A stretch of 64,000 nucleotides of DNA. Origin: Ectothiorhodospira sp. BSL-9. GTDB taxonomy: Bacteria; Pseudomonadota; Gammaproteobacteria; Ectothiorhodospirales; Ectothiorhodospiraceae. A program made the translations under genes and the position numbers. Location of the stretch: assembly GCF_001632845.1 (NCBI RefSeq), contig NZ_CP011994.1:1994001-2058000 (forward strand), read 5' to 3'. Position 1 is the first letter of the stretch. Each line of letters begins with the position of its first letter. Of this stretch, positions 1-64,000 are shown piece after piece. The notes under the pieces are model-generated. The model was not told the origin of the DNA. It ran no database searches and was given only the letters and a program-made list of their open reading frames with translations.

Positions 1-1173
1 CTTGGTGGCGCTCGCGCTCGGGGTCTTGGCGGCGGAGGATGCGCTGGCGGTGTTGCTGCTGGCGCCGGAACTACCCGCACTGGAGCTGCCTGTGCTGGTG
101 CTATCCGTCTTTGCCGAGGACTGGGTGCTGGCGCTGCTCGGCTTGGAGGCGCTGGACCGGGTCGACGAGGGCTTGCGGTTGGCGCTGGAGCTGGCTTTGG
201 CCTTGGCCTTCTTCTCTTCGTGCTGCATTTCGCGCAGGGCCGACTTGATCTGATGCATCTCGCGGCGGCTCTCCTGCAGGCGACGGTGCAGGGTGTTCAC
301 CTCACGGCGGGTGGGCATGTTCAGGCTTTCGGTGACCTCGTCCATGAGGCGGGTGCCCTGGCGCTTTACGGCCATGAGGCTGTTCACCATGTCGCCATAG
401 ACCTTGGCATATTCCTCGGACATGACGAACTCGCCATAGACCTCTTCGCTCACATCCACCCATTCGTCGTACAGGGCGCGCATGGAGGTGATGGGAGTAT
501 CCTGGCGGCCGGCGTCGTCAAGGCGCGCCCGGAACCGGTCCACCGAGTCCATGCCCACCTTGGCGAAGGCCTGCTGGTATTGCTGCATGGCCTGCTGGTA
601 CTCCATCATCAGCTTGGCCAGGTTCTGATACTGTTCCTGCGACTCACGGGTGTAGCCCACACCCGGCACGGAGAGGAAACGGTCCATCTGTTCCTGCACG
701 ACATCGCCGTAGGGCGGACGTGCCGCGGGGCGCAGGGCCTGCATGAAGTCGCCCGGCATGGGCATGAAGGTGGAGCCGGCGCGGCTCCAGGTATCCATGG
801 GCATCTGCCAGAAAGGATTGACGTCCTTGCCGGGCATCTGTCCAAGCCCCATGTTCTTGAACGCACTGGTCATCTGGTCCAGCCACTGGGTGACGGCCTG
901 AGTGGCATCCGTCTGGCCGTTGGCGCCCTTGTAGAAGTTCTCCGCCATGGCGAAGTAGTTGCGGCTCATCTGCATCATCTGATCCATCATCTGATTATTG
1001 CCGCCGGGCAGGCCCTGGGAGGCGACCTGCCACCATTGATCCAGCCCCTGTGGCCAATTGGGCTGGTTGCTCTGGCCGCCCACGGCCTTGCGGCTCATGT
1101 CCATCCAGGCGTCCCAGTACTTGCGCTGAGCGTCCAGCCATTCATCGGGAGCAAAAGGGTTCGAATCAGCCAT
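1..1173 (-). CDS. phaE: Class III PHA synthase subunit PhaE (partial, 3' end outside window)
   Basis: The frame stays open from the left edge to an ATG at 1173, giving at least 391 residues. It begins MADSNPFAPDEWLDAQRKYW, which matches the N-terminus of PhaE, the non-catalytic partner that forms the active class III polyhydroxyalkanoate synthase with PhaC on the granule surface. An AGGAG ribosome site lies just upstream of the ATG. The middle is rich in Met and Gln (runs such as NNQMMDQMMQMS), followed by a charged helix (REMHQIKSALREMQHEEKK). The last 70 or so visible residues are a low-complexity Ser/Ala/Thr/Lys tail with no stop codon yet, so the protein is longer than the roughly 360 residues usual for PhaE. 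phaC is expected just to the left, as in Allochromatium; it is not visible here. Confidence 0.88.
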   Translation of the reverse strand, partial: MADSNPFAPDEWLDAQRKYWDAWMDMSRKAVGGQSNQPNWPQGLDQWWQVASQGLPGGNNQMMDQMMQMSRNYFAMAENFYKGANGQTDATQAVTQWLDQMTSAFKNMGLGQMPGKDVNPFWQMPMDTWSRAGSTFMPMPGDFMQALRPAARPPYGDVVQEQMDRFLSVPGVGYTRESQEQYQNLAKLMMEYQQAMQQYQQAFAKVGMDSVDRFRARLDDAGRQDTPITSMRALYDEWVDVSEEVYGEFVMSEEYAKVYGDMVNSLMAVKRQGTRLMDEVTESLNMPTRREVNTLHRRLQESRREMHQIKSALREMQHEEKKAKAKASSSANRKPSSTRSSASKPSSASTQSSAKTDSTSTGSSSAGSSGASSNTASASSAAKTPSASATK

Positions 1174-1233
1174 TCAGTGTTCTCCTGTGGATCCTGTCAT
1201 CGCCGGGAAAGGCCCCAGCGGGTCGGGTTTGCG

Positions 1234-1262
1234 AGTGTATGAAACCATTGGCCAGTCGCCAA
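1234..1262 (-). promoter_or_regulatory. Candidate sigma-70 promoter for phaE(C)
   Basis: On the minus strand TTGGCG (1257-1262) and TACACT (1234-1239) are separated by 17 bp and lie about 60 bp upstream of the phaE start. This is a reasonable but imperfect match to the sigma-70 consensus and was found by eye only. Confidence 0.35.
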
Positions 1263-1327
1263 GCATAAAGGCAAAAGCCAGGAACCCAACGCTTACCCGG
1301 CTTGGTGGCTCAAGATTAGCATACTGG

Positions 1328-1343
1328 TTGTGCACTGCAACAA
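1328..1343. promoter_or_regulatory. PhaR-box-like palindrome between phaE and phaA
   Basis: TTGTGCACTGCAACAA is a near palindrome. Read on the minus strand it matches the published PhbF/PhaR consensus TG(N)TGC(N3)GCAA with one mismatch. It sits in the divergent phaE/phaA spacer, which is about 320 bp long and otherwise contains only promoter-like elements. It resembles the sites at 3428 and 25396. Confidence 0.45.
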
Positions 1344-1394
1344 TTCCACTGGCACCGATCGTGGGTTCATTGGTCACGCGCGTCCCGGTTCTGG

Positions 1395-1422
1395 TATAAA
1401 CAAACTGTTGTGCACGACAACA
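1395..1422 (+). promoter_or_regulatory. phaA promoter -10 and adjacent imperfect palindrome
   Basis: TATAAA (1395-1400) is a good -10 element; the only -35 candidate is TTGGTC at 1370, with a long 19 bp spacer. Immediately downstream lies TGTTGTGCACGACAACA (1406-1422), with TGTTG and CAACA half sites. A palindrome just after the -10 repeats the layout seen at phaP, so repression by PhaR is plausible here. Confidence 0.4.
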
Positions 1423-1495
1423 TTGTAGATGTTCACTCACGCGGTGTGTGTCGTGTTGCGAATTTTTCGATAACGATTCCAAAGCAGGAGGATTT

Positions 1496-2683
1496 ATGGC
1501 TGATTCCACGGTCATCGTCGGTGCTGCCCGCACCCCCGTCGGTACGTTCAATGGTTCCCTGGCGAAGATTCCCGCTTCCACCCTCGGGGCTCTGGTCATC
1601 AAGGGATTGCTGGAACGGACGGGAATGTCCCCTGAACAGGTGGATGAGCTCATCCTGGGGCAGGTGCTGCAGGCCGGCGTGGGCCAGAACGCTGCCCGTC
1701 AGGCAGCGGTGGAGGCGGGCATCCCGTACACCTCCCCGGCCATGACCATCAACAAGGTGTGCGGCAGCGGCCTCAAGTCGGTGCAGCTGGCCTGGCAGGC
1801 CATTCGCTGCGGTGATGCCGGCGTCGTCATCGCCGGAGGTCAGGAAAACATGAGCGCATCGCCGCACGTGCTGCCGAACTCCCGTCAGGGCACCAAGATG
1901 GGGGACTGGAAGATGGTGGACACCATGATCCGCGATGGCCTTTGGTGTGCCTTCAATGACTATCATATGGGCACCACGGCCGAGAACGTGGCCACCGAGT
2001 TCAAGATCAGCCGCGAGGAGCAGGACGCCTTTGCCGCTCAGTCGCAACAGCGGGCCGAGGCGGCCCAGAAGGCCGGTCACTTCAAGGATGAGATCATTCC
2101 CGTGGAGGTGCCTGGTCGCAAGCGGGGTGAAACCACGATTTTCGATACCGACGAGTTTCCCCGGCATGGCACCACCGCCGAAGGTCTGGGCAAACTGCGC
2201 CCCGCCTTCAGTCGCGACGGTACGGTGACCGCCGGCAATGCCTCCGGCATCAACGACGGCGCCGCCGCCGTGATCGTCATGTCTGAATCCAAGGCCCGTG
2301 AATGGGGCCTCACCCCGCTGGCGCGCATCGTGTCCTTCTCCTCGGCGGGGGTGGACCCGGCCATCATGGGCACCGGCCCCATTCCAGCGGCCACTCAATG
2401 TCTGGAAAAGGCTGGCTGGAAGCCCACGGATCTGGATATGGTGGAAGCCAATGAGGCCTTTGCCGCTCAGGCCATTGCCGTCAACAAGACAATGGGTTGG
2501 GATCTGTCCAAGGTGAACGTCAGTGGTGGCGCCATTGCCATTGGCCACCCCATCGGCGCCTCCGGTGCCCGCGTGCTGGTCACCCTGCTGCATGGCATGA
2601 AGCGCACCGGTGCCCAGAAGGGTCTGGCAACCCTGTGCATCGGCGGTGGTCAGGGTGTGGCGCTGGCGGTGGAGAGCGTCTGA
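1496..2683 (+). CDS. phaA: Acetyl-CoA acetyltransferase (beta-ketothiolase) PhaA
   Basis: This 395-residue thiolase condenses two acetyl-CoA into acetoacetyl-CoA, the first step of polyhydroxybutyrate synthesis. The nucleophilic Cys89 lies in [11 protein letters not shown]. The NEAFAAQ and [10 protein letters not shown] motifs and a C-terminal CIGGGQG carrying the second catalytic Cys are all present. The ATG at 1496 is chosen because AGGAGG (1486-1491) lies directly upstream; the frame is open further upstream but without a ribosome site. It heads phaA-phaR-phaP-phaB and diverges from phaE. The length is normal for the family. A terminator-like hairpin follows at 2731. Confidence 0.95.
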
Positions 2684-2730
2684 CTCCAGGCCGTCTGACA
2701 ACCTTGATTCAAGGGCGGCCTGGCCGCCAC

Positions 2731-2770
2731 GACGGGCGGTACTTCCGGGTGCCGCCCGTCAACGTCTTTT
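2731..2770 (+). terminator. Terminator-like hairpin after phaA
   Basis: GACGGGCGG (2731-2739) pairs with CCGCCCGTC (2752-2760) over a 12-nt loop and is followed within a few bases by TCTTTTT. It could give partial termination between phaA and phaR. Confidence 0.45.
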
Positions 2771-2803
2771 TGTGCAAAACCAATCTGTAGATGGGAGAGG
2801 CCG

Positions 2804-3364
2804 GTGAACGAGCCGCGAATAGTCAAGAAGTACCCCAACCGGCGCCTGTACGACACGGAAGAGAGCCGTTATGTCACCCTGGCCGACGTGCAGCAACTGG
2901 TCCGGCGCGGGGTTGAGGTGAAGGTGATCGACAGCCAGACGGGCAACGACATCACCCGGGGCATTCTGATCCAGATCATCACGGAGCAGGAGACCGGGGG
3001 GGAACCCCTTTTCACCACGGAGATGCTGGTCCGTTTCATACGCTTTTACGATGAGGCCGTGCACGGGGCCTTTTCCAACTACCTGGATCACAGCCTGAAG
3101 TTCTTTGCCGATCAGCAGCGGGACTTCAATGAGCGGATGCGCGACGTGCTGGGTGGGCGGGCCGCCTGGGACATGGCCGAAATGACCCGCCGCAACCTGG
3201 AATTCTGGAAGGGCATGCAGGGGCAGTTCTTCAATACGGCAGCCTTCAAGGCGGAGCAGGAAGAGGATCAAGGCTCCGGTAAGTCGGCCACCAAGGGTGG
3301 CGGCGAGGACGTGTCGGCTGAAGACAAGGGTGGGAAGTCCTCGGGGTCGAAGAACAAGAAGTAG
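2804..3364 (+). CDS. phaR: Polyhydroxyalkanoate synthesis repressor PhaR
   Basis: This 186-residue protein starts with GTG at 2804 behind GGGAGAGG (2793-2800). The N-terminal IVKKYPNRRLYDTEESRYVT is the hallmark of the PHB/PHA accumulation regulator DNA-binding domain (residues about 5-65), followed by a PHB-binding domain (about 70-115). PhaR represses phasin and PHA genes when no granules are present and is titrated onto nascent granules. The C-terminal 50 residues are a Lys/Gly/Ser/Glu-rich tail that is probably disordered. Its likely operators in this window are at 1328, 1406 and 3428. It lies between phaA and phaP, matching the orf4 position in the Allochromatium pha cluster. Confidence 0.92.
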   Translation: MNEPRIVKKYPNRRLYDTEESRYVTLADVQQLVRRGVEVKVIDSQTGNDITRGILIQIITEQETGGEPLFTTEMLVRFIRFYDEAVHGAFSNYLDHSLKFFADQQRDFNERMRDVLGGRAAWDMAEMTRRNLEFWKGMQGQFFNTAAFKAEQEEDQGSGKSATKGGGEDVSAEDKGGKSSGSKNKK

Positions 3365-3398
3365 TCCGCAAATCGGATACCCAGGTGGGGTGTTGGGC

Positions 3399-3441
3399 TT
3401 GACGGAAAGGGGATCTGAGGTTATACGTTGCACTGCAGCAA
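3399..3441 (+). promoter_or_regulatory. phaP promoter with PhaR operator
   Basis: TTGACG (3399-3404) and TATACG (3422-3427) are spaced 17 bp apart. Directly after the -10 is TTGCACTGCAGCAA (3428-3441), whose complement TTGCTGCAGTGCAA matches the PhbF/PhaR consensus TG(N)TGC(N3)GCAA exactly. A second half-like GGTGCAGCAA follows at 3448. The position fits repression of phasin synthesis by PhaR. Confidence 0.65.
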
Positions 3442-3498
3442 TGCCGCGGTGCAGCAAAGGCAGCCCGCGCCCCTTTCAGCAAACAGGAGGCTTATCTC

Positions 3499-3867
3499 AT
3501 GAATGAAATGTTCGAAACCTTCAACAAGGCCAACCAGTCCATGTTCGACACCCTGCGCAAGGTGAACGACATCAACCAGAAGGCCATGGAAAAGCTGCTG
3601 TCCCAGCAACTGGACTTGACCACGGCCATGGTCGATGTGAGCATGAAGAATGTTGAACTGGTCTCCAAGGCCAAGGGCTACCAGGAACTCCTGAGTGGCC
3701 AGGCCGATCTGGCCCGCGATTGCAGCCAGACCCTGATGACCAGCTACAAGAATGGCCACGATGTCCTCAATGAGGCTCGTGAATCCATGACCAAGCTGAT
3801 GGACGAGTCCGTGAAGTCCGCAGAAGAGACCGTCAAGCAGGCCACGAGCATCAAGAAGGCTGCCTGA
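3499..3867 (+). CDS. phaP: Phasin PhaP (PHA granule-associated protein)
   Basis: This 122-residue, almost wholly helical protein is rich in Lys, Met and Gln, has no signal peptide, and fits the phasin_2 type. The N-terminus MNEMFETFNKANQSMFDTLR is amphipathic, as expected for coating the hydrophobic surface of polyhydroxyalkanoate granules. AGGAGG lies at 3486-3491. It sits between phaR and phaB and is preceded by its own promoter and an exact PhaR-box match, the usual arrangement for a phasin whose amount follows granule surface area. The name rests on composition and context as well as sequence resemblance. Confidence 0.88.
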   Translation: MNEMFETFNKANQSMFDTLRKVNDINQKAMEKLLSQQLDLTTAMVDVSMKNVELVSKAKGYQELLSGQADLARDCSQTLMTSYKNGHDVLNEARESMTKLMDESVKSAEETVKQATSIKKAA

Positions 3868-3923
3868 GCACGGTGACCGTCAGCCTTGATGGCCATAACC
3901 CCAAAGCCTAGGAGCCTGAAATC

Positions 3924-4670
3924 GTGAGCAAACGAGTAGCGTTAGTGACCGGCGGTACCGGTGGTATCGGTGGCGAAATCTGCAAGAAGCTGGCCCAGCA
4001 GGGCCACAAGGTAGTAGCCAACTACCTGCCTGCCCTGAAGGACGAGGCAGAAGCCTGGCAGAAGCAGATGAAGGATGAAGGGTTCGAGATGGACATCGCC
4101 TCTGGCGATGTGTCCTCTTTCGAATCCTGCGCCGAGATGGTCAAGGACGTGGAGTCCCGTGTCGGTCCCATCGATATCCTGGTGAATTGTGCCGGTATCA
4201 CCCGTGACAAGACCCTGCGCAAGATGGAAGAGAAGCAGTGGACGGACGTCATCAACATCAACCTGAACAGCGTCTTCAACACCACGCGTCAGGTGGTGGA
4301 AGGGATGACCTCCCGCGGCTTTGGCCGCATCGTCAACATCTCTTCCGTCAATGGTCAGAAGGGTCAGTTCGGTCAGGCCAACTACTCGGCCGCGAAGGCA
4401 GGCATGCACGGCTTTACCATGGCTGTCGCTCAGGAGACTGCCGCCAAGGGCGTGACCGTGAATACCGTGTCCCCCGGTTACACCGCCACGGCCATGACGG
4501 ATGCCATGCCCGAAGATGTGCGCAATGCCATCATCGCGCAGGTGCCGGCTGGTCGCATGGGCAGCACCAAGGACATCGCCTTTGCGGTGGCCATGCTGTG
4601 TGACGAGGACGCCGGCTACATCACCGGTGCCAATCTCCCGGTGAATGGCGGTTTGTTCACGTCCTTCTAA
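3924..4670 (+). CDS. phaB: Acetoacetyl-CoA reductase PhaB
   Basis: This 248-residue short-chain dehydrogenase makes (R)-3-hydroxybutyryl-CoA from acetoacetyl-CoA with NADPH. The nucleotide-binding TGGTGGIGGEI motif is at residues 9-19, NCAGITRD is near 88-95, and the catalytic triad is Ser141, Tyr154 and Lys158 in NISSVNGQKGQFGQANYSAAKAG-like context. The GTG start at 3924 is preceded by AGGAG (3910-3914). It is the last gene of the pha cluster and is followed by a strong hairpin at 4719. A FabG-type reductase would look similar, but the SSVNGQKGQFGQ stretch and the location favour PhaB. Confidence 0.94.
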   Translation: MSKRVALVTGGTGGIGGEICKKLAQQGHKVVANYLPALKDEAEAWQKQMKDEGFEMDIASGDVSSFESCAEMVKDVESRVGPIDILVNCAGITRDKTLRKMEEKQWTDVININLNSVFNTTRQVVEGMTSRGFGRIVNISSVNGQKGQFGQANYSAAKAGMHGFTMAVAQETAAKGVTVNTVSPGYTATAMTDAMPEDVRNAIIAQVPAGRMGSTKDIAFAVAMLCDEDAGYITGANLPVNGGLFTSF

Positions 4671-4718
4671 GCCGGTGCTGTGTGGTCGACGCTGACCTGC
4701 GTAGACCCGTCTGTTCGG

Positions 4719-4744
4719 CAACGGGCCCCTGATGGGGCCCGTTG
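4719..4744 (+). terminator. Hairpin terminator after phaB
   Basis: CAACGGGCCCC (4719-4729) and GGGGCCCGTTG (4734-4744) form a perfect 11-bp stem with a TGAT loop. There is no long T tract. The remaining spacer to 5111 is AT-rich around 4855-4960 and probably holds the promoter of the next gene: an extended -10 (TG-T-TATTCT) is at 4947-4955. Confidence 0.6.
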
Positions 4745-5111
4745 TCCGTTGCCCCCGCTCCCGCCTTCCCCCTCTGCATCCAAAGGCCCTGCTCCCGGTG
4801 AGACGGTGGGTGGGTGCTGAGCAATTTTCCCCTTCCTGCGCCGCATTTACCTGAAAAACTTTGTTCAAAAAAGTGAAAGTCGTCTGATAAAAAGGTTTTG
4901 GTCGCAATTGATTTGAGGATCATTATTCTCATTCGCGGGGCCTTAGTGTTATTCTCCGGCCTGTCTTGGGGTATTTGACTGCTCACCCACGTGGCAGCCA
5001 AAAAGAGTCAGGCCATGGTGGTGCGGTTCCGGTCGGGATCTGCCCGGGGCGGTGTGTTCGGCTGCCGGAAGTGGGCCCCAGACGGTTGATTCCAAGAACA
5101 ACGGGGGCACC

Positions 5112-6617
5112 ATGCCGTTTGCCAAATCGCGTCTGAAGGCGCCGAGCTTCAAGACCGTCATGGCCGCGCTGGCCGTCGGCCTCATCATCACTGCGATCTA
5201 CCCCAAGATTCTCTCCGGGTTCGGTGTGGACGACTCAGACACGTCCGCGCGCATGGTCCAATCCCTGGCGCTGCCCGTGGAAGGTGCGGGCGCCGGTGCG
5301 CACGCCCAGGTGGCCGTGGCCGGTTCGTCCCGTGACCAGGCAGCCCTGCACAGACCCTCCGGTTCTCTGGATAATCCCGCACGTGCGCAGCAGACGGCCA
5401 TGATCCAGCAGGATGACATCCGTACAGACATGGGTGCGCCAGAGAACCCGACCTCGTACGAGTCCTTCGAGCTGGAAGCGGCAGAGGGTGAACGATCGGA
5501 ATGGAACGAATACACGGTGCGGCGCGGGGATCGACTCTCCGCACTCTGGACGAATGACTGGGATCTGCCTCGGGCCACCCTGTATCGTCTGCTCAACGAC
5601 AAGGACAATGCACGAGTCCTGAACCGGGTGCGTGACGGTCAGCGCGTGGAGTGGCAAACCGATGAGGAGGGTTATCTCACCCGCCTGCGCATCTGGACAT
5701 CCCGTACCGAGGGTACCGAGTGGCAACGGGAGGAAGATGGCTGGGACTTCACCCGAGATACGGTTGAAAATCAGGGCGAAATCAGCCATCTGGTGATTAC
5801 CGCCCGGGTGGACGGCAGCATCTCCGCCGCGCTGGCGCAGCGCCAGGAACTGTCCGGGCGGGCCGCTGGCGCGCTGGCGGTATTGCTGGATCGACACCTG
5901 CCGGTGCGCGCCCGCGCCCGCACGGGCGATACCTTCACTCTGCTGGTTGAACAGGAAATGCTCCCGGGTGAGGATGAGCCCCATCAACTGCGCCTGCTGG
6001 CCTTTGATTACCAGGGGGAGCAGCTGAACACCACGGCGGCTCGGCATACCAATGGCCGCTTCTACACCCCGGATGGCGAAGGGTTGTTGCCACCGTTCGA
6101 CCGCCGTCCCTTCGCAGGCAATTATCGGATCAGTTCGCCCTTCGACACCCGCCGTCGGCATCCCGTGACCGGTCGCGTGGCACCCCACCATGGCACCGAC
6201 TTCGCCATGCCCATCGGCACGCCCATCCTGGCTCCGGCTGACGGGCGAGTGACCCGCGTGGACAGTCATCCCGTGGCCGGGCGTTTCCTGGTCATTGAGC
6301 ACGGGCAGGGATATACCACCCGTTACCTGCACCTGAGCCGCTCCCTGGTGCGGCCCGGTCAGACCGTGGAGCGCGGCGATCGCATTGCCCTCTCCGGTAA
6401 CACGGGCCGCAGCACCGGGCCGCATCTGCACTATGAGTTGCATGTGAACGGGCGCCCGGTGGATGCCATGCGCGCCGAGCTGCCAGAGAGTGATTCGCTG
6501 ACCGGAGAGGAACTCAAGCGCTTCAAGGAAATCAGCAGTACCCTGCTGGCCGAGGTGAAGCAATCCGGCGAAACCCGCAGAGTGGCCATGACCCCCTTTT
6601 CCGATATGGCCATGTAG
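5112..6617 (+). CDS. M23 family murein DD-endopeptidase (MepM-like)
   Basis: This 501-residue protein has one N-terminal membrane anchor (about residues 15-33, VMAALAVGLIITAIYP) followed by a periplasmic region. A LysM/OapA-like segment (YTVRRGDRLSALW, about residues 135-175) is followed by a C-terminal peptidase M23 domain. The zinc ligands appear as HHGTDF (His near 360, Asp near 364) and HLHYELH (near 437). Family members cut peptide cross-links so that new murein can be inserted. The ATG at 5112 is chosen because it lies just ahead of the basic residues preceding the membrane segment and behind GGGGG. It stands alone and is most like the MepM/YebA group; the exact orthologue is not certain. 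Confidence 0.88.
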   Translation: MPFAKSRLKAPSFKTVMAALAVGLIITAIYPKILSGFGVDDSDTSARMVQSLALPVEGAGAGAHAQVAVAGSSRDQAALHRPSGSLDNPARAQQTAMIQQDDIRTDMGAPENPTSYESFELEAAEGERSEWNEYTVRRGDRLSALWTNDWDLPRATLYRLLNDKDNARVLNRVRDGQRVEWQTDEEGYLTRLRIWTSRTEGTEWQREEDGWDFTRDTVENQGEISHLVITARVDGSISAALAQRQELSGRAAGALAVLLDRHLPVRARARTGDTFTLLVEQEMLPGEDEPHQLRLLAFDYQGEQLNTTAARHTNGRFYTPDGEGLLPPFDRRPFAGNYRISSPFDTRRRHPVTGRVAPHHGTDFAMPIGTPILAPADGRVTRVDSHPVAGRFLVIEHGQGYTTRYLHLSRSLVRPGQTVERGDRIALSGNTGRSTGPHLHYELHVNGRPVDAMRAELPESDSLTGEELKRFKEISSTLLAEVKQSGETRRVAMTPFSDMAM

Positions 6618-6779
6618 AGGGCCTGGGCTCCGTCACGGCTCTATTGCGTGGGCGTGACGGTGCTTGACACCCCTGCGGCCACGCCCCTATGTTCCTGATC
6701 AGGACGAACGCGGGGATCGGGAATCCTTTCGCCCGCCGAGTCCGGATGTTCAATTCAAACCTGATCGGAGGGACACAGG

Positions 6780-7067
6780 ATGAGTGAACGTGACGAGTGG
6801 GTTCAGAAGATGCAGGCCAAGCTGGATGAATGGCAGGCCGAAATCGACAAGCTGTCTGCCAAGGCCGATCAGGCCGAAGCAGATGCCAAGCTGAAGTACA
6901 AGGATCAGATCGAAGAACTCAAAAAGCAGCGGGAAGAGGGCAAGCAGAAGCTGCGTGAGATGCAGGACGCCAGCGAGGACGCCTGGGATCGCATGCGGGA
7001 GGGCATGGAGTCGGCCTGGGACAGCATGAGCAAGGCCTTCAAGGATGCCGTGAATCGCTTCAAGTAA
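6780..7067 (+). CDS. Small coiled-coil protein (sll1863 stress-response family-like)
   Basis: This 95-residue protein is highly charged and helical throughout. It is rich in Glu, Lys, Asp and Gln, with regular WQAEIDKLSAKADQAEADAK heptads and a C-terminal WDSMSKAFKDAVNRF amphipathic helix. There is no signal peptide, membrane segment or cysteine. It resembles the small coiled-coil proteins grouped with cyanobacterial Sll1863, whose biochemical role is not defined. A GGAGGGACA ribosome site lies just upstream (about 6767-6775). It is monocistronic, with the M23 peptidase 160 bp upstream and a palindromic repeat directly downstream. The family name is tentative. Confidence 0.7.
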   Translation: MSERDEWVQKMQAKLDEWQAEIDKLSAKADQAEADAKLKYKDQIEELKKQREEGKQKLREMQDASEDAWDRMREGMESAWDSMSKAFKDAVNRFK

Positions 7068-7083
7068 GGGTGTTTTCTCTCAC

Positions 7084-7125
7084 CACCCTCACCCCAACCC
7101 CTCTCCCGCCAGCGGGAGAGGGGTT
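7084..7125. repeat. Dispersed CCCTCTCCC-type palindromic repeat, copy 1
   Basis: The palindrome core (7096-7125) has two 14-base arms (AACCCCTCTCCCGC and its complement) around CA. Together with upstream CACCCTCACCCC, a 40-base block (7084-7123) is identical to 21906-21945. It sits between two convergent genes and may act as a bidirectional transcription end. Confidence 0.85.
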
Positions 7126-7185
7126 AGCCAGCCCCCCGGTTCAGCGCCTGGCTACCCACTCCCCCGGCAACAGGCGCGCCCGCCA

Positions 7186-10100
7186 TCACCCCGCATCATC
7201 ACGTTTCCGGTCCCGCCGCTCCCTGCGCCAGGTGGCGGCATCGTCCAGCAGCTTGTAGAACAACGGCACGAACAACAGGGCCAGGGTGCTGGCGCCCAGC
7301 ATGCCGCCCACGGCTACGGTGCCGATCTCCTGGCGGCTGGCCGCACCGGCGCCCGTGGCGAACACCAGGGGCAGGGTGCCGATGATGAAGGTCAACGCCG
7401 TCATCATCACCGCGCGGAAACGCTGTCGGGCCGCTGCCAGGGCCGCCTCGGTGGATGTCATGCCCTGGGCCCGGTTCTGGGCCGCAAACTCCACGATCAG
7501 GATGGCATTCTTGGCCGCCAGGCCGATGAGCACCAATAAGCCCACCTGGAAGTAGATGTCATTGGGGAAGTCCCTGATCAGGGCGAACAAGGCCGCTCCC
7601 AGCACCCCGAAGGGTACGGCCGATACCACGGCCAGCGGCAGGGTCCAGCGCTCGTACTGGGCTGCCAGGATCAGGATCACGAAGAGCAGCCCCATGGCAA
7701 AGGCTGCGCCGCCGGCCCCCGAGGCCACCTCCAGCTGATAGGCCTCGCCGATCCATCCCATGACCGTGTTGGCCTCTTCCTGCATGTCCAGGGCAATCTG
7801 ATCCAGGGCATCCTTGGCCTGCCCGGTGGTAAAGCCCGGCGCCGGGTCGGCCATGATGCGGGCGGCGGGGAACAGGTTGAATCGGTTGATGATGTCGGGG
7901 CCTGATTCCCGCGTGAGGGTCACCAGGGAACTGATGGGCACCATATCGCCGGAGTCGGAGCGCACGAACACATGGCGCAGGTCATCGGGATGGCTGCGGA
8001 AATCCCCCTCCGATTGCAGGTTCACCTGCCACAGTCGACCCTGGCGCGTGAAGTCGTTCACGTACATGGAGCCAAAGGTGGCCTGCATGGTGTTGAACAC
8101 CGTGTTGATGGGTACACCTGCCGCCTTGGCCTTCTCCCGGTCCACCTCCGCACGGTAGCGGGGGATGCGGGTATCCAGGGTGGTGCGCACATTGGCCAGT
8201 TCCGGCCGCTCATTGGCCTTTTGCACCATGCGCTGGAGCAGGTCGTCCATCTCCCGGGCGGACATGTCATCCCGGACCTGCAGGAAACCTTCCACGCCGC
8301 CGGTGAGCGACAGCCCCGGGATGGGGGGAGGCACGAAGGCGAACACGTTGGCATCCTGATGACCAAAACCCATGCCCATGGCCTGCTGGGCCAGGGCCGA
8401 GGCATGCTGGTCGGGGCGCCGTCGCTCGGACCAATCGGTGAGGTTCATGAAGCCCACCATCGCGTTGGTGCGCAGCGAACCCGCCATGATGTCGAAGCCG
8501 GCAAAGGCGGTGAACATATCCACCTCTTCCAGGGAGGTGAGTTGCTCGGAGAACTCATCGCGGAATTGTTCCGTGCGCGCCAGGGCCGAGGTGGGGGGCA
8601 GTTGCGCCACCACCAGGGCAAAGCCCTGATCCTCCTGGGGCACCAGACCGGAGGGCAGGCGATCCATCATCAGGACCGCCGCGCCTACGCACAGGGCAAA
8701 CAGTCCGACGCCCAGGGTGCGGTTGCGCAGCAGGAACCCCACGGCCCAGACAAAGGCGCCGGTGACACGTTCAAAGCCCCGGTTGAACAGTTCGAAGGGC
8801 TTGGAAACATGGTGGGTCTGCTTGTCCAGGAGCAGGGCGCACATGGCCGGTATCAGGGTGAGGGCCACCACGCCCGAGACCACCACGGATACGGCGATGG
8901 TCACCGCGAACTGCCGGTAGAGTTCGCCGGACAGGCCTTCGAGGAAGGCCACCGGCGCGAACACGGCCACCAGCACCAGGGTGGAGGCCACCACGGCCCC
9001 AGCCACCTGCTGCATGGTCTCGATGGAGGCCTCCCGGGCGCGCAGGCCCTTTTCCCGCATGAGGCGTTCCACGTTTTCCATGACGATGATGGCGTTGTCC
9101 ACCACGATGCCGATGGCCAGCACCAGGCCGAACAATGTCAGCAGGTTGATGGAAAAGCCCAGGGCCAGCATGCCGGCGAAGGTGCCGATGAGCGATACCG
9201 GGATCGCCGCCACCGGAATCAGGGTGGCTCGCAGATGTTGCAGGAACAGGAAGGTGACCGCCACCACCAGGATGATGGCGATGAACAGGGTGATGAACAC
9301 CTCGCGGATGGACACCTCCACGAACTCGGTGGTGTCATAGGGGATGACGTACTCCATGCCCTCGGGGAAGCGTTCGGACATCTCCTCGAAGGCACGCCGG
9401 GCACGCTCCGCGGCATCCAGGGAGTTGGCGCCGGGTGCCTGGTAGATGCCGATGGGCACGGTGGGCTCGCCGTTCATGGTGGCCGAGAAGGCATAGTTCT
9501 GGGCCCCCAGTTCCACGCGGGCCACGTCCTTGAGGCGCAGGGTGCCGCCGCTGTCGTCGGCCCGCAGGATGATGTTCTCGAACTCCTCCACATCCGCCAG
9601 CATGCCCCGGGTGGTCACGGTGAGGGTGAAGGCCTGACCGGCGGGCGCCGGTTCAGCACCCATCCGACCAGCAGCAAACTGGGCGTTCTGCTCGCGAATG
9701 GCGCTGGCCACGTCACTGGGGGTGAGGTCGTACTGGGCCAGCGCATCCGGACGCAGCCACACACGCATGGAGTAGTCCTGGGCGCCGAACAGGGAGGCAT
9801 CCCCCACGCCCGGCAGGCGGACCAGCTCATCAATCACGTTGAGCAGGGCATAGTTGCTCAGGCTGATGGTGTCGTGACTGCCATCGGGGGAGCGCAGCAC
9901 GGCCACCATGAGGATGTTGGTGGAGCGTGCCTCCACGCGCACGCCCTGCTCGCGCACTTGCTGGGGCAGGCGGGGCAGGGCGGCCTGCACCCGGTTGTTG
10001 ACGTTGATCTCGGCCTGGTCCGGGTCGGTCCCCATGGCAAAGGACACGGCGATCTGCAGGGTGCCCGCATCCGTGCTGGTGGACTGCATGTAGATCATGT

Positions 10101-10320
10101 CGTCCACGCCGTTGATCTCCTGCTCCAGCGGCGCCGCCACGGCGTCCGCCAGCACATCGGCACTGGCGCCCGGATACTGGGCGCTGACGACGATCTCCGG
10201 GGGCACCACATCGGGATACAGCTCCACCGGCAGGGCGCGCAGTCCAGCCAGCCCGGCGAACACGATGATCAGCGAGATGACCGAGGAGAAGATCGGCCGG
10301 TCAATGAAGAAACGCAGCAT
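7186..10320 (-). CDS. RND efflux pump permease subunit (HAE1/AcrB-like)
   Basis: This 1044-residue inner-membrane proton antiporter has full RND architecture. The first helix [21 protein letters not shown] is followed by a large periplasmic domain, helices 2-6 (about 335-500), a second periplasmic domain and helices 8-12 near 870-1020. The TM4 proton-relay motif reads [16 protein letters not shown]: the first Asp of the AcrB Asp-Asp pair is kept and the second is Asn, as in many non-AcrB RND proteins. It lies 5 bp after its adaptor gene. No outer-membrane channel gene is present, so a TolC-type partner encoded elsewhere is inferred. The substrate cannot be read from the sequence. Confidence 0.93.
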
Positions 10321-10325
10321 GCCGG

Positions 10326-11474
10326 TTACTCCCCGTTGCCAGAGGCGTCACCGGGATTCACGGTCATGCCGTCATCCACGGCCACGTGCCCCCGAACCAC
10401 CACTTTCTCGCCCGGCTCCAGTCCCTCCAGGATCACCCGGCGCCCGTCATGGGTCGGGCCCAGGGTGACGTTGCGTGCATGGGCCACGTTGTCCTCATCC
10501 ACCACGAACAGCTGCGGTCCCGCATGTCCCTCGCTGACCACGGTTTCATCCACCACCACGACATCCTCAAACCGCTCCAGCACCAGGCGAACCCGCAGGA
10601 ACTGGCCGGGCACGATGCGACGGTCCGGGTTGGGGAACACGGCTCGGGCGGTCACACTGCCGGTGCGCGGCTCGATGGTGCCGGCAGTGAAGTCCACGGT
10701 ACCCGTGTGTTCGTAATCGCTGCCATCGGCCAGCCGCAGCGTGGCCTCATAGCGATGGTGTTCCCCGGCAGCAATGCGGGCCTGGCGGGCCGCCCGCTGC
10801 ACGGCAGCATCCCCTTCGGGCAGCGCGAAGCGGATGTGTATGGGGTCGTGCTGGGTGATGATCGTGAGCAGGGTGCCGCGCTCCACCAGGCTGCCCTCGG
10901 GCAGAACCTCCAGCTCGGTGGCCCCGGTGATGGGGGCCTCCACCCGGGTGTAGCCCAGGTTGCGGCGGGCATCGTTGACGGCGGCGGCAGCGACTTCCAT
11001 CTGCGCCTCGGCCAGTTCCTTCTCCGACAGGGCTCGGTCCCGTTCCCGCTGACTCACGGCGTCGCGTGCATACAGCGAGGAGATCCGGTCCCATTCCCGT
11101 TGGGCCTGGTTCAACGCAGCGCGGGCGTTGGCCTGCTGGGCCTGGGCGTGTTGCAGGGCGATCTTGTAGGGTTCCTCCTCGATGCGGAACAGGGCGTCAC
11201 CCTGGTCAACCGCCTGTCCTTCCACGTACAGGCGTTCTTCCAGGATGCCATCCACCCGGGCGCGCACCTCCACCTCCCGGGATCCGCGGGCCCGACCGGC
11301 GTACACGCCCTGTACCTCGATCGAATCCACCTGGGCAGGTTCCAGCGTGACGGGCGGCGGCGGGCGGTCCCCCTGCTGGGCGGCGGCCGGGACCATCGCC
11401 AGGGTCAGCGCCACGCACAGGCCCAGGGTGGCCAGACGCCGGGAATGAGGGAAGGGGGTGCGGTATGGGGCCAT
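10326..11474 (-). CDS. RND efflux periplasmic adaptor (membrane fusion protein)
   Basis: This protein of about 382 residues starts at the ATG at 11474, giving a signal peptide ([20 protein letters not shown]). Lipoyl/barrel-sandwich halves ([19 protein letters not shown] and [13 protein letters not shown]), a coiled-coil hairpin rich in Ala, Gln and Glu (about residues 100-170), a beta-barrel ([13 protein letters not shown]) and a membrane-proximal domain follow. It links the RND permease at 7186 to an outer-membrane channel. An in-frame ATG at 11534 exists but falls inside the putative TetR operator, so 11474, with AGAGG upstream, is preferred. There is no lipobox cysteine. Confidence 0.9.
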
Positions 11475-11525
11475 GTGCGGGTGCCTCTGGAGGGGCTGGC
11501 GGCGGGAGCGGAAGGCCGAAACTTT

Positions 11526-11549
11526 AACATACAATCATGCAGGTATGAA
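11526..11549. promoter_or_regulatory. Candidate TetR operator between pump and regulator
   Basis: CATAC (11528-11532) and GTATG (11543-11547) form an inverted repeat, CATACAATCATGCAGGTATG, in the divergent spacer. It resembles AcrR/TtgR-type operators, which carry ACATAC/GTATGT arms, and lies where both promoters would overlap. Identified by eye. Confidence 0.5.
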
Positions 11550-11582
11550 CTGCGCTGCCGCGCTCGTGGCAGAATAGGCATT

Positions 11583-12206
11583 ATGCGCAGAACCAAAGCA
11601 CAGGCAGAACAGACCCGACAGCAATTGCTCGACGCCGCCGAGCGGGTGTTTCTGAAGAAGGGCGTGTCGGGCACGACCCTGGCCAATATCGCCGAGGAGG
11701 CAGGTCTGACCCGGGGAGCCATCTACTGGCACTTTCAGGACAAGGACGACCTCTATAACGCCATGGTGCGTCGAGTGGTCTTTCCTCTGGAGGCCATCAA
11801 TGCCGCCTATGCCCGGGATGTGGGCTGTGATCCCGTAGCTGCACTGGAGAAGGTGTGCCTGTCGGGCATCACCCATCTGCTGACCGACGCGCGTGCCCGC
11901 CGGGTCTACACCATCGTGCTGCACCGCCAGGAGCGCTGCCCCGGGGAGCCGCAGCCGGCGGGCGAGGTGGAAAAGCGCCAGCAGGGCGAGGAATTATTCC
12001 GTCATTGCTTTGAGTCCGTGGAGCGTGCCGGGCGATTGCATCCCCTTCTGAGCGTCGATGCGGCAGTGGATGGCCTGATGGCCTTCTTCACGGGGCTGAT
12101 CTACCGTTGGTTGCTGGAAACGGGAAGCATGAACATGGCTGACCAGGCGCGGCCGCTGTTCCGTGTGTTTCTGGAAGGCATGATTCGCCCCGCCTCCCAA
12201 CCCTAG
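11583..12206 (+). CDS. TetR/AcrR family repressor of the adjacent RND pump
   Basis: This 207-residue protein has an N-terminal TetR helix-turn-helix (residues about 10-57). ARRRLLDAA-like helix 1 is seen as QTRQQLLDAAERVFLKKG and the recognition region as GLTRGAIYWHFQDKDDL. The C-terminal ligand-binding domain matches the TetR_C_2 type seen in AcrR and TtgR. It is divergent from the pump genes, with a 108 bp spacer carrying an inverted repeat, so local repression relieved by a drug-like ligand is inferred. The ATG at 11583 places the HTH at the expected distance from the N-terminus. Confidence 0.9.
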   Translation: MRRTKAQAEQTRQQLLDAAERVFLKKGVSGTTLANIAEEAGLTRGAIYWHFQDKDDLYNAMVRRVVFPLEAINAAYARDVGCDPVAALEKVCLSGITHLLTDARARRVYTIVLHRQERCPGEPQPAGEVEKRQQGEELFRHCFESVERAGRLHPLLSVDAAVDGLMAFFTGLIYRWLLETGSMNMADQARPLFRVFLEGMIRPASQP

Positions 12207-12264
12207 CTCCAGCGTTGCATTCGATATCGCCACGCAATCCTCATGAAAGCCCGAAGCTGTTATC

Positions 12265-13650
12265 ATGCATAAGTCCATAAGCATCACGATGACATGCGTG
12301 CCCGAAGAATCCCGCTCCAATCCCTCTGAACAGCGCTCCCCCCGGGTGTACGCCCGCGCCGAACACGGCATCTCCCGCGCCAATATCAGTGACAATGCCC
12401 TGAAGGTCCTCTACCGCCTCAAGGATGCGGGCTTTCGCGCCTGCCTGGTGGGTGGCGGGGTACGCGATCTCCTGTTGGGGCGAGAGCCCAAGGACTTCGA
12501 CGTGGCCACCGACGCCCATCCGGAAGAGGTGCGCAAGGTCTTTCGCAACTGTCGCCTCATCGGACGTCGCTTCCGCCTGGCCCATGTGTATTTCGGCCGC
12601 GAAATCATCGAAGTCGCCACCTTCCGTGCGCCCCACGAGGCCTCCACCGACGATCCGGATCTGGAATCCGACGACGCCGGCAGCCGTCAGGCCCTGGTGG
12701 AGGATGGCCGCATCATCCGCGATAACGTCTACGGCACCATCGAGCAGGATGCCTGGCGTCGTGATTTCAGCATCAACGCCCTGTACTACGACATCAGCGA
12801 TTTCTCCGTGGTGGATTACACCGATGGCATGGAGGACCTCAAGGAAGGGGCTCTGAGGTTGATCGGCGACCCGGAGGTGCGCTTCCGGGAGGATCCGGTG
12901 CGCATGCTCCGGGCGGTACGTTTTGCCTCCAAACTCGGATTCCGCCTGGATCCCGCAGCCGAGGATGCGATTGTGGATCTGGGGGAGCTGCTGGAAGACG
13001 TGGCGCCGGCACGGCTGTTCGACGAGGTGGTCAAACTCTTCCATGGTGGTCATGCGCTGCAGACCTTCGAGATGCTGCGTCACTATGATCTGTTCCAGTA
13101 CCTGTTCCCACTGACCGAGGAGTCCCTGGAACACGAGGAGCAGGGTTTCCCCATCACCTTCGTGGCCAATGCCCTGAGCAATACGGATGATCGCATCCAG
13201 TCCGGGAAAGGTGTCAATCCGGCCTTTCTCTACGCGGTGCTGCTGTGGGAGCCGGTGCGACACCTGGCGGAACAGTTCATGGATAACGGTGTCTCCGAGC
13301 TACCCGCACTGCAACGGGCCGGTGGTCAGATCCTGGCCGAACAGGCCCGGTTCATTTCCATCCCCAAGCGCTTTTCCCTGCCCGTGCGCGAGATCTGGGA
13401 AATGCAGCCCCGTTTCGAGATACGCCAGGGTGTGCGACCGCTGAAACTGCTCACCCATCCGCGTTTCCGGGCCGGTTATGATTTCTACTGCCTGCGTGGC
13501 CGCTCCGGCGAGGCCCTGGAAGATGGCTGTGAATGGTGGACGCGCCTGCAGGAAGTGAACGAGGCGGAGCAGCGGCGCATGGTGGAGCCCCAGGGCAAGT
13601 CCGGCCGCTCCAAGCGCCGCCGGCGGCGCCGCAAGCCTGCCGCCACATGA
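12265..13650 (+). CDS. pcnB: Poly(A) polymerase I
   Basis: This 461-residue protein adds 3' poly(A) tails that promote RNA decay. The nucleotidyltransferase signature is complete: LVGGGVRDLLLGREPKDFDVATDA, with catalytic Asp pair, near residues 53-77. NCRLIGRRFRLAHV and the downstream FREDPVRMLRAVRFASKLGF motif distinguish it from CCA-adding enzymes. The tail is very basic (KSGRSKRRRRRRKPAAT), typical of PcnB. An extended -10 (TG-T-TATCAT, ending 12266) overlaps the first ATG, so translation may really begin at 12289. It overlaps folK by 4 bp. Confidence 0.94.
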   Translation: MHKSISITMTCVPEESRSNPSEQRSPRVYARAEHGISRANISDNALKVLYRLKDAGFRACLVGGGVRDLLLGREPKDFDVATDAHPEEVRKVFRNCRLIGRRFRLAHVYFGREIIEVATFRAPHEASTDDPDLESDDAGSRQALVEDGRIIRDNVYGTIEQDAWRRDFSINALYYDISDFSVVDYTDGMEDLKEGALRLIGDPEVRFREDPVRMLRAVRFASKLGFRLDPAAEDAIVDLGELLEDVAPARLFDEVVKLFHGGHALQTFEMLRHYDLFQYLFPLTEESLEHEEQGFPITFVANALSNTDDRIQSGKGVNPAFLYAVLLWEPVRHLAEQFMDNGVSELPALQRAGGQILAEQARFISIPKRFSLPVREIWEMQPRFEIRQGVRPLKLLTHPRFRAGYDFYCLRGRSGEALEDGCEWWTRLQEVNEAEQRRMVEPQGKSGRSKRRRRRRKPAAT

Positions 13651-14138
13651 CCCCGGTGACCGCCTATGTGGGCCTGGGCGCCAACCTGGATGACCCCATC
13701 GCCCATGTGAGCCGGGCCCTGGATGAGTTGGGCCAGCTGCCTGACACGCGTCAGGTGAGGCGCTCAGCGCTCTATCGCAGTGCCCCCATGGGCCCACCGG
13801 ATCAGCCTGACTACATCAACGCGGTGTGTGCCCTGAGCACCGGTCTTTGCGCCGATGCCCTGCTGGACGCCCTGCGGGCCCTGGAGGCCCAGCATGGCCG
13901 GCTCCGGGACGGCACCCGCTGGGGGCCGCGCACCCTGGACCTGGATATCCTGCTCTATGGGGACGAATCGATTCAGGCCGCGCACCTCAAGATCCCGCAT
14001 CCGGGCATGGCCGAGCGCGCCTTCGTACTCTACCCCCTGGCCGAAATCGCCCCGGATCTGAACGTCCCCGGGCTTGGCCCGCTGCAGGCGTTGTTGAAGT
14101 GTTGTCCGCGGGATGGACTGCAGCCCATTCGGGGTTGA
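13647..14138 (+). CDS. folK: 2-amino-4-hydroxy-6-hydroxymethyldihydropteridine pyrophosphokinase
   Basis: This 163-residue HPPK transfers pyrophosphate from ATP to hydroxymethyldihydropterin in folate synthesis. AYVGLGANLDDP at the N-terminus and RWGPRTLDLDILLYGD near residues 91-106 are the family signatures; the Asp pair in LDLDIL binds Mg. The start ATG overlaps the pcnB stop as ATGA, which implies translational coupling. pcnB-folK adjacency is common in gammaproteobacteria. The length is normal. Confidence 0.95.
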   Translation: MTPVTAYVGLGANLDDPIAHVSRALDELGQLPDTRQVRRSALYRSAPMGPPDQPDYINAVCALSTGLCADALLDALRALEAQHGRLRDGTRWGPRTLDLDILLYGDESIQAAHLKIPHPGMAERAFVLYPLAEIAPDLNVPGLGPLQALLKCCPRDGLQPIRG

Positions 14139-14227
14139 AAAAGGGCGGGCTGGCTTTGCCCCGCGCATGCCTAGTAAGATCCGCCCCATAGACCCTTCGT
14201 TCCAATAACGCCCCGATACCACCTGCC

Positions 14228-14890
14228 ATGAACCAGACTGAATTGACGGAACCGAGCCTGATTGCGGTGGAAGGTCCTATTGGCGTGGGCAAGACCAGTC
14301 TGGCCACACGCCTGGCCGAGACCCTCGGGGCCGAACTGGTGCTGGAATCCCCGGACCACAACCCCTTTCTTGAGCGCTTTTACCAGGACCCTCGTCATCA
14401 GGCCCTGGCTACGCAGTTGTTCTTCCTCACCCAGCGTCTGGACCAATGGCAGGGGCTGCGGCGGGATGCGGGTGACACGCCGGCCCTGCGCGTGACCGAC
14501 TTCGTGCTGGACAAGGACGACCTCTTCGCCCAGGTGACCCTGGAGGAGGAGGAATACCGCCTCTACCAGCGTATTCGTCAGGGCCTTCAGCGGGATGTTG
14601 CCCGCCCCGACCTGGTCATCTATCTGCAGGCCCCGGTGGAAATCCTCCGGGAACGCATCGCACAGCGAGGGCGATCCTATGAAAAGCTCATGGATAGCGT
14701 GTATCTTCAGCGGCTGAGTGATACCTATGCGAGTTTCTTCTATCATTATGCAGAGGCGCCCCTGCTGATCGTGAACGCCGGAGAGATCGATTGGGTCAAC
14801 CGGGATGAGGATTTTCAGCAATTGCTGGATTTCATGCGCACGGTCCGTGCGGGACGTCATTACTTCAATCCCCTGCCTTCCTCCGTCTGA
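14228..14890 (+). CDS. Deoxynucleoside kinase (deoxyadenosine/deoxycytidine kinase family)
   Basis: This 220-residue P-loop kinase has a Walker A GPIGVGKTSLA (residues about 17-27) and a DFVLDKDDLFAQ segment. The later QRGRSYEKLMDSVYLQRLSDTY stretch contains the Arg-rich lid (ERIAQRGR) typical of the dNK family. Such enzymes phosphorylate salvaged deoxynucleosides; which base is preferred cannot be decided here. Genes of this type regularly sit between folK and panB in gammaproteobacteria, as here. The ATG at 14228 has no strong ribosome site. Confidence 0.87.
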   Translation: MNQTELTEPSLIAVEGPIGVGKTSLATRLAETLGAELVLESPDHNPFLERFYQDPRHQALATQLFFLTQRLDQWQGLRRDAGDTPALRVTDFVLDKDDLFAQVTLEEEEYRLYQRIRQGLQRDVARPDLVIYLQAPVEILRERIAQRGRSYEKLMDSVYLQRLSDTYASFFYHYAEAPLLIVNAGEIDWVNRDEDFQQLLDFMRTVRAGRHYFNPLPSSV

Positions 14891-14939
14891 ATGGCCCCGG
14901 GGCACCGCCCCTTCACAGTTCCTAAACCGCGGATAAAGC

Positions 14940-15755
14940 GTGAGCGTACAGACTCAGACAAAGCGAGTGACCCTGCGCGACCTGCAGGGCCTGCGAGAAC
15001 AGGCCGAGCCCATCGCCAGCCTCACCGCCTATGACGCCACCCAGGCCCGTCTGCTGGACGAGGCGGGGGTGGACGTGGTCCTGGTGGGTGACTCCCTGGG
15101 GATGGTGGTGCTGGGGTATGACACCACCATCCCCGTGACCGTGGATGACATGATCTACCACACCCGGGCCGTGTCCCGGGGCCTGAACCGCGCCCTGCTG
15201 ATGGCAGACATGCCCTTCATGAGCTACGCCAGCGTGGATCAGGCGGTGAACACCGCCGCCCGGCTCATGCAGGAGGGCGGCGCGCAAGTGGTCAAGCTGG
15301 AGGGCGACGCCCAGCAGGTGGCCGTGGTCAGTGCGCTCTCGCATCATGGCATCCCGGTGTGCGCGCATCTGGGCCTGCGGCCGCAATCGGTACACAAGCT
15401 GGGCGGGTATCGGGTGCAGGGGCGCGCCGCCCCCGAGGCAGAACGGATGCTGAAGGACGCCATGGCTCTGGAAGAGGCCGGTGCCGATATCCTGCTGCTG
15501 GAGTGCGTACCCTCGAAACTGGCCGCCGAGATCCGCTCCATGGCCCGCATCCCGGTGATCGGGATCGGTGCCGGCGCCGACTGTGACGGGCAGATCCTGG
15601 TGCTGCAGGACGTACTGGGCATGACCGCGCGTGCGCCCCGTTTCTCCCACAACTTCCTGGCCGGTCAGGGCAGTATCCAGGATGCCCTGGCCGCCTACGT
15701 GTGGGCGGTCAAGCGTCGCGAATTCCCCTCTGCGGAACACGCTTTTTCCTCCTGA
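14940..15755 (+). CDS. panB: 3-methyl-2-oxobutanoate hydroxymethyltransferase
   Basis: This 271-residue protein forms ketopantoate from 2-oxoisovalerate and methylene-THF, the first committed step of pantothenate synthesis. The Mg-binding DSLGMVVLGYDTTIPVTVDDM region, the catalytic Glu in LLECVPSKLAAEI and GIGAGADCDGQILVLQDVLG are all recognisable. It starts with GTG at 14940. The stop is 2 bp from the panC start, so the two are cotranscribed. Confidence 0.96.
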   Translation: MSVQTQTKRVTLRDLQGLREQAEPIASLTAYDATQARLLDEAGVDVVLVGDSLGMVVLGYDTTIPVTVDDMIYHTRAVSRGLNRALLMADMPFMSYASVDQAVNTAARLMQEGGAQVVKLEGDAQQVAVVSALSHHGIPVCAHLGLRPQSVHKLGGYRVQGRAAPEAERMLKDAMALEEAGADILLLECVPSKLAAEIRSMARIPVIGIGAGADCDGQILVLQDVLGMTARAPRFSHNFLAGQGSIQDALAAYVWAVKRREFPSAEHAFSS

Positions 15756-15757
15756 CC

Positions 15758-16618
15758 ATGGATATCGTTCATCGTGTGACATCACTGCGCCAGGTGCGCA
15801 CCGGCTGGCGCGACGCCCGTCAGTCCGTTGCCCTGGTGCCCACTATGGGCAACCTGCATGAGGGCCATCTGGCGCTCGTGCGCCAGGCCCGCCATCAGGC
15901 GGAGCGGGTGGTGGTGAGCATCTTCGTCAATCCCCTGCAGTTTGACCGACCGGAGGACCTGGCCGCCTACCCACGCACCCTGGCCGAGGACTGTGAACTG
16001 CTGGCGCAGGAGGGCGTGGACCTGGTCTTTGCTCCTGGGGATGAGGAGCTCTATCGTCGCCCCCGAAGCGAGATCACCCGGGTGGAGGTGGCCGGCCTGT
16101 CGGATCTGCTGGAAGGCGCCCATCGGCCTGGGCATTTTGCCGGCGTGGCTACGGTGGTGTGCAAGCTCTTCAATCTGGTGCAGCCGGATCTGGCCATCTT
16201 CGGAGAAAAGGATTTTCAGCAGCTGATGCTGATCCGCCGCATGGTGGACGATCTGGATATCCCGGTGGAAGTGCTCAGCGGCGCAACGGTGCGTGAACCT
16301 GATGGTCTGGCCTTGAGTTCCCGCAATGCCTACCTGGATGCGGCCCAGCGGGAGCGGGCTTCGGGGCTGTATCAGGTGCTCTCCGAACTGGCAGGGCAGG
16401 TGACCGCAGGGGCGAGGGATTACGACCGTCTGGAGGCCAAAGCGATGAAAGGGCTTGAAATACGAGGCTTTGAGCCTGATTATGTTGCAGTGCGGCGAAG
16501 CGCCGACCTGTTGCCTCCTGGGCCACAGGATTCTCAACTGGTGGTGCTGGCTGCAGCCTGGCTTGGCCGGGCCCGCCTGATCGATAACCTGACGATGGAC
16601 GTGCAGACCGGGGCTTGA
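15758..16618 (+). CDS. panC: Pantoate--beta-alanine ligase
   Basis: This 286-residue protein joins pantoate and beta-alanine with ATP. The nucleotidyltransferase signatures VPTMGNLHEGHLALVRQA (HxGH, residues about 26-43), FGEKDFQQLMLIRRMVDDL and GLALSSRNAYL (KMSKS-like) are intact. It begins two bases after the panB stop. The frame continues upstream into panB, but the ATG at 15758 matches the usual start (MDIVHRVTSLR). Confidence 0.96.
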   Translation: MDIVHRVTSLRQVRTGWRDARQSVALVPTMGNLHEGHLALVRQARHQAERVVVSIFVNPLQFDRPEDLAAYPRTLAEDCELLAQEGVDLVFAPGDEELYRRPRSEITRVEVAGLSDLLEGAHRPGHFAGVATVVCKLFNLVQPDLAIFGEKDFQQLMLIRRMVDDLDIPVEVLSGATVREPDGLALSSRNAYLDAAQRERASGLYQVLSELAGQVTAGARDYDRLEAKAMKGLEIRGFEPDYVAVRRSADLLPPGPQDSQLVVLAAAWLGRARLIDNLTMDVQTGA

Positions 16619-16684
16619 ACACCCGGCATCACGTGGGCCCCAGAGGATTTCCAGGGGGGCCGAAGACCTGGAGGATGTGTACCC

Positions 16685-17065
16685 ATGTTTCTGACCCTGC
16701 TCAAATGCAAGCTCCACCGCGCTGCGGTCACCCATGCGGAACTGGATTACGAAGGTTCCTGCGCCATTGACTCGGATCTGCTGGAGATGTCCGGCATCCG
16801 TCCCTATGAACAGATCCAGATTTACAACGTCACCAATGGTGAGCGTTTCACCACCTATGCCATCCGTGCCGAGGCCGGCAGCCGGGTGATCTCTGTGAAC
16901 GGCGCTGCCGCCCACAAGGCCAGCCCGGGCGATCGAGTGATCATCTGTGCCTACGCGCAGATGAGCGAGGAACAGGCGGAGTTGTTCAAGCCGACGCTGA
17001 TCTACCTGAACGAATCCAATCACGTGACGGGTACGGGCGACGAGATCGCCACCCAGGCGGCTTGA
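16685..17065 (+). CDS. panD: Aspartate 1-decarboxylase (pyruvoyl enzyme)
   Basis: This 126-residue proenzyme makes beta-alanine from aspartate for PanC. The self-cleavage site is Gly24-Ser25 (YEGSCAID); Ser25 becomes the pyruvoyl group. Lys9, Tyr58-region residues and [16 protein letters not shown] are conserved. GGAGG lies at about 16671-16675. With panB and panC directly upstream, the window encodes the pantothenate branch apart from ketopantoate reductase. A strong hairpin follows at 17070. Confidence 0.96.
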
Positions 17066-17069
17066 GGGG

Positions 17070-17095
17070 GCGGGGTGGGCTCATGCCCACCCCGC
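17070..17095 (+). terminator. Hairpin terminator after panD
   Basis: GCGGGGTGGGC (17070-17080) and GCCCACCCCGC (17085-17095) form a perfect 11-bp stem with a TCAT loop, 4 bp after the panD stop. It lies between convergent panD and the small gene at 17099 and could serve both strands. Confidence 0.7.
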
Positions 17096-17098
17096 AAC

Positions 17099-17296
17099 TC
17101 ATCGTCCCCGCGACCGCCTCAGGCAGTCCTCATGCCAGTGGCATTCCACCTCCCTGCAGAATCCCTCCTCGGCGGTCGCAAAGCAGGGCGCATTGCCCTC
17201 GTTGACCTGTATCGTCCGGATCAGATCCTGCTTGCATAGCGAACCCGGTGTAACCCCTTTGTTCTGGGCGATGTAACGAACGGTGGCAAGGTTCAT
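17099..17296 (-). CDS. Small SAP-like/Rho-N-like protein with conserved cysteines
   Basis: This 65-residue protein is written MNLATVRYIAQNKGVTPGSL at its start, followed by CKQDLIRTIQVNEGN and C-terminal CFATAEEGFCREVECHWHEDC. The first half has the helix-extended loop-helix look of a SAP or Rho N-terminal domain (IAQNKGVTPG..KQDLIRTIQ). The second half has four regularly placed Cys plus His. Small proteins of this composition are widespread in proteobacteria and often annotated only as SAP domain proteins. Nucleic acid or metal binding is an inference. It is convergent with panD; the spacer to 17487 (about 190 bp) shows nothing firm. Confidence 0.7.
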   Translation of the reverse strand: MNLATVRYIAQNKGVTPGSLCKQDLIRTIQVNEGNAPCFATAEEGFCREVECHWHEDCLRRSRGR

Positions 17297-17487
17297 GGGT
17301 CGGGCATCCTCGATGACGGTGAGCCTGCCTCGCCGGATGTCATCCTGTCCTCAGGGTGCGCCCCACCGGGGCGGCTGGCATGGGCGAGAGTCTTGATTGC
17401 CATGGGTGAGTATGGCTTTTTCTCTCGCCGACGCCAGTGTTTTCCCTCCTAACCCTATGTCATTCGTCGGTTTTTCAGGTCCACTGA

Positions 17488-20334
17488 TCAACCTGTGTTG
17501 CGCATGCCCGCGGCAATGGCGTTGATGGAGCGCAACAGCGGCGATATCCAGGGATCTTCCGCCTTCTCGCCCTGGGCGTGCAGGGCCCGATATCGCCTGA
17601 GCAGGATGATCTGGATGTGGTTGAGCGGGTCCAGATAGGGATCGCGACGGGTCAGTGACAGGGCCAGCCGGGGGTTTTCCTCCAGCAATGACCGGGTGCC
17701 CGAGACTGCCAGCACCTGAGCCACGGTGCGCTGGTACTCATCCCGGATCACCTGATAGATCTGCTGGGCCTGCTCCCGGTCCTGACATAACTCTGCGTAT
17801 TCTTCGGCAATGCCCATGTCCGCCTTTGCCAGGGACATCTGGCAGTTGGACAGCAGGGAATGGAAGAAGGGCCATTCCCGGTACATGGATTGCAACTGAG
17901 CCAGTCGCTCAGGATCATCCCCATGCCAGGTCTCCAGGGCCGTGCCGATGCCGTACCAGGCGGGGACGGTGTGCCGGGACTGGGCCCAGCCGAACACCCA
18001 GGGGATGGCCCGGATGGAACTCTTGGAGCGATCGGCCTTGCGCCGGTGGGAGGGGCGCGAGCCGATGTTCATGCGGCCGATCTCTTCCACGGGCGTGGCC
18101 TCGTAGAAATAGTCCAGCAGGCCCGACGTGTGATCCGTGAGACCCCGATAGGCCTGCTCACCATGCTCGGCCAGGGCATTCATCACGCCCAGGAAGTCCG
18201 GGTTGTCCTGGCTGCCCTGGCCGATCAGGCCCCGGCTGGCCTTGATCAGGCCGGTGGCGCCGATACTCAGTTCGTAAACGGCGGTTTCCACGTTGCTGTA
18301 CTTGTAGGACAGCACCTCCCCCTGTTCAGTGAACTTGATCTCCCCCTGCACGGTGCCAGGTGGCTGGGCCATGATGGATTCGTGGGTGGGGCCACCGCCG
18401 CGGCCGATGGTGCCGCCCCGACCATGAAACAACCGGCATTCCACGCCATGGGCCTCGGTAATGTCGATGATCTTGCGCTGGGCATCGTAGAGGTTCCAGG
18501 CAGAGGCCAGGATGCCGCCGTCCTTGCAGGAATCGGAGTAGCCCAGCATCACCTCCTGACGATTGCCTGAGGCCTTGAGCAGACGCGCGTAGACCGGATC
18601 GCCCAGCAGGGACTCCAGCACCGATTCCACATGGTGCAGATCCTCGATGGTCTCGAACAGGGGCGAAACCCGCACATGGCAGACATCGGCCTCGAATTCC
18701 TCCCCGGGGCCCAGCCGGGCCAGCTCTGCCAGTTGGGCCAGCAACATCACCTCCATGACGTGGGACGCGGCATGGGTCATGGAAATCACATAGGTGCCGA
18801 TGCCATCACCGCCCACTTCGCCACGCAGACGAGCCATGGTCTGGAAGACCGCCAGGGTCTGGCGCGTCTCCTCCGACAGCGCCTCGGTGTCGCAGGTGAA
18901 ATCATCCCGGGTCAGCAGACGCCCCAGCAGGGCCAGGCGCGTCGACTCATCCTGAGCGTCGTAATCGGCCTCGTCGCCTGTGCTGGCAAGGATCTCGGCC
19001 ACGGCAGCCGTGTGCACCAGCGACTCCTGGCGCATATCCAGATGATGCAGATGAAACCCGAAGGTCTCCACGAGCCGGATCAGGTCGGTCAGGTCGGCAC
19101 CGGCGATATTGCCATCCCCATGGCTTTCCAGGGAGTCCCGGATCACGTAAAGGTCCCGTAGCAGTTCCTCCGGGCCGTGATAGGCGGACTGGACCGGCAG
19201 CACGGCGGTTTCGCCCGCCAGGCGGCGACGCACCGTGTTCAGGGTTTCGGAAAGGCGGTGACGGATGAAATACAGCTTGCGGCGGTAGGGCTCGGTCCGC
19301 ATCTCGTTGAGTCCCTCCCGGAAGACCGCCGAGGAGATGCTGTCATCCTCGGCCAGACTGTCCATCAGTGCCCGGGTGGGCTGGCACATCAGGGAAGAGT
19401 GAGTGAGTACGAAGCGCAGGTCGTGCACCCGCCGCAGGTACTCCGACAGCACCTGCTCCATGGCCAGGCGGCAGGCCTTCTCGGTGACCGCCGGGGTCAC
19501 ATAGGGATTGCCGTCCCGGTCCCCGCCGATCCATGAGCCGAAACGCAGCAGGCTCGGGATACGCACGTTGGGTCGGCCCGCCTCGTCCGTGCCGTAGGTG
19601 CGGCGAATGGCCTTTTCCAGCAGCCGGTAGGCGAGGGGCACGGCGGTGAACAGGCTCTCCTCGTAGTAGAACAGCCCGTACTTGATCTCGTCCAGGACCT
19701 CGGGCTTGGTAACCCGCACCTCGTTGGTGCGCCACAGCACCTGAATCTGGGTTTCCAGCTGGCGAATCACCTCGCGTCGTTCCTCGCGGCCGATGCGACC
19801 CTTGTTGAGGGGCTCGGCGGCCAGGAAGATGCGCCGCTGCGCTTCCATGACCGTGCGGCGCCGGGCCTCCGTGGGGTGGGCGGTGAACACGGGCATGTAC
19901 TTCACCTGCTCCAGCAGGAACTGTAACTGCTCGGCACTCACCTCGGCCGCCTTGAATTCCCGCACCGTGTGGTCGAAGGAACCCAGCCACAGGGGACCGC
20001 CCCGCGTGACCTGACGCCGACGCTCCCGGTAGAGGAAGTCCTCTTCTGCCAGGTTGGCGAGACTGAAATAGATACTGAAGGCCCGAATGATGGTTTCCAG
20101 GCGCTTCGGGTCCAGCTCGTCGATCAATCGCATCAGGCGCGCGCGCTTGTCCGGGTCGTCCTGCTGACGCAGGGACACGAAGCCGCGACGCAGGGTCTCC
20201 ACGGCACGAAAGACCTCCGGCCCCTCCAGACGCCGGATGATGTTGCCCAGCAACTTGCCGAAGAGTTTTACGCGGGCCCGCAGGGGCTTGTCTCCGGTGG
20301 AACTGTCCTGTACACGATCGGGCTGCTGGGTCAT
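17488..20334 (-). CDS. ppc: Phosphoenolpyruvate carboxylase
   Basis: This 948-residue protein adds bicarbonate to PEP to give oxaloacetate, replenishing the TCA cycle. The catalytic His153 lies in MPVFTAHPTEARRRT. GGDRDGNPYVT, the lysine-containing VMLGYSDSCKDGG, the glycine loop FHGRGGTIGRGGGPTH and the C-terminal INAIAAGMRNTG are all present. The ATG at 20334 overlaps the last base of the glgA stop on the same strand (TAATG), so translational coupling to glgA is likely. The frame is open further upstream inside glgA, but that extension has no family resemblance. Confidence 0.96.
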   Translation of the reverse strand: MTQQPDRVQDSSTGDKPLRARVKLFGKLLGNIIRRLEGPEVFRAVETLRRGFVSLRQQDDPDKRARLMRLIDELDPKRLETIIRAFSIYFSLANLAEEDFLYRERRRQVTRGGPLWLGSFDHTVREFKAAEVSAEQLQFLLEQVKYMPVFTAHPTEARRRTVMEAQRRIFLAAEPLNKGRIGREERREVIRQLETQIQVLWRTNEVRVTKPEVLDEIKYGLFYYEESLFTAVPLAYRLLEKAIRRTYGTDEAGRPNVRIPSLLRFGSWIGGDRDGNPYVTPAVTEKACRLAMEQVLSEYLRRVHDLRFVLTHSSLMCQPTRALMDSLAEDDSISSAVFREGLNEMRTEPYRRKLYFIRHRLSETLNTVRRRLAGETAVLPVQSAYHGPEELLRDLYVIRDSLESHGDGNIAGADLTDLIRLVETFGFHLHHLDMRQESLVHTAAVAEILASTGDEADYDAQDESTRLALLGRLLTRDDFTCDTEALSEETRQTLAVFQTMARLRGEVGGDGIGTYVISMTHAASHVMEVMLLAQLAELARLGPGEEFEADVCHVRVSPLFETIEDLHHVESVLESLLGDPVYARLLKASGNRQEVMLGYSDSCKDGGILASAWNLYDAQRKIIDITEAHGVECRLFHGRGGTIGRGGGPTHESIMAQPPGTVQGEIKFTEQGEVLSYKYSNVETAVYELSIGATGLIKASRGLIGQGSQDNPDFLGVMNALAEHGEQAYRGLTDHTSGLLDYFYEATPVEEIGRMNIGSRPSHRRKADRSKSSIRAIPWVFGWAQSRHTVPAWYGIGTALETWHGDDPERLAQLQSMYREWPFFHSLLSNCQMSLAKADMGIAEEYAELCQDREQAQQIYQVIRDEYQRTVAQVLAVSGTRSLLEENPRLALSLTRRDPYLDPLNHIQIILLRRYRALHAQGEKAEDPWISPLLRSINAIAAGMRNTG

Positions 20335-21782
20335 TAGCGGGTCAACTCCCGGTAGAGTTCCTGATAGGCCTGGGCGCTGCGATCCCAGCTGAATTCCTGA
20401 GTCATGCCCCGGCGCATGAGCTCGCTCCACTGGGCCTGATCCTGATACAGGGACATGCCCCGGCCGATGGCCTCGCTCAGGGCCTCAATGGTGGGGGCAT
20501 CGAAGACCAGGCCAGTGGCCGTGCCCTCGGCCAGGGTCTCGGCGTTGGTGTCCACCACCGTGTCCGCCAGACCACCGGTGCGACGCACCAGGGGCACGGT
20601 GCCATAGCGCAGGCTGTACATCTGATTGAGGCCGCAGGGCTCGAAGCGTGATGGCATCAGGAAGATGTCGCCACCGGCCTCCAGTTGGTGGGCCAGGCCC
20701 TCGTCATAACCGATCTGCAGTCCCATGCGTCCGGGATGGCGGGCAGCCATGGCCCGGGCACGGGCCTCCAGATTCTTGTCGCCGCTGCCCAGGATGGCCA
20801 GCTGAATCTTGCCCGCAGCCAGCAGCGGCTCGCAGGCGGCAAGGATGAGGTCCACGCCCTTCTGGGCCACCATGCGGCCCACGTGGGCCAGCAAGGGGCG
20901 GTTCGGTAGCACCTCCAGGCCCAGACGTTCCTGCAGGGCCTGTTTGCAGGCGGCCTTGCCGGCCATGTCGTCAGCGTGGTAGCGGGCCGGCAGCAATTTG
21001 TCCTTGGCGGGATCCCAGTGGCGATAGTCGGCGCCGTTGATGATGCCCGTGAGATCATGGGCCCGGGCGTTCAGCAGGCCGTCGAGTCCATTGCCGAACT
21101 GCGCCGTCTGGATCTCCCGTGCGTAGGTGGGGCTCACCGTGGTGAGATGGTCCGCGAAGACCAGTCCGCCTTTGATGAATGAGAGCTGACCGTGATATTC
21201 CAGGCCATACAGGTCCCAGAATTCCGGTGGCAGGATGAGATCCTCCATGGCATGACGCGGGAACAGGCCCTGGTAGGACAGGTTGTGGATGGTGAACACC
21301 GTCGCCGGCCGATCGGGATGCTGGCTGAGCAGGGCCGGTGCCAGGCCCGTCTGCCAGTCGTTGCAGTGGAGGATTTGCGGTTGCCAGTCCAGCCCCGCCT
21401 GATTCATGGCCAGTTTGACCAGGGCCCGGGCGAACACCCCGAAACGCAGATGGTTGTCCTGCCAGTCACGACCGTCCGAGGCGCGATAGGGGTCGCCTGC
21501 CCGGTCGAAATGCAGGGGGGAGTCCACCAGGTACAGCTTGACCCGGGTCTTGGGCAGCACCCCTTCCAGGATGCGCACGGGGGCATCGCTACCGGGCAAC
21601 TGGAGTTCGGCCACGGGACTGGTCTTGCCGGCCGCCGCCACCGCCGCGGGATAGGCGGGCAGTATGAGCCGCACATCGTGCCGCAATCGTTTGAGGGCCG
21701 GCGGCAGGCTGCCGCACACGTCTGCCAGCCCGCCGGTCTTGATCAGCGGGTGGGCCTCGCTGGAAGCGAAGAGGATGCGCAT
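20334..21782 (-). CDS. glgA: Glycogen synthase (ADP-glucose type)
   Basis: This GT5 glycosyltransferase of about 482 residues elongates alpha-1,4-glucan from ADP-glucose. The N-terminal MRILFASSEAHPLIKTGGLA carries the KTGGLADV nucleotide-sugar motif. IHNLSYQGLFP, GRMVAQKGVDLIL and the C-terminal PSRFEPCGLNQMYSLRYGTVPLVRRTGGLADTV are typical. The start is placed at 21782 to fit the family; an upstream in-frame ATG at 21821 with GGGAG close by would add 13 residues. It overlaps ppc by one base. No glgB or glgC is in the window. Confidence 0.94.
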   Translation of the reverse strand: MRILFASSEAHPLIKTGGLADVCGSLPPALKRLRHDVRLILPAYPAAVAAAGKTSPVAELQLPGSDAPVRILEGVLPKTRVKLYLVDSPLHFDRAGDPYRASDGRDWQDNHLRFGVFARALVKLAMNQAGLDWQPQILHCNDWQTGLAPALLSQHPDRPATVFTIHNLSYQGLFPRHAMEDLILPPEFWDLYGLEYHGQLSFIKGGLVFADHLTTVSPTYAREIQTAQFGNGLDGLLNARAHDLTGIINGADYRHWDPAKDKLLPARYHADDMAGKAACKQALQERLGLEVLPNRPLLAHVGRMVAQKGVDLILAACEPLLAAGKIQLAILGSGDKNLEARARAMAARHPGRMGLQIGYDEGLAHQLEAGGDIFLMPSRFEPCGLNQMYSLRYGTVPLVRRTGGLADTVVDTNAETLAEGTATGLVFDAPTIEALSEAIGRGMSLYQDQAQWSELMRRGMTQEFSWDRSAQAYQELYRELTR

Positions 21783-21905
21783 GGTGGTGTCTGCCCCGTC
21801 AATGCTGCGTGACGTGGGCATGGCTCCCTGTTGGTGGTTGATGTTGCCTCCCATCATAAAGAAATAACGATGGACGGGTGAACCGTTGACGTGGATGGTG
21901 CCCCC

Positions 21906-21945
21906 CACCCTCACCCCAACCCCTCTCCCGCCAGCGGGAGAGGGG
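21906..21945. repeat. Dispersed CCCTCTCCC-type palindromic repeat, copy 2
   Basis: This 40-base block is identical to 7084-7123, with 13-base palindromic arms around CA. It lies in the 375 bp spacer between divergent glgA and pgi. A degraded partial copy (GAGCCCGCCAGCGGGAGGGG) follows at about 21968-21987. Confidence 0.85.
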
Positions 21946-22022
21946 CTCAGATGCCACGCTCACGTGAGAGCCCGCCAGCGGGAGGGGGCTCAAATGCCGT
22001 CATTCGCGCGAGAGCTTGAGCT

Positions 22023-22047
22023 CCCTTCTCCCCTTGGGGGAGAAGGG
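22023..22047. repeat. CCCTTCTCCCC-type palindromic repeat
   Basis: CCCTTCTCCCC (22023-22033) and GGGGAGAAGGG (22037-22047) form an 11-bp stem, followed by GGGGATGAGGGG. The same unit, stem plus GGGGATGAGGGG trailer, recurs at 26591-26630 after fbp. It is a variant of the family at 7084 and 21906. Confidence 0.8.
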
Positions 22048-22157
22048 CTGGGGATGAGGGGGGAGGCGCGCCACGGCCGCCGGGCATTTTTGCCGCTGTC
22101 CCGGGTCTCTTGTATCTTGTCCACAATGCTCTGCTCTCAATCCATCCCGGGATATCC

Positions 22158-23816
22158 ATGACCACGCACTCCCCCAACAAGACCCAGGCCTGGCAGGCTC
22201 TGGAGAGCCATTTCGAGGCCCTCCGCCACGTGCACATGCGCACGCTGTTCCAGCGTGATCCGCAGCGCTTTCAGCGCTTCACGGTGCAGTTCGAGGACAT
22301 GCTGCTGGACTACTCCAAGAACCGCATCAATGAGGAAACCATGGACCTGCTCATGGATCTGGCACGCACCGCACGGGTGCCCCAGTGGCGGGATGCCATG
22401 TTCGCCGGTGAACCCATCAACGCCACCGAGGGCCGCGCCGTGCTGCATACGGCCCTGCGTAACCGCAGCGACCGCTCCATGGTCGCTGGGGGTGAGGATG
22501 TCATGCCCCGGGTGCGAGCCGTGCTTGCGCAGATGCGGGAGTTCACGGAGCAGGTGCGCTCCGGGGCCTGGACCGGCCATACCGGTCAACCCATCCGCCA
22601 TGTGGTGAATATCGGCATCGGCGGCTCGGACCTGGGGCCGTTGATGGTCTGCGAGGCCCTGCGCGCCTACGGGCATGAGCGCCTCACGATGCATTTCGTC
22701 TCCAACGTGGATGGCACCCATCTGGCCGAGACCCTGGCAAGGCTGGATCCGGAGACCACCCTGTTCGTCATCGCCTCCAAGACCTTTACCACCCAGGAGA
22801 CCCTGGCCAACGCCCACAGTGCCCGGGCCTGGCTGCTGGAACACCTGGGCGATGAGTCGGCCATCGCCCGGCATTTCGTGGCGGTATCCACCAACGAGTC
22901 CCAGGTGCGGGAATTCGGCATCGACCCGCGCAACATGTTCGTGTTCTGGGACTGGGTGGGCGGGCGTTATTCCCTGTGGTCGGCCATCGGCCTGCCCATT
23001 GCCCTGTATCTGGGCATGGATCGTTTCGAGGAACTGCTGGACGGTGCCCACGCCATGGACGAGCACTTTCGCACCGCACCGCTGGAGCAGAACATGCCGG
23101 TGATCATGGCCCTGCTGGGTGTGTGGTACGTGAATTTCTTTGGCGCCCACACCCAGGCCATCCTGCCTTACGATCAGTATCTGCACCGCTTCCCCGCCTA
23201 TCTGCAGCAGGGGGACATGGAGAGCAACGGCAAGTCGGTGGACCGGCAGGGTCGTCGTGTGGCCTGGCACACGGGGCCGGTGATCTGGGGGGAACCGGGT
23301 ACCAATGGCCAGCACGCCTTCTACCAATTGATCCACCAGGGGACGCGGCTGGTGCCCTGTGATTTCATTGCCCCCTGCCGGTCACACAACCCCCTGGGCG
23401 AGCATCACCCCATTCTCATGTCCAACTTCTTCGCCCAGACCGAGGCGCTGATGATGGGTCGCACCCTGGAAGAGGTGACTGCCGAGATGCGGGCTGCGGG
23501 CGTGGAGGAGGGCAGTATTGCTGAACTGGCGCCGCATCGGGTGTTTGAAGGCAACCGACCCAGCAACTCCCTGCTGTTTCAGTGCCTGACACCGCGCACC
23601 CTGGGCTCGCTCATTGCACTGTACGAGCAGCGGATCTTTGTCCAGGGCATCATCTGGAACGTGAACTCCTTCGACCAGTGGGGCGTGGAGCTGGGCAAGC
23701 AGCTGGCCCGCACGGTGCTGCGGGAGTTGCGCGACCCGGACCCGGTGGAAGGGCATGATGCCTCCACCAATGGCCTGATCAACTATTACAAGCGGGTCGC
23801 CGGGGGCCAGGCATAG
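22158..23816 (+). CDS. pgi: Glucose-6-phosphate isomerase
   Basis: This 552-residue protein interconverts glucose-6-P and fructose-6-[50 protein letters not shown] and [12 protein letters not shown], plus the C-terminal NGLINYYKR with the conserved Lys, identify the family. The ATG at 22158 gives the usual N-terminus; its ribosome site is weak (GGGAT). It diverges from glgA across a repeat-containing spacer and is followed by a hairpin shared with the convergent transporter gene. Confidence 0.96.
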
Positions 23817-23832
23817 GCCCCCGAACCCGGTG

Positions 23833-23852
23833 GGCGGGGCCTATGCCCCGCC
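23833..23852. terminator. Bidirectional hairpin between pgi and the DASS transporter
   Basis: GGCGGGGC (23833-23840) and GCCCCGCC (23845-23852) form an 8-bp stem around CTAT. The loop contains the stop codon of the minus-strand gene. There is no strong T tract on either side. Confidence 0.45.
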
Positions 23853-25337
23853 TCCCAGCAGGGGCATGGCCAGCCCGAACACCGCCAGGGTGACCAGCAC
23901 GATCGAGATGATGCTCAGGCGCCACCCCGCGTTCACCATGTCCGGCACGGTAATGCGCTCACTGCTGAAGACAATGGCGTTGGGCGGCGTGGCCACCGGC
24001 AGCATGAAGGCGCAGGAGGCGGCCAGGGCCACCGGGATGGCCAGCAGCAGCGGGTCATGGCCCAGGGAGACGGCCAGAGAGGCCGCCAGGGGCAGTACCG
24101 TGGCCGCCGTGGCCGTGTTGCTGGTCACGTGGCTGAGCAGCATGGCGCTCAGGGCAACGGTCCCCACCAGCGTCCAGGTGGGCCAGTTGCTGAGCTGGCT
24201 CAGGGCCGTGGCCACATGGTCCGACAGTCCGCTGGAGCCGATGGCCGAGCCCAGGCTCAGGCCCCCACCCACCAGCACCAGCACGCCCCAGGGGAGTTGT
24301 CGGGTGGATTCCCAGTCCAGCAGGAACTGATGGCGCTTGAAGTTGGCCGGGATCAGGAACAGGGCCAGGGCGCCGGCAATGGCGATGCCGGAATCGGTAA
24401 TGGCCATGCCAGGGAAGGCCTTCTCCAGCAAGGGTCGACAGATCCAGGCCAGGGCCACCCCCAGAAAGACCAGGGCCACGCGCTTCTCCGGCGTGGTCAT
24501 GGTGCCCAGCTGCGAGCGCTGTTGCTGCAGCAGGCTCTCGATATCCTGAACGGGACGTGGCGAGACCGGGAAGGCCCATCGGCACAACACCCACCAGGTA
24601 ATGATCAGCAGGGTGGTGGCCAGGGGCAGCCCCACCATCATCCACTGCACGAAGCCGATATTGATGTCGTAATTATCGGTCATGTAAGCCGCCAGCAGGG
24701 CATTGGGGGGCGTGCCGATGAGGGTGGCCATGCCACCGATGTTGGCGCCGAAGGCGATCCCCAGCAGCAGGGCCAGGCCCACGTTGCGGATTTGTCCGGT
24801 CTCCACGCCCTTGTCTTCCAGCAGCACCAGTACGGAAATACCGATGGGCAGCATCAGGGCCGCGGTGGCGGTGTTGCTTACCCACATGCTCAGCCCGGCG
24901 GTGGCGGCGATGAAACCGGCCACCAGGTGATCCAGACGCTTGCCCGCCAGGCCCAGGATCAGCAGGGCGATGCGCCGGTGCAGGTTCCAGCGCTGTATGG
25001 CCAGGGCGATCATGAAGCCGCCCAGGAACAGGAACACCATGGGATTGGCGTAGGGCGCCGCTGCCTCGGAGATGGTGCCTGCGCCCAGCAGGGGCAGCAG
25101 GGCCACCGGGAGCAGGGCGGTGGCCGGAATGGGAATGGCCTCGGTCACCCACCAGATGGCCATCAACGCCGTCAGCGCCGCCACGGCCCAGGTCTCGGGA
25201 GCCATGTCGCCGGGCGGGCCCAGCAGCAGCATGGTGGCAAAGACGATCGGACCCAGTGCCAGACCCAGCCTTGGACGCCACAGGGAGGGCTGTGGTTTGG
25301 GCGGCGCGGGCGCGGTGGTGTCCTGGGATTCGCTCAT
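23841..25337 (-). CDS. DASS/SLC13-type anion:sodium symporter
   Basis: This 498-residue polytopic membrane protein has about 11-12 hydrophobic segments and the duplicated SNT signatures of the divalent anion:sodium symporter family: MWVSNTATAALMLPIG (first half) and HVTSNTATAATVLPLA (second half). NIGGMATLIGTPPNAL and MLPVATPPNAIVFSS, the paired helical-hairpin tips, are also present. Members import dicarboxylates such as succinate or malate, or sometimes sulfate; the carboxylate type is favoured by the TPPNA motifs but the substrate is not proven. It diverges from fbp with a 199 bp spacer. Confidence 0.9.
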   Translation of the reverse strand: MSESQDTTAPAPPKPQPSLWRPRLGLALGPIVFATMLLLGPPGDMAPETWAVAALTALMAIWWVTEAIPIPATALLPVALLPLLGAGTISEAAAPYANPMVFLFLGGFMIALAIQRWNLHRRIALLILGLAGKRLDHLVAGFIAATAGLSMWVSNTATAALMLPIGISVLVLLEDKGVETGQIRNVGLALLLGIAFGANIGGMATLIGTPPNALLAAYMTDNYDINIGFVQWMMVGLPLATTLLIITWWVLCRWAFPVSPRPVQDIESLLQQQRSQLGTMTTPEKRVALVFLGVALAWICRPLLEKAFPGMAITDSGIAIAGALALFLIPANFKRHQFLLDWESTRQLPWGVLVLVGGGLSLGSAIGSSGLSDHVATALSQLSNWPTWTLVGTVALSAMLLSHVTSNTATAATVLPLAASLAVSLGHDPLLLAIPVALAASCAFMLPVATPPNAIVFSSERITVPDMVNAGWRLSIISIVLVTLAVFGLAMPLLGGGA

Positions 25338-25395
25338 GGTGTTGTATCCGTTCGTGTGTCAGTCGGTTTGATTGTAGACCGGGTTGGGCCTTTGG

Positions 25396-25410
25396 TGTTG
25401 CATTGCAACA
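25396..25410. promoter_or_regulatory. PhaR-box-like palindrome in the fbp/DASS divergent spacer
   Basis: TGTTGCATTGCAACA is a perfect inverted repeat of TGTTGCA around one base and matches the PhbF/PhaR consensus TG(N)TGC(N3)GCAA exactly. It lies 127 bp upstream of the fbp ATG and about 60 bp upstream of the transporter start. It is the only exact match noticed outside the pha cluster. Confidence 0.5.
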
Positions 25411-25536
25411 TTTTCTGAGTGGTCAGTAGGGATTATCGGGGAGGCTGCTCCGGGCTGGAGGAATTCCCTTTCACGACTTTACCGCCGGGCTGCTTGGTAT
25501 ATCCTGAGGCGATTCCATGGCATTCAGACAGGCAAA

Positions 25537-26571
25537 ATGATGACAACGGCGACAGACAGTTACAACATCACCACCCTCAACGAGTTCGTCATTCGGCGTC
25601 AGGCCGACTTCCCCTATGCCAAGGGCGAGCTGTCCCGTCTGCTGCACCATGTGGGTGTGGCGGCCAAGGTGGTGAACAAGAAAATCAACAAGGCGGGTCT
25701 GGTGGATATCCTGGGCCGGGCCGGGGATGTGAACGTTCAGGGCGAGGATGTGCAGAAGCTGGACCTGTTCGCCAATCACCATTTCATTGCCGCCCTGCGA
25801 GCCACTTCCGAATGCTGCGCCATCGCCTCGGAGGAGGATCAGGAGATCACCCTGTTTGACGATGGGCTCTCCCGGGATGCCAAGTACGTGTTCTGCATGG
25901 ATCCGCTGGATGGTTCCTCGAACCTGGACGTGAACGTGTCGGTGGGCACCATCTTCTCCATCTACCGGCGTGTCACGGAGCGGGGCGAGCACCCGGACCT
26001 GTCGGACTTCATGCAGCCGGGCACCGAGCAGGTGGCTGCAGGCTACGTGATCTACGGCTCCTCCACCATGCTGGTGTACACCACCGGCAAGGGCGTGCAC
26101 GGTTTTACCCTGGACCCCACCATCGGTGAGTTCTGCCTGTCCAACCCGAACATCATGACGCCGGAGAAGGGCACCATCTACAGTATCAATGAGGGCAACT
26201 ATGCCCATTTCCCCCAGGGCGTGAAGAAATACCTCAAGTACTGCCAGGTGGTGGACCCGGACACCCATCGTCCCTACACCTCCCGCTACATCGGTTCCCT
26301 GGTGTCGGATTTCCATCGCAATCTGCTCAAGGGCGGGGTCTTCATGTATCCCTCCACCCAGAAGGCCCCGAACGGCAAGTTGCGCCTGCTGTACGAGTGC
26401 AACCCCATCGCGTTCATCGCCGAACAGGCCGGCGGCAAGGCCAGCGACGGGTCAGGCCGCATCCTGGAGATCCAGCCCAAGGACCTGCATCAGCGGGTGC
26501 CGTTCTATGTGGGGTCCAGGGCGATGGTGAATGATGTGGAGGCGATGCTGGCGGAATATCCGGGCGAGTGA
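25537..26571 (+). CDS. fbp: Fructose-1,6-bisphosphatase, class I
   Basis: This 344-residue protein removes the 1-phosphate of fructose-1,6-bisphosphate in gluconeogenesis and the Calvin cycle. The metal-site motif is [20 protein letters not shown] near residues 125-144, and SEEDQEI supplies further acidic ligands. [22 protein letters not shown] is the conserved C-terminal region. The first of two adjacent ATGs at 25537 is used; the frame is open further upstream without a ribosome site. It stands alone, with no cbb genes nearby, and is followed by a palindromic repeat. Confidence 0.96.
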
Positions 26572-26590
26572 ATGTAGGGGGGGGCATTCT

Positions 26591-26630
26591 CCCTTCTCCC
26601 CGTCGGGGAGAAGGGCCGGGGATGAGGGGG
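26591..26630. repeat. CCCTTCTCCCC-type palindromic repeat after fbp
   Basis: CCCTTCTCCCCG and CGGGGAGAAGGG (26591-26615) form a 12-bp stem with a one-base loop, followed by GGGGATGAGGGGG. It is the same unit as 22023-22060 and lies between convergent fbp and queG. Confidence 0.8.
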
Positions 26631-26648
26631 AACGGCGGGCACCACGCC

Positions 26649-27713
26649 TCACTTGGTCTGCCGCTCCAGCGCCCAACGCACATGCTCCCGCACCCGTTCC
26701 GAGGGGTGCCCCGCCCGGGCCTCCAGGGCGGTCACCACCTCCCCGGAGGGTGCCGCATTTCCCAGGGCCACGGCCAGGTTGCGCAGCCAGCGCTCGTGGC
26801 CGATGCGGCGGATGGCGGAGCCTTCGGTGCGCTTGAGGAACGTGGCCTCATCCCAGGCGAACAGATCCACCAGGGAGACATCATCCAGCCCGTGGCGGGC
26901 CTCAAAGTCCGGTTCCACCCCCAGCGCGGCGCGGCGGTTCCACGGGCAGACCAGCTGGCAGTCATCACAACCATAGATGCGGTTGCCCAAGAGCGGTCGC
27001 AGGGGCTCGGGGATCGACCCTGCGTGCTCGATGGTCAGGTAGGAGATGCACAGCCGGGCATCCAGCTCAAAGGGCGCGACGATGGCACCGGTGGGGCAGA
27101 CATCCATGCACGCCCGGCAGCGACCACAGTGCTCGGATCCCGGCGGGTCCACCGGTAGCGGCAGGTCGGTGTAGAGTTCCCCCAGGAAGAACCAGGAGCC
27201 CGCCTCGCGACTGAGCAGGTTGGTGTGCTTGCCGATCCATCCCAGGCCGGCCTTCTCGGCCAGGGCCTTCTCCAGCACCGGGGCACTGTCCACGAAGGCC
27301 CGGTAACCAAAGGGGCCGATGGTTTCTTCAATATGCGAGGCGAGCGTCTGCAGACGCCGGCGCATCAGCTTGTGATAATCCCGCCCCAGGGCATAACGGG
27401 TGATGAAGGCCGCCTCCGGCCGTTCCAGCACCTCCCAGGCATCCCGGGCCCGGGCCGGCAGATACTGCATGCGTACCGAGATGATGCGCAGGGTACCCGG
27501 CACCAGTTCCTCAGGGCGCGAACGCAGGGTCCCGTGGCGCTCCATGTACTCCATGGTGCCGTGACGGCCCTGTTCGAGCCAGTTGATCAGGTGCGTTTCG
27601 TGTTCACCCAGATCCGTGTCACTGATGCCCACGGCATCGAAGCCCATCGCCCGGCCCCAGTTCCTGATCTGAGTGGCGAGGCTCTGGGGGGAGATATGAG
27701 GGGGCAGGGGCAT
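26649..27713 (-). CDS. queG: Epoxyqueuosine reductase
   Basis: This 354-residue cobalamin-dependent iron-sulfur enzyme carries out the last step of queuosine synthesis on tRNA. Two 4Fe-4S binding motifs are seen, CGRCRACMDVCPTGAI (near residues 198-213) and CDDCQLVCPWN. They follow the DUF1730 domain with GRDYHKLMRRRLQ and the catalytic Asp region FVDSAPVLEKALAEKAGLGWIGKH. A C-terminal HEAT-like segment (RHERWLRNLAVALGN) completes the protein. The ATG at 27713 matches family starts. It diverges from nnrDE, as yjeS/yjeF/yjeE neighbours do in E. coli. Confidence 0.95.
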   Translation of the reverse strand: MPLPPHISPQSLATQIRNWGRAMGFDAVGISDTDLGEHETHLINWLEQGRHGTMEYMERHGTLRSRPEELVPGTLRIISVRMQYLPARARDAWEVLERPEAAFITRYALGRDYHKLMRRRLQTLASHIEETIGPFGYRAFVDSAPVLEKALAEKAGLGWIGKHTNLLSREAGSWFFLGELYTDLPLPVDPPGSEHCGRCRACMDVCPTGAIVAPFELDARLCISYLTIEHAGSIPEPLRPLLGNRIYGCDDCQLVCPWNRRAALGVEPDFEARHGLDDVSLVDLFAWDEATFLKRTEGSAIRRIGHERWLRNLAVALGNAAPSGEVVTALEARAGHPSERVREHVRWALERQTK

Positions 27714-27839
27714 GGCGCAGGCCGGGCGAAACGACTGAGCGCACAGGATACGACAGGAGACAACCCGCGATACAGGTGGTTTGCGGCTTGGCACTCGCCG
27801 GCCCTACCATTGACCCCGTGCCCACGAGAGTCACCCCGA

Positions 27840-29340
27840 TGCTTCCCATCGCCTTATACACCGCCGAACAGGTGCGCGACATGGACCGTTGCGCCATCCA
27901 GGATCATGGCATTGCCGGTTATACCCTGATGGAACGCGCCGGTGCCGCCAGCCTGTTGGTGCTGCGTGCGCAGTGGCCCTCGGCCCGTGTGATCACCGTG
28001 GTCTGCGGCCCCGGCAACAACGGGGGAGATGGCTACGTGGTGGCCCGTCTGGCCCAGGAGGCGGGGCTGGGGGTGCGCGTGGTGGCGGCCACGGACCCCA
28101 AGGCCCTCAAAGGCGATGCCGCGCGGGCCTGGCAGGATTGGCAGGCCTGTGGAATTCCTCTTGCGGCAGATGCGGCGGAGGCATTGCAGGGGACCGATGT
28201 GATCGTGGATGCCTTGCTGGGCACGGGGCTGGGGCGACCCGTGGAGGGGGGCATGGCGGAGCTGATCGAGGCCATGAATGCTTCCGCAGTCCCGCTGCTG
28301 GCCCTGGACATCCCCTCGGGCCTGAACGCGGATACCGGTGCGGTGATGGGTTGTGCCATTGAGGCGCAGGCCACCGTGACCTTCATCGGGCTGAAGCAGG
28401 GCCTGTTCACCGGTTCCGGCCCCGAGCAATGCGGTCGCATTCATTACAGTGATCTGGACGTGCCGGCCGCCGTGCACCAGTCCCAGGTGCCCGGCGCCTG
28501 GCGCCGGGATGAGGACAGCCTGCGATGCCTGGGCCCGCGTCGCCGTGGTGCCCACAAGGGGCACTTCGGCCATGTGCTGGTGGTGGGCGGCGATGCGGGC
28601 ATGCCGGGCGCGGTGCGCCTGGCGGCCGAAGCGGCGGCGCGGGTTGGGGCGGGGCTGGTGAGCGTGGCCACCCATCCGGCCCATGCGGCCCTGATTCCCA
28701 TGGCGCGCCCGGAACTCATGTGCCATGGCATTGAGAATGCCTCGGACCTGGATGCCCTCCTGGACAGTGCTTCGGTGGTGGCCGTGGGCCCGGGCCTGGG
28801 GCAGGGGGCCTGGGCGCGCGCCCTGTGGCAACGGGTGTCGCAATGGGGGGTCCTTTGGTGGTGGACGCCGATGCCCTGAACCTGCTGGCGGCCGGGCCGC
28901 TGCGCAGGGATGACTGGGTGCTGACGCCCCATCCGGGGGAGGCGGGCCGACTGCTGGGCCTGGACAGCGCCCGTGTGCAGGGCCATCGTCCCGCCGCCGC
29001 CGCCTTGCTGAGCCAGTGCTACGGAGGCATCTGTGTACTCAAGGGGGCTGGCACCCTGGTCCACGGGCCTGCCGGCCTGCAGGTCTGTGATGCGGGCAAC
29101 CCGGGCATGGCCAGTGGCGGGATGGGAGACGTGTTGACCGGGGTCATCGCTGGCCTGGTGGCCCAGGGGCTGCCGGAGGCGGGTGTGTCTCGGGGCGAGG
29201 CCTTGTCCCATCTGGAAGCAGCGGCCACCCTGGGCGTGTGTGTTCATGCAGCCGCGGCGGATCGCGCCGCTGTGGCGGGTGAACGGGGCCTGCTGGCAAC
29301 GGACCTTCTGGACGCTCTTCGATCCACGGTGAACCCATGA
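27840..29340 (+). pseudogene. nnrDE: Bifunctional NAD(P)H-hydrate epimerase/dehydratase, frameshifted
   Basis: The first frame (27840-28879) holds the epimerase domain (NnrE: VCGPGNNGGDGYVVAR) and the start of the dehydratase (HKGHFGHVLVVGGDAGMPGA). It then slides into WWWTPMP and a stop. The second frame (joining near 28845) continues PLVVDADALNLLAAG through ASGGMGDVLTGVIAGLVAQG to 29340. The switch falls in a run of six G (28845-28850); a seventh G would restore one reading frame of about 500 residues. The enzyme repairs damaged NAD(P)H hydrates. The break may be a sequencing error, a real mutation or a slippery homopolymer. It overlaps tsaE by 4 bp and lies in the usual yjeF-yjeE order. 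Confidence 0.88.
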
Positions 29341-29819
29341 TGCAGGAACTACCCGATGAACAGGCCACCCAGGCCTTCGGCGCCCGCCTGGCCGCCACCT
29401 GCCCGCTGCGGGGGCTGGTCTTTCTCCAGGGGGATCTGGGGGCCGGCAAGACCACCCTGGTGCGCGCCTTCCTGCGGGCCCTGGGGCATGCCGGCCCGGT
29501 GAAGAGCCCCACGTACACCCTGGTGGAACCTTACGAGATCAATGGGCGTCGTATCCTGCATTTCGATCTGTATCGTCTGGCTGATCCAGAAGAACTGGAG
29601 TACCTGGGGGTGCGGGAGGACATGGACGACGCCACCCTCAATCTGGTGGAGTGGCCCAGCCAGGGAGCGGGTTGGCTGCCTGTCCCGGATCTGGTGCTGA
29701 GCCTGTCGCCCCAGGGCGAGGGTCGGCGTCTTGAACTGGCATCCGGTACCGATGCCGGCAGGGAATGGGTGGCACGCATCCTGGAGAATCCACCCGAAAA
29801 TGAACGGCTATCTGGCTAA
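29337..29819 (+). CDS. tsaE: tRNA threonylcarbamoyladenosine ATPase TsaE
   Basis: This 160-residue P-loop ATPase is needed with TsaB and TsaD to make the t6A37 tRNA modification. Walker A is GDLGAGKTTLVRAFL (residues about 32-46). VKSPTYTLVEPYE and HFDLYRLADPEELEYLG are family signatures, and LVEWPSQG is the conserved Glu-Trp motif. The start ATG overlaps the nnrD stop (ATGATGA), indicating an operon that runs on toward amiC. Confidence 0.95.
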   Translation: MMQELPDEQATQAFGARLAATCPLRGLVFLQGDLGAGKTTLVRAFLRALGHAGPVKSPTYTLVEPYEINGRRILHFDLYRLADPEELEYLGVREDMDDATLNLVEWPSQGAGWLPVPDLVLSLSPQGEGRRLELASGTDAGREWVARILENPPENERLSG

Positions 29820-29859
29820 TATTAGAGATCTTTCGGGCTTGCAATCGGCCCTGTTTCAG

Positions 29860-29875
29860 CCACACTATAGTGTGG
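29860..29875. promoter_or_regulatory. 16-bp perfect palindrome upstream of amiC
   Basis: CCACACTATAGTGTGG is perfectly self-complementary and ends 12 bp before the preferred amiC ATG. It contains TATAGT, which could be a -10, though the nearest -35 (TTGCAA at 29839) is too far. Its role as an operator is unproven. Confidence 0.35.
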
Positions 29876-29887
29876 AAGTGTTTCCTT

Positions 29888-31261
29888 ATGGGGGTCAGGG
29901 TTGTGACCGGTTCGATCAATCAGGCCAGACGGCGGCGGTTCTTGCGGTACCTTTTGTGCGCCTCGGGCGCGACCATGGCCGGTGGGTGGTGGCCTTCCAC
30001 CGTGCTGGCCGGCAGCCAGACGCGCGTCCAGGCCCTGCGCACCTCCGTGGATGGCGAAGTCACCCGGCTGGTCTTTGATCTCTCGGGGCCGGTGGACCAT
30101 GCCCTGTTCACCTTGAGCGACCCGGATCGGGTGGTCATCGACCTGCGTCAGGCCCGCCTGTCCGGGGAACTGCGTCTGCGGGACGAGTCCAAGGGTCCCC
30201 TGGAGGGTGTGCGCCATGCCACGCGCAATGACGAGGATCTGCGAGTGGTGCTGGATCTCAGCCGCCCTGCCAACCCCCGCAGTTTTCTGCTCCGCCCCAC
30301 CGATGACAGCGGTCATCGCCTGGTGATCGACCTGCAACAGGAGGGGGCGGGCACGCCCGAAGCGTCTCCAGCCGTGGGCGAGGAGAGGCCACGCTCCCGG
30401 GAGGTGATCGTGGCGATCGATGCCGGTCATGGTGGCAAGGATCCCGGCGCCATCGGTCCGGGAGGCACCTACGAAAAGGATGTGGTGCTGGCCATCGCCA
30501 AGCGGCTGGAAAAACTGGTGGAAAAAGAGCCGGGGATGAAGCCGGTCATGATCCGTACCGGCGACTATTTCCTGCCCCTGCGGGAGCGTATCCGCCGCGC
30601 CCGCCAGAATCATGCCGATGTGTTCATTTCCATCCACGCAGATGCGGCGCCGGATTCCCGGGCCCAGGGTTCCTCCGTGTACATGCTTTCGGAAGGCGGG
30701 GCGACCAGCGAGGCCGCCCGGTGGCTGGCCCAGCGGGAAAACGAAGCCGACAGCCGGCTGGGCGCTGTGCCCATCAGCGACAAGGATGACGTGCTGGCCT
30801 CGGTGCTGCTGGATCTCTCCCAGACTGCCACCCTGGAGGCCAGCAATACTCTGGCGGACTCCCTCATCGGTGAGATGCATCGGGTGGGCAAGGTGCGTCG
30901 TGCCCGCGTGGAACGGGCCGGTTTCGCCGTCCTGCGCTCACCGGATGTGCCCTCCGTGCTGGTGGAGGCGGCGTTCATCTCCAATCCCGAGGAGGAGCGC
31001 AAGCTCAAGACGTCTTCCTTCCAGCAGTCCATGGCCGAAGCCCTGCTGGGTGGCTTGCAGGACTACTTCTCCAGCCACGCACCACCCGGGACGATCCTGG
31101 CCGAGAACCGTCGCGGCCGTCATGTGATCCAGAGCGGCGAAACCCTCTCGGCCATCGCCAGTCGTTACCAGGTGTCGCTGACGCAGTTGCGCCGTCATAA
31201 CAACCTGAACAGTGATGTGATCCGCGTGGGGCAGGTCCTGGAGATCCCGAGAGGGGGCTGA
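29888..31261 (+). CDS. N-acetylmuramoyl-L-alanine amidase with Tat signal (AmiC-like)
   Basis: This protein of about 457 residues splits daughter-cell peptidoglycan. The N-terminus carries [20 protein letters not shown], a twin-arginine motif (RRxFLR), so folded Tat export is likely, as for E. coli AmiA and AmiC. An AMIN domain (about residues 45-150, [17 protein letters not shown]) is followed by Amidase_3 ([16 protein letters not shown], with zinc His; later SIHADA and [14 protein letters not shown]). A C-terminal LysM ([20 protein letters not shown]) resembles Pseudomonas AmiB. The ATG at 29888 is preferred over a GTG at 29870. It is 7 bp upstream of mutL. Confidence 0.93.
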
Positions 31262-31268
31262 AGGGATC

Positions 31269-33170
31269 ATGCCCATTCATGAACTCCCTCCGCAACTGGT
31301 CAACCAGATCGCCGCCGGCGAAGTGGTGGAGCGTCCGGCGTCCGTGGTCAAGGAATTGCTGGAGAACAGTCTGGATGCCGGCGCCCGGCGCATTCAGCTG
31401 GATGTGGAGCAGGGTGGGGCGCGGCGTATCCGGGTGCGGGATGATGGCTGCGGCATCCCCCGGGAACAATTGTCCCTGGCCCTGTCACGCCACGCCACCA
31501 GCAAGATCGCCAGCCTGGACGACCTGGAACGGGTGGGCAGCCTGGGCTTCAGGGGCGAGGCCCTGCCCAGCATCGCCTCGGTCTCGCGACTGACCCTCAC
31601 CTCCGCCGTGGCGGGCGAGGACAGCGGCTGGGCCCTGCAGGGGGATGGCGGCGACCGCTTCGAGGCGCCCGAGCCGGCGCCCCATCCGGTGGGCACCACC
31701 ATCGATGTGCGGGAGTTGTTCTTCAATGTCCCGGCCCGGCGCAAGTTCCTGCGCACCGAACGTACCGAATATGGCCACCTGGAAGAGGTGGTTCGCCGCC
31801 TGGCCCTGTCCCGCTTCGACGTGGGGTTTGATCTTAACCACAATCGCAAGTCCACCCTGCGCCTGCCTGCGGCCGAGGATGCCGCGACCCGGGATCGCCG
31901 CGTGGGGCAGATCTGCGGTGAGGCCTTTCTGGAGCAGGCGGCCTTTCTGGAGCAGGAAGGGGCCGGGCTGCGTCTGTGGGGCTGGATGGGGTTGCCCACC
32001 TTTTCCCGCAGTCAGGCCGATCTGCAGTATTTCTACGTGAACGGGCGCATGGTGCGGGATCGGCTGGTCACCCATGCAGTGCGCCAGGCCTATCAGGACG
32101 TCCTCTACCATGGCCGGCACCCGGCCTATGTGCTGTTCCTGGAACTGGACCCGGCCCTGGTGGACGTGAACGCCCACCCGGCCAAGCATGAGGTGCGGTT
32201 TCGCGAGTCCCGCCTGGTGCATGATTTTCTCTTTCGCAGCCTGCACCGGGCCCTGGGGGAATTGCGACCCGGTGCATCACCGGCACCCGCCGGGCCTGAC
32301 GCGGCGGCCGGGGAAGCGGTCCCGTCTGCTGAGACATCACCTTCGGTGCCATCGCATGTGGGTCAGGCCGGGCAGACCGCAGTGCCCAACCCCGATGGTC
32401 CCGACGAAACACCGACCTTAGCCGGGGTGCAGGAAGGCCGCGCCCGGCCGTCCGCGGCCTCCTCCTGGAGCGGTCGCCAGAGTCGCCTGCCACTGAATGT
32501 GGCCGAGACCATGGAGGCCTATGGTCGCCTGCACCCGGATACGGTGCCAGTCGTTGACGCCAGCACGGATGAATCCCCCACGGATGAGCCACCCATGGGC
32601 TTTGCCCTGGCCCAGCTCCATGGGGTGTACATCCTGGCCCGCAACCGCGAGGGGCTGGTGCTGGTGGATATGCATGCCGCCCACGAGCGCATCACCTACG
32701 AGCGCCTGAAAAAGGCCTATTGGGGGGAGGGAGTCCGGTCCCAGCCGCTGCTGATCCCCGAAACCCTTCAGGTGAGTCGTGCCGAGGCGGACCTGGCCGA
32801 AGCCCATCAGGAGGCCTTTGACAGCCTGGGGCTGGAGATCGATCGCAGCGGACCGGAGCAGTTGCGTCTGCGGGGTATTCCCAGCCTGCTGGTGGGCGGG
32901 GATGCCGCCTCCCTGGTTCGGGATGTGATTGCTGATCTGCACGCCCACGGCCAGTCATCCCGGGTGGAGGAACACATCAATGCCCTGCTGGGTACCATGG
33001 CCTGTCATGGGTCGGTGCGCGCCAACCGGGCACTCACCCTGCCGGAGATGAATGCCCTGCTGCGCGACATGGAGGCCACCGAGCGCAGCGGACAGTGCAA
33101 TCACGGCCGCCCCACCTGGGTGGCCCTGTCCATGGCCGAACTGGACCGTCTGTTCATGCGGGGTCGCTAG
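31269..33170 (+). CDS. mutL: DNA mismatch repair protein MutL
   Basis: This 633-residue protein has an N-terminal GHKL ATPase with [31 protein letters not shown] and [13 protein letters not shown], and a variable linker at about 330-440. The C-terminal dimerisation domain contains [12 protein letters not shown] and CNHGRPTW, which correspond to the DQHA(X2)E(X4)E and C-P-H-G-R-P motifs of nicking MutL proteins, so it probably cuts DNA itself as in organisms without MutH. The stop overlaps the miaA GTG by one base. Confidence 0.95.
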
Positions 33171-34126
33171 TGACCGGAACACTGCCTCCCGCCGCACCGC
33201 CGGCGATCTTTCTCATGGGCCCCACCGCCACCGGCAAGACGGAACTGGCGGTGGAGTGGGTGCAACGCCTGCCCTGCGAGATCATCAGCGTGGACTCGGC
33301 CATGATCTACCGTGGCATGGATGTGGGTACGGCCAAGCCCTCGCCGGACACCCTGCGGGCAGCGCCGCATCACCTGGTGGATATTCTGGATCCGTCCGAG
33401 ACCTATTCCGCGGCGCGCTTTCGCGAGGATGCCCTGGCGCTCATGGCGGATATCACCGCCCGTGGGCGAGTGCCCCTGCTGGTGGGGGGCACCATGCTGT
33501 ATTTCCGGGCCCTGGATTTCGGCCTGGATACCCTGCCCGATGCCGATCCCATGGTGCGTGCCCGCATCGATGCCCTGGCCGCCGACGCGGGCTGGGAGGG
33601 CGTGCACCTGGCCCTGGCCCGGGTGGATCCCGTTTCGGCGGCACGCATCCACCCCAATGACCCGCAGCGACTGCAGCGCGCCCTGGAGGTGTTCGAGCTC
33701 ACCGGGCAGCCCCTGTCCTCGTTTCACGCTCAGCCCCGGGCCTCGCAGCTCCCCTACGACGTCCTGCGCCTGGCGCTGATGCCGACAGATCGCACCCAGC
33801 TACGGGAACGCATCGCCCGGCGCTTTCATGCCATGCTGGAGGCCGGCTTCATGGATGAAGTGCGCGCCCTCAGGGCCCGCGGTGATCTGAACCCGCAGAT
33901 GCCATCCATACGCGCCGTGGGTTACCGCCAGGCCTGGGCCCGTCTGGAGGGTGAACTGGATGGCGAGGCCATGGTCTCAAAGGCCATTACGGCGACGCGA
34001 CAGCTGGCCAAGCGGCAGATGACCTGGCTGCGCAGTTATCCCCAAACCCGTCAGCATGATCCCGAGACTCTGGATCATGACCGGATCTTTCAGGCGGTGG
34101 CGGAGCATGTGAACGACCCACGATAA
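33170..34126 (+). CDS. miaA: tRNA dimethylallyltransferase
   Basis: This 318-residue protein prenylates A37 of tRNAs reading UNN codons. [14 protein letters not shown] (P-loop, residues about 17-30), [37 protein letters not shown] and [11 protein letters not shown] are diagnostic. It starts with GTG at 33170, overlapping the mutL stop. hfq follows, the normal gammaproteobacterial order. Confidence 0.96.
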
Positions 34127-34141
34127 CCGTGGGGAGGCGTG

Positions 34142-34212
34142 TGCTAGAATCAGGACTCCGACGCTTCGTCGGGCCGAAGGCCCGATTGTCGGAACAACAA
34201 CAAAGATGACCC
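34142..34212 (+). promoter_or_regulatory. hfq promoter and structured leader
   Basis: An extended -10, TGCTAGAAT (34142-34150), lies 79 bp upstream of hfq. The leader can fold as TCCGAC (34157-34162) with GTCGGA (34187-34192), enclosing CGGGCC-GAA-GGCCCG (34170-34184). It is followed by AACAACAACAAA, four A-R-N triplets of the kind bound by the distal face of Hfq. Autoregulation is inferred. Confidence 0.5.
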
Positions 34213-34228
34213 AACCCGGGAGCAAGCC

Positions 34229-34477
34229 ATGTCAAAAGGGCAAACATTACAAGAACCCTTTCTCAACACCCTGCGCAAGGAGCGCATTCCGGTGTCCATC
34301 TACCTGGTGAATGGTATCAAGCTGCAGGGTCAGATCGATTCCTTCGATCAGTTTGTGGTGCTCCTCAAGAATAGCGTGAGCCAGATGGTCTACAAGCATG
34401 CCATCTCCACCATCGTGCCATCCCGGCCGGTCAAGATGGCCTTGGCCGATGATGCCGATCAGGACAACCCATCCTGA
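34229..34477 (+). CDS. hfq: RNA chaperone Hfq
   Basis: This 82-residue Sm-like hexameric protein pairs small RNAs with mRNAs. Sm1 ([29 protein letters not shown], quoted here only as the region 21-49) and Sm2 ([15 protein letters not shown], residues 55-69, with the YKHAIST motif) are intact. It has a short acidic tail. GGGAG (34218-34222) lies 6 bp before the ATG. It has its own promoter and heads the hfq-hflX-hflK-hflC group. Confidence 0.96.
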
Positions 34478-34543
34478 TCAAGTCCCGGCGGTCGCCTGTG
34501 GTGGCCGTTGTCCCGTTTACTGTACTGAGGTCTCAGCGACATC

Positions 34544-35827
34544 TTGTTTGAAAGACCCCGCAGCGGCGAGCGCGCCGTACTGGTTCACCTGGATCTGCCC
34601 ACCCAGGATGATGACGAGGACTGCCAGGAGTTCATGGAGCTGGTGCGCTCCGCCGGGGCCGAGCCCGTCGGCCTGATCACCGGGAGTCGCAAGTCACCGG
34701 ATCCACGCTATTTCGTGGGCAGTGGCAAGGCCGAGGAGGTTCGCGACCTGGTGAAGAGCGAAGAGGCCGAGGTGGCCATCTTCGATCATCCGCTCTCCCC
34801 GAGTCAGGAACGCAACCTGGAAAAACTCCTTCAGTGTCGCGTTCTGGATCGTGCCGGGCTGATCCTGGATATCTTCGCCCAGCGCGCGCGCTCCCATGAA
34901 GGCAAGCTGCAGGTGGAGTTGGCCCAGCTGCGCCATATGTCCACCCGGCTGGTGCGGGGCTGGACTCACCTGGAACGCCAGAAGGGGGGGATTGGTCTGC
35001 GTGGTCCCGGTGAGACCCAGCTCGAGACCGACCGGCGCCTGCTGGGTGTGCGCATCAAGCAGATCACCCGCCGCCTGGAGAAGGTGGAGCAGCAGCGGGA
35101 GCAGGGCAGACGTTCGCGACTGAGGGCAGAGGTGCCTACCATCTCCCTGGTGGGGTACACCAATGCCGGCAAGTCCACCCTGTTCAACCGGCTTACCCAG
35201 GCGGGTGTCTATGCTGCGGATCAGCTCTTCGCCACCCTCGATCCGACCCTGCGGCGTGTGGAGCTTCCCTCGCAACAGGCCATGATCCTCGCCGATACGG
35301 TGGGGTTTGTGCGGCAACTGCCCCATGATCTGGTGGCCGCCTTTCGGGCCACCCTGACCGAGACCCGGGAAGCCTCGCTGCTGCTGCATGTGGTGGACGC
35401 CCATGACGCCCAGCGGGACGTGTACATGGAGCAGGTCAATCAGGTGCTGGAGGAGATCGGTGCCCGCGAAGTGCCGCAGATCCTGGTGTTCAACAAGATC
35501 GACCTCATCCCCGGCGCAACCCCGCGGATCGAGCCGGCCGACCATGGGGAGCCCGCCCGGGTATGGCTATCGGCCCAGACCGGCGAAGGGGTGGACGCCC
35601 TGCTGGAGATGCTGGCCGATCACTATGCCGAGTCCATCGTCAGCGGCTGGCTTGAACTGCCACCCACGGCGGGTCGTGAGCGGGCCGGGCTGTTCGAGAT
35701 GGATGCGGTGGAGCAGGAGGCGCTCACCGAAAGCGGCGGCTGGCGGCTGCGAATCCGTCTGCCCCAGCGTCGCCTGGATGAACTTTTTCGGGATGCAGGG
35801 TTCACACCGAAACTGTCACAAGACTAG
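34544..35827 (+). CDS. hflX: GTPase HflX
   Basis: This 427-residue ribosome-associated GTPase splits stalled ribosomes under stress. It has an N-terminal HflX domain with YFVGSGKAEEVRDLV and QVELAQLRHMSTRLVRGW. A Gly-rich GIGLRGPGETQLETDRRL linker leads to a G domain: G1 GYTNAGKSTLF, G3 DTVGFVRQLP, G4 NKID. The start is read as TTG at 34544, the only start giving the conserved FERPRSGERAVLVHL beginning. It lies 66 bp downstream of hfq. Confidence 0.95.
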   Translation: MFERPRSGERAVLVHLDLPTQDDDEDCQEFMELVRSAGAEPVGLITGSRKSPDPRYFVGSGKAEEVRDLVKSEEAEVAIFDHPLSPSQERNLEKLLQCRVLDRAGLILDIFAQRARSHEGKLQVELAQLRHMSTRLVRGWTHLERQKGGIGLRGPGETQLETDRRLLGVRIKQITRRLEKVEQQREQGRRSRLRAEVPTISLVGYTNAGKSTLFNRLTQAGVYAADQLFATLDPTLRRVELPSQQAMILADTVGFVRQLPHDLVAAFRATLTETREASLLLHVVDAHDAQRDVYMEQVNQVLEEIGAREVPQILVFNKIDLIPGATPRIEPADHGEPARVWLSAQTGEGVDALLEMLADHYAESIVSGWLELPPTAGRERAGLFEMDAVEQEALTESGGWRLRIRLPQRRLDELFRDAGFTPKLSQD

Positions 35828-35918
35828 AATGGGCCGCTTGCGTGGCTGGCCGAGGTAGGGATGCCAGGGCCACTCAACCTTATCAGACGATTGATCGCGT
35901 TTTCGACGGAGTCAGCAC

Positions 35919-37097
35919 ATGCCCTGGAATGAACCAGGAAACAACGGCAAGGATCCCTGGGGCGGCGGTGGTAACCGCGGCGGCGGGAATCAGGGCCCTC
36001 CGGATCTCGATGAGGTCCTCAAGAAACTCTCTTCCAAATTCAACGCCCTGTTCGGCGGTGGCAGCGGCGGGGAAGGCGGCGGCGGTGGCGGTTTGGGCAA
36101 GCATGCCTCGGCCGGTATCAGCCTTGCGGTCATCCTGGCCCTGGTCATCTGGCTGGCTTCGGGCTTCTTCATCGTGAGTGAAGGTGAGCGCGGTGTGGTG
36201 CTGCGCTTTGGTGCCTTCACCTCCGTGGCCACCCCGGGCCCCAACTGGCATCTGCCCTATCCCATCGAACGGGTGGAGATCGTGGATGTGGACAACATCC
36301 GCTCCATCCAGCACCGCGCCCTGATGCTGACCGGTGACGAAAACATCATTGATGTGGACATCGCCGTGCAGTACCGGGTGATGGACCCGGTGGACTTCCT
36401 CTTCAACGTGCGCAACCCGGACGCCACCGCCCGCCAGGTGATGGAATCGGCCATCCGCGAGCGCATCGGCAAGAACCGCCTGGACTTCATCCTGGGTGAA
36501 GGTCGCGCCGAAGTGGCCACATCCTCGCGGATCGTGATTCAGGATGCCCTGGACTCTTACGGCACCGGCGTTGCGGTCACGGCGGTCAGCATGCAGCAGG
36601 CCCAGCCGCCCGAACCGGTGCAGGAGGCCTTTGCGGACGCCATTCGTGCCCGAGAGGACGAGGTGCGTTTCCGTAACGAGGCCGAGGCCTATGCCAACAC
36701 CATTCTGCCCCAGGCCCGTGGTGAGGCCGCCCGACTGACCGAGCAGGCCGAGGCCTATCGTGAACAGGTGATCGCTCAGTCCGAGGGTGATGCGTCCCGC
36801 TTCACCCAGTTGCTGGTCGAATACCAGAACGCCCCGGATGTCACTCGCGAGCGTCTGTTCATCGAGACCACCGAGGTGGTGCTCGGCTCCACCAGCAAGG
36901 TCTTTCTTGACGTGAGCAGCAGCAACAATCTGATGATGCTGCCCCTGGACAAGATCCTGCGGGGCGAGATGTCCGCCGGGCAGCCGGAAGGTGGGTCCCG
37001 TTCGGGCCCGTCCAGCCTGTCCACCCGACCGACGACGCCATTGCCAAACCTTGGCCAGCGTCCTGGCCCTGATCCCCGTTCACGGGAGGTGCGTTGA
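35919..37097 (+). CDS. hflK: FtsH protease modulator HflK
   Basis: This 392-residue type II membrane protein has a Gly/Asn-rich cytoplasmic N-terminus (GNNGKDPWGGGGNRGGGNQG) and one membrane helix (about residues 66-86). A periplasmic SPFH/band 7 domain (VSEGERGVVLRFGAF onward) and a Pro/Gly/Ser-rich tail follow. With HflC it forms the large cage around FtsH that restrains its proteolysis. Its stop overlaps the hflC ATG as TGATG. Confidence 0.95.
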   Translation: MPWNEPGNNGKDPWGGGGNRGGGNQGPPDLDEVLKKLSSKFNALFGGGSGGEGGGGGGLGKHASAGISLAVILALVIWLASGFFIVSEGERGVVLRFGAFTSVATPGPNWHLPYPIERVEIVDVDNIRSIQHRALMLTGDENIIDVDIAVQYRVMDPVDFLFNVRNPDATARQVMESAIRERIGKNRLDFILGEGRAEVATSSRIVIQDALDSYGTGVAVTAVSMQQAQPPEPVQEAFADAIRAREDEVRFRNEAEAYANTILPQARGEAARLTEQAEAYREQVIAQSEGDASRFTQLLVEYQNAPDVTRERLFIETTEVVLGSTSKVFLDVSSSNNLMMLPLDKILRGEMSAGQPEGGSRSGPSSLSTRPTTPLPNLGQRPGPDPRSREVR

Positions 37098-37975
37098 TGT
37101 TTAGGATCGCAGCGATTGTCATAGCCGTTGCGGCCGTGATTGTGGCCCTGTCCACGTTTACCGTGGATGAACGTGAGCGGGTCATCGTCTTCAGCCTGGG
37201 TGAAATCAAGCGTGTGGACCCGGAGCCGGGGCTGCACTTCAAGTTCCCCATCGTCAACAACGTGCGCAAGTTCGATGCCCGTGTACTGACCCTGGATATC
37301 CCGCCGGACCGCTTCCTCACCAGTGAGGCCAAGAACGTCATTGTCGACTTCTATGCCAAGTGGCGTATCGACGACGTGGGCCAGTTCTTCCGGGCCACCC
37401 GGGGCGACGAGCGCAATGCCCAGGAACGCATGACCCAGATCCTTCGGGACGGCATGCGTAACGAGTTTGCCAAGTACACACTGGAAGAAGTGGTGTCCGG
37501 CGAGCGCATCACCATCATGGGCGCGGTGCGTCAGCAGGCCCTGGATACCGCAGCGGAACTGGGTGTGGTGCTGGTGGATGTGCGCATCCGGCGCATGGAC
37601 CTCCCCGACGAGGTGAGCGAATCCGTGTTTGCACGCATGCGGGCCGAGCGTGAGCGTATCGCCCAGGACTTCCGCGCCCGCGGCCGTGAGGAGGGCGAGC
37701 GTATTCGCGCCCGTGCCGACCGTGACCGCACCGTGATCATCGCCAACGCCTATCGGGATGCTGAACGCATCCGCGGTGAAGGTGATGCTGGTTCGGCAGC
37801 CACCTATGCGGAAGCCTACGAGCAGGATCAGGAGTTCTTCAGCTTCTATCGGAGCCTGCTGGCCTACCGCAACACCATGGCGGGCCCGGAGAATGTCTTC
37901 GTGCTGGAGCCGGATTCGCAGTTCTTCCGTTACTTCAGGGATCCCATGGGAAGCCAGGCCCGGGCTGGGGATTAA
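37097..37975 (+). CDS. hflC: FtsH protease modulator HflC
   Basis: This 292-residue partner of HflK has one N-terminal membrane helix (residues about 4-20, IAAIVIAVAAVIVALST), then the band 7 domain with FTVDERERVIVFSLGEIKR and the RARADRDRTVIIANAYRDAERIRGEGDA-type helix near 205-235. GGGAGG (37084-37089) precedes the ATG at 37097. A TTG directly upstream is not needed. Confidence 0.95.
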   Translation: MFRIAAIVIAVAAVIVALSTFTVDERERVIVFSLGEIKRVDPEPGLHFKFPIVNNVRKFDARVLTLDIPPDRFLTSEAKNVIVDFYAKWRIDDVGQFFRATRGDERNAQERMTQILRDGMRNEFAKYTLEEVVSGERITIMGAVRQQALDTAAELGVVLVDVRIRRMDLPDEVSESVFARMRAERERIAQDFRARGREEGERIRARADRDRTVIIANAYRDAERIRGEGDAGSAATYAEAYEQDQEFFSFYRSLLAYRNTMAGPENVFVLEPDSQFFRYFRDPMGSQARAGD

Positions 37976-38002
37976 TCACGACCCCACCCGAGTCGATCTC
38001 CC

Positions 38003-38191
38003 ATGTGGTCTGATCTGCTGGCGGCCCTCGCATTGCTTATGGTGATCGAGGGCCTGCTTCCGTTTATCAACCCCGCCGGTCTGCGCCGCACCCTGCTCCA
38101 GGTGGCGCAGCTACCCGATTCGGTGCTGCGTGGCGTGGGTCTCGCCAGTCTGATACTGGGGGCCTTGCTGCTTTGGTGGGTGCGTGGCTGA
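38003..38191 (+). CDS. DUF2065 family small membrane protein (YjeT-like)
   Basis: This 62-residue protein has two hydrophobic helices: LLAALALLMVIEGLLPFINP and GVGLASLILGALLLWWV, separated by a basic LRRTLLQVAQLPD turn. It matches the YjeT/DUF2065 family, which is regularly found right after hflC. Its function is unknown; association with HflKC/FtsH is suggested only by context. It lies 27 bp after hflC. Confidence 0.88.
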   Translation: MWSDLLAALALLMVIEGLLPFINPAGLRRTLLQVAQLPDSVLRGVGLASLILGALLLWWVRG

Positions 38192-38247
38192 TTGCCATCC
38201 ACGCCGGCCCGCGTGCCCGGAATTTCAAATGACCTTGATTGAGTGAC

Positions 38248-40727
<2,480 letters not shown>

Positions 40728-40747
40728 TCCCTTCGCATAATCCCACA

Positions 40748-40774
40748 CCTCCCAGGGTCTGATGCCCGGGGAGG
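40748..40774 (+). terminator. Hairpin after purA
   Basis: CCTCCC-A-GGG (40748-40757) pairs with CCC-G-GGGAGG (40765-40774) around a short loop. No T tract follows, so termination is uncertain; outer bases TCCCACAC/GTGTGGGA (40741-40748 and 40777-40784) extend the symmetry into the neighbouring REP. Confidence 0.4.
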
Positions 40775-40778
40775 TCGT

Positions 40779-40802
40779 GTGGGAGCGGCCCTGGGCCGCG
40801 AA
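40779..40802. repeat. REP-like GTGGGAGCGGCC element, single copy
   Basis: GTGGGAGCGGCCCTGGGCCG begins a 24-base imperfect palindrome ending CGAA. The same element occurs as a perfect inverted pair at 49424-49509 and singly at 62915-62940. It resembles the REP family common in Pseudomonas and other gammaproteobacteria. Confidence 0.8.
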
Positions 40803-40823
40803 TTCTCAAAAGAGTCCCGCCCC

Positions 40824-43526
40824 ATGTCCGAGGAACAGGAATCCCCCGAGCAGCGCTCCTGGCACCACCTGGAGCCTGATGCCGTCCTGAAGACACTGGA
40901 GACACCCGAAGAGGGTCTCACGGAGGACGAGGTCGAGCGACGACGCGAGGCCCATGGTTCCAACCGTCTACCGTCGCCCCGCACCCGGGGGCCGCTGCGC
41001 CGTTTCCTGGCGCAGTTCCATAACCTGCTGATCTACGTGCTCATGGGCGCTGCCCTGGTCACGGCGTTGCTGGGCCACTGGGTGGATACCGGTGTGATCC
41101 TGGCGGTGGTGCTGCTCAACTCCATCATCGGGTTCGTGCAGGAGGGCAAGGCGGAAAAGGCCCTGGACGCCATCCGCGACATGCTCTCCCCTCATGCCTC
41201 TGTGCGTCGCGCAGGCCACCGCTCCACGGTGCCGGCGGAGGACCTGGTGCCCGGGGATCTGGTGCTGATCGAGCCAGGCGACAAGGTGCCGGCGGACCTG
41301 CGTCTGATCAAGGTCAAGGGCCTGCAGGTGCAGGAGGCCGTGCTGACCGGCGAATCCGTGCCCGTGGACAAGGGCGTCGACCCGGTGGAAGCGGAAGCGG
41401 AACTGGGTGATCGGCTGTCCATGGCCTTTTCCGGCACTCTGGTCACGGCCGGGCAGGCCACCGGCGTTGTCGTGGAGACGGGCGCCCGCACCCAGATCGG
41501 TCGCATCAGCGGCATGCTCTCGGAGGTGCAGACCCTCACCACTCCCTTGATCAAGGCCATGAACACCTTCGCCCGCTGGCTCACCCTGGCCATCGTCATG
41601 CTGGCGTCCATGGTGTTCAGCTTCGGGCTGCTGGTGCGCGACTACAGCGCCGTGGAGATGTTCATGGCCGCCGTGGCCCTGGCGGTGGCGGCCATCCCCG
41701 AGGGGTTGCCGGCGATCCTCACCGTCACCCTGGCCATCGGCGTGCAACTCATGGCCTCGCGCAATGCCATCATCCGGCGCCTGCCGGCGGTGGAGACCCT
41801 GGGTTCGGTCTCCATCATCTGTTCCGACAAGACTGGCACGCTCACCCGCAACGAGATGACGGTGCGCTCCCTGGCCCTGCCGGGGGGCTTTTACGAAGTC
41901 ACCGGCGTGGGTTACGACCCCCATGGTGCCTTCGAGCGCGACGGTGCCGAGGTGGACCCCGATGACGATGCAGCCCTGTGCGACGCCATCCAGGCCATGC
42001 TGCTGTGCAACGACTCCAGTCTCTACAAGCGCGACGACCAGTGGGTGGTGGAAGGGGATCCCATGGAGGGTGCCCTGCTCACTGCCGGCATGAAGGCGGG
42101 ACTGAACGTCGAGCAGCTCAACAAGCATCGGCCACGCACCGATGTGGTGCCCTTTGAATCCGAACACCGCTTCATGGCCACCCTGAACCATGATCACGAC
42201 GGCAACGGCATGATCTATGTGAAGGGTGCCCCGGAGCAGATTCTGGAGATGTGTTCCCGGGAGGCCGGAGAAGAATCGCTGGACAAGGATCACTGGCTGG
42301 CCAAGGTGGACGAACTGGCCAGCCGGGGGGAGCGCATCCTGGCGGTGGCGCGGCGTAACAGCGATAACGGCCAGCGGGAAATCAAGTTCGACGAGCTGGG
42401 CTCCGAGTTCGAGTTCCTGGGATTGTTCGGCCTGATCGATCCGCCCCGGGAGGAGGCCATCTCCTCGGTGGCTGAATGCCAGGAAGCGGGCATCCGGGTG
42501 AAGATGATCACCGGCGACCATGCTGGCACGGCCCAGGCCATCGCCCGGCAGCTGGGCCTGACCCATGCCGACGAGGTGCTCACCGGCCGGGATATCGACA
42601 GCATGGATGACGAGGCCCTGCGCGAGGCTGTACCCCGGGTGGATGTGTTTGCCCGGGCAGCGCCGGAGCACAAGCTGCGCCTGGTGCGTGCCCTGCAATG
42701 GCACGGTTACGTGGTGGCCATGACCGGCGATGGGGTCAACGATGCGCCCGCCCTCAAGCAGGCGGACGTGGGCGTGGCCATGGGCCGCAATGGCACCGAA
42801 ACGGCCAAGGAGGCATCGGAGATGGTGCTGGCGGATGACAACTTTGCCTCCATCGCCCATGCCGTGCGCGAGGGGCGGCGGGTCTACGACAATCTCAAGA
42901 AGGCCATTACCTTCCTGCTGCCCATCAATGGCGGTGAGTCGGGTTCCATCATCGCCGCCATCATGCTGGGCATGGCCCTGCCCATCACGCCCCTGCAGGT
43001 GCTGTGGGTGAACATGGTCAGCTCGGTGGGCCTGGCCATGGCCCTGGCCTTCGAGCCGGCCGAGAAGGATGTGATGAGCCGGCCGCCGCGCAAACCCGGG
43101 GAGCCAATACTGTCCCTGTTCCTGGTGTGGCGCATCCTGTTCGTCTCGGTCCTGTTCCTGGCCGGTATCTTCGGGATGTACCTGTGGTCCATCCAGGCCG
43201 GTTACAGCATCGATGCGGCCCGCACCCATGCGGTGAACACCCTGGTGATCATGGAGGTGTTCTACCTGCTCAGCGTTCGCTCCCTGAAGGTGCGTTCGCT
43301 GACCCTCAAGGGGCTCATCGGCACCCGCGCCGTGGCCATTGCGATCCTGGTGGTGGTGACGTTGCAGATGATCTTCACCTACGCACCCTTCATGCAGTTC
43401 TTCTTCGACAGCACGTCGGTGGATCTGTACGCCTGGGGCATCATGCTTGGCGTGGGTGTGATGCTGTTCATCATCCTGGAACTGGAGAAGGCGGTGCGCA
43501 ACCGGATCGCCCGGCCCGGGAGCTAG
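40824..43526 (+). CDS. Cation-transporting P-type ATPase (P2-type, Ca/Na pump-like)
   Basis: This 900-residue protein begins with a cation ATPase N-terminal domain (SWHHLEPDAVLKTLETPEEG), a membrane pair, and the actuator domain with LTGESVPVDKG. AAIPEGLPAILTVTLAIGV in TM4 is followed by the phosphorylation motif CSDKTGTLTRNEM (Asp335) and TGDGVNDAPALKQADVGVAMG near 634-654. Six C-terminal helices follow, with the GESGSI and NMVSS segments. The PEGLP-type TM4 fits P2A/P2D pumps for Ca2+ or monovalent cations; the ion is not certain. The ATG at 40824 gives the family N-terminus; no clear ribosome site is visible. Confidence 0.92.
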   Translation: MSEEQESPEQRSWHHLEPDAVLKTLETPEEGLTEDEVERRREAHGSNRLPSPRTRGPLRRFLAQFHNLLIYVLMGAALVTALLGHWVDTGVILAVVLLNSIIGFVQEGKAEKALDAIRDMLSPHASVRRAGHRSTVPAEDLVPGDLVLIEPGDKVPADLRLIKVKGLQVQEAVLTGESVPVDKGVDPVEAEAELGDRLSMAFSGTLVTAGQATGVVVETGARTQIGRISGMLSEVQTLTTPLIKAMNTFARWLTLAIVMLASMVFSFGLLVRDYSAVEMFMAAVALAVAAIPEGLPAILTVTLAIGVQLMASRNAIIRRLPAVETLGSVSIICSDKTGTLTRNEMTVRSLALPGGFYEVTGVGYDPHGAFERDGAEVDPDDDAALCDAIQAMLLCNDSSLYKRDDQWVVEGDPMEGALLTAGMKAGLNVEQLNKHRPRTDVVPFESEHRFMATLNHDHDGNGMIYVKGAPEQILEMCSREAGEESLDKDHWLAKVDELASRGERILAVARRNSDNGQREIKFDELGSEFEFLGLFGLIDPPREEAISSVAECQEAGIRVKMITGDHAGTAQAIARQLGLTHADEVLTGRDIDSMDDEALREAVPRVDVFARAAPEHKLRLVRALQWHGYVVAMTGDGVNDAPALKQADVGVAMGRNGTETAKEASEMVLADDNFASIAHAVREGRRVYDNLKKAITFLLPINGGESGSIIAAIMLGMALPITPLQVLWVNMVSSVGLAMALAFEPAEKDVMSRPPRKPGEPILSLFLVWRILFVSVLFLAGIFGMYLWSIQAGYSIDAARTHAVNTLVIMEVFYLLSVRSLKVRSLTLKGLIGTRAVAIAILVVVTLQMIFTYAPFMQFFFDSTSVDLYAWGIMLGVGVMLFIILELEKAVRNRIARPGS

Positions 43527-43548
43527 ATGTTGCCACCCTCGATGGACC

Positions 43549-43598
43549 GTCCCCGAACGCCTCGTGCCCCCCATTCCGGGTGCGGGTCGTTCGGGGAC
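43549..43598. repeat. 11-bp inverted repeat after the P-type ATPase
   Basis: GTCCCCGAACG (43549-43559) and CGTTCGGGGAC (43588-43598) are perfect complements separated by 28 bases. A second hairpin, GCGGGGC-GAT-GCCCCGC, lies at 43664-43680. Neither has a T tract; they may end or stabilise the ATPase transcript. Confidence 0.6.
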
Positions 43599-43732
43599 AT
43601 GGCGGATATCGGGGTGGGCTCTGAAGCGTATGGTTCGGACAGGAAGGGCAGGGCGGTGCGCAGGCGGGGCGATGCCCCGCATGGCGCTGGGAATTCCCGG
43701 ACAAAAGGCGTACAATTCGCCCCTTCAAACGA

Positions 43733-43758
43733 AAACGGCCCGCTTTCGCGGGCCGTTT
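43733..43758 (-). terminator. Terminator of tRNA-Leu
   Basis: On the minus strand AAACGGCCCGC-GAAA-GCGGGCCGTTT forms an 11-bp stem with a stable GAAA tetraloop and runs into TTTTCG. It lies 11 bp after the CCA end of tRNA-Leu. Confidence 0.8.
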
Positions 43759-43769
43759 CATCACAAAGA

Positions 43770-43856
43770 TGGTGCCGAGGAGAGGACTTGAACCTCCACG
43801 GGGTCTCCCCCACTAATACCTGAAACTAGCGCGTCTACCAATTCCGCCACCTCGGC
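43770..43856 (-). tRNA. tRNA-Leu (anticodon CAG)
   Basis: The minus strand reads GCCGAGGTGGCGGAATTGGT, then an anticodon arm CTAGT-TTCAGGT-ATTAG with anticodon CAG, a long class II variable arm (GGGGGAGACCCC region), the T arm GGTTCAAGTCC and a 3' end CTCGGCACCA with CCA encoded. The acceptor stem GCCGAGG/CCTCGGC is perfect. It reads the CUG leucine codon, the main leucine codon in these genes. Confidence 0.97.
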
Positions 43857-43893
43857 CTGAGGCAGGTGTTTCCTGCGTTTCAGATGAGCGCGC

Positions 43894-43921
43894 ATTCTAA
43901 ACGATCGGGGATGTTTGTCAA
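43894..43921 (-). promoter_or_regulatory. Strong sigma-70 promoter of tRNA-Leu
   Basis: On the minus strand TTGACA (43916-43921) and TAGAAT (43894-43899) are 16 bp apart, followed by a GC-rich discriminator GCGCGC. This is the classic layout of a growth-rate and ppGpp controlled stable RNA promoter, about 37 bp upstream of the tRNA. Confidence 0.8.
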
Positions 43922-43951
43922 CACCCCAGCTTAAAATTATTCGGCGATTAC

Positions 43952-46297
43952 ATGACAAGAAAGAAAAAAACGATTCCCCAGGACCCCAACTTCGACAGAG
44001 AAGCCAAGAAGTACGACCGCCCCATCCCCAGTCGTGAACTGATTCTCCAGGTGATCGAGGACGCCGACGGCCCCATCGGCTTCGAACCCCTGGCCGAGCG
44101 CCTGCAGCTCCAGGAAGACGTGGATCTCGAGGCCCTGACGCGGCGCCTGCGTGCCATGGAACGGGATGGCCAGCTGGTGTGCAACCGTGCTGGCGGCTGG
44201 CTGCCGGTGAACCAGTGCGATCTGGTGCGTGGTCGGGTGTCCGCTCACCCGGATGGCTTCGGCTTCCTGATCCCCGATGAGGGCAAGGACGACCTGTTCC
44301 TCTCTCCCCGGCAGATGCGGGCCCTGATGCATGGGGACCGGGCCGTGGCCCGGGTGATCGGCATCGACCGTCGCGGTCGTCGGGAAGGGGCCGTGATTGA
44401 GGTGCTGGAGCGCAACACCCAGCAGATCGTCGGGCGCCTCACGGTGGAAGGGGGGATCGGTTTTGTGGACCCGGACAACAAGCGTCTGCCCCAGGATGTC
44501 CTGATCCCGCCGGAATGCCTGGGCGGTGCCGAGCCGGGTCAGATCGTGGTGGTGCATATCCGCGAACAGCCTTCCAAGCGCACCCGTCCCATCGGTCAGA
44601 TCGTGCAGGTGCTGGGCGAGCATATGGCGCCGGGGATGGAGATCGACATCGCCGTGCGCAACTACGGTCTGCCCTTTGAATGGCCGGAAGAGGTGACCCA
44701 GGCGGCCGATGCCTTCGGCGCCCAGGTGGCGGAATCAGCCAAGAAGGGTCGTCTGGATCTGCGCGAGATGCCGCTGGTCACCATCGACGGCGAGGACTCC
44801 CGGGACTTTGACGATGCCGTGTACTGCGAATCCCTTGGGCGGCGTGGCTACAAGCTGTGGGTGGCCATCGCCGATGTCTCCCACTACGTGCAGGCCGAGG
44901 ATGCCCTGGACAAGGAGGCCTTCCACCGGGGGACTTCCGTGTATTTCCCGGATCGGGTCATCCCCATGTTGCCGGAGGTGCTCTCCAACGGCCTGTGTTC
45001 CCTGAACCCGGACGTGGATCGTCTGTGCATGGTCTGCGAAATGACCATCAACTCCCGTGGCCGCATCACGGATTTCGACTTTCACGAGGCGGTGATGCGC
45101 TCCCATGCCCGGCTTACCTATACCGACGTGGCTCAGGTGCTGGTGGACCGTGATCCCAATGCGGTGGAGCGCCATGAGGCCGTCGTGCCGCACCTGGAAA
45201 ACCTTTACGGCCTGTACAAACTGCTGCGCAAGGCCCGGGACAACCGGGGCACCATCGACTTCGAGAGCACCGAGACCCGCATCATCTTCGGTGAGGATCG
45301 CAAGATCGAGCGCATCGTGCCCTACGAGCGCAACGACGCCCACAAGATCATCGAGGAGTGCATGATCGCGGCCAACGTGGCCACGGCCAGGTTCCTGCGG
45401 CGTCATCGCATGCCCACGCTGTTCCGGGTGCATGAAGGACCGCGCGCACAGAAGCTCAACGATCTGCGTGAATACCTGGGCGGCCTCGCTCTGTCCCTGG
45501 GTGGGGGCGATGAGCCCAGCCCGGCGGATTTTGCCGAACTGCTGGACTCGGTGAAGGAGCGACCCGATGCCCACCTGGTGCAGATGGCGCTGCTGCGCTC
45601 CCTGTCTCAGGCCGTGTACAGCCCTGAGCGGCTGGGTCACTTCGGCCTGGCCCACGAGGATTATCTGCACTTCACCTCACCGATTCGCCGTTACCCGGAC
45701 CTGCTGGTGCATCGGGGTATCCGCCATGTGCTTCAGGGCGGCAAGCCCAAGGAGTTCACCTATACCAAGGCGGACATGGTAGCCATGGGCGAGCACTGCT
45801 CCATGGCGGAGCGTCGCGCCGACGAGGCATCCTGGGACGTTGAGGCCTGGCTCAAGTGCGAGTACATGCAGGATCGCGTGGGTGAGGTGTTCGATGGGGT
45901 GGTCAAGACCGTCACCTCATTTGGTCTGTTCGTGGAGCTCAAGGACATCTACGTGGAAGGTCTGGTGCATGTGACCAGTCTCTCCAACGACTACTATCAC
46001 TTCGATCCGGCCACCCACTGTCTCAAGGGTGAACGCAGCGGCCGTCGTTATCGCATGGGTGATCCCATTCGTGTGCAGCTGGCGCAGGTCAACCTGGATG
46101 ACCGCAAGATCGACTTCATTCCCGCCCCAGGCGAGGAAGAGCCGGGAGATGGCAAGGGAGGCGGCAAGGGTGGGAAGAGTCGTGGCCGCAGGAAGGACAA
46201 GGCCGAAAAGACCGCCGTTGCAGCCCATGATGAGGGCAAGGCGAAGGCCAGGAAAAGTTCTGGCCGCCGGCGTAGCCGCAAGCGCACCGAGGGCTGA
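43952..46297 (+). CDS. rnr: Ribonuclease R
   Basis: This 781-residue 3'-5' exoribonuclease degrades structured RNA. An N-terminal winged-helix region (about 25-90) and cold-shock domains (SAHPDGFGFLIPDEGKDDLFL) precede the RNB catalytic domain with VTIDGEDSRDFDDAVYCE (the four Asp). A C-terminal S1 domain (VFDGVVKTVTSFGLFVELKDIYVEGLVHV region) is followed by a Lys/Arg/Gly-rich tail. rlmB starts 5 bp later. The ATG at 43952 lacks an obvious ribosome site. Confidence 0.96.
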   Translation: MTRKKKTIPQDPNFDREAKKYDRPIPSRELILQVIEDADGPIGFEPLAERLQLQEDVDLEALTRRLRAMERDGQLVCNRAGGWLPVNQCDLVRGRVSAHPDGFGFLIPDEGKDDLFLSPRQMRALMHGDRAVARVIGIDRRGRREGAVIEVLERNTQQIVGRLTVEGGIGFVDPDNKRLPQDVLIPPECLGGAEPGQIVVVHIREQPSKRTRPIGQIVQVLGEHMAPGMEIDIAVRNYGLPFEWPEEVTQAADAFGAQVAESAKKGRLDLREMPLVTIDGEDSRDFDDAVYCESLGRRGYKLWVAIADVSHYVQAEDALDKEAFHRGTSVYFPDRVIPMLPEVLSNGLCSLNPDVDRLCMVCEMTINSRGRITDFDFHEAVMRSHARLTYTDVAQVLVDRDPNAVERHEAVVPHLENLYGLYKLLRKARDNRGTIDFESTETRIIFGEDRKIERIVPYERNDAHKIIEECMIAANVATARFLRRHRMPTLFRVHEGPRAQKLNDLREYLGGLALSLGGGDEPSPADFAELLDSVKERPDAHLVQMALLRSLSQAVYSPERLGHFGLAHEDYLHFTSPIRRYPDLLVHRGIRHVLQGGKPKEFTYTKADMVAMGEHCSMAERRADEASWDVEAWLKCEYMQDRVGEVFDGVVKTVTSFGLFVELKDIYVEGLVHVTSLSNDYYHFDPATHCLKGERSGRRYRMGDPIRVQLAQVNLDDRKIDFIPAPGEEEPGDGKGGGKGGKSRGRRKDKAEKTAVAAHDEGKAKARKSSGRRRSRKRTEG

Positions 46298-46302
46298 ATT
46301 GC

Positions 46303-47052
46303 ATGGCTGCTCATGACGATGTCTTCGGCCTGCACGCCGTGGAGGCCCTGCTGCGTCAGTCCCCAGGGCGTGTGGAATCCCTGCGCGTGCAGTCCGGTCG
46401 GGTGGATGCCCGCATGCAGGCCCTGCTGGATCAGGCCGCTCGGGCCAATATCCCGGTCATGCGCCTCTCCCGCCGGGACCTGGATGCCCAGGCCGGCGGC
46501 GCCACCCATCAGGGGGTGATTGCCCGGGCGCAGCCCGTGGCCACGCTCGGGGAAAAGGATCTGCCGGATGTGGTCATGGCGCCCCGGGGCGGTGGTCCGG
46601 TGCTGCTGCTGGTGCTGGATGGGGTGACCGACCCTCACAACCTGGGCGCCTGTCTGCGCACCGCCGATGCGGCGGGTGTGACTGCCGTGATTGCACCCCG
46701 GGACCGGGCCGCGGGGCTCACTCCGGTGGTGCGCAAGGTGGCCTCCGGGGCGGCAGAGTCGATGCCCTTCATCCAGGTGACGAACCTGGCCCGCACGCTG
46801 GATCTGCTCAAGGATCTGGGCGTGTGGACGGTGGGCACCACCGGCGAGGCCGACACGGGCTTGTATGACGCGGACCTGACGGGCCCCACGGCCCTGGTGC
46901 TGGGGGCCGAGGGGAAGGGCATGCGTCGCCTGACTGCCGAGCGTTGCGACGCGCTGGTGCGCCTGCCCATGCGAGGGCAGGTGGAAAGCCTGAATGTCTC
47001 GGTGGCGGCGGGAGTGTGTCTTTATGAGGCAGTGAGGCAAAGGGGTGGGTGA
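46303..47052 (+). CDS. rlmB: 23S rRNA 2'-O-ribose G2251 methyltransferase
   Basis: This 249-residue SPOUT-class SAM-dependent enzyme has an N-terminal substrate-binding domain ([17 protein letters not shown]). The knotted catalytic domain contains [39 protein letters not shown] and [21 protein letters not shown]. It is next to rnr as in E. coli. Confidence 0.96.
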
Positions 47053-47111
47053 TCATTGCAGTAGCCCGATGCCAGGTCGCTGGCGTACTTCCCGGTCACC
47101 GTGTTCACCGA

Positions 47112-47140
47112 TTGCTTAGAGCCGTCCAAGCAGTTAAGAT
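47112..47140 (+). promoter_or_regulatory. Promoter of the rpsF ribosomal operon
   Basis: TTGCTT (47112-47117) and TAAGAT (47135-47140) are 17 bp apart. The leader of about 75 bases before rpsF contains GCCGGGCTCGCCCGGT and CCCGAAAGG, which could form the S6:S18-binding structure known from other rpsF leaders. Confidence 0.5.
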
Positions 47141-47222
47141 TCCGCCTTTTGCCGGGCTCGCCCGGTGTCTCTCCTTGCCTCACCGGATCGCCGGGAGGCT
47201 GATACCCGAAAGGAAAATCACA

Positions 47223-47627
47223 ATGCGTCATTACGAAATCGTCTTCATGGTCCACCCGGACCAGAGCGAGCAAGTGCCCGCCATGATGGAACGCTATCGG
47301 GGGATCATCGAATCCGCCGAGGGTGAGATCCACCGCCTGGAAGACTGGGGCCGCCGTCAGCTGGCCTATCCCATCCAGAAGCTGCACAAGGCCCACTACG
47401 TGCTGATGAACGTGGAATGCCCTGAAGCTGCCCTGGAAGAACTGGTCAGCGCCTTCCGCTTCAACGATGCCGTGATCCGTCATCTGGTGATGTCCATGGA
47501 TCGTGCCTTCACCGACGTCTCCCCCCTGGCCAAGAACCGGGATGACGACGACAGCGACAGCAGCGCCCAGTCCTCTGACGACGACGACAGCGACGACGAT
47601 TCCAGTCGTTCCGCTTCCGCCGACTGA
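47223..47627 (+). CDS. rpsF: 30S ribosomal protein S6
   Basis: This 134-residue protein starts [20 protein letters not shown]. The S6 fold occupies residues 1-100, with [23 protein letters not shown] at the centre. The last 30 residues are almost only Asp and Ser ([17 protein letters not shown] and onward), an acidic tail that recalls the Glu tail added to E. coli S6 by RimK, but here encoded. AGGAAA precedes the ATG. Confidence 0.96.
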
Positions 47628-47663
47628 TCATCACCCCGTTCCAACGTATTCCGAGGTAAGACC

Positions 47664-47888
47664 ATGGCCCGTTTCTTCCGCCGTCGCAAGTATTGCCGTT
47701 TCACCGCCGAAGGCGTTGAGTTCATTGACTACAAGGACCTCAACACCCTGAAGAACTACGTGACCGAAACCGGCAAGATCGTTCCCAGCCGGATCACCGG
47801 TACCAGTGCCCGTTATCAGCGTCAGCTGGCCACCGCCATCAAGCGGGCCCGCTTCCTGGCACTGCTGCCTTATTCCGACAACCACTAA
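47664..47888 (+). CDS. rpsR: 30S ribosomal protein S18
   Basis: This 74-residue basic protein starts [42 protein letters not shown] and [18 protein letters not shown] are the S18 signatures. It binds S6 on the small subunit platform. It lies 36 bp after rpsF. Confidence 0.97.
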
Positions 47889-47936
47889 GTTGGCTGGCCG
47901 TTCGGTGCCCACCCTGGGTGCCAGTGGCAGGATCCC

Positions 47937-48857
47937 ATGAAGCCTTTGGCGTCATTCATCATGCAGGGTCGCTTGCGGGCCGCCACGGCCACCGCCGGAT
48001 TCGGCGTGGCCGGTCTGCTGCTCCCGCCGCTGGCCCTGGTCAGCAGTTCGGCTGTCTCCCTGGTAACGCTGCGTCTGGGCGCGGCGCAGGGCGTGGCCGT
48101 GGCGGCACTGGCCGCCCTGGTGCTTGCCCTGATTGCCTGGGTGGCGGGTCTGCATCCCGCTGTGGGAATGATCACTGCCCTGGTGCAGTGGCTGCCGGCC
48201 CTGGTGCTGGCCGAGGTGCTGCGCAGGACGTTCTCCTGGGCGATCACCCTGGCGGTCGGTATCGGTATCGGTTGCGGCGTTATTCTGTTGTTGCACGCGA
48301 CCGTGCCCAACCTGCCGCAGATGTGGCTGGCAGTGCTGGAGCAGGCTGTGGGTCCTTTGTTCGAGCAGTCGGGAGTGACCGGCAGTGAACGCGAGCAGGC
48401 CTTCCTGCAGGCGGCATCGCTGATGACCGGCATGCTGGCGGCGGTATCGCTGCTGGCCCTGAGCGCGGCGCTCATCCTGGCCCGTTACTGGCAGGCGGTC
48501 CTGTACAACCCGGGTGGTTTCAGGGAGGAGTTTCACGCCCTGAGCCTGGGCCGGGTGCCGGCCATGATGCTGGTGGGGCTGCTGCTGGTGGCGTGGCTTG
48601 CCGATTCCTACCTGCTGTTCGAGTTGTCGCTGGTGTTCTTGATGGCCTTCTTCCTGCACGGGCTGGCGGTCATCCATGGCACCAATGCCCGGATGAATTT
48701 GAGCCGGATCTGGCTGGTGTTCACTTATGTGCTGCTGGCGCTGGCCCTGCCGCAGATGGTGATCCTGCTGGCCACCCTGGGGGTGATGGACAGCTTCCTG
48801 AACCTGCGCGGCCGACTGACCCGGGCCCAGCCCGAAGACAAGTCCGACGATACCTGA
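47937..48857 (+). CDS. DUF2232 family membrane protein
   Basis: This 306-residue protein has about eight hydrophobic helices (for example AVAALAALVLALIAWVAG and AMMLVGLLLVAWLADSYLLF) and an acidic C-terminus. It resembles YybS/DUF2232 proteins, found between rpsR and rplI in many proteobacteria. The function is unknown; fold similarity to ECF-type S components has been discussed for the family, but no substrate can be inferred here. Cotranscription with ribosomal genes is the main clue. Confidence 0.85.
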   Translation: MKPLASFIMQGRLRAATATAGFGVAGLLLPPLALVSSSAVSLVTLRLGAAQGVAVAALAALVLALIAWVAGLHPAVGMITALVQWLPALVLAEVLRRTFSWAITLAVGIGIGCGVILLLHATVPNLPQMWLAVLEQAVGPLFEQSGVTGSEREQAFLQAASLMTGMLAAVSLLALSAALILARYWQAVLYNPGGFREEFHALSLGRVPAMMLVGLLLVAWLADSYLLFELSLVFLMAFFLHGLAVIHGTNARMNLSRIWLVFTYVLLALALPQMVILLATLGVMDSFLNLRGRLTRAQPEDKSDDT

Positions 48858-48910
48858 TGCCCGACCTCTCGGCGGGCAACGCATTTGATTCTTGATTGAG
48901 GTAAAAACCG

Positions 48911-49360
48911 ATGGAAGTCATTCTCCTGGAAAAGGTGGAAAACCTGGGCAACCTGGGTGACAAGGTACGCGTGCGTGCCGGGTATGCCCGTAACTACCTG
49001 CTGCCCCAGGGCAAGGCCAAGTTTGCCACCGAAGCCAACCTGGCCGAGTTCGAAGCTCGCCGTGCCGAACTGGAAAAGGCCGCTGCCGAGTCCCTGGCCG
49101 CCGCCGAGTCCCGCCGTGACAAGCTGGAGGCCATGACGGTCACCGTGACTGCCAAGGCCGGTGGTGAAGGCAAGCTGTTCGGCTCCGTGGGCACCGCCGA
49201 CATCGCCGATGCCGTGACCGCCGCTGGCGGTGAGCTGGAAAAGCGCGAAGTGCGCATGCCCGACGGTCCGCTGCGGGTGGTGGGTGAGTACGAGATTGCC
49301 CTGCAGCTGCACACCGACGTGAAGGCCACCTTGAAGGTCGTGGTGGCAGGCGAAGAATAA
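48911..49360 (+). CDS. rplI: 50S ribosomal protein L9
   Basis: This 149-residue protein starts [20 protein letters not shown], followed by [20 protein letters not shown] (RNA-binding N domain). A long connecting helix (residues about 42-75) and a C domain ([16 protein letters not shown]) follow. GAGGTAAAA provides the ribosome site. It closes the rpsF-rpsR-DUF2232-rplI operon. Confidence 0.97.
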
Positions 49361-49423
49361 GCGTTCACGTCACATCGGTGGGGGCTTGGGCCCCTGCGGG
49401 GTGTGGCACGGTGAGCGTGTGAA

Positions 49424-49509
49424 GTGGGAGCGGCCCCTGGCCGCGAAGGGATGGCTCGGCCCTGACCAGGGTGCCGTTCGCTGCCTTCGCGGCCAGGGGC
49501 CGCTCCCAC
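49424..49509. repeat. REP doublet (REPIN-like): perfect 26-bp inverted pair
   Basis: The left arm 49424-49449 (starting GTGGGAGCGGCCCCTGGCCG) is the exact reverse complement of 49484-49509, with a 34-base spacer. Each arm is itself palindromic in its GCGGCC/GGCCGC core. Related single elements are at 40779 and 62915. It lies in the 236 bp spacer between rplI and dnaB. Confidence 0.9.
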
Positions 49510-49596
49510 ATGGAGTGGCCTCGAAATCATGCTATTGTTTCGATGAGGCACCGCCCATCCGTGCTTTGGTTGCTCGACTCCTTCCGGTAGAACTCC

Positions 49597-50994
49597 ATGT
49601 ACGAAACACCCCCACCGCCCCATTACGATACCGATACCTCTTCGCTCAAGATTCCACCCCATTCCATTGAGGCCGAGCAGGCCGTGCTCGGCGGCCTCAT
49701 GCTGGAGAATGAGGCCTGGGACACGGTGGCCGACGGCGTGGCCGAGGTGGACTTCTATCGACACGATCACCGGCTGATCTTCCGCGCCATCGCCGAGCTG
49801 GCGGGCCGCAATGCCCCCTTCGATGTGGTGACCATCTCCGAACGCCTGGAATCCCGCGGCGAACTGGAGGAGGCCGGTGGGCTGGCCTACCTGGGCCTGT
49901 TGGCCCGCGATACGCCCAGCGCCGCCAATATCTCCGCGTATGCTGCGATCGTGCGCGAACGCTCCGTGGTGCGCCAGCTGATCAGCGTGGGCACCGGCAT
50001 TGCCGATAGCGGCTTCAGGCCCGAGGGCCGCGACAGCCAGCAACTGCTGGACGAGGCGGAACAGAAAGTCTTCAAGATCGCCGAACAGGGCCAGCGTTCC
50101 CGCCAGGGTTTTCGCGGCATGCGCACCCTGCTCAAGTCCACCGTTGAACACATCGAGATGCTCTTCGAGCAGGACACGCCCATCACCGGTCTGCCCACCG
50201 GCTACGATGAGTTCGACGAGATGACCTCCGGTCTGCAGCCGGGCGATCTGGTGATCATGGCCGGGCGCCCCTCCATGGGCAAGACTTCCTTCGCCATGAA
50301 CATGGCCGAATATGCCGCCCTCAAGCAGCAGTATCCGGTGGCCGTGTTCAGCATGGAGATGCCCGGCGAGCAGTTGGCCATGCGACTGCTGTCATCGCTC
50401 GGGCGCATCAATCAGCAACGCCTGCGCACCGGGCGCCTGGAGGATGATGACTGGCCCCGGTTCTCCAGCGCCGTGTCCATGCTCTCCGAGGCCCAGCTAT
50501 ACATCGACGACAGTCCAGCCCTGTCACCCAACGACCTGCGCGCCCGTGCCCGCCGGCTGATGCGCGAGCACAAGAAGCTGGGCCTGATCGTCGTGGATTA
50601 TCTCCAGCTGATGCAGGTGCCCGGCAGCGCCGAGAACCGGACCAACGAGATCTCGGAAATCTCCCGGGGGCTCAAGGCACTGGCCAAGGAAATGAGTGTG
50701 CCGGTGATCGCCTTGTCCCAGCTGAACCGCAGCCTGGAACAGCGCCCCAACAAGCGCCCGGTGATGTCGGATCTGCGCGAATCAGGCGCCATTGAGCAGG
50801 ATGCCGACCTGATCGTCTTCATCTACCGGGACGAGGTCTACAACGAGGACAGTCCCGACAAGGGCACGGCGGAGATCATCATTGCCAAGCAGCGTAATGG
50901 TCCCATCGGGGTGGTGCGGCTGACCTTCCTGGGGCAGTACACCCGGTTCGAGAACTACGTGCCGGAGATCTACTCCAACGAGGCCTTTTCGTGA
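49597..50994 (+). CDS. dnaB: Replicative DNA helicase DnaB
   Basis: This 465-residue hexameric 5'-3' helicase of the replication fork has an N-terminal DnaB_N domain (SIEAEQAVLGGLMLENEAWD). The RecA-like motor carries Walker A AGRPSMGKTSFAMNMAE (around residues 221-237), Walker B LIVVDYLQLM and the SDLRESGAIEQDADLIVFIYR motif. No intein is present. It overlaps alr by 4 bp (GTGA). Confidence 0.97.
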   Translation: MYETPPPPHYDTDTSSLKIPPHSIEAEQAVLGGLMLENEAWDTVADGVAEVDFYRHDHRLIFRAIAELAGRNAPFDVVTISERLESRGELEEAGGLAYLGLLARDTPSAANISAYAAIVRERSVVRQLISVGTGIADSGFRPEGRDSQQLLDEAEQKVFKIAEQGQRSRQGFRGMRTLLKSTVEHIEMLFEQDTPITGLPTGYDEFDEMTSGLQPGDLVIMAGRPSMGKTSFAMNMAEYAALKQQYPVAVFSMEMPGEQLAMRLLSSLGRINQQRLRTGRLEDDDWPRFSSAVSMLSEAQLYIDDSPALSPNDLRARARRLMREHKKLGLIVVDYLQLMQVPGSAENRTNEISEISRGLKALAKEMSVPVIALSQLNRSLEQRPNKRPVMSDLRESGAIEQDADLIVFIYRDEVYNEDSPDKGTAEIIIAKQRNGPIGVVRLTFLGQYTRFENYVPEIYSNEAFS

Positions 50995-52073
50995 AGCGCG
51001 CTGCCCGGGCGCATCTGCGGCTGGGTGCCCTGGAGCATAATCTGGGGCGGGTGCGGCAGGCTGCGCCGGGCCGGTGCGTGATGGCCGTGATCAAGGCCGA
51101 GGCTTACGGGCACGGTCTCCTGAGAGTGGCCGATGTACTGGCGCCGCTGGCGGATGGGTTTGCCGTGTCCTGCATGGACGAGGCAGAGGCCTTGCGTGGC
51201 GCCGGTTTCCGCCTGCCCCTTCTGGTGATGCAGGGCTTCAGGAATGACCGGGAACTGCGCCAGGCCGCGCGTGAAGACATCAGTGTGGTGGTCCACGACG
51301 AGAGCCAGCTTCGCCTCCTGGAAACCACGCCGCTTTCCAGCCCATTGCAGGTCTGGCTCAAGCTCGATACCGGCATGGGGCGCCTGGGTTTCCCCGCCAT
51401 GCGCGCCGCCGCCTTGCATGGCGGGCTTCAGCGGTGTGCCCAGGTGATGCAGCCACCGGTATGGATGACTCATCTGGCCTGTGCCGATGAGCCAGAGCGT
51501 GCGGAGAATGCTGCCCAGTTGGACCGTTTCGAAGCAGCCACCCAGGGGCTGCCAGGTCCGCGCAGCCTGGCTAACTCCGCGTCCATCCTCGCCTTGCCGC
51601 GCAGTCACGGGGACTGGGTTCGCCCCGGTATCATGCTCTATGGGGCCTCGCCCCTGGCCGACCGGGACCCCGCCCGGCATGGGCTTGAGCCGGTGATGCA
51701 CCTGCAGGCACCCCTGGTGGCCATCCAGGATCGGGCCCTGGGGGATACCGTGGGCTATGGCGCCACCTTCCAGTGCCCCAGGCCCACCCGGGTGGGTGTG
51801 GTGGCCATTGGCTATGCCGATGGTTACCCCCGGCATGTGCCCAATGGCACCCCGGTCCTGGTGGGCGCACGGCGTGCCCCGCTGATCGGTCGCGTGTCCA
51901 TGGACATGATCACCGTGGATCTGACCGACCATCCTCAGGCGGCCGTGGGTGACCCCGTCACCTTGTGGGGCGAAGGCCTGCCGGTGGATGAGATCGCGGC
52001 GGCCGCCGAGACCATCAGCTACGACCTGCTCTGTGCCGTGGCCGATCGTGTGCAGGTGACCACGCAGCCCTGA
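50991..52073 (+). CDS. alr: Alanine racemase
   Basis: This 360-residue PLP enzyme supplies D-alanine for peptidoglycan. The PLP lysine is Lys35 in AVIKAEAYGHG. WLKLDTGMGRLGF, RPGIMLYGASPL, the catalytic Tyr region VGYGATF and GRVSMDMITVDLT are present. It starts with GTG at 50991, overlapping dnaB, the usual dnaB-alr pairing. Confidence 0.96.
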   Translation: MKRAARAHLRLGALEHNLGRVRQAAPGRCVMAVIKAEAYGHGLLRVADVLAPLADGFAVSCMDEAEALRGAGFRLPLLVMQGFRNDRELRQAAREDISVVVHDESQLRLLETTPLSSPLQVWLKLDTGMGRLGFPAMRAAALHGGLQRCAQVMQPPVWMTHLACADEPERAENAAQLDRFEAATQGLPGPRSLANSASILALPRSHGDWVRPGIMLYGASPLADRDPARHGLEPVMHLQAPLVAIQDRALGDTVGYGATFQCPRPTRVGVVAIGYADGYPRHVPNGTPVLVGARRAPLIGRVSMDMITVDLTDHPQAAVGDPVTLWGEGLPVDEIAAAAETISYDLLCAVADRVQVTTQP

Positions 52074-52143
52074 GTCAGGGTCATCCGGCTTTCGCGATTT
52101 CCCGCTTGCTGATAGCCTGTACTCCTCCCAGGAGAGAGCAGGC

Positions 52144-53382
52144 ATGGATTCAGCAAGGCACCTTGAAGCGGGCACCTACATCGCCCGGCAACCGATTTAT
52201 AATCAGCAACTGGGGGTCTACGCCTACGAGTTGCTATTCCGTACAGCCACCACCCCGGACAGTGCGACAGCCAGTGATGCCGCCACCTCCCATGTGATGC
52301 TCAGCGCATTCGGGGAGATCGGCCTGGATGCGCTGGTGGGCAGTCGCCTGGCCGCCATCAACATGACCTGGCGCCTGATGGAGGAATTGCGGGAGCTGGC
52401 CGTCCCTGCGGGTCGCATGATTCTGGACCTGCCGCCATCGTTGCCCTGTGATGAAGACGCCGTGGAGTTGCTGCGCGGGCTCTCCGGGCAGGGGTATGTG
52501 CTGGCCCTGGATGACTATGTCCCCGGTACGTCCCGGGATGCCCTGTTGCCCGTGGTGCATCAGGTGAAGATCGACACGGCCCGTTCCCGGCCGGATGACC
52601 TGCGTCTCATCTTCAAGGGGCTGAAGGCGACGCAGGTGGAAAAAGTAGCCAAGAAGGTGGAGACCCTGGAGGACTATGAATTCCTTCGGGACCTGGGTTT
52701 CAACTATTTTCAGGGCTATTTTCTCAGCCGGCCCCGGGTGTTTCGCGCGGTCAATCTGCCCACCGGAAAGCTCACCGTGTTGCGCCTGCTGGCGCGGTTG
52801 CAGCAGCCGGATATGGATGTCCACGAACTGCAGCATCTGATCGCACAGGATCCGGGGCTGGCCTTCAAGCTGCTCAAGTTGATCAACTCCCCCTTCTTCG
52901 GACTCAACCGTGAGGTGGACTCCCTGGCCCGGGCCATTCTCATCCTGGGCCACCGCAAGCTGGTCACCTGGGCCTGCATGCTGGTGCTCAGCGGTCTTGA
53001 GGACCGTCCCCCAGGACTGGTGCACCTGTGCCTGCAGCGCGCCGGCCTGTGCGAGCGCATCGCCCGTATGGCCGGTCGTCGCCCGGTGGAGCGGTATTTT
53101 ACGGCCGGTCTGTTCTCGGCCCTGGACCTGGTGATGGAACGCCCCCTGCCGCAGGTGATTGGTCCCTTGCCCCTGGATGACCAGATCAAGCGTGCCTTGC
53201 TGGAGGGGGAGGGTGAACTGGGTGAGGTGGTGGCCTGTGCCCGGGCCTGCGAGACCGACCAGGTGGCGGCCGTGGCCTTTGCTGACCTGCCCCGGGAAGA
53301 CATCATGAATGCCATGCTGGAGGCCGGTCAGTGGGCAGATGACGTTCAGTCGGTTTCCATCTCCGACACGGTGCGGCGTTGA
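52144..53382 (+). CDS. EAL-HDOD signalling protein with degenerate EAL domain
   Basis: This 412-residue protein begins YIARQPIYNQQLGVYAYELL, an EAL-like fold in which the catalytic ELL motif is replaced by YELLFR and the later DDFG position reads LDDYVPG. Active-site Glu and Asp residues for c-di-GMP cleavage are therefore mostly missing. Residues about 205-400 are an HDOD domain (LIAQDPGLAFKLLKLINSPFFG; LILGHRKLVTWACMLVL). This is the YuxH/CdgJ architecture, usually a non-enzymatic regulator of motility or surface behaviour. Its stop overlaps the -35 of the metZ promoter. A GGAGAG ribosome site is at about 52131. Confidence 0.92.
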   Translation: MDSARHLEAGTYIARQPIYNQQLGVYAYELLFRTATTPDSATASDAATSHVMLSAFGEIGLDALVGSRLAAINMTWRLMEELRELAVPAGRMILDLPPSLPCDEDAVELLRGLSGQGYVLALDDYVPGTSRDALLPVVHQVKIDTARSRPDDLRLIFKGLKATQVEKVAKKVETLEDYEFLRDLGFNYFQGYFLSRPRVFRAVNLPTGKLTVLRLLARLQQPDMDVHELQHLIAQDPGLAFKLLKLINSPFFGLNREVDSLARAILILGHRKLVTWACMLVLSGLEDRPPGLVHLCLQRAGLCERIARMAGRRPVERYFTAGLFSALDLVMERPLPQVIGPLPLDDQIKRALLEGEGELGEVVACARACETDQVAAVAFADLPREDIMNAMLEAGQWADDVQSVSISDTVRR

Positions 53383-53407
53383 CAGGCACATCCGGGTCTC
53401 TTAAATT
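53379..53407 (+). promoter_or_regulatory. Promoter of the metZ riboswitch transcript
   Basis: TTGACA (53379-53384, overlapping the upstream stop codon) and TAAATT (53402-53407) are exactly 17 bp apart. A start near 53414 would place the hairpin and aptamer at the very 5' end of the RNA. Confidence 0.7.
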
Positions 53408-53445
53408 GACAATAGTCAGTCAGCGCAAGTCGCTGACCCTATGGC

Positions 53446-53498
53446 GGCGCCGATTTGATCCAGCTTGCGGGCGCCTTACAAATACGGCTAAATCGGGT
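53446..53498 (+). ncRNA. SAM-II riboswitch aptamer upstream of metZ
   Basis: P1 is GGCGCC (53446-53451) with GGCGCC (53470-53475). The loop GATTTGATCC (53452-53461), the TTGC element (53465-53468), then AAATACGGCTAAATCGGG (53480-53497) align base for base in length with the 52-nt SAM-II RNA of known structure, whose matching elements are GAUUUAACC, UUGC and AAAUGUAGCUAAAAAGGG. SAM-II senses S-adenosylmethionine through an H-type pseudoknot and is best known before met genes of alphaproteobacteria. A 7-bp hairpin GTCAGCG-CAAGT-CGCTGAC (53419-53437) sits just 5' of it. Confidence 0.9.
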
Positions 53499-53525
53499 GA
53501 CGACCCGTTTTGGCGGGTTTTTTTG
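53494..53525 (+). terminator. Riboswitch-controlled terminator before metZ
   Basis: ACCCG (53503-53507) can pair with CGGGT (53514-53518), followed by a T run to 53524. The same ACCCG can instead pair with CGGGT at 53494-53498, the 3' end of the SAM-II aptamer. Ligand binding, which ties up the 3' GG bases in the pseudoknot, would leave ACCCG free to form the terminator, so high SAM would shut off metZ. Confidence 0.8.
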
Positions 53526-53557
53526 TGCCCGACGGGGCGGGTGAGGGCAATCCGACC

Positions 53558-54763
53558 ATGGAACATCCCCTGAACGATCCCGGTGAAACCGCCGAGGGCT
53601 TTGATACCCGCGCGGTCCGCGCCGGGCAGCGGCGCGGACCCGAGCAGGAGCATTCCGACCCCATCTACGCCACGTCCAGCTTCGTGTTCTCCAGTGCCGC
53701 CGAGGCCGCAGCGCGTTTTGCCGGTGACGAGCCAGGCAACATCTACGCCCGCTTCACCAACCCCACGGTACGCACCTTTCAGGATCGCCTGGCAGCCCTG
53801 GAAGGCGGAGAGGCCTGCGTGGCGACTGCCTCGGGGATGTCGGCCATCCTGTCCACCTGTCTGTCCCTGCTGAAGGCCGGTGACCACATCGTGTCCTCGC
53901 GCTCGGTGTTCGGTTCCACCACCAATCTGTTCAGCAATTACCTCACCCGCTTCGGTATCCAGGTCACCTACGTCCCGCTGGGGGATCTTGAGGCCTGGGA
54001 GGCCGCCATCCGGCCCGAGACCCGTCTGTTGTTCGCGGAAACCCCGTCCAACCCCCTCACCGAACTGGTGGACATCCGCGCCCTGGCGGACCTGGCCCAT
54101 GCCCATGACTGTCTGCTGGCCATGGATAACTGCTTTTGTACTCCGGCCCTGCAGCGGCCGCTGGAACTGGGGGCCGACCTGGTGATCCACTCTGCCACCA
54201 AATACCTGGATGGCCAGGGGCGATGTGTGGGGGGCGCCGTGGTGGGTGACGCCGAACGGGTGGGCAAGGAGGTGTTCGGCTTCCTGCGCACGGCCGGCCC
54301 CACCATGAGCCCCTTCAACGCCTGGGTATTCCTCAAGGGTCTGGAAACGCTGCGGTTACGCATGCGTGCCCACTGTGAATCCGCGCTGGCCCTGGCCCGA
54401 TGGCTGGAAGAGCAGCCGGGCGTGGCGCGCGTCCACTATCCGGGGCTGCCCTCCCACCCGCAGCATGCCCTGGCCAGCCGTCAGCAGGCGGCCTATGGGG
54501 GCATTGTTGCCTTCGAGGTCAAGGGGGCGCGGGAGCAGGCCTGGCAGGTGATCGACAGTACCCGCCTGCTGTCCATTACGGCGAACCTTGGGGACGCCAA
54601 GACCACCATCACCCATCCGGCCACCACCACCCACGGTCGCATCCAGCCCGAGCAGCGGGAGGTCCAGGGGATCGGTGAATCCCTGATCCGCGTGGCGGTG
54701 GGGCTTGAGGATATCCAGGACATCCAGCGGGACCTGGCCTGTGGGCTCGCCCGTCTCCCCTGA
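53558..54763 (+). CDS. metZ: O-succinylhomoserine sulfhydrylase MetZ
   Basis: This 401-residue PLP enzyme of the Cys/Met metabolism family joins sulfide directly to O-succinylhomoserine to give homocysteine. PLP-Lys215 lies in HSATKYLDGQGR; YARFTNPTV, TASGMSAILSTCLSLLKAGD and ETPSNPLTELVDI are typical. The LDGQGRCVGGAV stretch favours MetZ over MetB or MetY. The ATG at 53558 is behind GAGGG (about 53543). It is monocistronic under a SAM-II riboswitch. Confidence 0.93.
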   Translation: MEHPLNDPGETAEGFDTRAVRAGQRRGPEQEHSDPIYATSSFVFSSAAEAAARFAGDEPGNIYARFTNPTVRTFQDRLAALEGGEACVATASGMSAILSTCLSLLKAGDHIVSSRSVFGSTTNLFSNYLTRFGIQVTYVPLGDLEAWEAAIRPETRLLFAETPSNPLTELVDIRALADLAHAHDCLLAMDNCFCTPALQRPLELGADLVIHSATKYLDGQGRCVGGAVVGDAERVGKEVFGFLRTAGPTMSPFNAWVFLKGLETLRLRMRAHCESALALARWLEEQPGVARVHYPGLPSHPQHALASRQQAAYGGIVAFEVKGAREQAWQVIDSTRLLSITANLGDAKTTITHPATTTHGRIQPEQREVQGIGESLIRVAVGLEDIQDIQRDLACGLARLP

Positions 54764-54808
54764 TACGTTGCGCCGGCTCGGGTTCAGGATTGGCCTGGCG
54801 GGTCATTA

Positions 54809-54874
54809 ATAGCAAAGATCTATCAGGATCATCCGAAAGCTACATTTGAATTTATCACGCTCATACCCTATAAC
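54809..54874 (+). promoter_or_regulatory. katG promoter with OxyR-like site
   Basis: ATAGCAAAGATCTAT (54809-54823) matches one half of the OxyR consensus ATAGNTNNNANCTAT at all but one defined base. A weaker second half ending AAAGCTAC lies at 54829-54843. Directly downstream TTGAAT (54846-54851) and TATAAC (54869-54874) form a promoter with 17 bp spacing. This is where OxyR binds to activate katG. Confidence 0.65.
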
Positions 54875-55000
54875 TCTAAGGGCAGAACAATTGAACGTCC
54901 GGCGGTGTCACCCCCTCCAAGGGGTGTCTGCCAAGCATCCCGGACAGGGGCGGATGGTCCCATTCGGGGTGCCGGTTCAGTACAACACGATGAGCAATAA

Positions 55001-57199
<2,199 letters not shown>

Positions 57200-57219
57200 G
57201 TCATTCTTTCACCCGAAAA

Positions 57220-57243
57220 CCCTCTCCCGCTGGCGGGCGAGGG
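57220..57243. repeat. Diverged CCCTCTCCCGC palindromic repeat after katG
   Basis: CCCTCTCCCGC (57220-57230) and GCGGGCGAGGG (57233-57243) form an imperfect stem around TG. It is a diverged member of the family at 7084 and 21906. Confidence 0.65.
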
Positions 57244-57250
57244 CAACCAA

Positions 57251-57296
57251 GGGGCGGATGGGCTACGCAATGCGCAGGCCCGTCCGCCCCTTTTAT
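57251..57296 (+). terminator. Intrinsic terminator of katG
   Basis: GGGGCGGATGGGC (57251-57263) pairs with GCCCGTCCGCCCC (57278-57290), 13 bp with one G-U pair, followed directly by TTTTAT. The rest of the spacer up to 57500 shows no gene; a frame open through it has no family resemblance. Confidence 0.85.
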
Positions 57297-57525
57297 CATG
57301 TCTCCCCCTTTTATTGCTTACTTGCCATCCCGCTGGCCGGCCCGTCTGTTCCCCCTGCTACGGGTCATGCCCCTGGTTTGTAGCCAAGCCCACACAATGT
57401 TCCCGGTGACGACGACACTAAAATCATCTTTAAAACAATCACTTCACCTGGAATGTGTTATCTGGCCCGGAATATGCATTGCCACTCCCCGACGCACAGT
57501 GCATTTTCACCCGCTGCATGTCATG

Positions 57526-57549
57526 CGTTATATACAGGCAAACATAACG
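57526..57549. promoter_or_regulatory. ModE operator over the modE promoter
   Basis: CGTTATATA (57526-57534) and AACATAACG (57541-57549) are separated by six bases, matching the ModE consensus CGNTATATA-N6-TATATANCG closely (left half exact, right half two differences). A -10-like TTATAT (57528-57533) lies inside it, with TTTCAC 17 bp upstream, so molybdate-bound ModE would repress its own operon. Confidence 0.8.
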
Positions 57550-57568
57550 AAATCCCATAAGGTTCCCC

Positions 57569-58366
57569 ATGCAACCGGAAATCGAAGGTCAGTTCTGGTT
57601 CAAGCTGCAAGGCAAGCCCTTTCTCGGCAGCGCGCGGATTCAGCTGCTTGAACAGGTGGCGGCCACCGGCTCCATCTCGGCGGCCGCTCGCGCCATCGGC
57701 ATGAGCTACAAGGCGGCCTGGGACGCCATCGACGCCATGAACAACCTGTCTGATCAGCCCCTGCTGAAACGCCAGGCAGGTGGACGTCATGGGGGCGGCA
57801 CCCGGCTCACGGCCCATGGCGAACAGGTGATTGCCCAGTACCGGTCGGCCGATCAGGCCTACCAGCAGTTTCTGGAGCAAATGGCGCAATCCACCGGCGA
57901 ACTGGGGGATGTCTGGACACTGATGAGGAAACTCTCCATGCGTACGACAGCAAGGAATCATTACCAAGGCAAGGTCTGTCGGATCACTCGGGGCGCGGTC
58001 AGCGATGAGGTGACCGTGGACATCGGCCACGGCCTGGAGATCCATGCGGTGGTTACTCACGAGGCGGGGCAGGAGCTGGGCCTGGAACAGGGCAGGGAGG
58101 TCCATGTGCTGATCAAGTCCTCGTTCGTGGTGCTGGGCGAGATGACGGGTGATCTGCGCGTCTCTGCCCGAAACCGTCTGCCGGGCAGGGTCGCCCACGT
58201 GGAGGCGGGCCCCGTGAATGCTGAGGTCAAGCTGGATCTGGGTCATGGCCGCGTGCTCACTGCCATCGTCACCCGCGAGGCCCTGGACGAGGGCTGGCTT
58301 ACCGAAGGGGCCGAGGCCTGTGCCCTGATCAAGGCTTCCCATGTACTGCTGGCAGTGACCGATTGA
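57569..58366 (+). CDS. modE: Molybdate-responsive transcriptional regulator ModE
   Basis: This 265-residue protein has an N-terminal winged HTH of LysR type (residues about 15-85: LEQVAATGSISAAARAIGMSYKAAWDAIDAMN) and two Mop/TOBE domains (about 125-190 and 198-262). Each has the molybdate-binding style of SARNRLPGRVAHVEAGPVNAEV. ModE binds molybdate and represses the transporter operon. Its likely operator lies 20 bp upstream. modA follows after 65 bp. Confidence 0.95.
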   Translation: MQPEIEGQFWFKLQGKPFLGSARIQLLEQVAATGSISAAARAIGMSYKAAWDAIDAMNNLSDQPLLKRQAGGRHGGGTRLTAHGEQVIAQYRSADQAYQQFLEQMAQSTGELGDVWTLMRKLSMRTTARNHYQGKVCRITRGAVSDEVTVDIGHGLEIHAVVTHEAGQELGLEQGREVHVLIKSSFVVLGEMTGDLRVSARNRLPGRVAHVEAGPVNAEVKLDLGHGRVLTAIVTREALDEGWLTEGAEACALIKASHVLLAVTD

Positions 58367-58431
58367 CCCCAGGCTCAGCAAACAACCATCACCTTCATTG
58401 AACGCGATTTCACTTGAAAAGGAATAAAACC

Positions 58432-59199
58432 ATGAGCCTTGTGTTATTCAGAGGACTGCTTGGCCTCACCCTGCTTGTCTTGATGGGCACGCTGCAGGCA
58501 CAAGAGCCCACCCGCATTGCCGCCGCTGCCGATTTGCGCTTTGCCATGGACGAGATCCTGGAGGCCTATCAGGAAGACCATCCCGACCGCTCCATTGAGG
58601 TGATTTATGGCTCATCCGGTCGTTTCCGCGCCCAGATCGAGAATGGCGCGCCCTTTGACCTGTATTTTTCCGCCGATATCGAGTACCCGCGGATGCTTGA
58701 GGAGCGCGGGTTTGCGGCCTCCGAGGTCATTCCCTACGCCATAGGCCGCATCGTGTTGTGGAGCAACACGGTGGATGCTTCCGAACTGACCCTGGAGGAT
58801 CTTTCCCGACCGGAGTTTCGGCGGATCGCCATTGCCAATCCCCGCCATGCCCCCTATGGGAAACGGGCGGAGGAGGCGTTGCGGGCCGTTGGTCTGTGGG
58901 ATGAGTTGGTGCCCCGCTTTGTCTTTGGGGAGAACATCGCCCACGCACTGCAGCTGGTGGAGAGCGGTGCGGCCCAGGTGGGCGTAGTGGCGCTGTCGCT
59001 GGCGCTCAATCCCCATGTGAGGGATCAGGGCCCTTATTACCTGATCGATGACGATCTGCACAATCCGCTGGAGCAGGGTTTCATCATCACCCGTCGAGCC
59101 GCCGACAACGAGACCGCTGCCGACTTTGCCGAGTACATGAACGCCCCCACGAGCCGTGCCGTCATGCGGGCCTATGGGTTCATCCTGCCCGGCGAATGA
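58432..59199 (+). CDS. modA: Molybdate ABC transporter, periplasmic binding protein
   Basis: This 255-residue protein has a signal peptide (LLGLTLLVLMGTLQAQ) and a mature part starting near EPTRIAAAADLRFAMDEI. YGSSGRFRAQIENGAPFDLYFSAD carries the oxyanion-binding Ser residues, and IANPRHAPYGKRAEEAL is the second family signature. The ATG at 58432 is behind AAGGAATAA; a TTG upstream is less likely. Tungstate may also be bound. Confidence 0.95.
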   Translation: MSLVLFRGLLGLTLLVLMGTLQAQEPTRIAAAADLRFAMDEILEAYQEDHPDRSIEVIYGSSGRFRAQIENGAPFDLYFSADIEYPRMLEERGFAASEVIPYAIGRIVLWSNTVDASELTLEDLSRPEFRRIAIANPRHAPYGKRAEEALRAVGLWDELVPRFVFGENIAHALQLVESGAAQVGVVALSLALNPHVRDQGPYYLIDDDLHNPLEQGFIITRRAADNETAADFAEYMNAPTSRAVMRAYGFILPGE

Positions 59200-59233
59200 T
59201 GCCGGCTGACATACCTGCAAGGAGTCCAGCGGC

Positions 59234-59923
59234 ATGTTCGGCATCAGCGACAGTGATCTGACCGCCCTGTGGATCACCCTCAAGCTGGCGGTGATCAGCA
59301 CCAGTCTCCTCATGGTGCTGTGCGCCCCGCTGGCCTGGTGGCTGGCCCATACCCGATGGCGGGGCAAGGTGATGATCGAGGCGCTGGTGGCCATGCCGCT
59401 GGTGCTGCCGCCCACGGTCATGGGCTTTTATCTGCTGGTCCTGCTGGGGCCCAGAGGGGCCGTGGGGGGCTTTCTGGAGGATATCGGCGTGGGACATCTG
59501 GCCTTCACCTTCACCGGTCTGGTGATCGGTTCCATGATCTATTCCCTGCCGTTCGTGGTGCAGCCCCTGCAGAATGCCTTTGCCGCCACCGGCGGGCGGG
59601 TGCTGGAGACCGCGGCTACCCTGAGGGCCGGCCCCATGGACCGCTTCTTCACGGTGGTGCTGCCCCTGGCGCGCCGGGGCATCCTCACCGCAGCGGTGCT
59701 CTCATTTGCCCACACCCTCGGGGAATTCGGCGTCATCCTGATGATCGGCGGCAACATCCCCGGTCAGACCCAGGTGGCCTCCATCGCCATCTATGATCAT
59801 GTGGAGGCCATGGACTATGCTTCGGCCCATGCCCTGTCCCTGCTGTTGGTGGCCCTGGCGTTCATCCTGTTGATGAGCGTGTATGGACTGAATCGACGCT
59901 TCAAGGTCGTGGGGGTGGCGTGA
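59234..59923 (+). CDS. modB: Molybdate ABC transporter permease
   Basis: This 229-residue inner-membrane protein has five or six helices and the EAA-type loop ETAATLRAGPMDRFFTVVLPLARRG (residues about 134-158) that docks on ModC. MPLVLPPTVMGFYLLVLLG and AHTLGEFGVILMIGGNIPG are ModB hallmarks. Its stop overlaps the modC ATG (TGATG). AAGGAG lies at about 59219-59224. Confidence 0.96.
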   Translation: MFGISDSDLTALWITLKLAVISTSLLMVLCAPLAWWLAHTRWRGKVMIEALVAMPLVLPPTVMGFYLLVLLGPRGAVGGFLEDIGVGHLAFTFTGLVIGSMIYSLPFVVQPLQNAFAATGGRVLETAATLRAGPMDRFFTVVLPLARRGILTAAVLSFAHTLGEFGVILMIGGNIPGQTQVASIAIYDHVEAMDYASAHALSLLLVALAFILLMSVYGLNRRFKVVGVA

Positions 59924-60990
59924 TGAGCATCCATGCACGCTTTTTTCTGGATCGCAGCGATTTCACCCTGGACGTGGATCTGGAGATCCCCGGGCGCGGC
60001 GTGACCGCGCTGTTCGGTCGCTCCGGTTCCGGCAAGACCACGGTGCTGCGCTGTCTGGCGGGTCTGGAACGGATTCGTGAGGCCCGCCTCACCTTCAATG
60101 GTGAGACCTGGCAGGATGGCGCTCAATGGCTACCCGTGCATGAACGGCCCCTGGGCTACGTCTTCCAGGAGGGCAGCCTGTTTCCCCATCTCAGGGTGCG
60201 GGATAACCTGCTCTATGGTTTCAAGCGCCTGGCACCCGAGCAGCGCCGCCTGGAGCTGGACGAGGTGGCAACACTGCTGGGCCTCACGGATCTGCTGGCA
60301 CGCTATCCGGACGAGCTTTCTGGTGGCCAGCGTCAGCGGGCATCGATTGGTCGTGCCCTGCTCACCAGTCCGCGGTTGTTGCTCATGGACGAGCCCATGG
60401 CCTCCCTGGATGTGACCAGCAAGGGGGAGATCCTGCCCTACCTGGAGCGGTTGCGGGATGAATTGTCCATCCCGGTGATCTATGTGAGCCATTCCATTGA
60501 GGAGGTGGCCCGCCTGGCGGATCACATGGTGCTGATGGAAAACGGACGGGCCCTGGCCCAGGGGCCGTTGCAGACACTGCTAACCCGCACCGACCTGCCC
60601 CTGGCCCACAGCGAACAGGCCTCGGCGGTGATCGAGGGCACAGTGGCCGACCACCACGCGGACGATCACCTCACGGAGCTGGCCTTTGGCGGGGGGCGGT
60701 TGCTGGTCTCCCATCAGGATCGTGCCCTGGGCGCCCCCGTGCGGGTGCGCATCCTGGCGCGGGATGTGTCCGTGGCCCTGGAGCGCCCCGATTCCAGCAG
60801 CGTGCTCAACTCGATTCCGGTCAGGATCACGCAGATCAGTGACGATCCCCACCCCGGGCATGTGATTCTGAACCTGGCGGCGGGGGAGCATCAGTTGTTG
60901 GCCCGAATCAGCGCGCGTTCCCGCCGGGAATTGGACCTGTCCCCAGGGCAATCGGTGTGGGCGATGGTCAAGGGGGTTGCTGTCGCATGA
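59923..60990 (+). CDS. modC: Molybdate ABC transporter ATP-binding protein
   Basis: This 355-residue protein has Walker A FGRSGSGKTTVLRCLAG (residues about 31-47), signature LSGGQRQRASIGRAL and Walker B LLLMDEPMASLD. A C-terminal Mop/TOBE domain (about 290-352, SSSVLNSIPVRITQISDD) senses molybdate. The layout is that of full-length ModC. It is translationally coupled to modB. Confidence 0.96.
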   Translation: MSIHARFFLDRSDFTLDVDLEIPGRGVTALFGRSGSGKTTVLRCLAGLERIREARLTFNGETWQDGAQWLPVHERPLGYVFQEGSLFPHLRVRDNLLYGFKRLAPEQRRLELDEVATLLGLTDLLARYPDELSGGQRQRASIGRALLTSPRLLLMDEPMASLDVTSKGEILPYLERLRDELSIPVIYVSHSIEEVARLADHMVLMENGRALAQGPLQTLLTRTDLPLAHSEQASAVIEGTVADHHADDHLTELAFGGGRLLVSHQDRALGAPVRVRILARDVSVALERPDSSSVLNSIPVRITQISDDPHPGHVILNLAAGEHQLLARISARSRRELDLSPGQSVWAMVKGVAVA

Positions 60991-61019
60991 GTGCCGCGAT
61001 CCCATCATCCATGAGTGAA

Positions 61020-61043
61020 GGCCCTCGAGGATCATCGAGGGCC
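61020..61043 (+). other. Intercistronic hairpin between modC and nifQ
   Basis: GGCCCTCGA (61020-61028) and TCGAGGGCC (61035-61043) form a perfect 9-bp stem with a six-base loop. It is followed at once by GAGGAGG (61044-61050), a strong ribosome site 8 bp before an ATG at 61059. It may attenuate or process the mRNA between transporter and nifQ. Confidence 0.6.
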
Positions 61044-61058
61044 GAGGAGGGCCTTATC

Positions 61059-61658
61059 ATGGCATCAACTTCTCATCCGCACGCAGGCCCGAATACGCAA
61101 AGGCGTGAGCGTTTGCTGGCATTGCCGGGGCGGGGTGATCCATTCGACCGCCACGTGCTGTCCTGTGCCCTCGTGGCGGCGCTGGAAGACGTGGAGCAGG
61201 CCCGGGCGATTTCCCTGAACGCTGGCCTGGGGTTGCATGCCGATAGCCTGAGCCGCCTGCTGGATCATTGTTTTCCCGGCTTTGACACACTGGAGCCTGA
61301 TGTTTCCCGGGAAGGTGATGCGGGGGAGGGCGCCATCGAGGAGGCGGACCTTCGCGGCCTGCTGCTGGAGCATGCCTCTCATCAGGGCGAGGCGACCACA
61401 TGGCTGGCGCATATCATCGCGCGTCGCGCCCTCAAGCCAGGCCATCTGTGGCAGGGTCTTGGGCTGGATGCGCGTTCGGAGCTTTCCACCCTGATGACGC
61501 GACATTTTGCGGCCCTGGCGCAACAGAACGTGCACAACATGCGCTGGAAGAAGTTCTTCTATCGTCAGTTATGCGGCCGGGAAGGCATACCGATCTGCAA
61601 ATCCCCGGTGTGTGGTGATTGTCCGGACTACCGGGCGTGTTTTGTGCGAGATGAGTAG
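61059..61658 (+). CDS. nifQ: NifQ, molybdenum donor for nitrogenase cofactor synthesis
   Basis: This 199-residue protein has a C-terminus reading RWKKFFYRQLCGREG, then CKSPVCGDCPDYRACF, i.e. Cys-x4-Cys-x2-Cys-x5-Cys, the iron-sulfur motif of NifQ. NifQ hands molybdenum to NifEN/NifH during FeMo-cofactor assembly. The start at 61059 is chosen for its GAGGAGG at 8 bp; an ATG at 60987 overlapping the modC stop is also in frame but has a hairpin, not a ribosome site, behind it. Placement at the end of modEABC ties Mo uptake to nitrogen fixation. No other nif gene is in the window. Confidence 0.93.
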   Translation: MASTSHPHAGPNTQRRERLLALPGRGDPFDRHVLSCALVAALEDVEQARAISLNAGLGLHADSLSRLLDHCFPGFDTLEPDVSREGDAGEGAIEEADLRGLLLEHASHQGEATTWLAHIIARRALKPGHLWQGLGLDARSELSTLMTRHFAALAQQNVHNMRWKKFFYRQLCGREGIPICKSPVCGDCPDYRACFVRDE

Positions 61659-61670
61659 CCCGGGACTCCC

Positions 61671-62903
61671 ATGAATCCTCATCGCGACATCCTGCTGCAT
61701 TGCTTCCACCAGGCCCTGGAGGCCGTGAACGGCGAGCAAGTCGTGCGGCGGCAGTTGGCCATCAAGAAGCCGGAGGGGGCAGTGCACGCGGTGGCCATCG
61801 GCAAGGCCGCCGCCGCCATGGCTCAGGGTGCACGGACGGGGCTGGGTGGCCAACTCAAGCGGGCACTCATGATCACTCGCCATGGGCATGGTGATGAGTC
61901 TCTAGCCCATGATGGGCGTTTCTTGTGCCTGGAATCGGATCACCCGCTGCCCGGTGAGGCCAGCCTGGCGGCTGGGGCGAAGTTGCTGGAATTCATCTCG
62001 GCGACGCCGCCCGGTGACACCCTGTTGTTCCTCATCAGCGGCGGCACCTCCAGCCTGGTGGAGGTGTTGCCTGAGGGGATGACGCTGGCGGATCTGCAAC
62101 GGATCAATGGCTGGTTGCTGGGTTCGGGGCTGGATATCCAGGCCATGAACCGGGTGCGTGGGGCGGTGTCCTGCATCAAGTCAGGCCGTTTGCGGGGGTA
62201 TCTGGGACAGCGCCCGGCCGAGGTCTGGTTGATCTCGGATGTGCCCGGCAATGATCCGGCGGTGATCGGCTCGGGGCTGCTCAGTCCGCCCCGGGACTCC
62301 CATCCTCCGCCGGTCCTGCCGTCCGGGTTGTCCGGGATCATCCAGCGGGCGATGGATGCCCAGGTGGGCGGTTGGGCCCAAGGCCGCAAGGTGCCTGTGC
62401 GGGTTTTGGCCACGCTGGAGGATGCCTGTCGCGCGGCGGGCGACGCAGCGCGCAGCCTGCGTTGCCCGGTCACCTTGCATGGAGAATTTCTCCAGGGGGA
62501 AGCGGCTGAGCGTGGCGCGGCCCTGGCGCACTGGCTGAGGCAGGAGGGCAGGGCGCCCGGTGTGCATGTGTGGGGCGGCGAGACCACGGTGACCCTGCCG
62601 GAGAACCCGGGGCAGGGCGGGCGCAATCAGCATCTGGCCCTGGCGGCGGCAAGGGTGTTGTCCGGTTGCCCGAATGTGACCCTGCTGGCCGCAGGCACGG
62701 ATGGTTCCGATGGTGTGACCTTGGCCACCGGCGCCCTGGTGGACGGTGGCACCTGGGACCGCATCCGTGCCCAGGGCCTCGACCCCGACCAGGCCCTGGC
62801 CACCGCCAATGCCCACCCCTGCCTGCAAGCCTCCGGCGACCTCCTGAAGACCGGCCCCACCGGCACCAACGTCATGGACCTGGTCATCGCCCGGGTAGCC
62901 TGA
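61671..62903 (+). CDS. Glycerate 2-kinase (MOFRL family)
   Basis: This 410-residue protein has an N-terminal DUF4147 domain (RDILLHCFHQALEAV; HAVAIGKAAAAMAQGA; LFLISGGTSSLVEVLPEGMTL) and a C-terminal MOFRL domain (GGETTVTLPENPGQGGRNQHLALAAA; AAGTDGSDGVTLATGALVDG). Enzymes of this type phosphorylate D-glycerate to 2-phosphoglycerate (GckA/TtuD). It starts 12 bp after nifQ. A link to molybdenum metabolism is not evident; the order may just be readthrough. Confidence 0.92.
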   Translation: MNPHRDILLHCFHQALEAVNGEQVVRRQLAIKKPEGAVHAVAIGKAAAAMAQGARTGLGGQLKRALMITRHGHGDESLAHDGRFLCLESDHPLPGEASLAAGAKLLEFISATPPGDTLLFLISGGTSSLVEVLPEGMTLADLQRINGWLLGSGLDIQAMNRVRGAVSCIKSGRLRGYLGQRPAEVWLISDVPGNDPAVIGSGLLSPPRDSHPPPVLPSGLSGIIQRAMDAQVGGWAQGRKVPVRVLATLEDACRAAGDAARSLRCPVTLHGEFLQGEAAERGAALAHWLRQEGRAPGVHVWGGETTVTLPENPGQGGRNQHLALAAARVLSGCPNVTLLAAGTDGSDGVTLATGALVDGGTWDRIRAQGLDPDQALATANAHPCLQASGDLLKTGPTGTNVMDLVIARVA

Positions 62904-62914
62904 ATTAGCCTTCC

Positions 62915-62940
62915 GTGGGAGCGGCCCTCGGCCGCGAAGG
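62915..62940. repeat. REP-like GTGGGAGCGGCC element, single copy
   Basis: It begins GTGGGAGCGGCCCTCGGCCG and ends CGAAGG, differing by one or two bases from the arms at 49424-49509. It lies 12 bp after the glycerate kinase stop. Confidence 0.85.
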
Positions 62941-62986
62941 GATTGCCGGTGGCCGCCGCTTCCCATGGTTTGGCATCGGGGCGTAG

Positions 62987-63099
62987 AACCTTGGCGGGGG
63001 GTATGCCCGTCCGCGGGACGCCGTGAATACCTCCCTGTAGGCTTGATCGCCGCATCCCTGCGGCGAACACCCGCTCCCGGCCACACCCCCGCCAAGGTT
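62987..63099. repeat. 113-bp inverted-repeat element with internal hairpins
   Basis: AACCTTGGCGGGGG (62987-63000) and CCCCCGCCAAGGTT (63086-63099) are perfect 14-bp arms. Inside are CGCCGCA-TCCC-TGCGGCG (63049-63066) and a GACGCCGTGAATACCTCCCT stretch typical of intergenic repeats. No coding frame is convincing. It lies in the 512 bp spacer between the glycerate kinase and the last gene; from about 63178 the spacer becomes AT-rich. Confidence 0.75.
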
Positions 63100-63348
63100 C
63101 GGACACTCTGGTGGCTTTCGGTGGGGAATACCCCTTCGCTGCTGAGGGGGTGGTTACGTGGCATGCTTGGGAATTAGGTGTCGATTTTATTTACGGTCAA
63201 AAAGTCGCTTTTGTGATCCGTTTCACACATGGAATATCGCTGCGGCGATGTTTATGACACGCATGTGTGTCGGAATATCTGACAGGATGGGTTTGGTTTT
63301 GTGCGCTGTTTCACGTTTTAAGCTTGGCATGATGCGCTCACCGATTGT

Positions 63349-63364
63349 TGGCAGGCTTCGTGCT
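63349..63364 (+). promoter_or_regulatory. Sigma-54-like promoter of the terminal gene
   Basis: TGGCAGGCTTCGTGCT has the invariant GG and GC exactly 10 bases apart and agrees with TGGCACG-N4-TTGCW at 10 of 12 defined bases. It lies 52 bp upstream of the ATG at 63416. No activator site was identified. Confidence 0.5.
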
Positions 63365-63415
63365 TAATTATCCCCATAAGCCGCTCATGGCCGAACGAAA
63401 CGTGGAGATTATGGG

Positions 63416-64000
63416 ATGATGGCCAGCAGTAAGACGAAAAAGGTGTTGGTGGCGGCTTGTTTGGCTGGGGGTGTGGCTTGGGCTGGGGTTGGTCAGGCGA
63501 ATCTGATGACATATGAGTTCACGATTCAAAATGTCTTGTTTGATATTCCGGATAATCTTGGTTGGATTCAGTCCCGAGTAGGGTTAAGCGCCTTTGAAGT
63601 GAGTGTTGATAGTAGTAATGGGTACTCAGTTCAAAGCATAGAAGGTTTGAATATCTTTGATATTGGTTTAGCATCAGAGCGCACGCAGGGTTGGGTGTCT
63701 GGGAGCGCTAACGTCCCGCTTTCATTTTTGCTTAGTTATTCTGTGGCTGGAGTTCAAAGGGAAGAAAATCAAACTATTTACGCTGCCCTCGAATATAAGT
63801 TCCAGATTAATAATGGGAATGGAAATATAAACTCGCGCAGTTCGTTAGGTCTAACTTGGGGCAATGAGCTCGAAATTGGTGAGAAGGGAAGTGACTTCTA
63901 TCTCAAAATCCCCTTTCAGTCCCTAACCTATGATCATTCTGTTCATGATCTTGCTGGGTATCAAAATGCCACTCTAGTGAGTCGCGATTCGAATTTGAGT
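63416..64000 (+). CDS. Secreted protein of unknown function (partial, 3' end outside window)
   Basis: At least 195 residues are open to the right edge. An N-terminal Sec signal peptide is clear: MMASSKTKKVLVAACLAGGV, then AWAGVGQA before NLMTYEFTI. The mature part is rich in Ser, Asn, Gln, Tyr and beta-branched residues (for example YAALEYKFQINNGNGNINS), suggesting a beta-rich extracellular or PEP-CTERM-like surface protein, but no family is recognised. The end that would carry a sorting signal lies outside. GGAG (63404-63407) is 8 bp before the ATG. Its base composition and codon use are far more AT-rich than all neighbours, which suggests later acquisition. Confidence 0.75.
   Translation, partial: MMASSKTKKVLVAACLAGGVAWAGVGQANLMTYEFTIQNVLFDIPDNLGWIQSRVGLSAFEVSVDSSNGYSVQSIEGLNIFDIGLASERTQGWVSGSANVPLSFLLSYSVAGVQREENQTIYAALEYKFQINNGNGNINSRSSLGLTWGNELEIGEKGSDFYLKIPFQSLTYDHSVHDLAGYQNATLVSRDSNLS

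Follow-up and report, generated by a model that had tools for sequence, protein, structure and literature searches.

The closest described counterpart of the gene reported here is the PEP-CTERM/EpsH system with PrsK-PrsR-sigma-54 control (Haft et al., 2006; PMC1569441). According to the accessible parts of that article, 99 of 167 proteobacterial PEP-CTERM genes have two elements upstream, namely motif 1 (17 nt, with TTTACA at its end) and motif 2 of the sigma-54 type. The spacer between both is described there by its mean (62.8 nt), standard deviation (10.6) and range (32-92) only, and neither "phasing" nor "periodic" appears in these parts of the text. For pepA of Aquincola tertiaricarbonis, the available sections of a further article report RpoN1-dependent transcription, -24/-12 elements placed by primer extension and an involvement in floc formation (PMC9850573). 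A raised content of asparagine and serine together with a lack of cysteine is the published composition of the PEP-CTERM class.

The window, i.e., the whole stretch of 64,000 nt that was analyzed (G000:C1:1994001-2058000), is part of a genome of 3.55 Mb assembled as a single contig. An ORF starting with the ATG at 63416 on the plus strand is open up to the window edge, and reading on for 138 more bases resulted in a protein of 240 aa with the C-terminus SEVPEPGILALMAGGLLGLGFLRRRRPVTVAEAA. This gene very probably encodes a substrate of XrtA (exosortase A) and is transcribed as an operon of its own from a promoter of the sigma-54/PrsR type. The following features were annotated:

61671..62903, plus strand: glycerate-kinase-like upstream neighbor (DUF4147 and MOFRL, from family matches), outside the system
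62913..63148, minus strand: inverted copy of a REP-bounded interspersed repeat, without REP word at its gene-side end
63179..63195, plus strand: distal second copy of motif 1, TGTCGATTTTATTTACG, 18.0 bits, 153 nt before motif 2
63268..63284, plus strand: motif 1, predicted PrsR box, TGTCGGAATATCTGACA, 16.9 bits, 64 nt before motif 2
63349..63364, plus strand: motif 2, sigma-54 -24/-12 element, TGGCAGGCTTCGTGCT, with GG-N10-GC spacing, 51 nt before the ATG
63404..63407, plus strand: GGAG ribosome-binding site, from the sequence, 8 nt 5′ of the ATG
63416..63499, plus strand: Sec-type signal peptide, about residues 1-28 (MMASSKTKKVLVAACLAGGVAWAGVGQA), by inspection, partly conserved in the paralogue at L049
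63416..64000, plus strand: PEP-CTERM protein gene, first 195 of 240 codons, ending at genome position 2058138 (L002:2416-3138)
L002:3194-3429, just right of the gene and beyond the window: direct partner repeat, 85% identical over 241 bp

The reading of the window that had been made from its sequence alone described a Sec-exported, Asn/Ser-rich protein of no recognized family and expected the next genes to decide on its nature. For the window-internal part, no Pfam or NCBIfam family was found at E ≤ 1, in line with that reading, because the tail falls outside the window. It was the next codons (138 bases) that decided; both neighbors of the gene look like housekeeping genes, the downstream one being presumably LpxH-like. 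In searches with the full-length protein, the PEP-CTERM signal that had been proposed for checking was found, with PF07589 (24.0 bits, cut-off 20.7) from Pfam and TIGR02595 (25.1 bits, cut-off 16) from NCBIfam. The match spans residues 209-232 of 240 and comprises the PEP motif, a hydrophobic helix and an Arg cluster near the C-terminal end. Among the NCBIfam matches, the sorting-domain model TIGR02595 alone passes its cut-off. The T9SS-type sorting signal named as the second option did not turn up: there is no T9SS sorting domain among the listed Pfam and NCBIfam matches at E ≤ 10, a search in which the HMMER filters remove most weak matches, and a type IX secretion cargo was rejected.

The body of the protein (residues 29-207) matches no Pfam or NCBIfam family and could be assigned to none of the described PEP-CTERM families. 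Two families were rejected as candidates. The similarity to EDSAP-1 (NF041538) is weak, 37.5 bits over residues 102-232 and far below the cut-off of 100, and the match to floc_PepA (NF033554; 32.5 bits, cut-off 80) covers residues 188-232 and is restricted to the tail, which places the protein outside the PepA family. Like the A. tertiaricarbonis gene, as presented in the available sections of PMC9850573, the window gene is a PEP-CTERM gene with -24/-12 elements.

It is extremely improbable that the product is an ordinary protein exported by Sec that stays unprocessed, with its C-terminal membrane helix serving as an anchor and the tail only resembling a sorting signal. PF07589 is a model of 24 residues whose score exceeds the cut-off by just 3.3 bits, which would suit such an anchor; against it, TIGR02595 is over its cut-off as well and at E ≤ 0.001 matched in 27 of 58 genomes and in 0 of 14 control genomes, XrtA and PrsK/PrsR are encoded in the genome, and a promoter layout of the PEP-CTERM type was found in the DNA independently of the protein.

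One exosortase locus was detected in the genome with PF09721, and its product was identified as XrtA (TIGR03109, 343.8 bits, cut-off 208) with an EpsI domain (L048). The motif AEVCSG is present with Cys 201, and the protein shares 82% identity with its counterpart in Ectothiorhodospira haloalkaliphila and 81% with the one in E. marina, from which the genome was taken to belong to an Ectothiorhodospira. Genes for chain-length, tyrosine-kinase, outer-membrane, glycosyltransferase and amidotransferase proteins adjoin xrtA, and TIGR03007, 03018, 03016, 03088 and 03108 are all above their cut-offs in this exopolysaccharide cluster. EpsB_2, PrsK (TIGR02916, 813 bits, cut-off 300) and PrsR (TIGR02915, 742.4 bits, cut-off 502.6) are encoded in tandem (L047). 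Directly 3′ of prsR, on the opposite strand, lies an ORF for an Rpn-family recombination-promoting nuclease (L047:5743-6720, minus strand; TIGR01784, 59.6 bits, cut-off 52.1).

The N-terminus of the protein is of the Sec type by inspection (K-rich start, hydrophobic core, GQA/NL), in agreement with the export that had been proposed. The mature part contains 9.5% Asn, 12.8% Ser and 0% Cys, compared with 2.6%, 4.8% and 1.0% in nine neighboring ORFs, and the claimed Asn/Ser richness was thereby borne out; Thr, at 4.5% of the body, is not raised, unlike the class average. Features of XrtA substrates that were found are the tail, the Sec N-terminus, XrtA, PrsK/PrsR, the two-part promoter and the N/S-rich, Cys-poor body. 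An AlphaFold model (two-row alignment; mean pLDDT 40.4) places strands between two helices and gives weak support to a body that is probably all-beta. As far as the accessible text of PMC1569441 goes, the window gene is the same as the described system in tail, Sec signal, single-gene arrangement and long upstream region, and an N/S-rich body with few homologues is common to the class and the window protein. The gene is ordinary of its kind, a new protein of a known type.

The promoter has the same layout as in the accessible description of PMC1569441, except that motif 1 is present twice and is imperfect; the spacer is 64 nt compared with the mean of 62.8 nt. The GG-N10-GC spacing of TGGCAGGCTTCGTGCT, as given by the sequence-only reading, was confirmed, and its distance from the ATG was corrected from 52 to 51 nt. 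Compared with TGGCACGNNNNTTGCW, which we take as the sigma-54 consensus, 10 of 12 scored positions match. Six other sites of the window (both strands) also score 10/12, so the sigma-54-like promoter that had been proposed is, as a site by itself, no better than chance; it becomes significant only in combination with the upstream boxes, with which it gives the PEP-CTERM promoter layout.

Motif 1 was learned de novo by EM from the upstream 450 nt of 20 PEP-CTERM genes of relatives, with the own genome left out and the logo of Haft et al. not used. The training set consisted of the 29 non-own loci minus L053, L066, L073 and L079 (doubtful frames or starts) and minus five near-identical orthologues, and the starts of five training genes were picked by hand. 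The resulting motif, TGTCGGnnTTnTTTACA, is 17 nt long, and its two best sites in the whole window (both strands) are the boxes at 63179 and 63268, followed by a site of 10.9 bits. In 2,000 Markov resamples of the upstream region, the best site never reached 18.0 bits and the second site never reached 16.9 bits. The box at 63268 deviates from TTTACA and reads CTGACA. Two of the 20 training genes (L065, L068) yielded no box-promoter pair.

In total, PF07589 is over its cut-off at four places in the genome, the window gene among them. The three other genes each have a box (best-site P 0.0005, 0.0005 and 0.0055) and a sigma-54-like site. One of them, at L049:6784-7509 (genome position 1674784), is a paralogue with 36% identity over the alignment. 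Signal-peptide region and promoter parts are common to both genes and the tails are near-identical, whereas the body of the paralogue is richer in GC (0.545 compared with 0.414) and its in-register box is weak (5.8 bits), with a strong copy 166 nt from motif 2. Beyond the tail, the relatives found are this paralogue and the C-terminal half of a protein of genome G003 (45.2 bits, columns 131-258 of 264), detected in a search of 47 genomes of the order. No full-length relative was found in the 57 other genomes, and a close-relative scan of genome contigs with the window protein revealed no relative.

The distance between box and sigma-54 element was analyzed in 369 genomes of the class with the pattern TGTCNNNNNTNTTTACA-gap-GGCANNNNNNNTGC and, as a control, the pattern read backwards; the spacer was counted from the box end to the T of TGGCA. 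Gaps of 56-86 nt yielded 84 matches in 57 genomes (backwards 1) and gaps of 87-117 nt 14 matches in 11 genomes (backwards 0), three genomes (G011, G051, G057) being also represented in the training set, so that both sets overlap slightly. The 98 spacers, which are not independent events since the sequences are related, fall at 61-66 (47), 71-77 (28), 84-85 (9), 95-97 (10) and 105-112 nt (4), with 0 of 98 at 67-70, 78-83 and 86-94 nt. The best period is 11.1 with R 0.76 (88 values, equal spacers within one genome collapsed), a value that was reached by 0 of 5,000 jittered sets (maximum 0.45). In a search with gaps of 26-55 nt (10 matches in 10 genomes, backwards 0), spacers of 25, 38, 46, 49, 49, 51, 52, 52, 52 and 53 nt were obtained, so the next lower band is present with three strays, of which the 38-nt stray uses the same box as an 84-nt pair. 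It was considered whether the band at 85 nt, the upper limit of the first search, is a search-boundary artifact; this was rejected, as 8 of 8 places have the sigma-54 pattern at 85 nt only. The band has a ninth place, with a spacer of 84 nt, where the pattern also occurs at 38 nt.

It is likely that the PrsR box and the sigma-54 promoter have to keep a fixed helical orientation to each other, the box always lying on the same face of the DNA. The spacers lie nearly all in narrow bands at about 52, 63, 74, 85, 96 and 107 nt, with one helical turn between neighboring bands, and PrsR would be a face-of-helix, looping-constrained activator. The rule predicts functional boxes, including those of the window gene at 64 nt (in register) and 153 nt (auxiliary). 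Other sigma-54 activators are known to depend on the face of the helix, and a rule of this kind was therefore to be expected. It was not found in print among the titles and abstract beginnings listed in a literature search that covered few subscription journals, and in the accessible text of Haft et al. (PMC1569441) the spacer appears as mean, SD and range, whereas it is quantized by helix turns here. With helical spacing, true PrsR targets can be told from the sequence by a simple test, even where the tails are too degenerate for PEP-CTERM models, and a directly testable prediction arises on how PrsR reaches the sigma-54 polymerase.

The same data bear on the idea that a sigma-70 promoter drives most of the transcription and that the boxes are remnants. 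The imperfect sigma-54 match (2 of 12 positions off) and the lack of a single-site excess speak for it; two boxes of 18.0 and 16.9 bits, the nearer one in the main helical register (64 nt), would be hard to keep without selection, and this explanation is regarded as very unlikely.

The downstream 2.1 kb were checked for 40 minus-strand matches (L160-L199) out of 46 from the searches with gaps of 56-86 and 87-117 nt; two own-genome matches, two of G057 (training) and two too close to a contig end were left out. A crude tail rule classified 25 of the 40 as PEP-CTERM-like, which was reduced to 24 after inspection by eye (L161 is spurious), among them 3/3 with a spacer of 85 nt and 3/5 with spacers of 95-108 nt. 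The remaining 16 box-promoter pairs have no recognizable PEP-CTERM tail within 2.1 kb: in six of these the first ORF runs beyond the 2.1-kb stretch with the tail out of view, and others seem, by eye, to precede genes for large exported, TPR or PilZ-like proteins. Judging from these sequences, the PrsR regulon may be wider than the PEP-CTERM genes. IHF-like sites were also searched in the spacers, and 9 of 27 genes, a count that includes near-identical orthologues, reach 8 of 9 consensus positions (2.95 expected from resamples). At the window gene, the best site has only 6 of 9 positions and is not claimed.

With the tail, the signal-like N-terminus, the promoter layout and the genes for XrtA and PrsK/PrsR present, the following course can be proposed. 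PrsK would phosphorylate PrsR on a surface- or exopolysaccharide-related signal, and PrsR would bind the box at 63268-63284, perhaps helped by the copy at 63179-63195, loop the DNA and activate the RNA polymerase-sigma-54 at 63349-63364, with transcription predicted to start about 12 nt downstream of this element. Sec would then export the protein, whose C-terminal helix and Arg cluster would keep it anchored in the inner membrane. On the outer side, XrtA would recognize VPEP, presumably cut there and pass the Asn/Ser-rich, Cys-free, probably all-beta body towards the surface or the exopolysaccharide. A role in the extracellular matrix or in aggregation may be assumed, and by analogy to Aquincola pepA, exopolysaccharide-linked cohesion appears likeliest. 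The earlier idea of a surface-type secreted protein under sigma-54 control is supported by the PEP-CTERM tail, XrtA, PrsK/PrsR and the two-part promoter. What had been an orphan secreted ORF can thereby be annotated as a predicted XrtA substrate whose on-switch is predicted as well, and a small PrsR regulon is predicted for the genome.

The drop in base composition noted near 63178 was confirmed (GC 0.714 at 62501-63000, 0.418 at 63501-64000). The AT-rich stretch is short, as the GC content is back to 0.65 in the first 300 bases beyond the window end. Within the gene, only the body is AT-rich (0.414), with 0.595 for the first 28 codons and 0.704 for the last 36. The foreign look is supported only in part: the gene is absent at the same site in two close relatives; on the other side, the three further genes with a PF07589 match in this genome, one of them the 36% paralogue, are relatively AT-rich too (GC 0.53-0.57).

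Promoter and gene are bracketed by the two inverted repeat copies, and the interval from the glycerate-kinase-like gene to lpxH measures 1.6 kb. It was compared in two relatives: in E. haloalkaliphila (G007) it has about 310 bp with one REP-bounded repeat, and in E. marina (G009) about 500 bp with one repeat and part of a second, both without such a gene. The window protein found no match in eight stretches of the genus around lpxH, the glycerate-kinase gene being nearby in only four of them. The REP word at 62915-62937 is exact; 79 copies with ≤ 3 mismatches (22 exact) were counted in the genome and 0 with the reversed control.

Compatible with its role as an XrtA substrate, the gene could be a recently acquired cassette that moved between two inverted REP-bounded repeats and not a fast-diverged resident gene. 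The body GC content, the flanking pair of inverted repeats with 85% identity over 241 bp, the repeats in place of the gene in G007 and G009 and the lack of a full-length relative in 57 other genomes are in favor of this origin. It is nevertheless regarded as doubtful: the GC content of tail and signal-peptide part is closer to that of the host, a 36%-identical paralogue exists in the same genome, the empty sites would be accounted for just as well if the relatives had lost the gene, the bracketing may be chance given a REP word with 79 copies, and the bracketed stretch contains no transposase-like ORF by eye. If it were true, REP-bounded repeats would be a route for gain and loss of surface-protein genes. 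That every PEP-CTERM gene of the genome lies between REP repeats was rejected, as no REP match was found within 10 kb of the 1675-kb and 3041-kb genes. The repeat is about 240 bp long, has inverted REP words (GTGGGAGCGGCCCTCGGCCGCGA) as its borders and occurs at many places in the genome, and REP words were found several times as plus/minus pairs 213-221 bp apart; it is possibly a REPIN or MITE-like element.

Further box-promoter sites were observed in the own genome. A strong pair of box and sigma-54 site (spacer 74) at 971823-971928 (minus strand; L101:4823-4928) precedes an ORF of 185 aa ending in VPATGSLVLMLGGIAGLAASMCRRRPRDLVPR, which is degenerate PEP-CTERM-like and absent from the listings of the Pfam/NCBIfam genome search. 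A second such promoter (spacer 76) is located at 984827-984934 (minus strand; L101:17827-17934); the sequence behind it looks, by eye, like a decayed copy of the 185-aa ORF with the frame broken and the promoter kept. Furthermore, at L050:7081-7097 (minus strand; genome position 3040081), the box GGTCGAAATACTTTACA (12.6 bits) is combined with TGGCCCGCGTTTTGCT at a spacer of 97 nt. The gene behind it, polysaccharide-export-like and presumably of the Wza type, is divergent from the 3041-kb PEP-CTERM gene, which suggests that PrsR control may extend to exopolysaccharide export. In the own-genome DNA scanned, boxes also occur outside PEP-CTERM promoters. The highest-scoring box (19.6 bits) in the five own-genome stretches scanned, at L049:3007-3023 (minus strand; genome position 1671007), is without a good in-register sigma-54 site, and the first ORF, encoding 232 aa of no recognized kind, follows 508 nt downstream.
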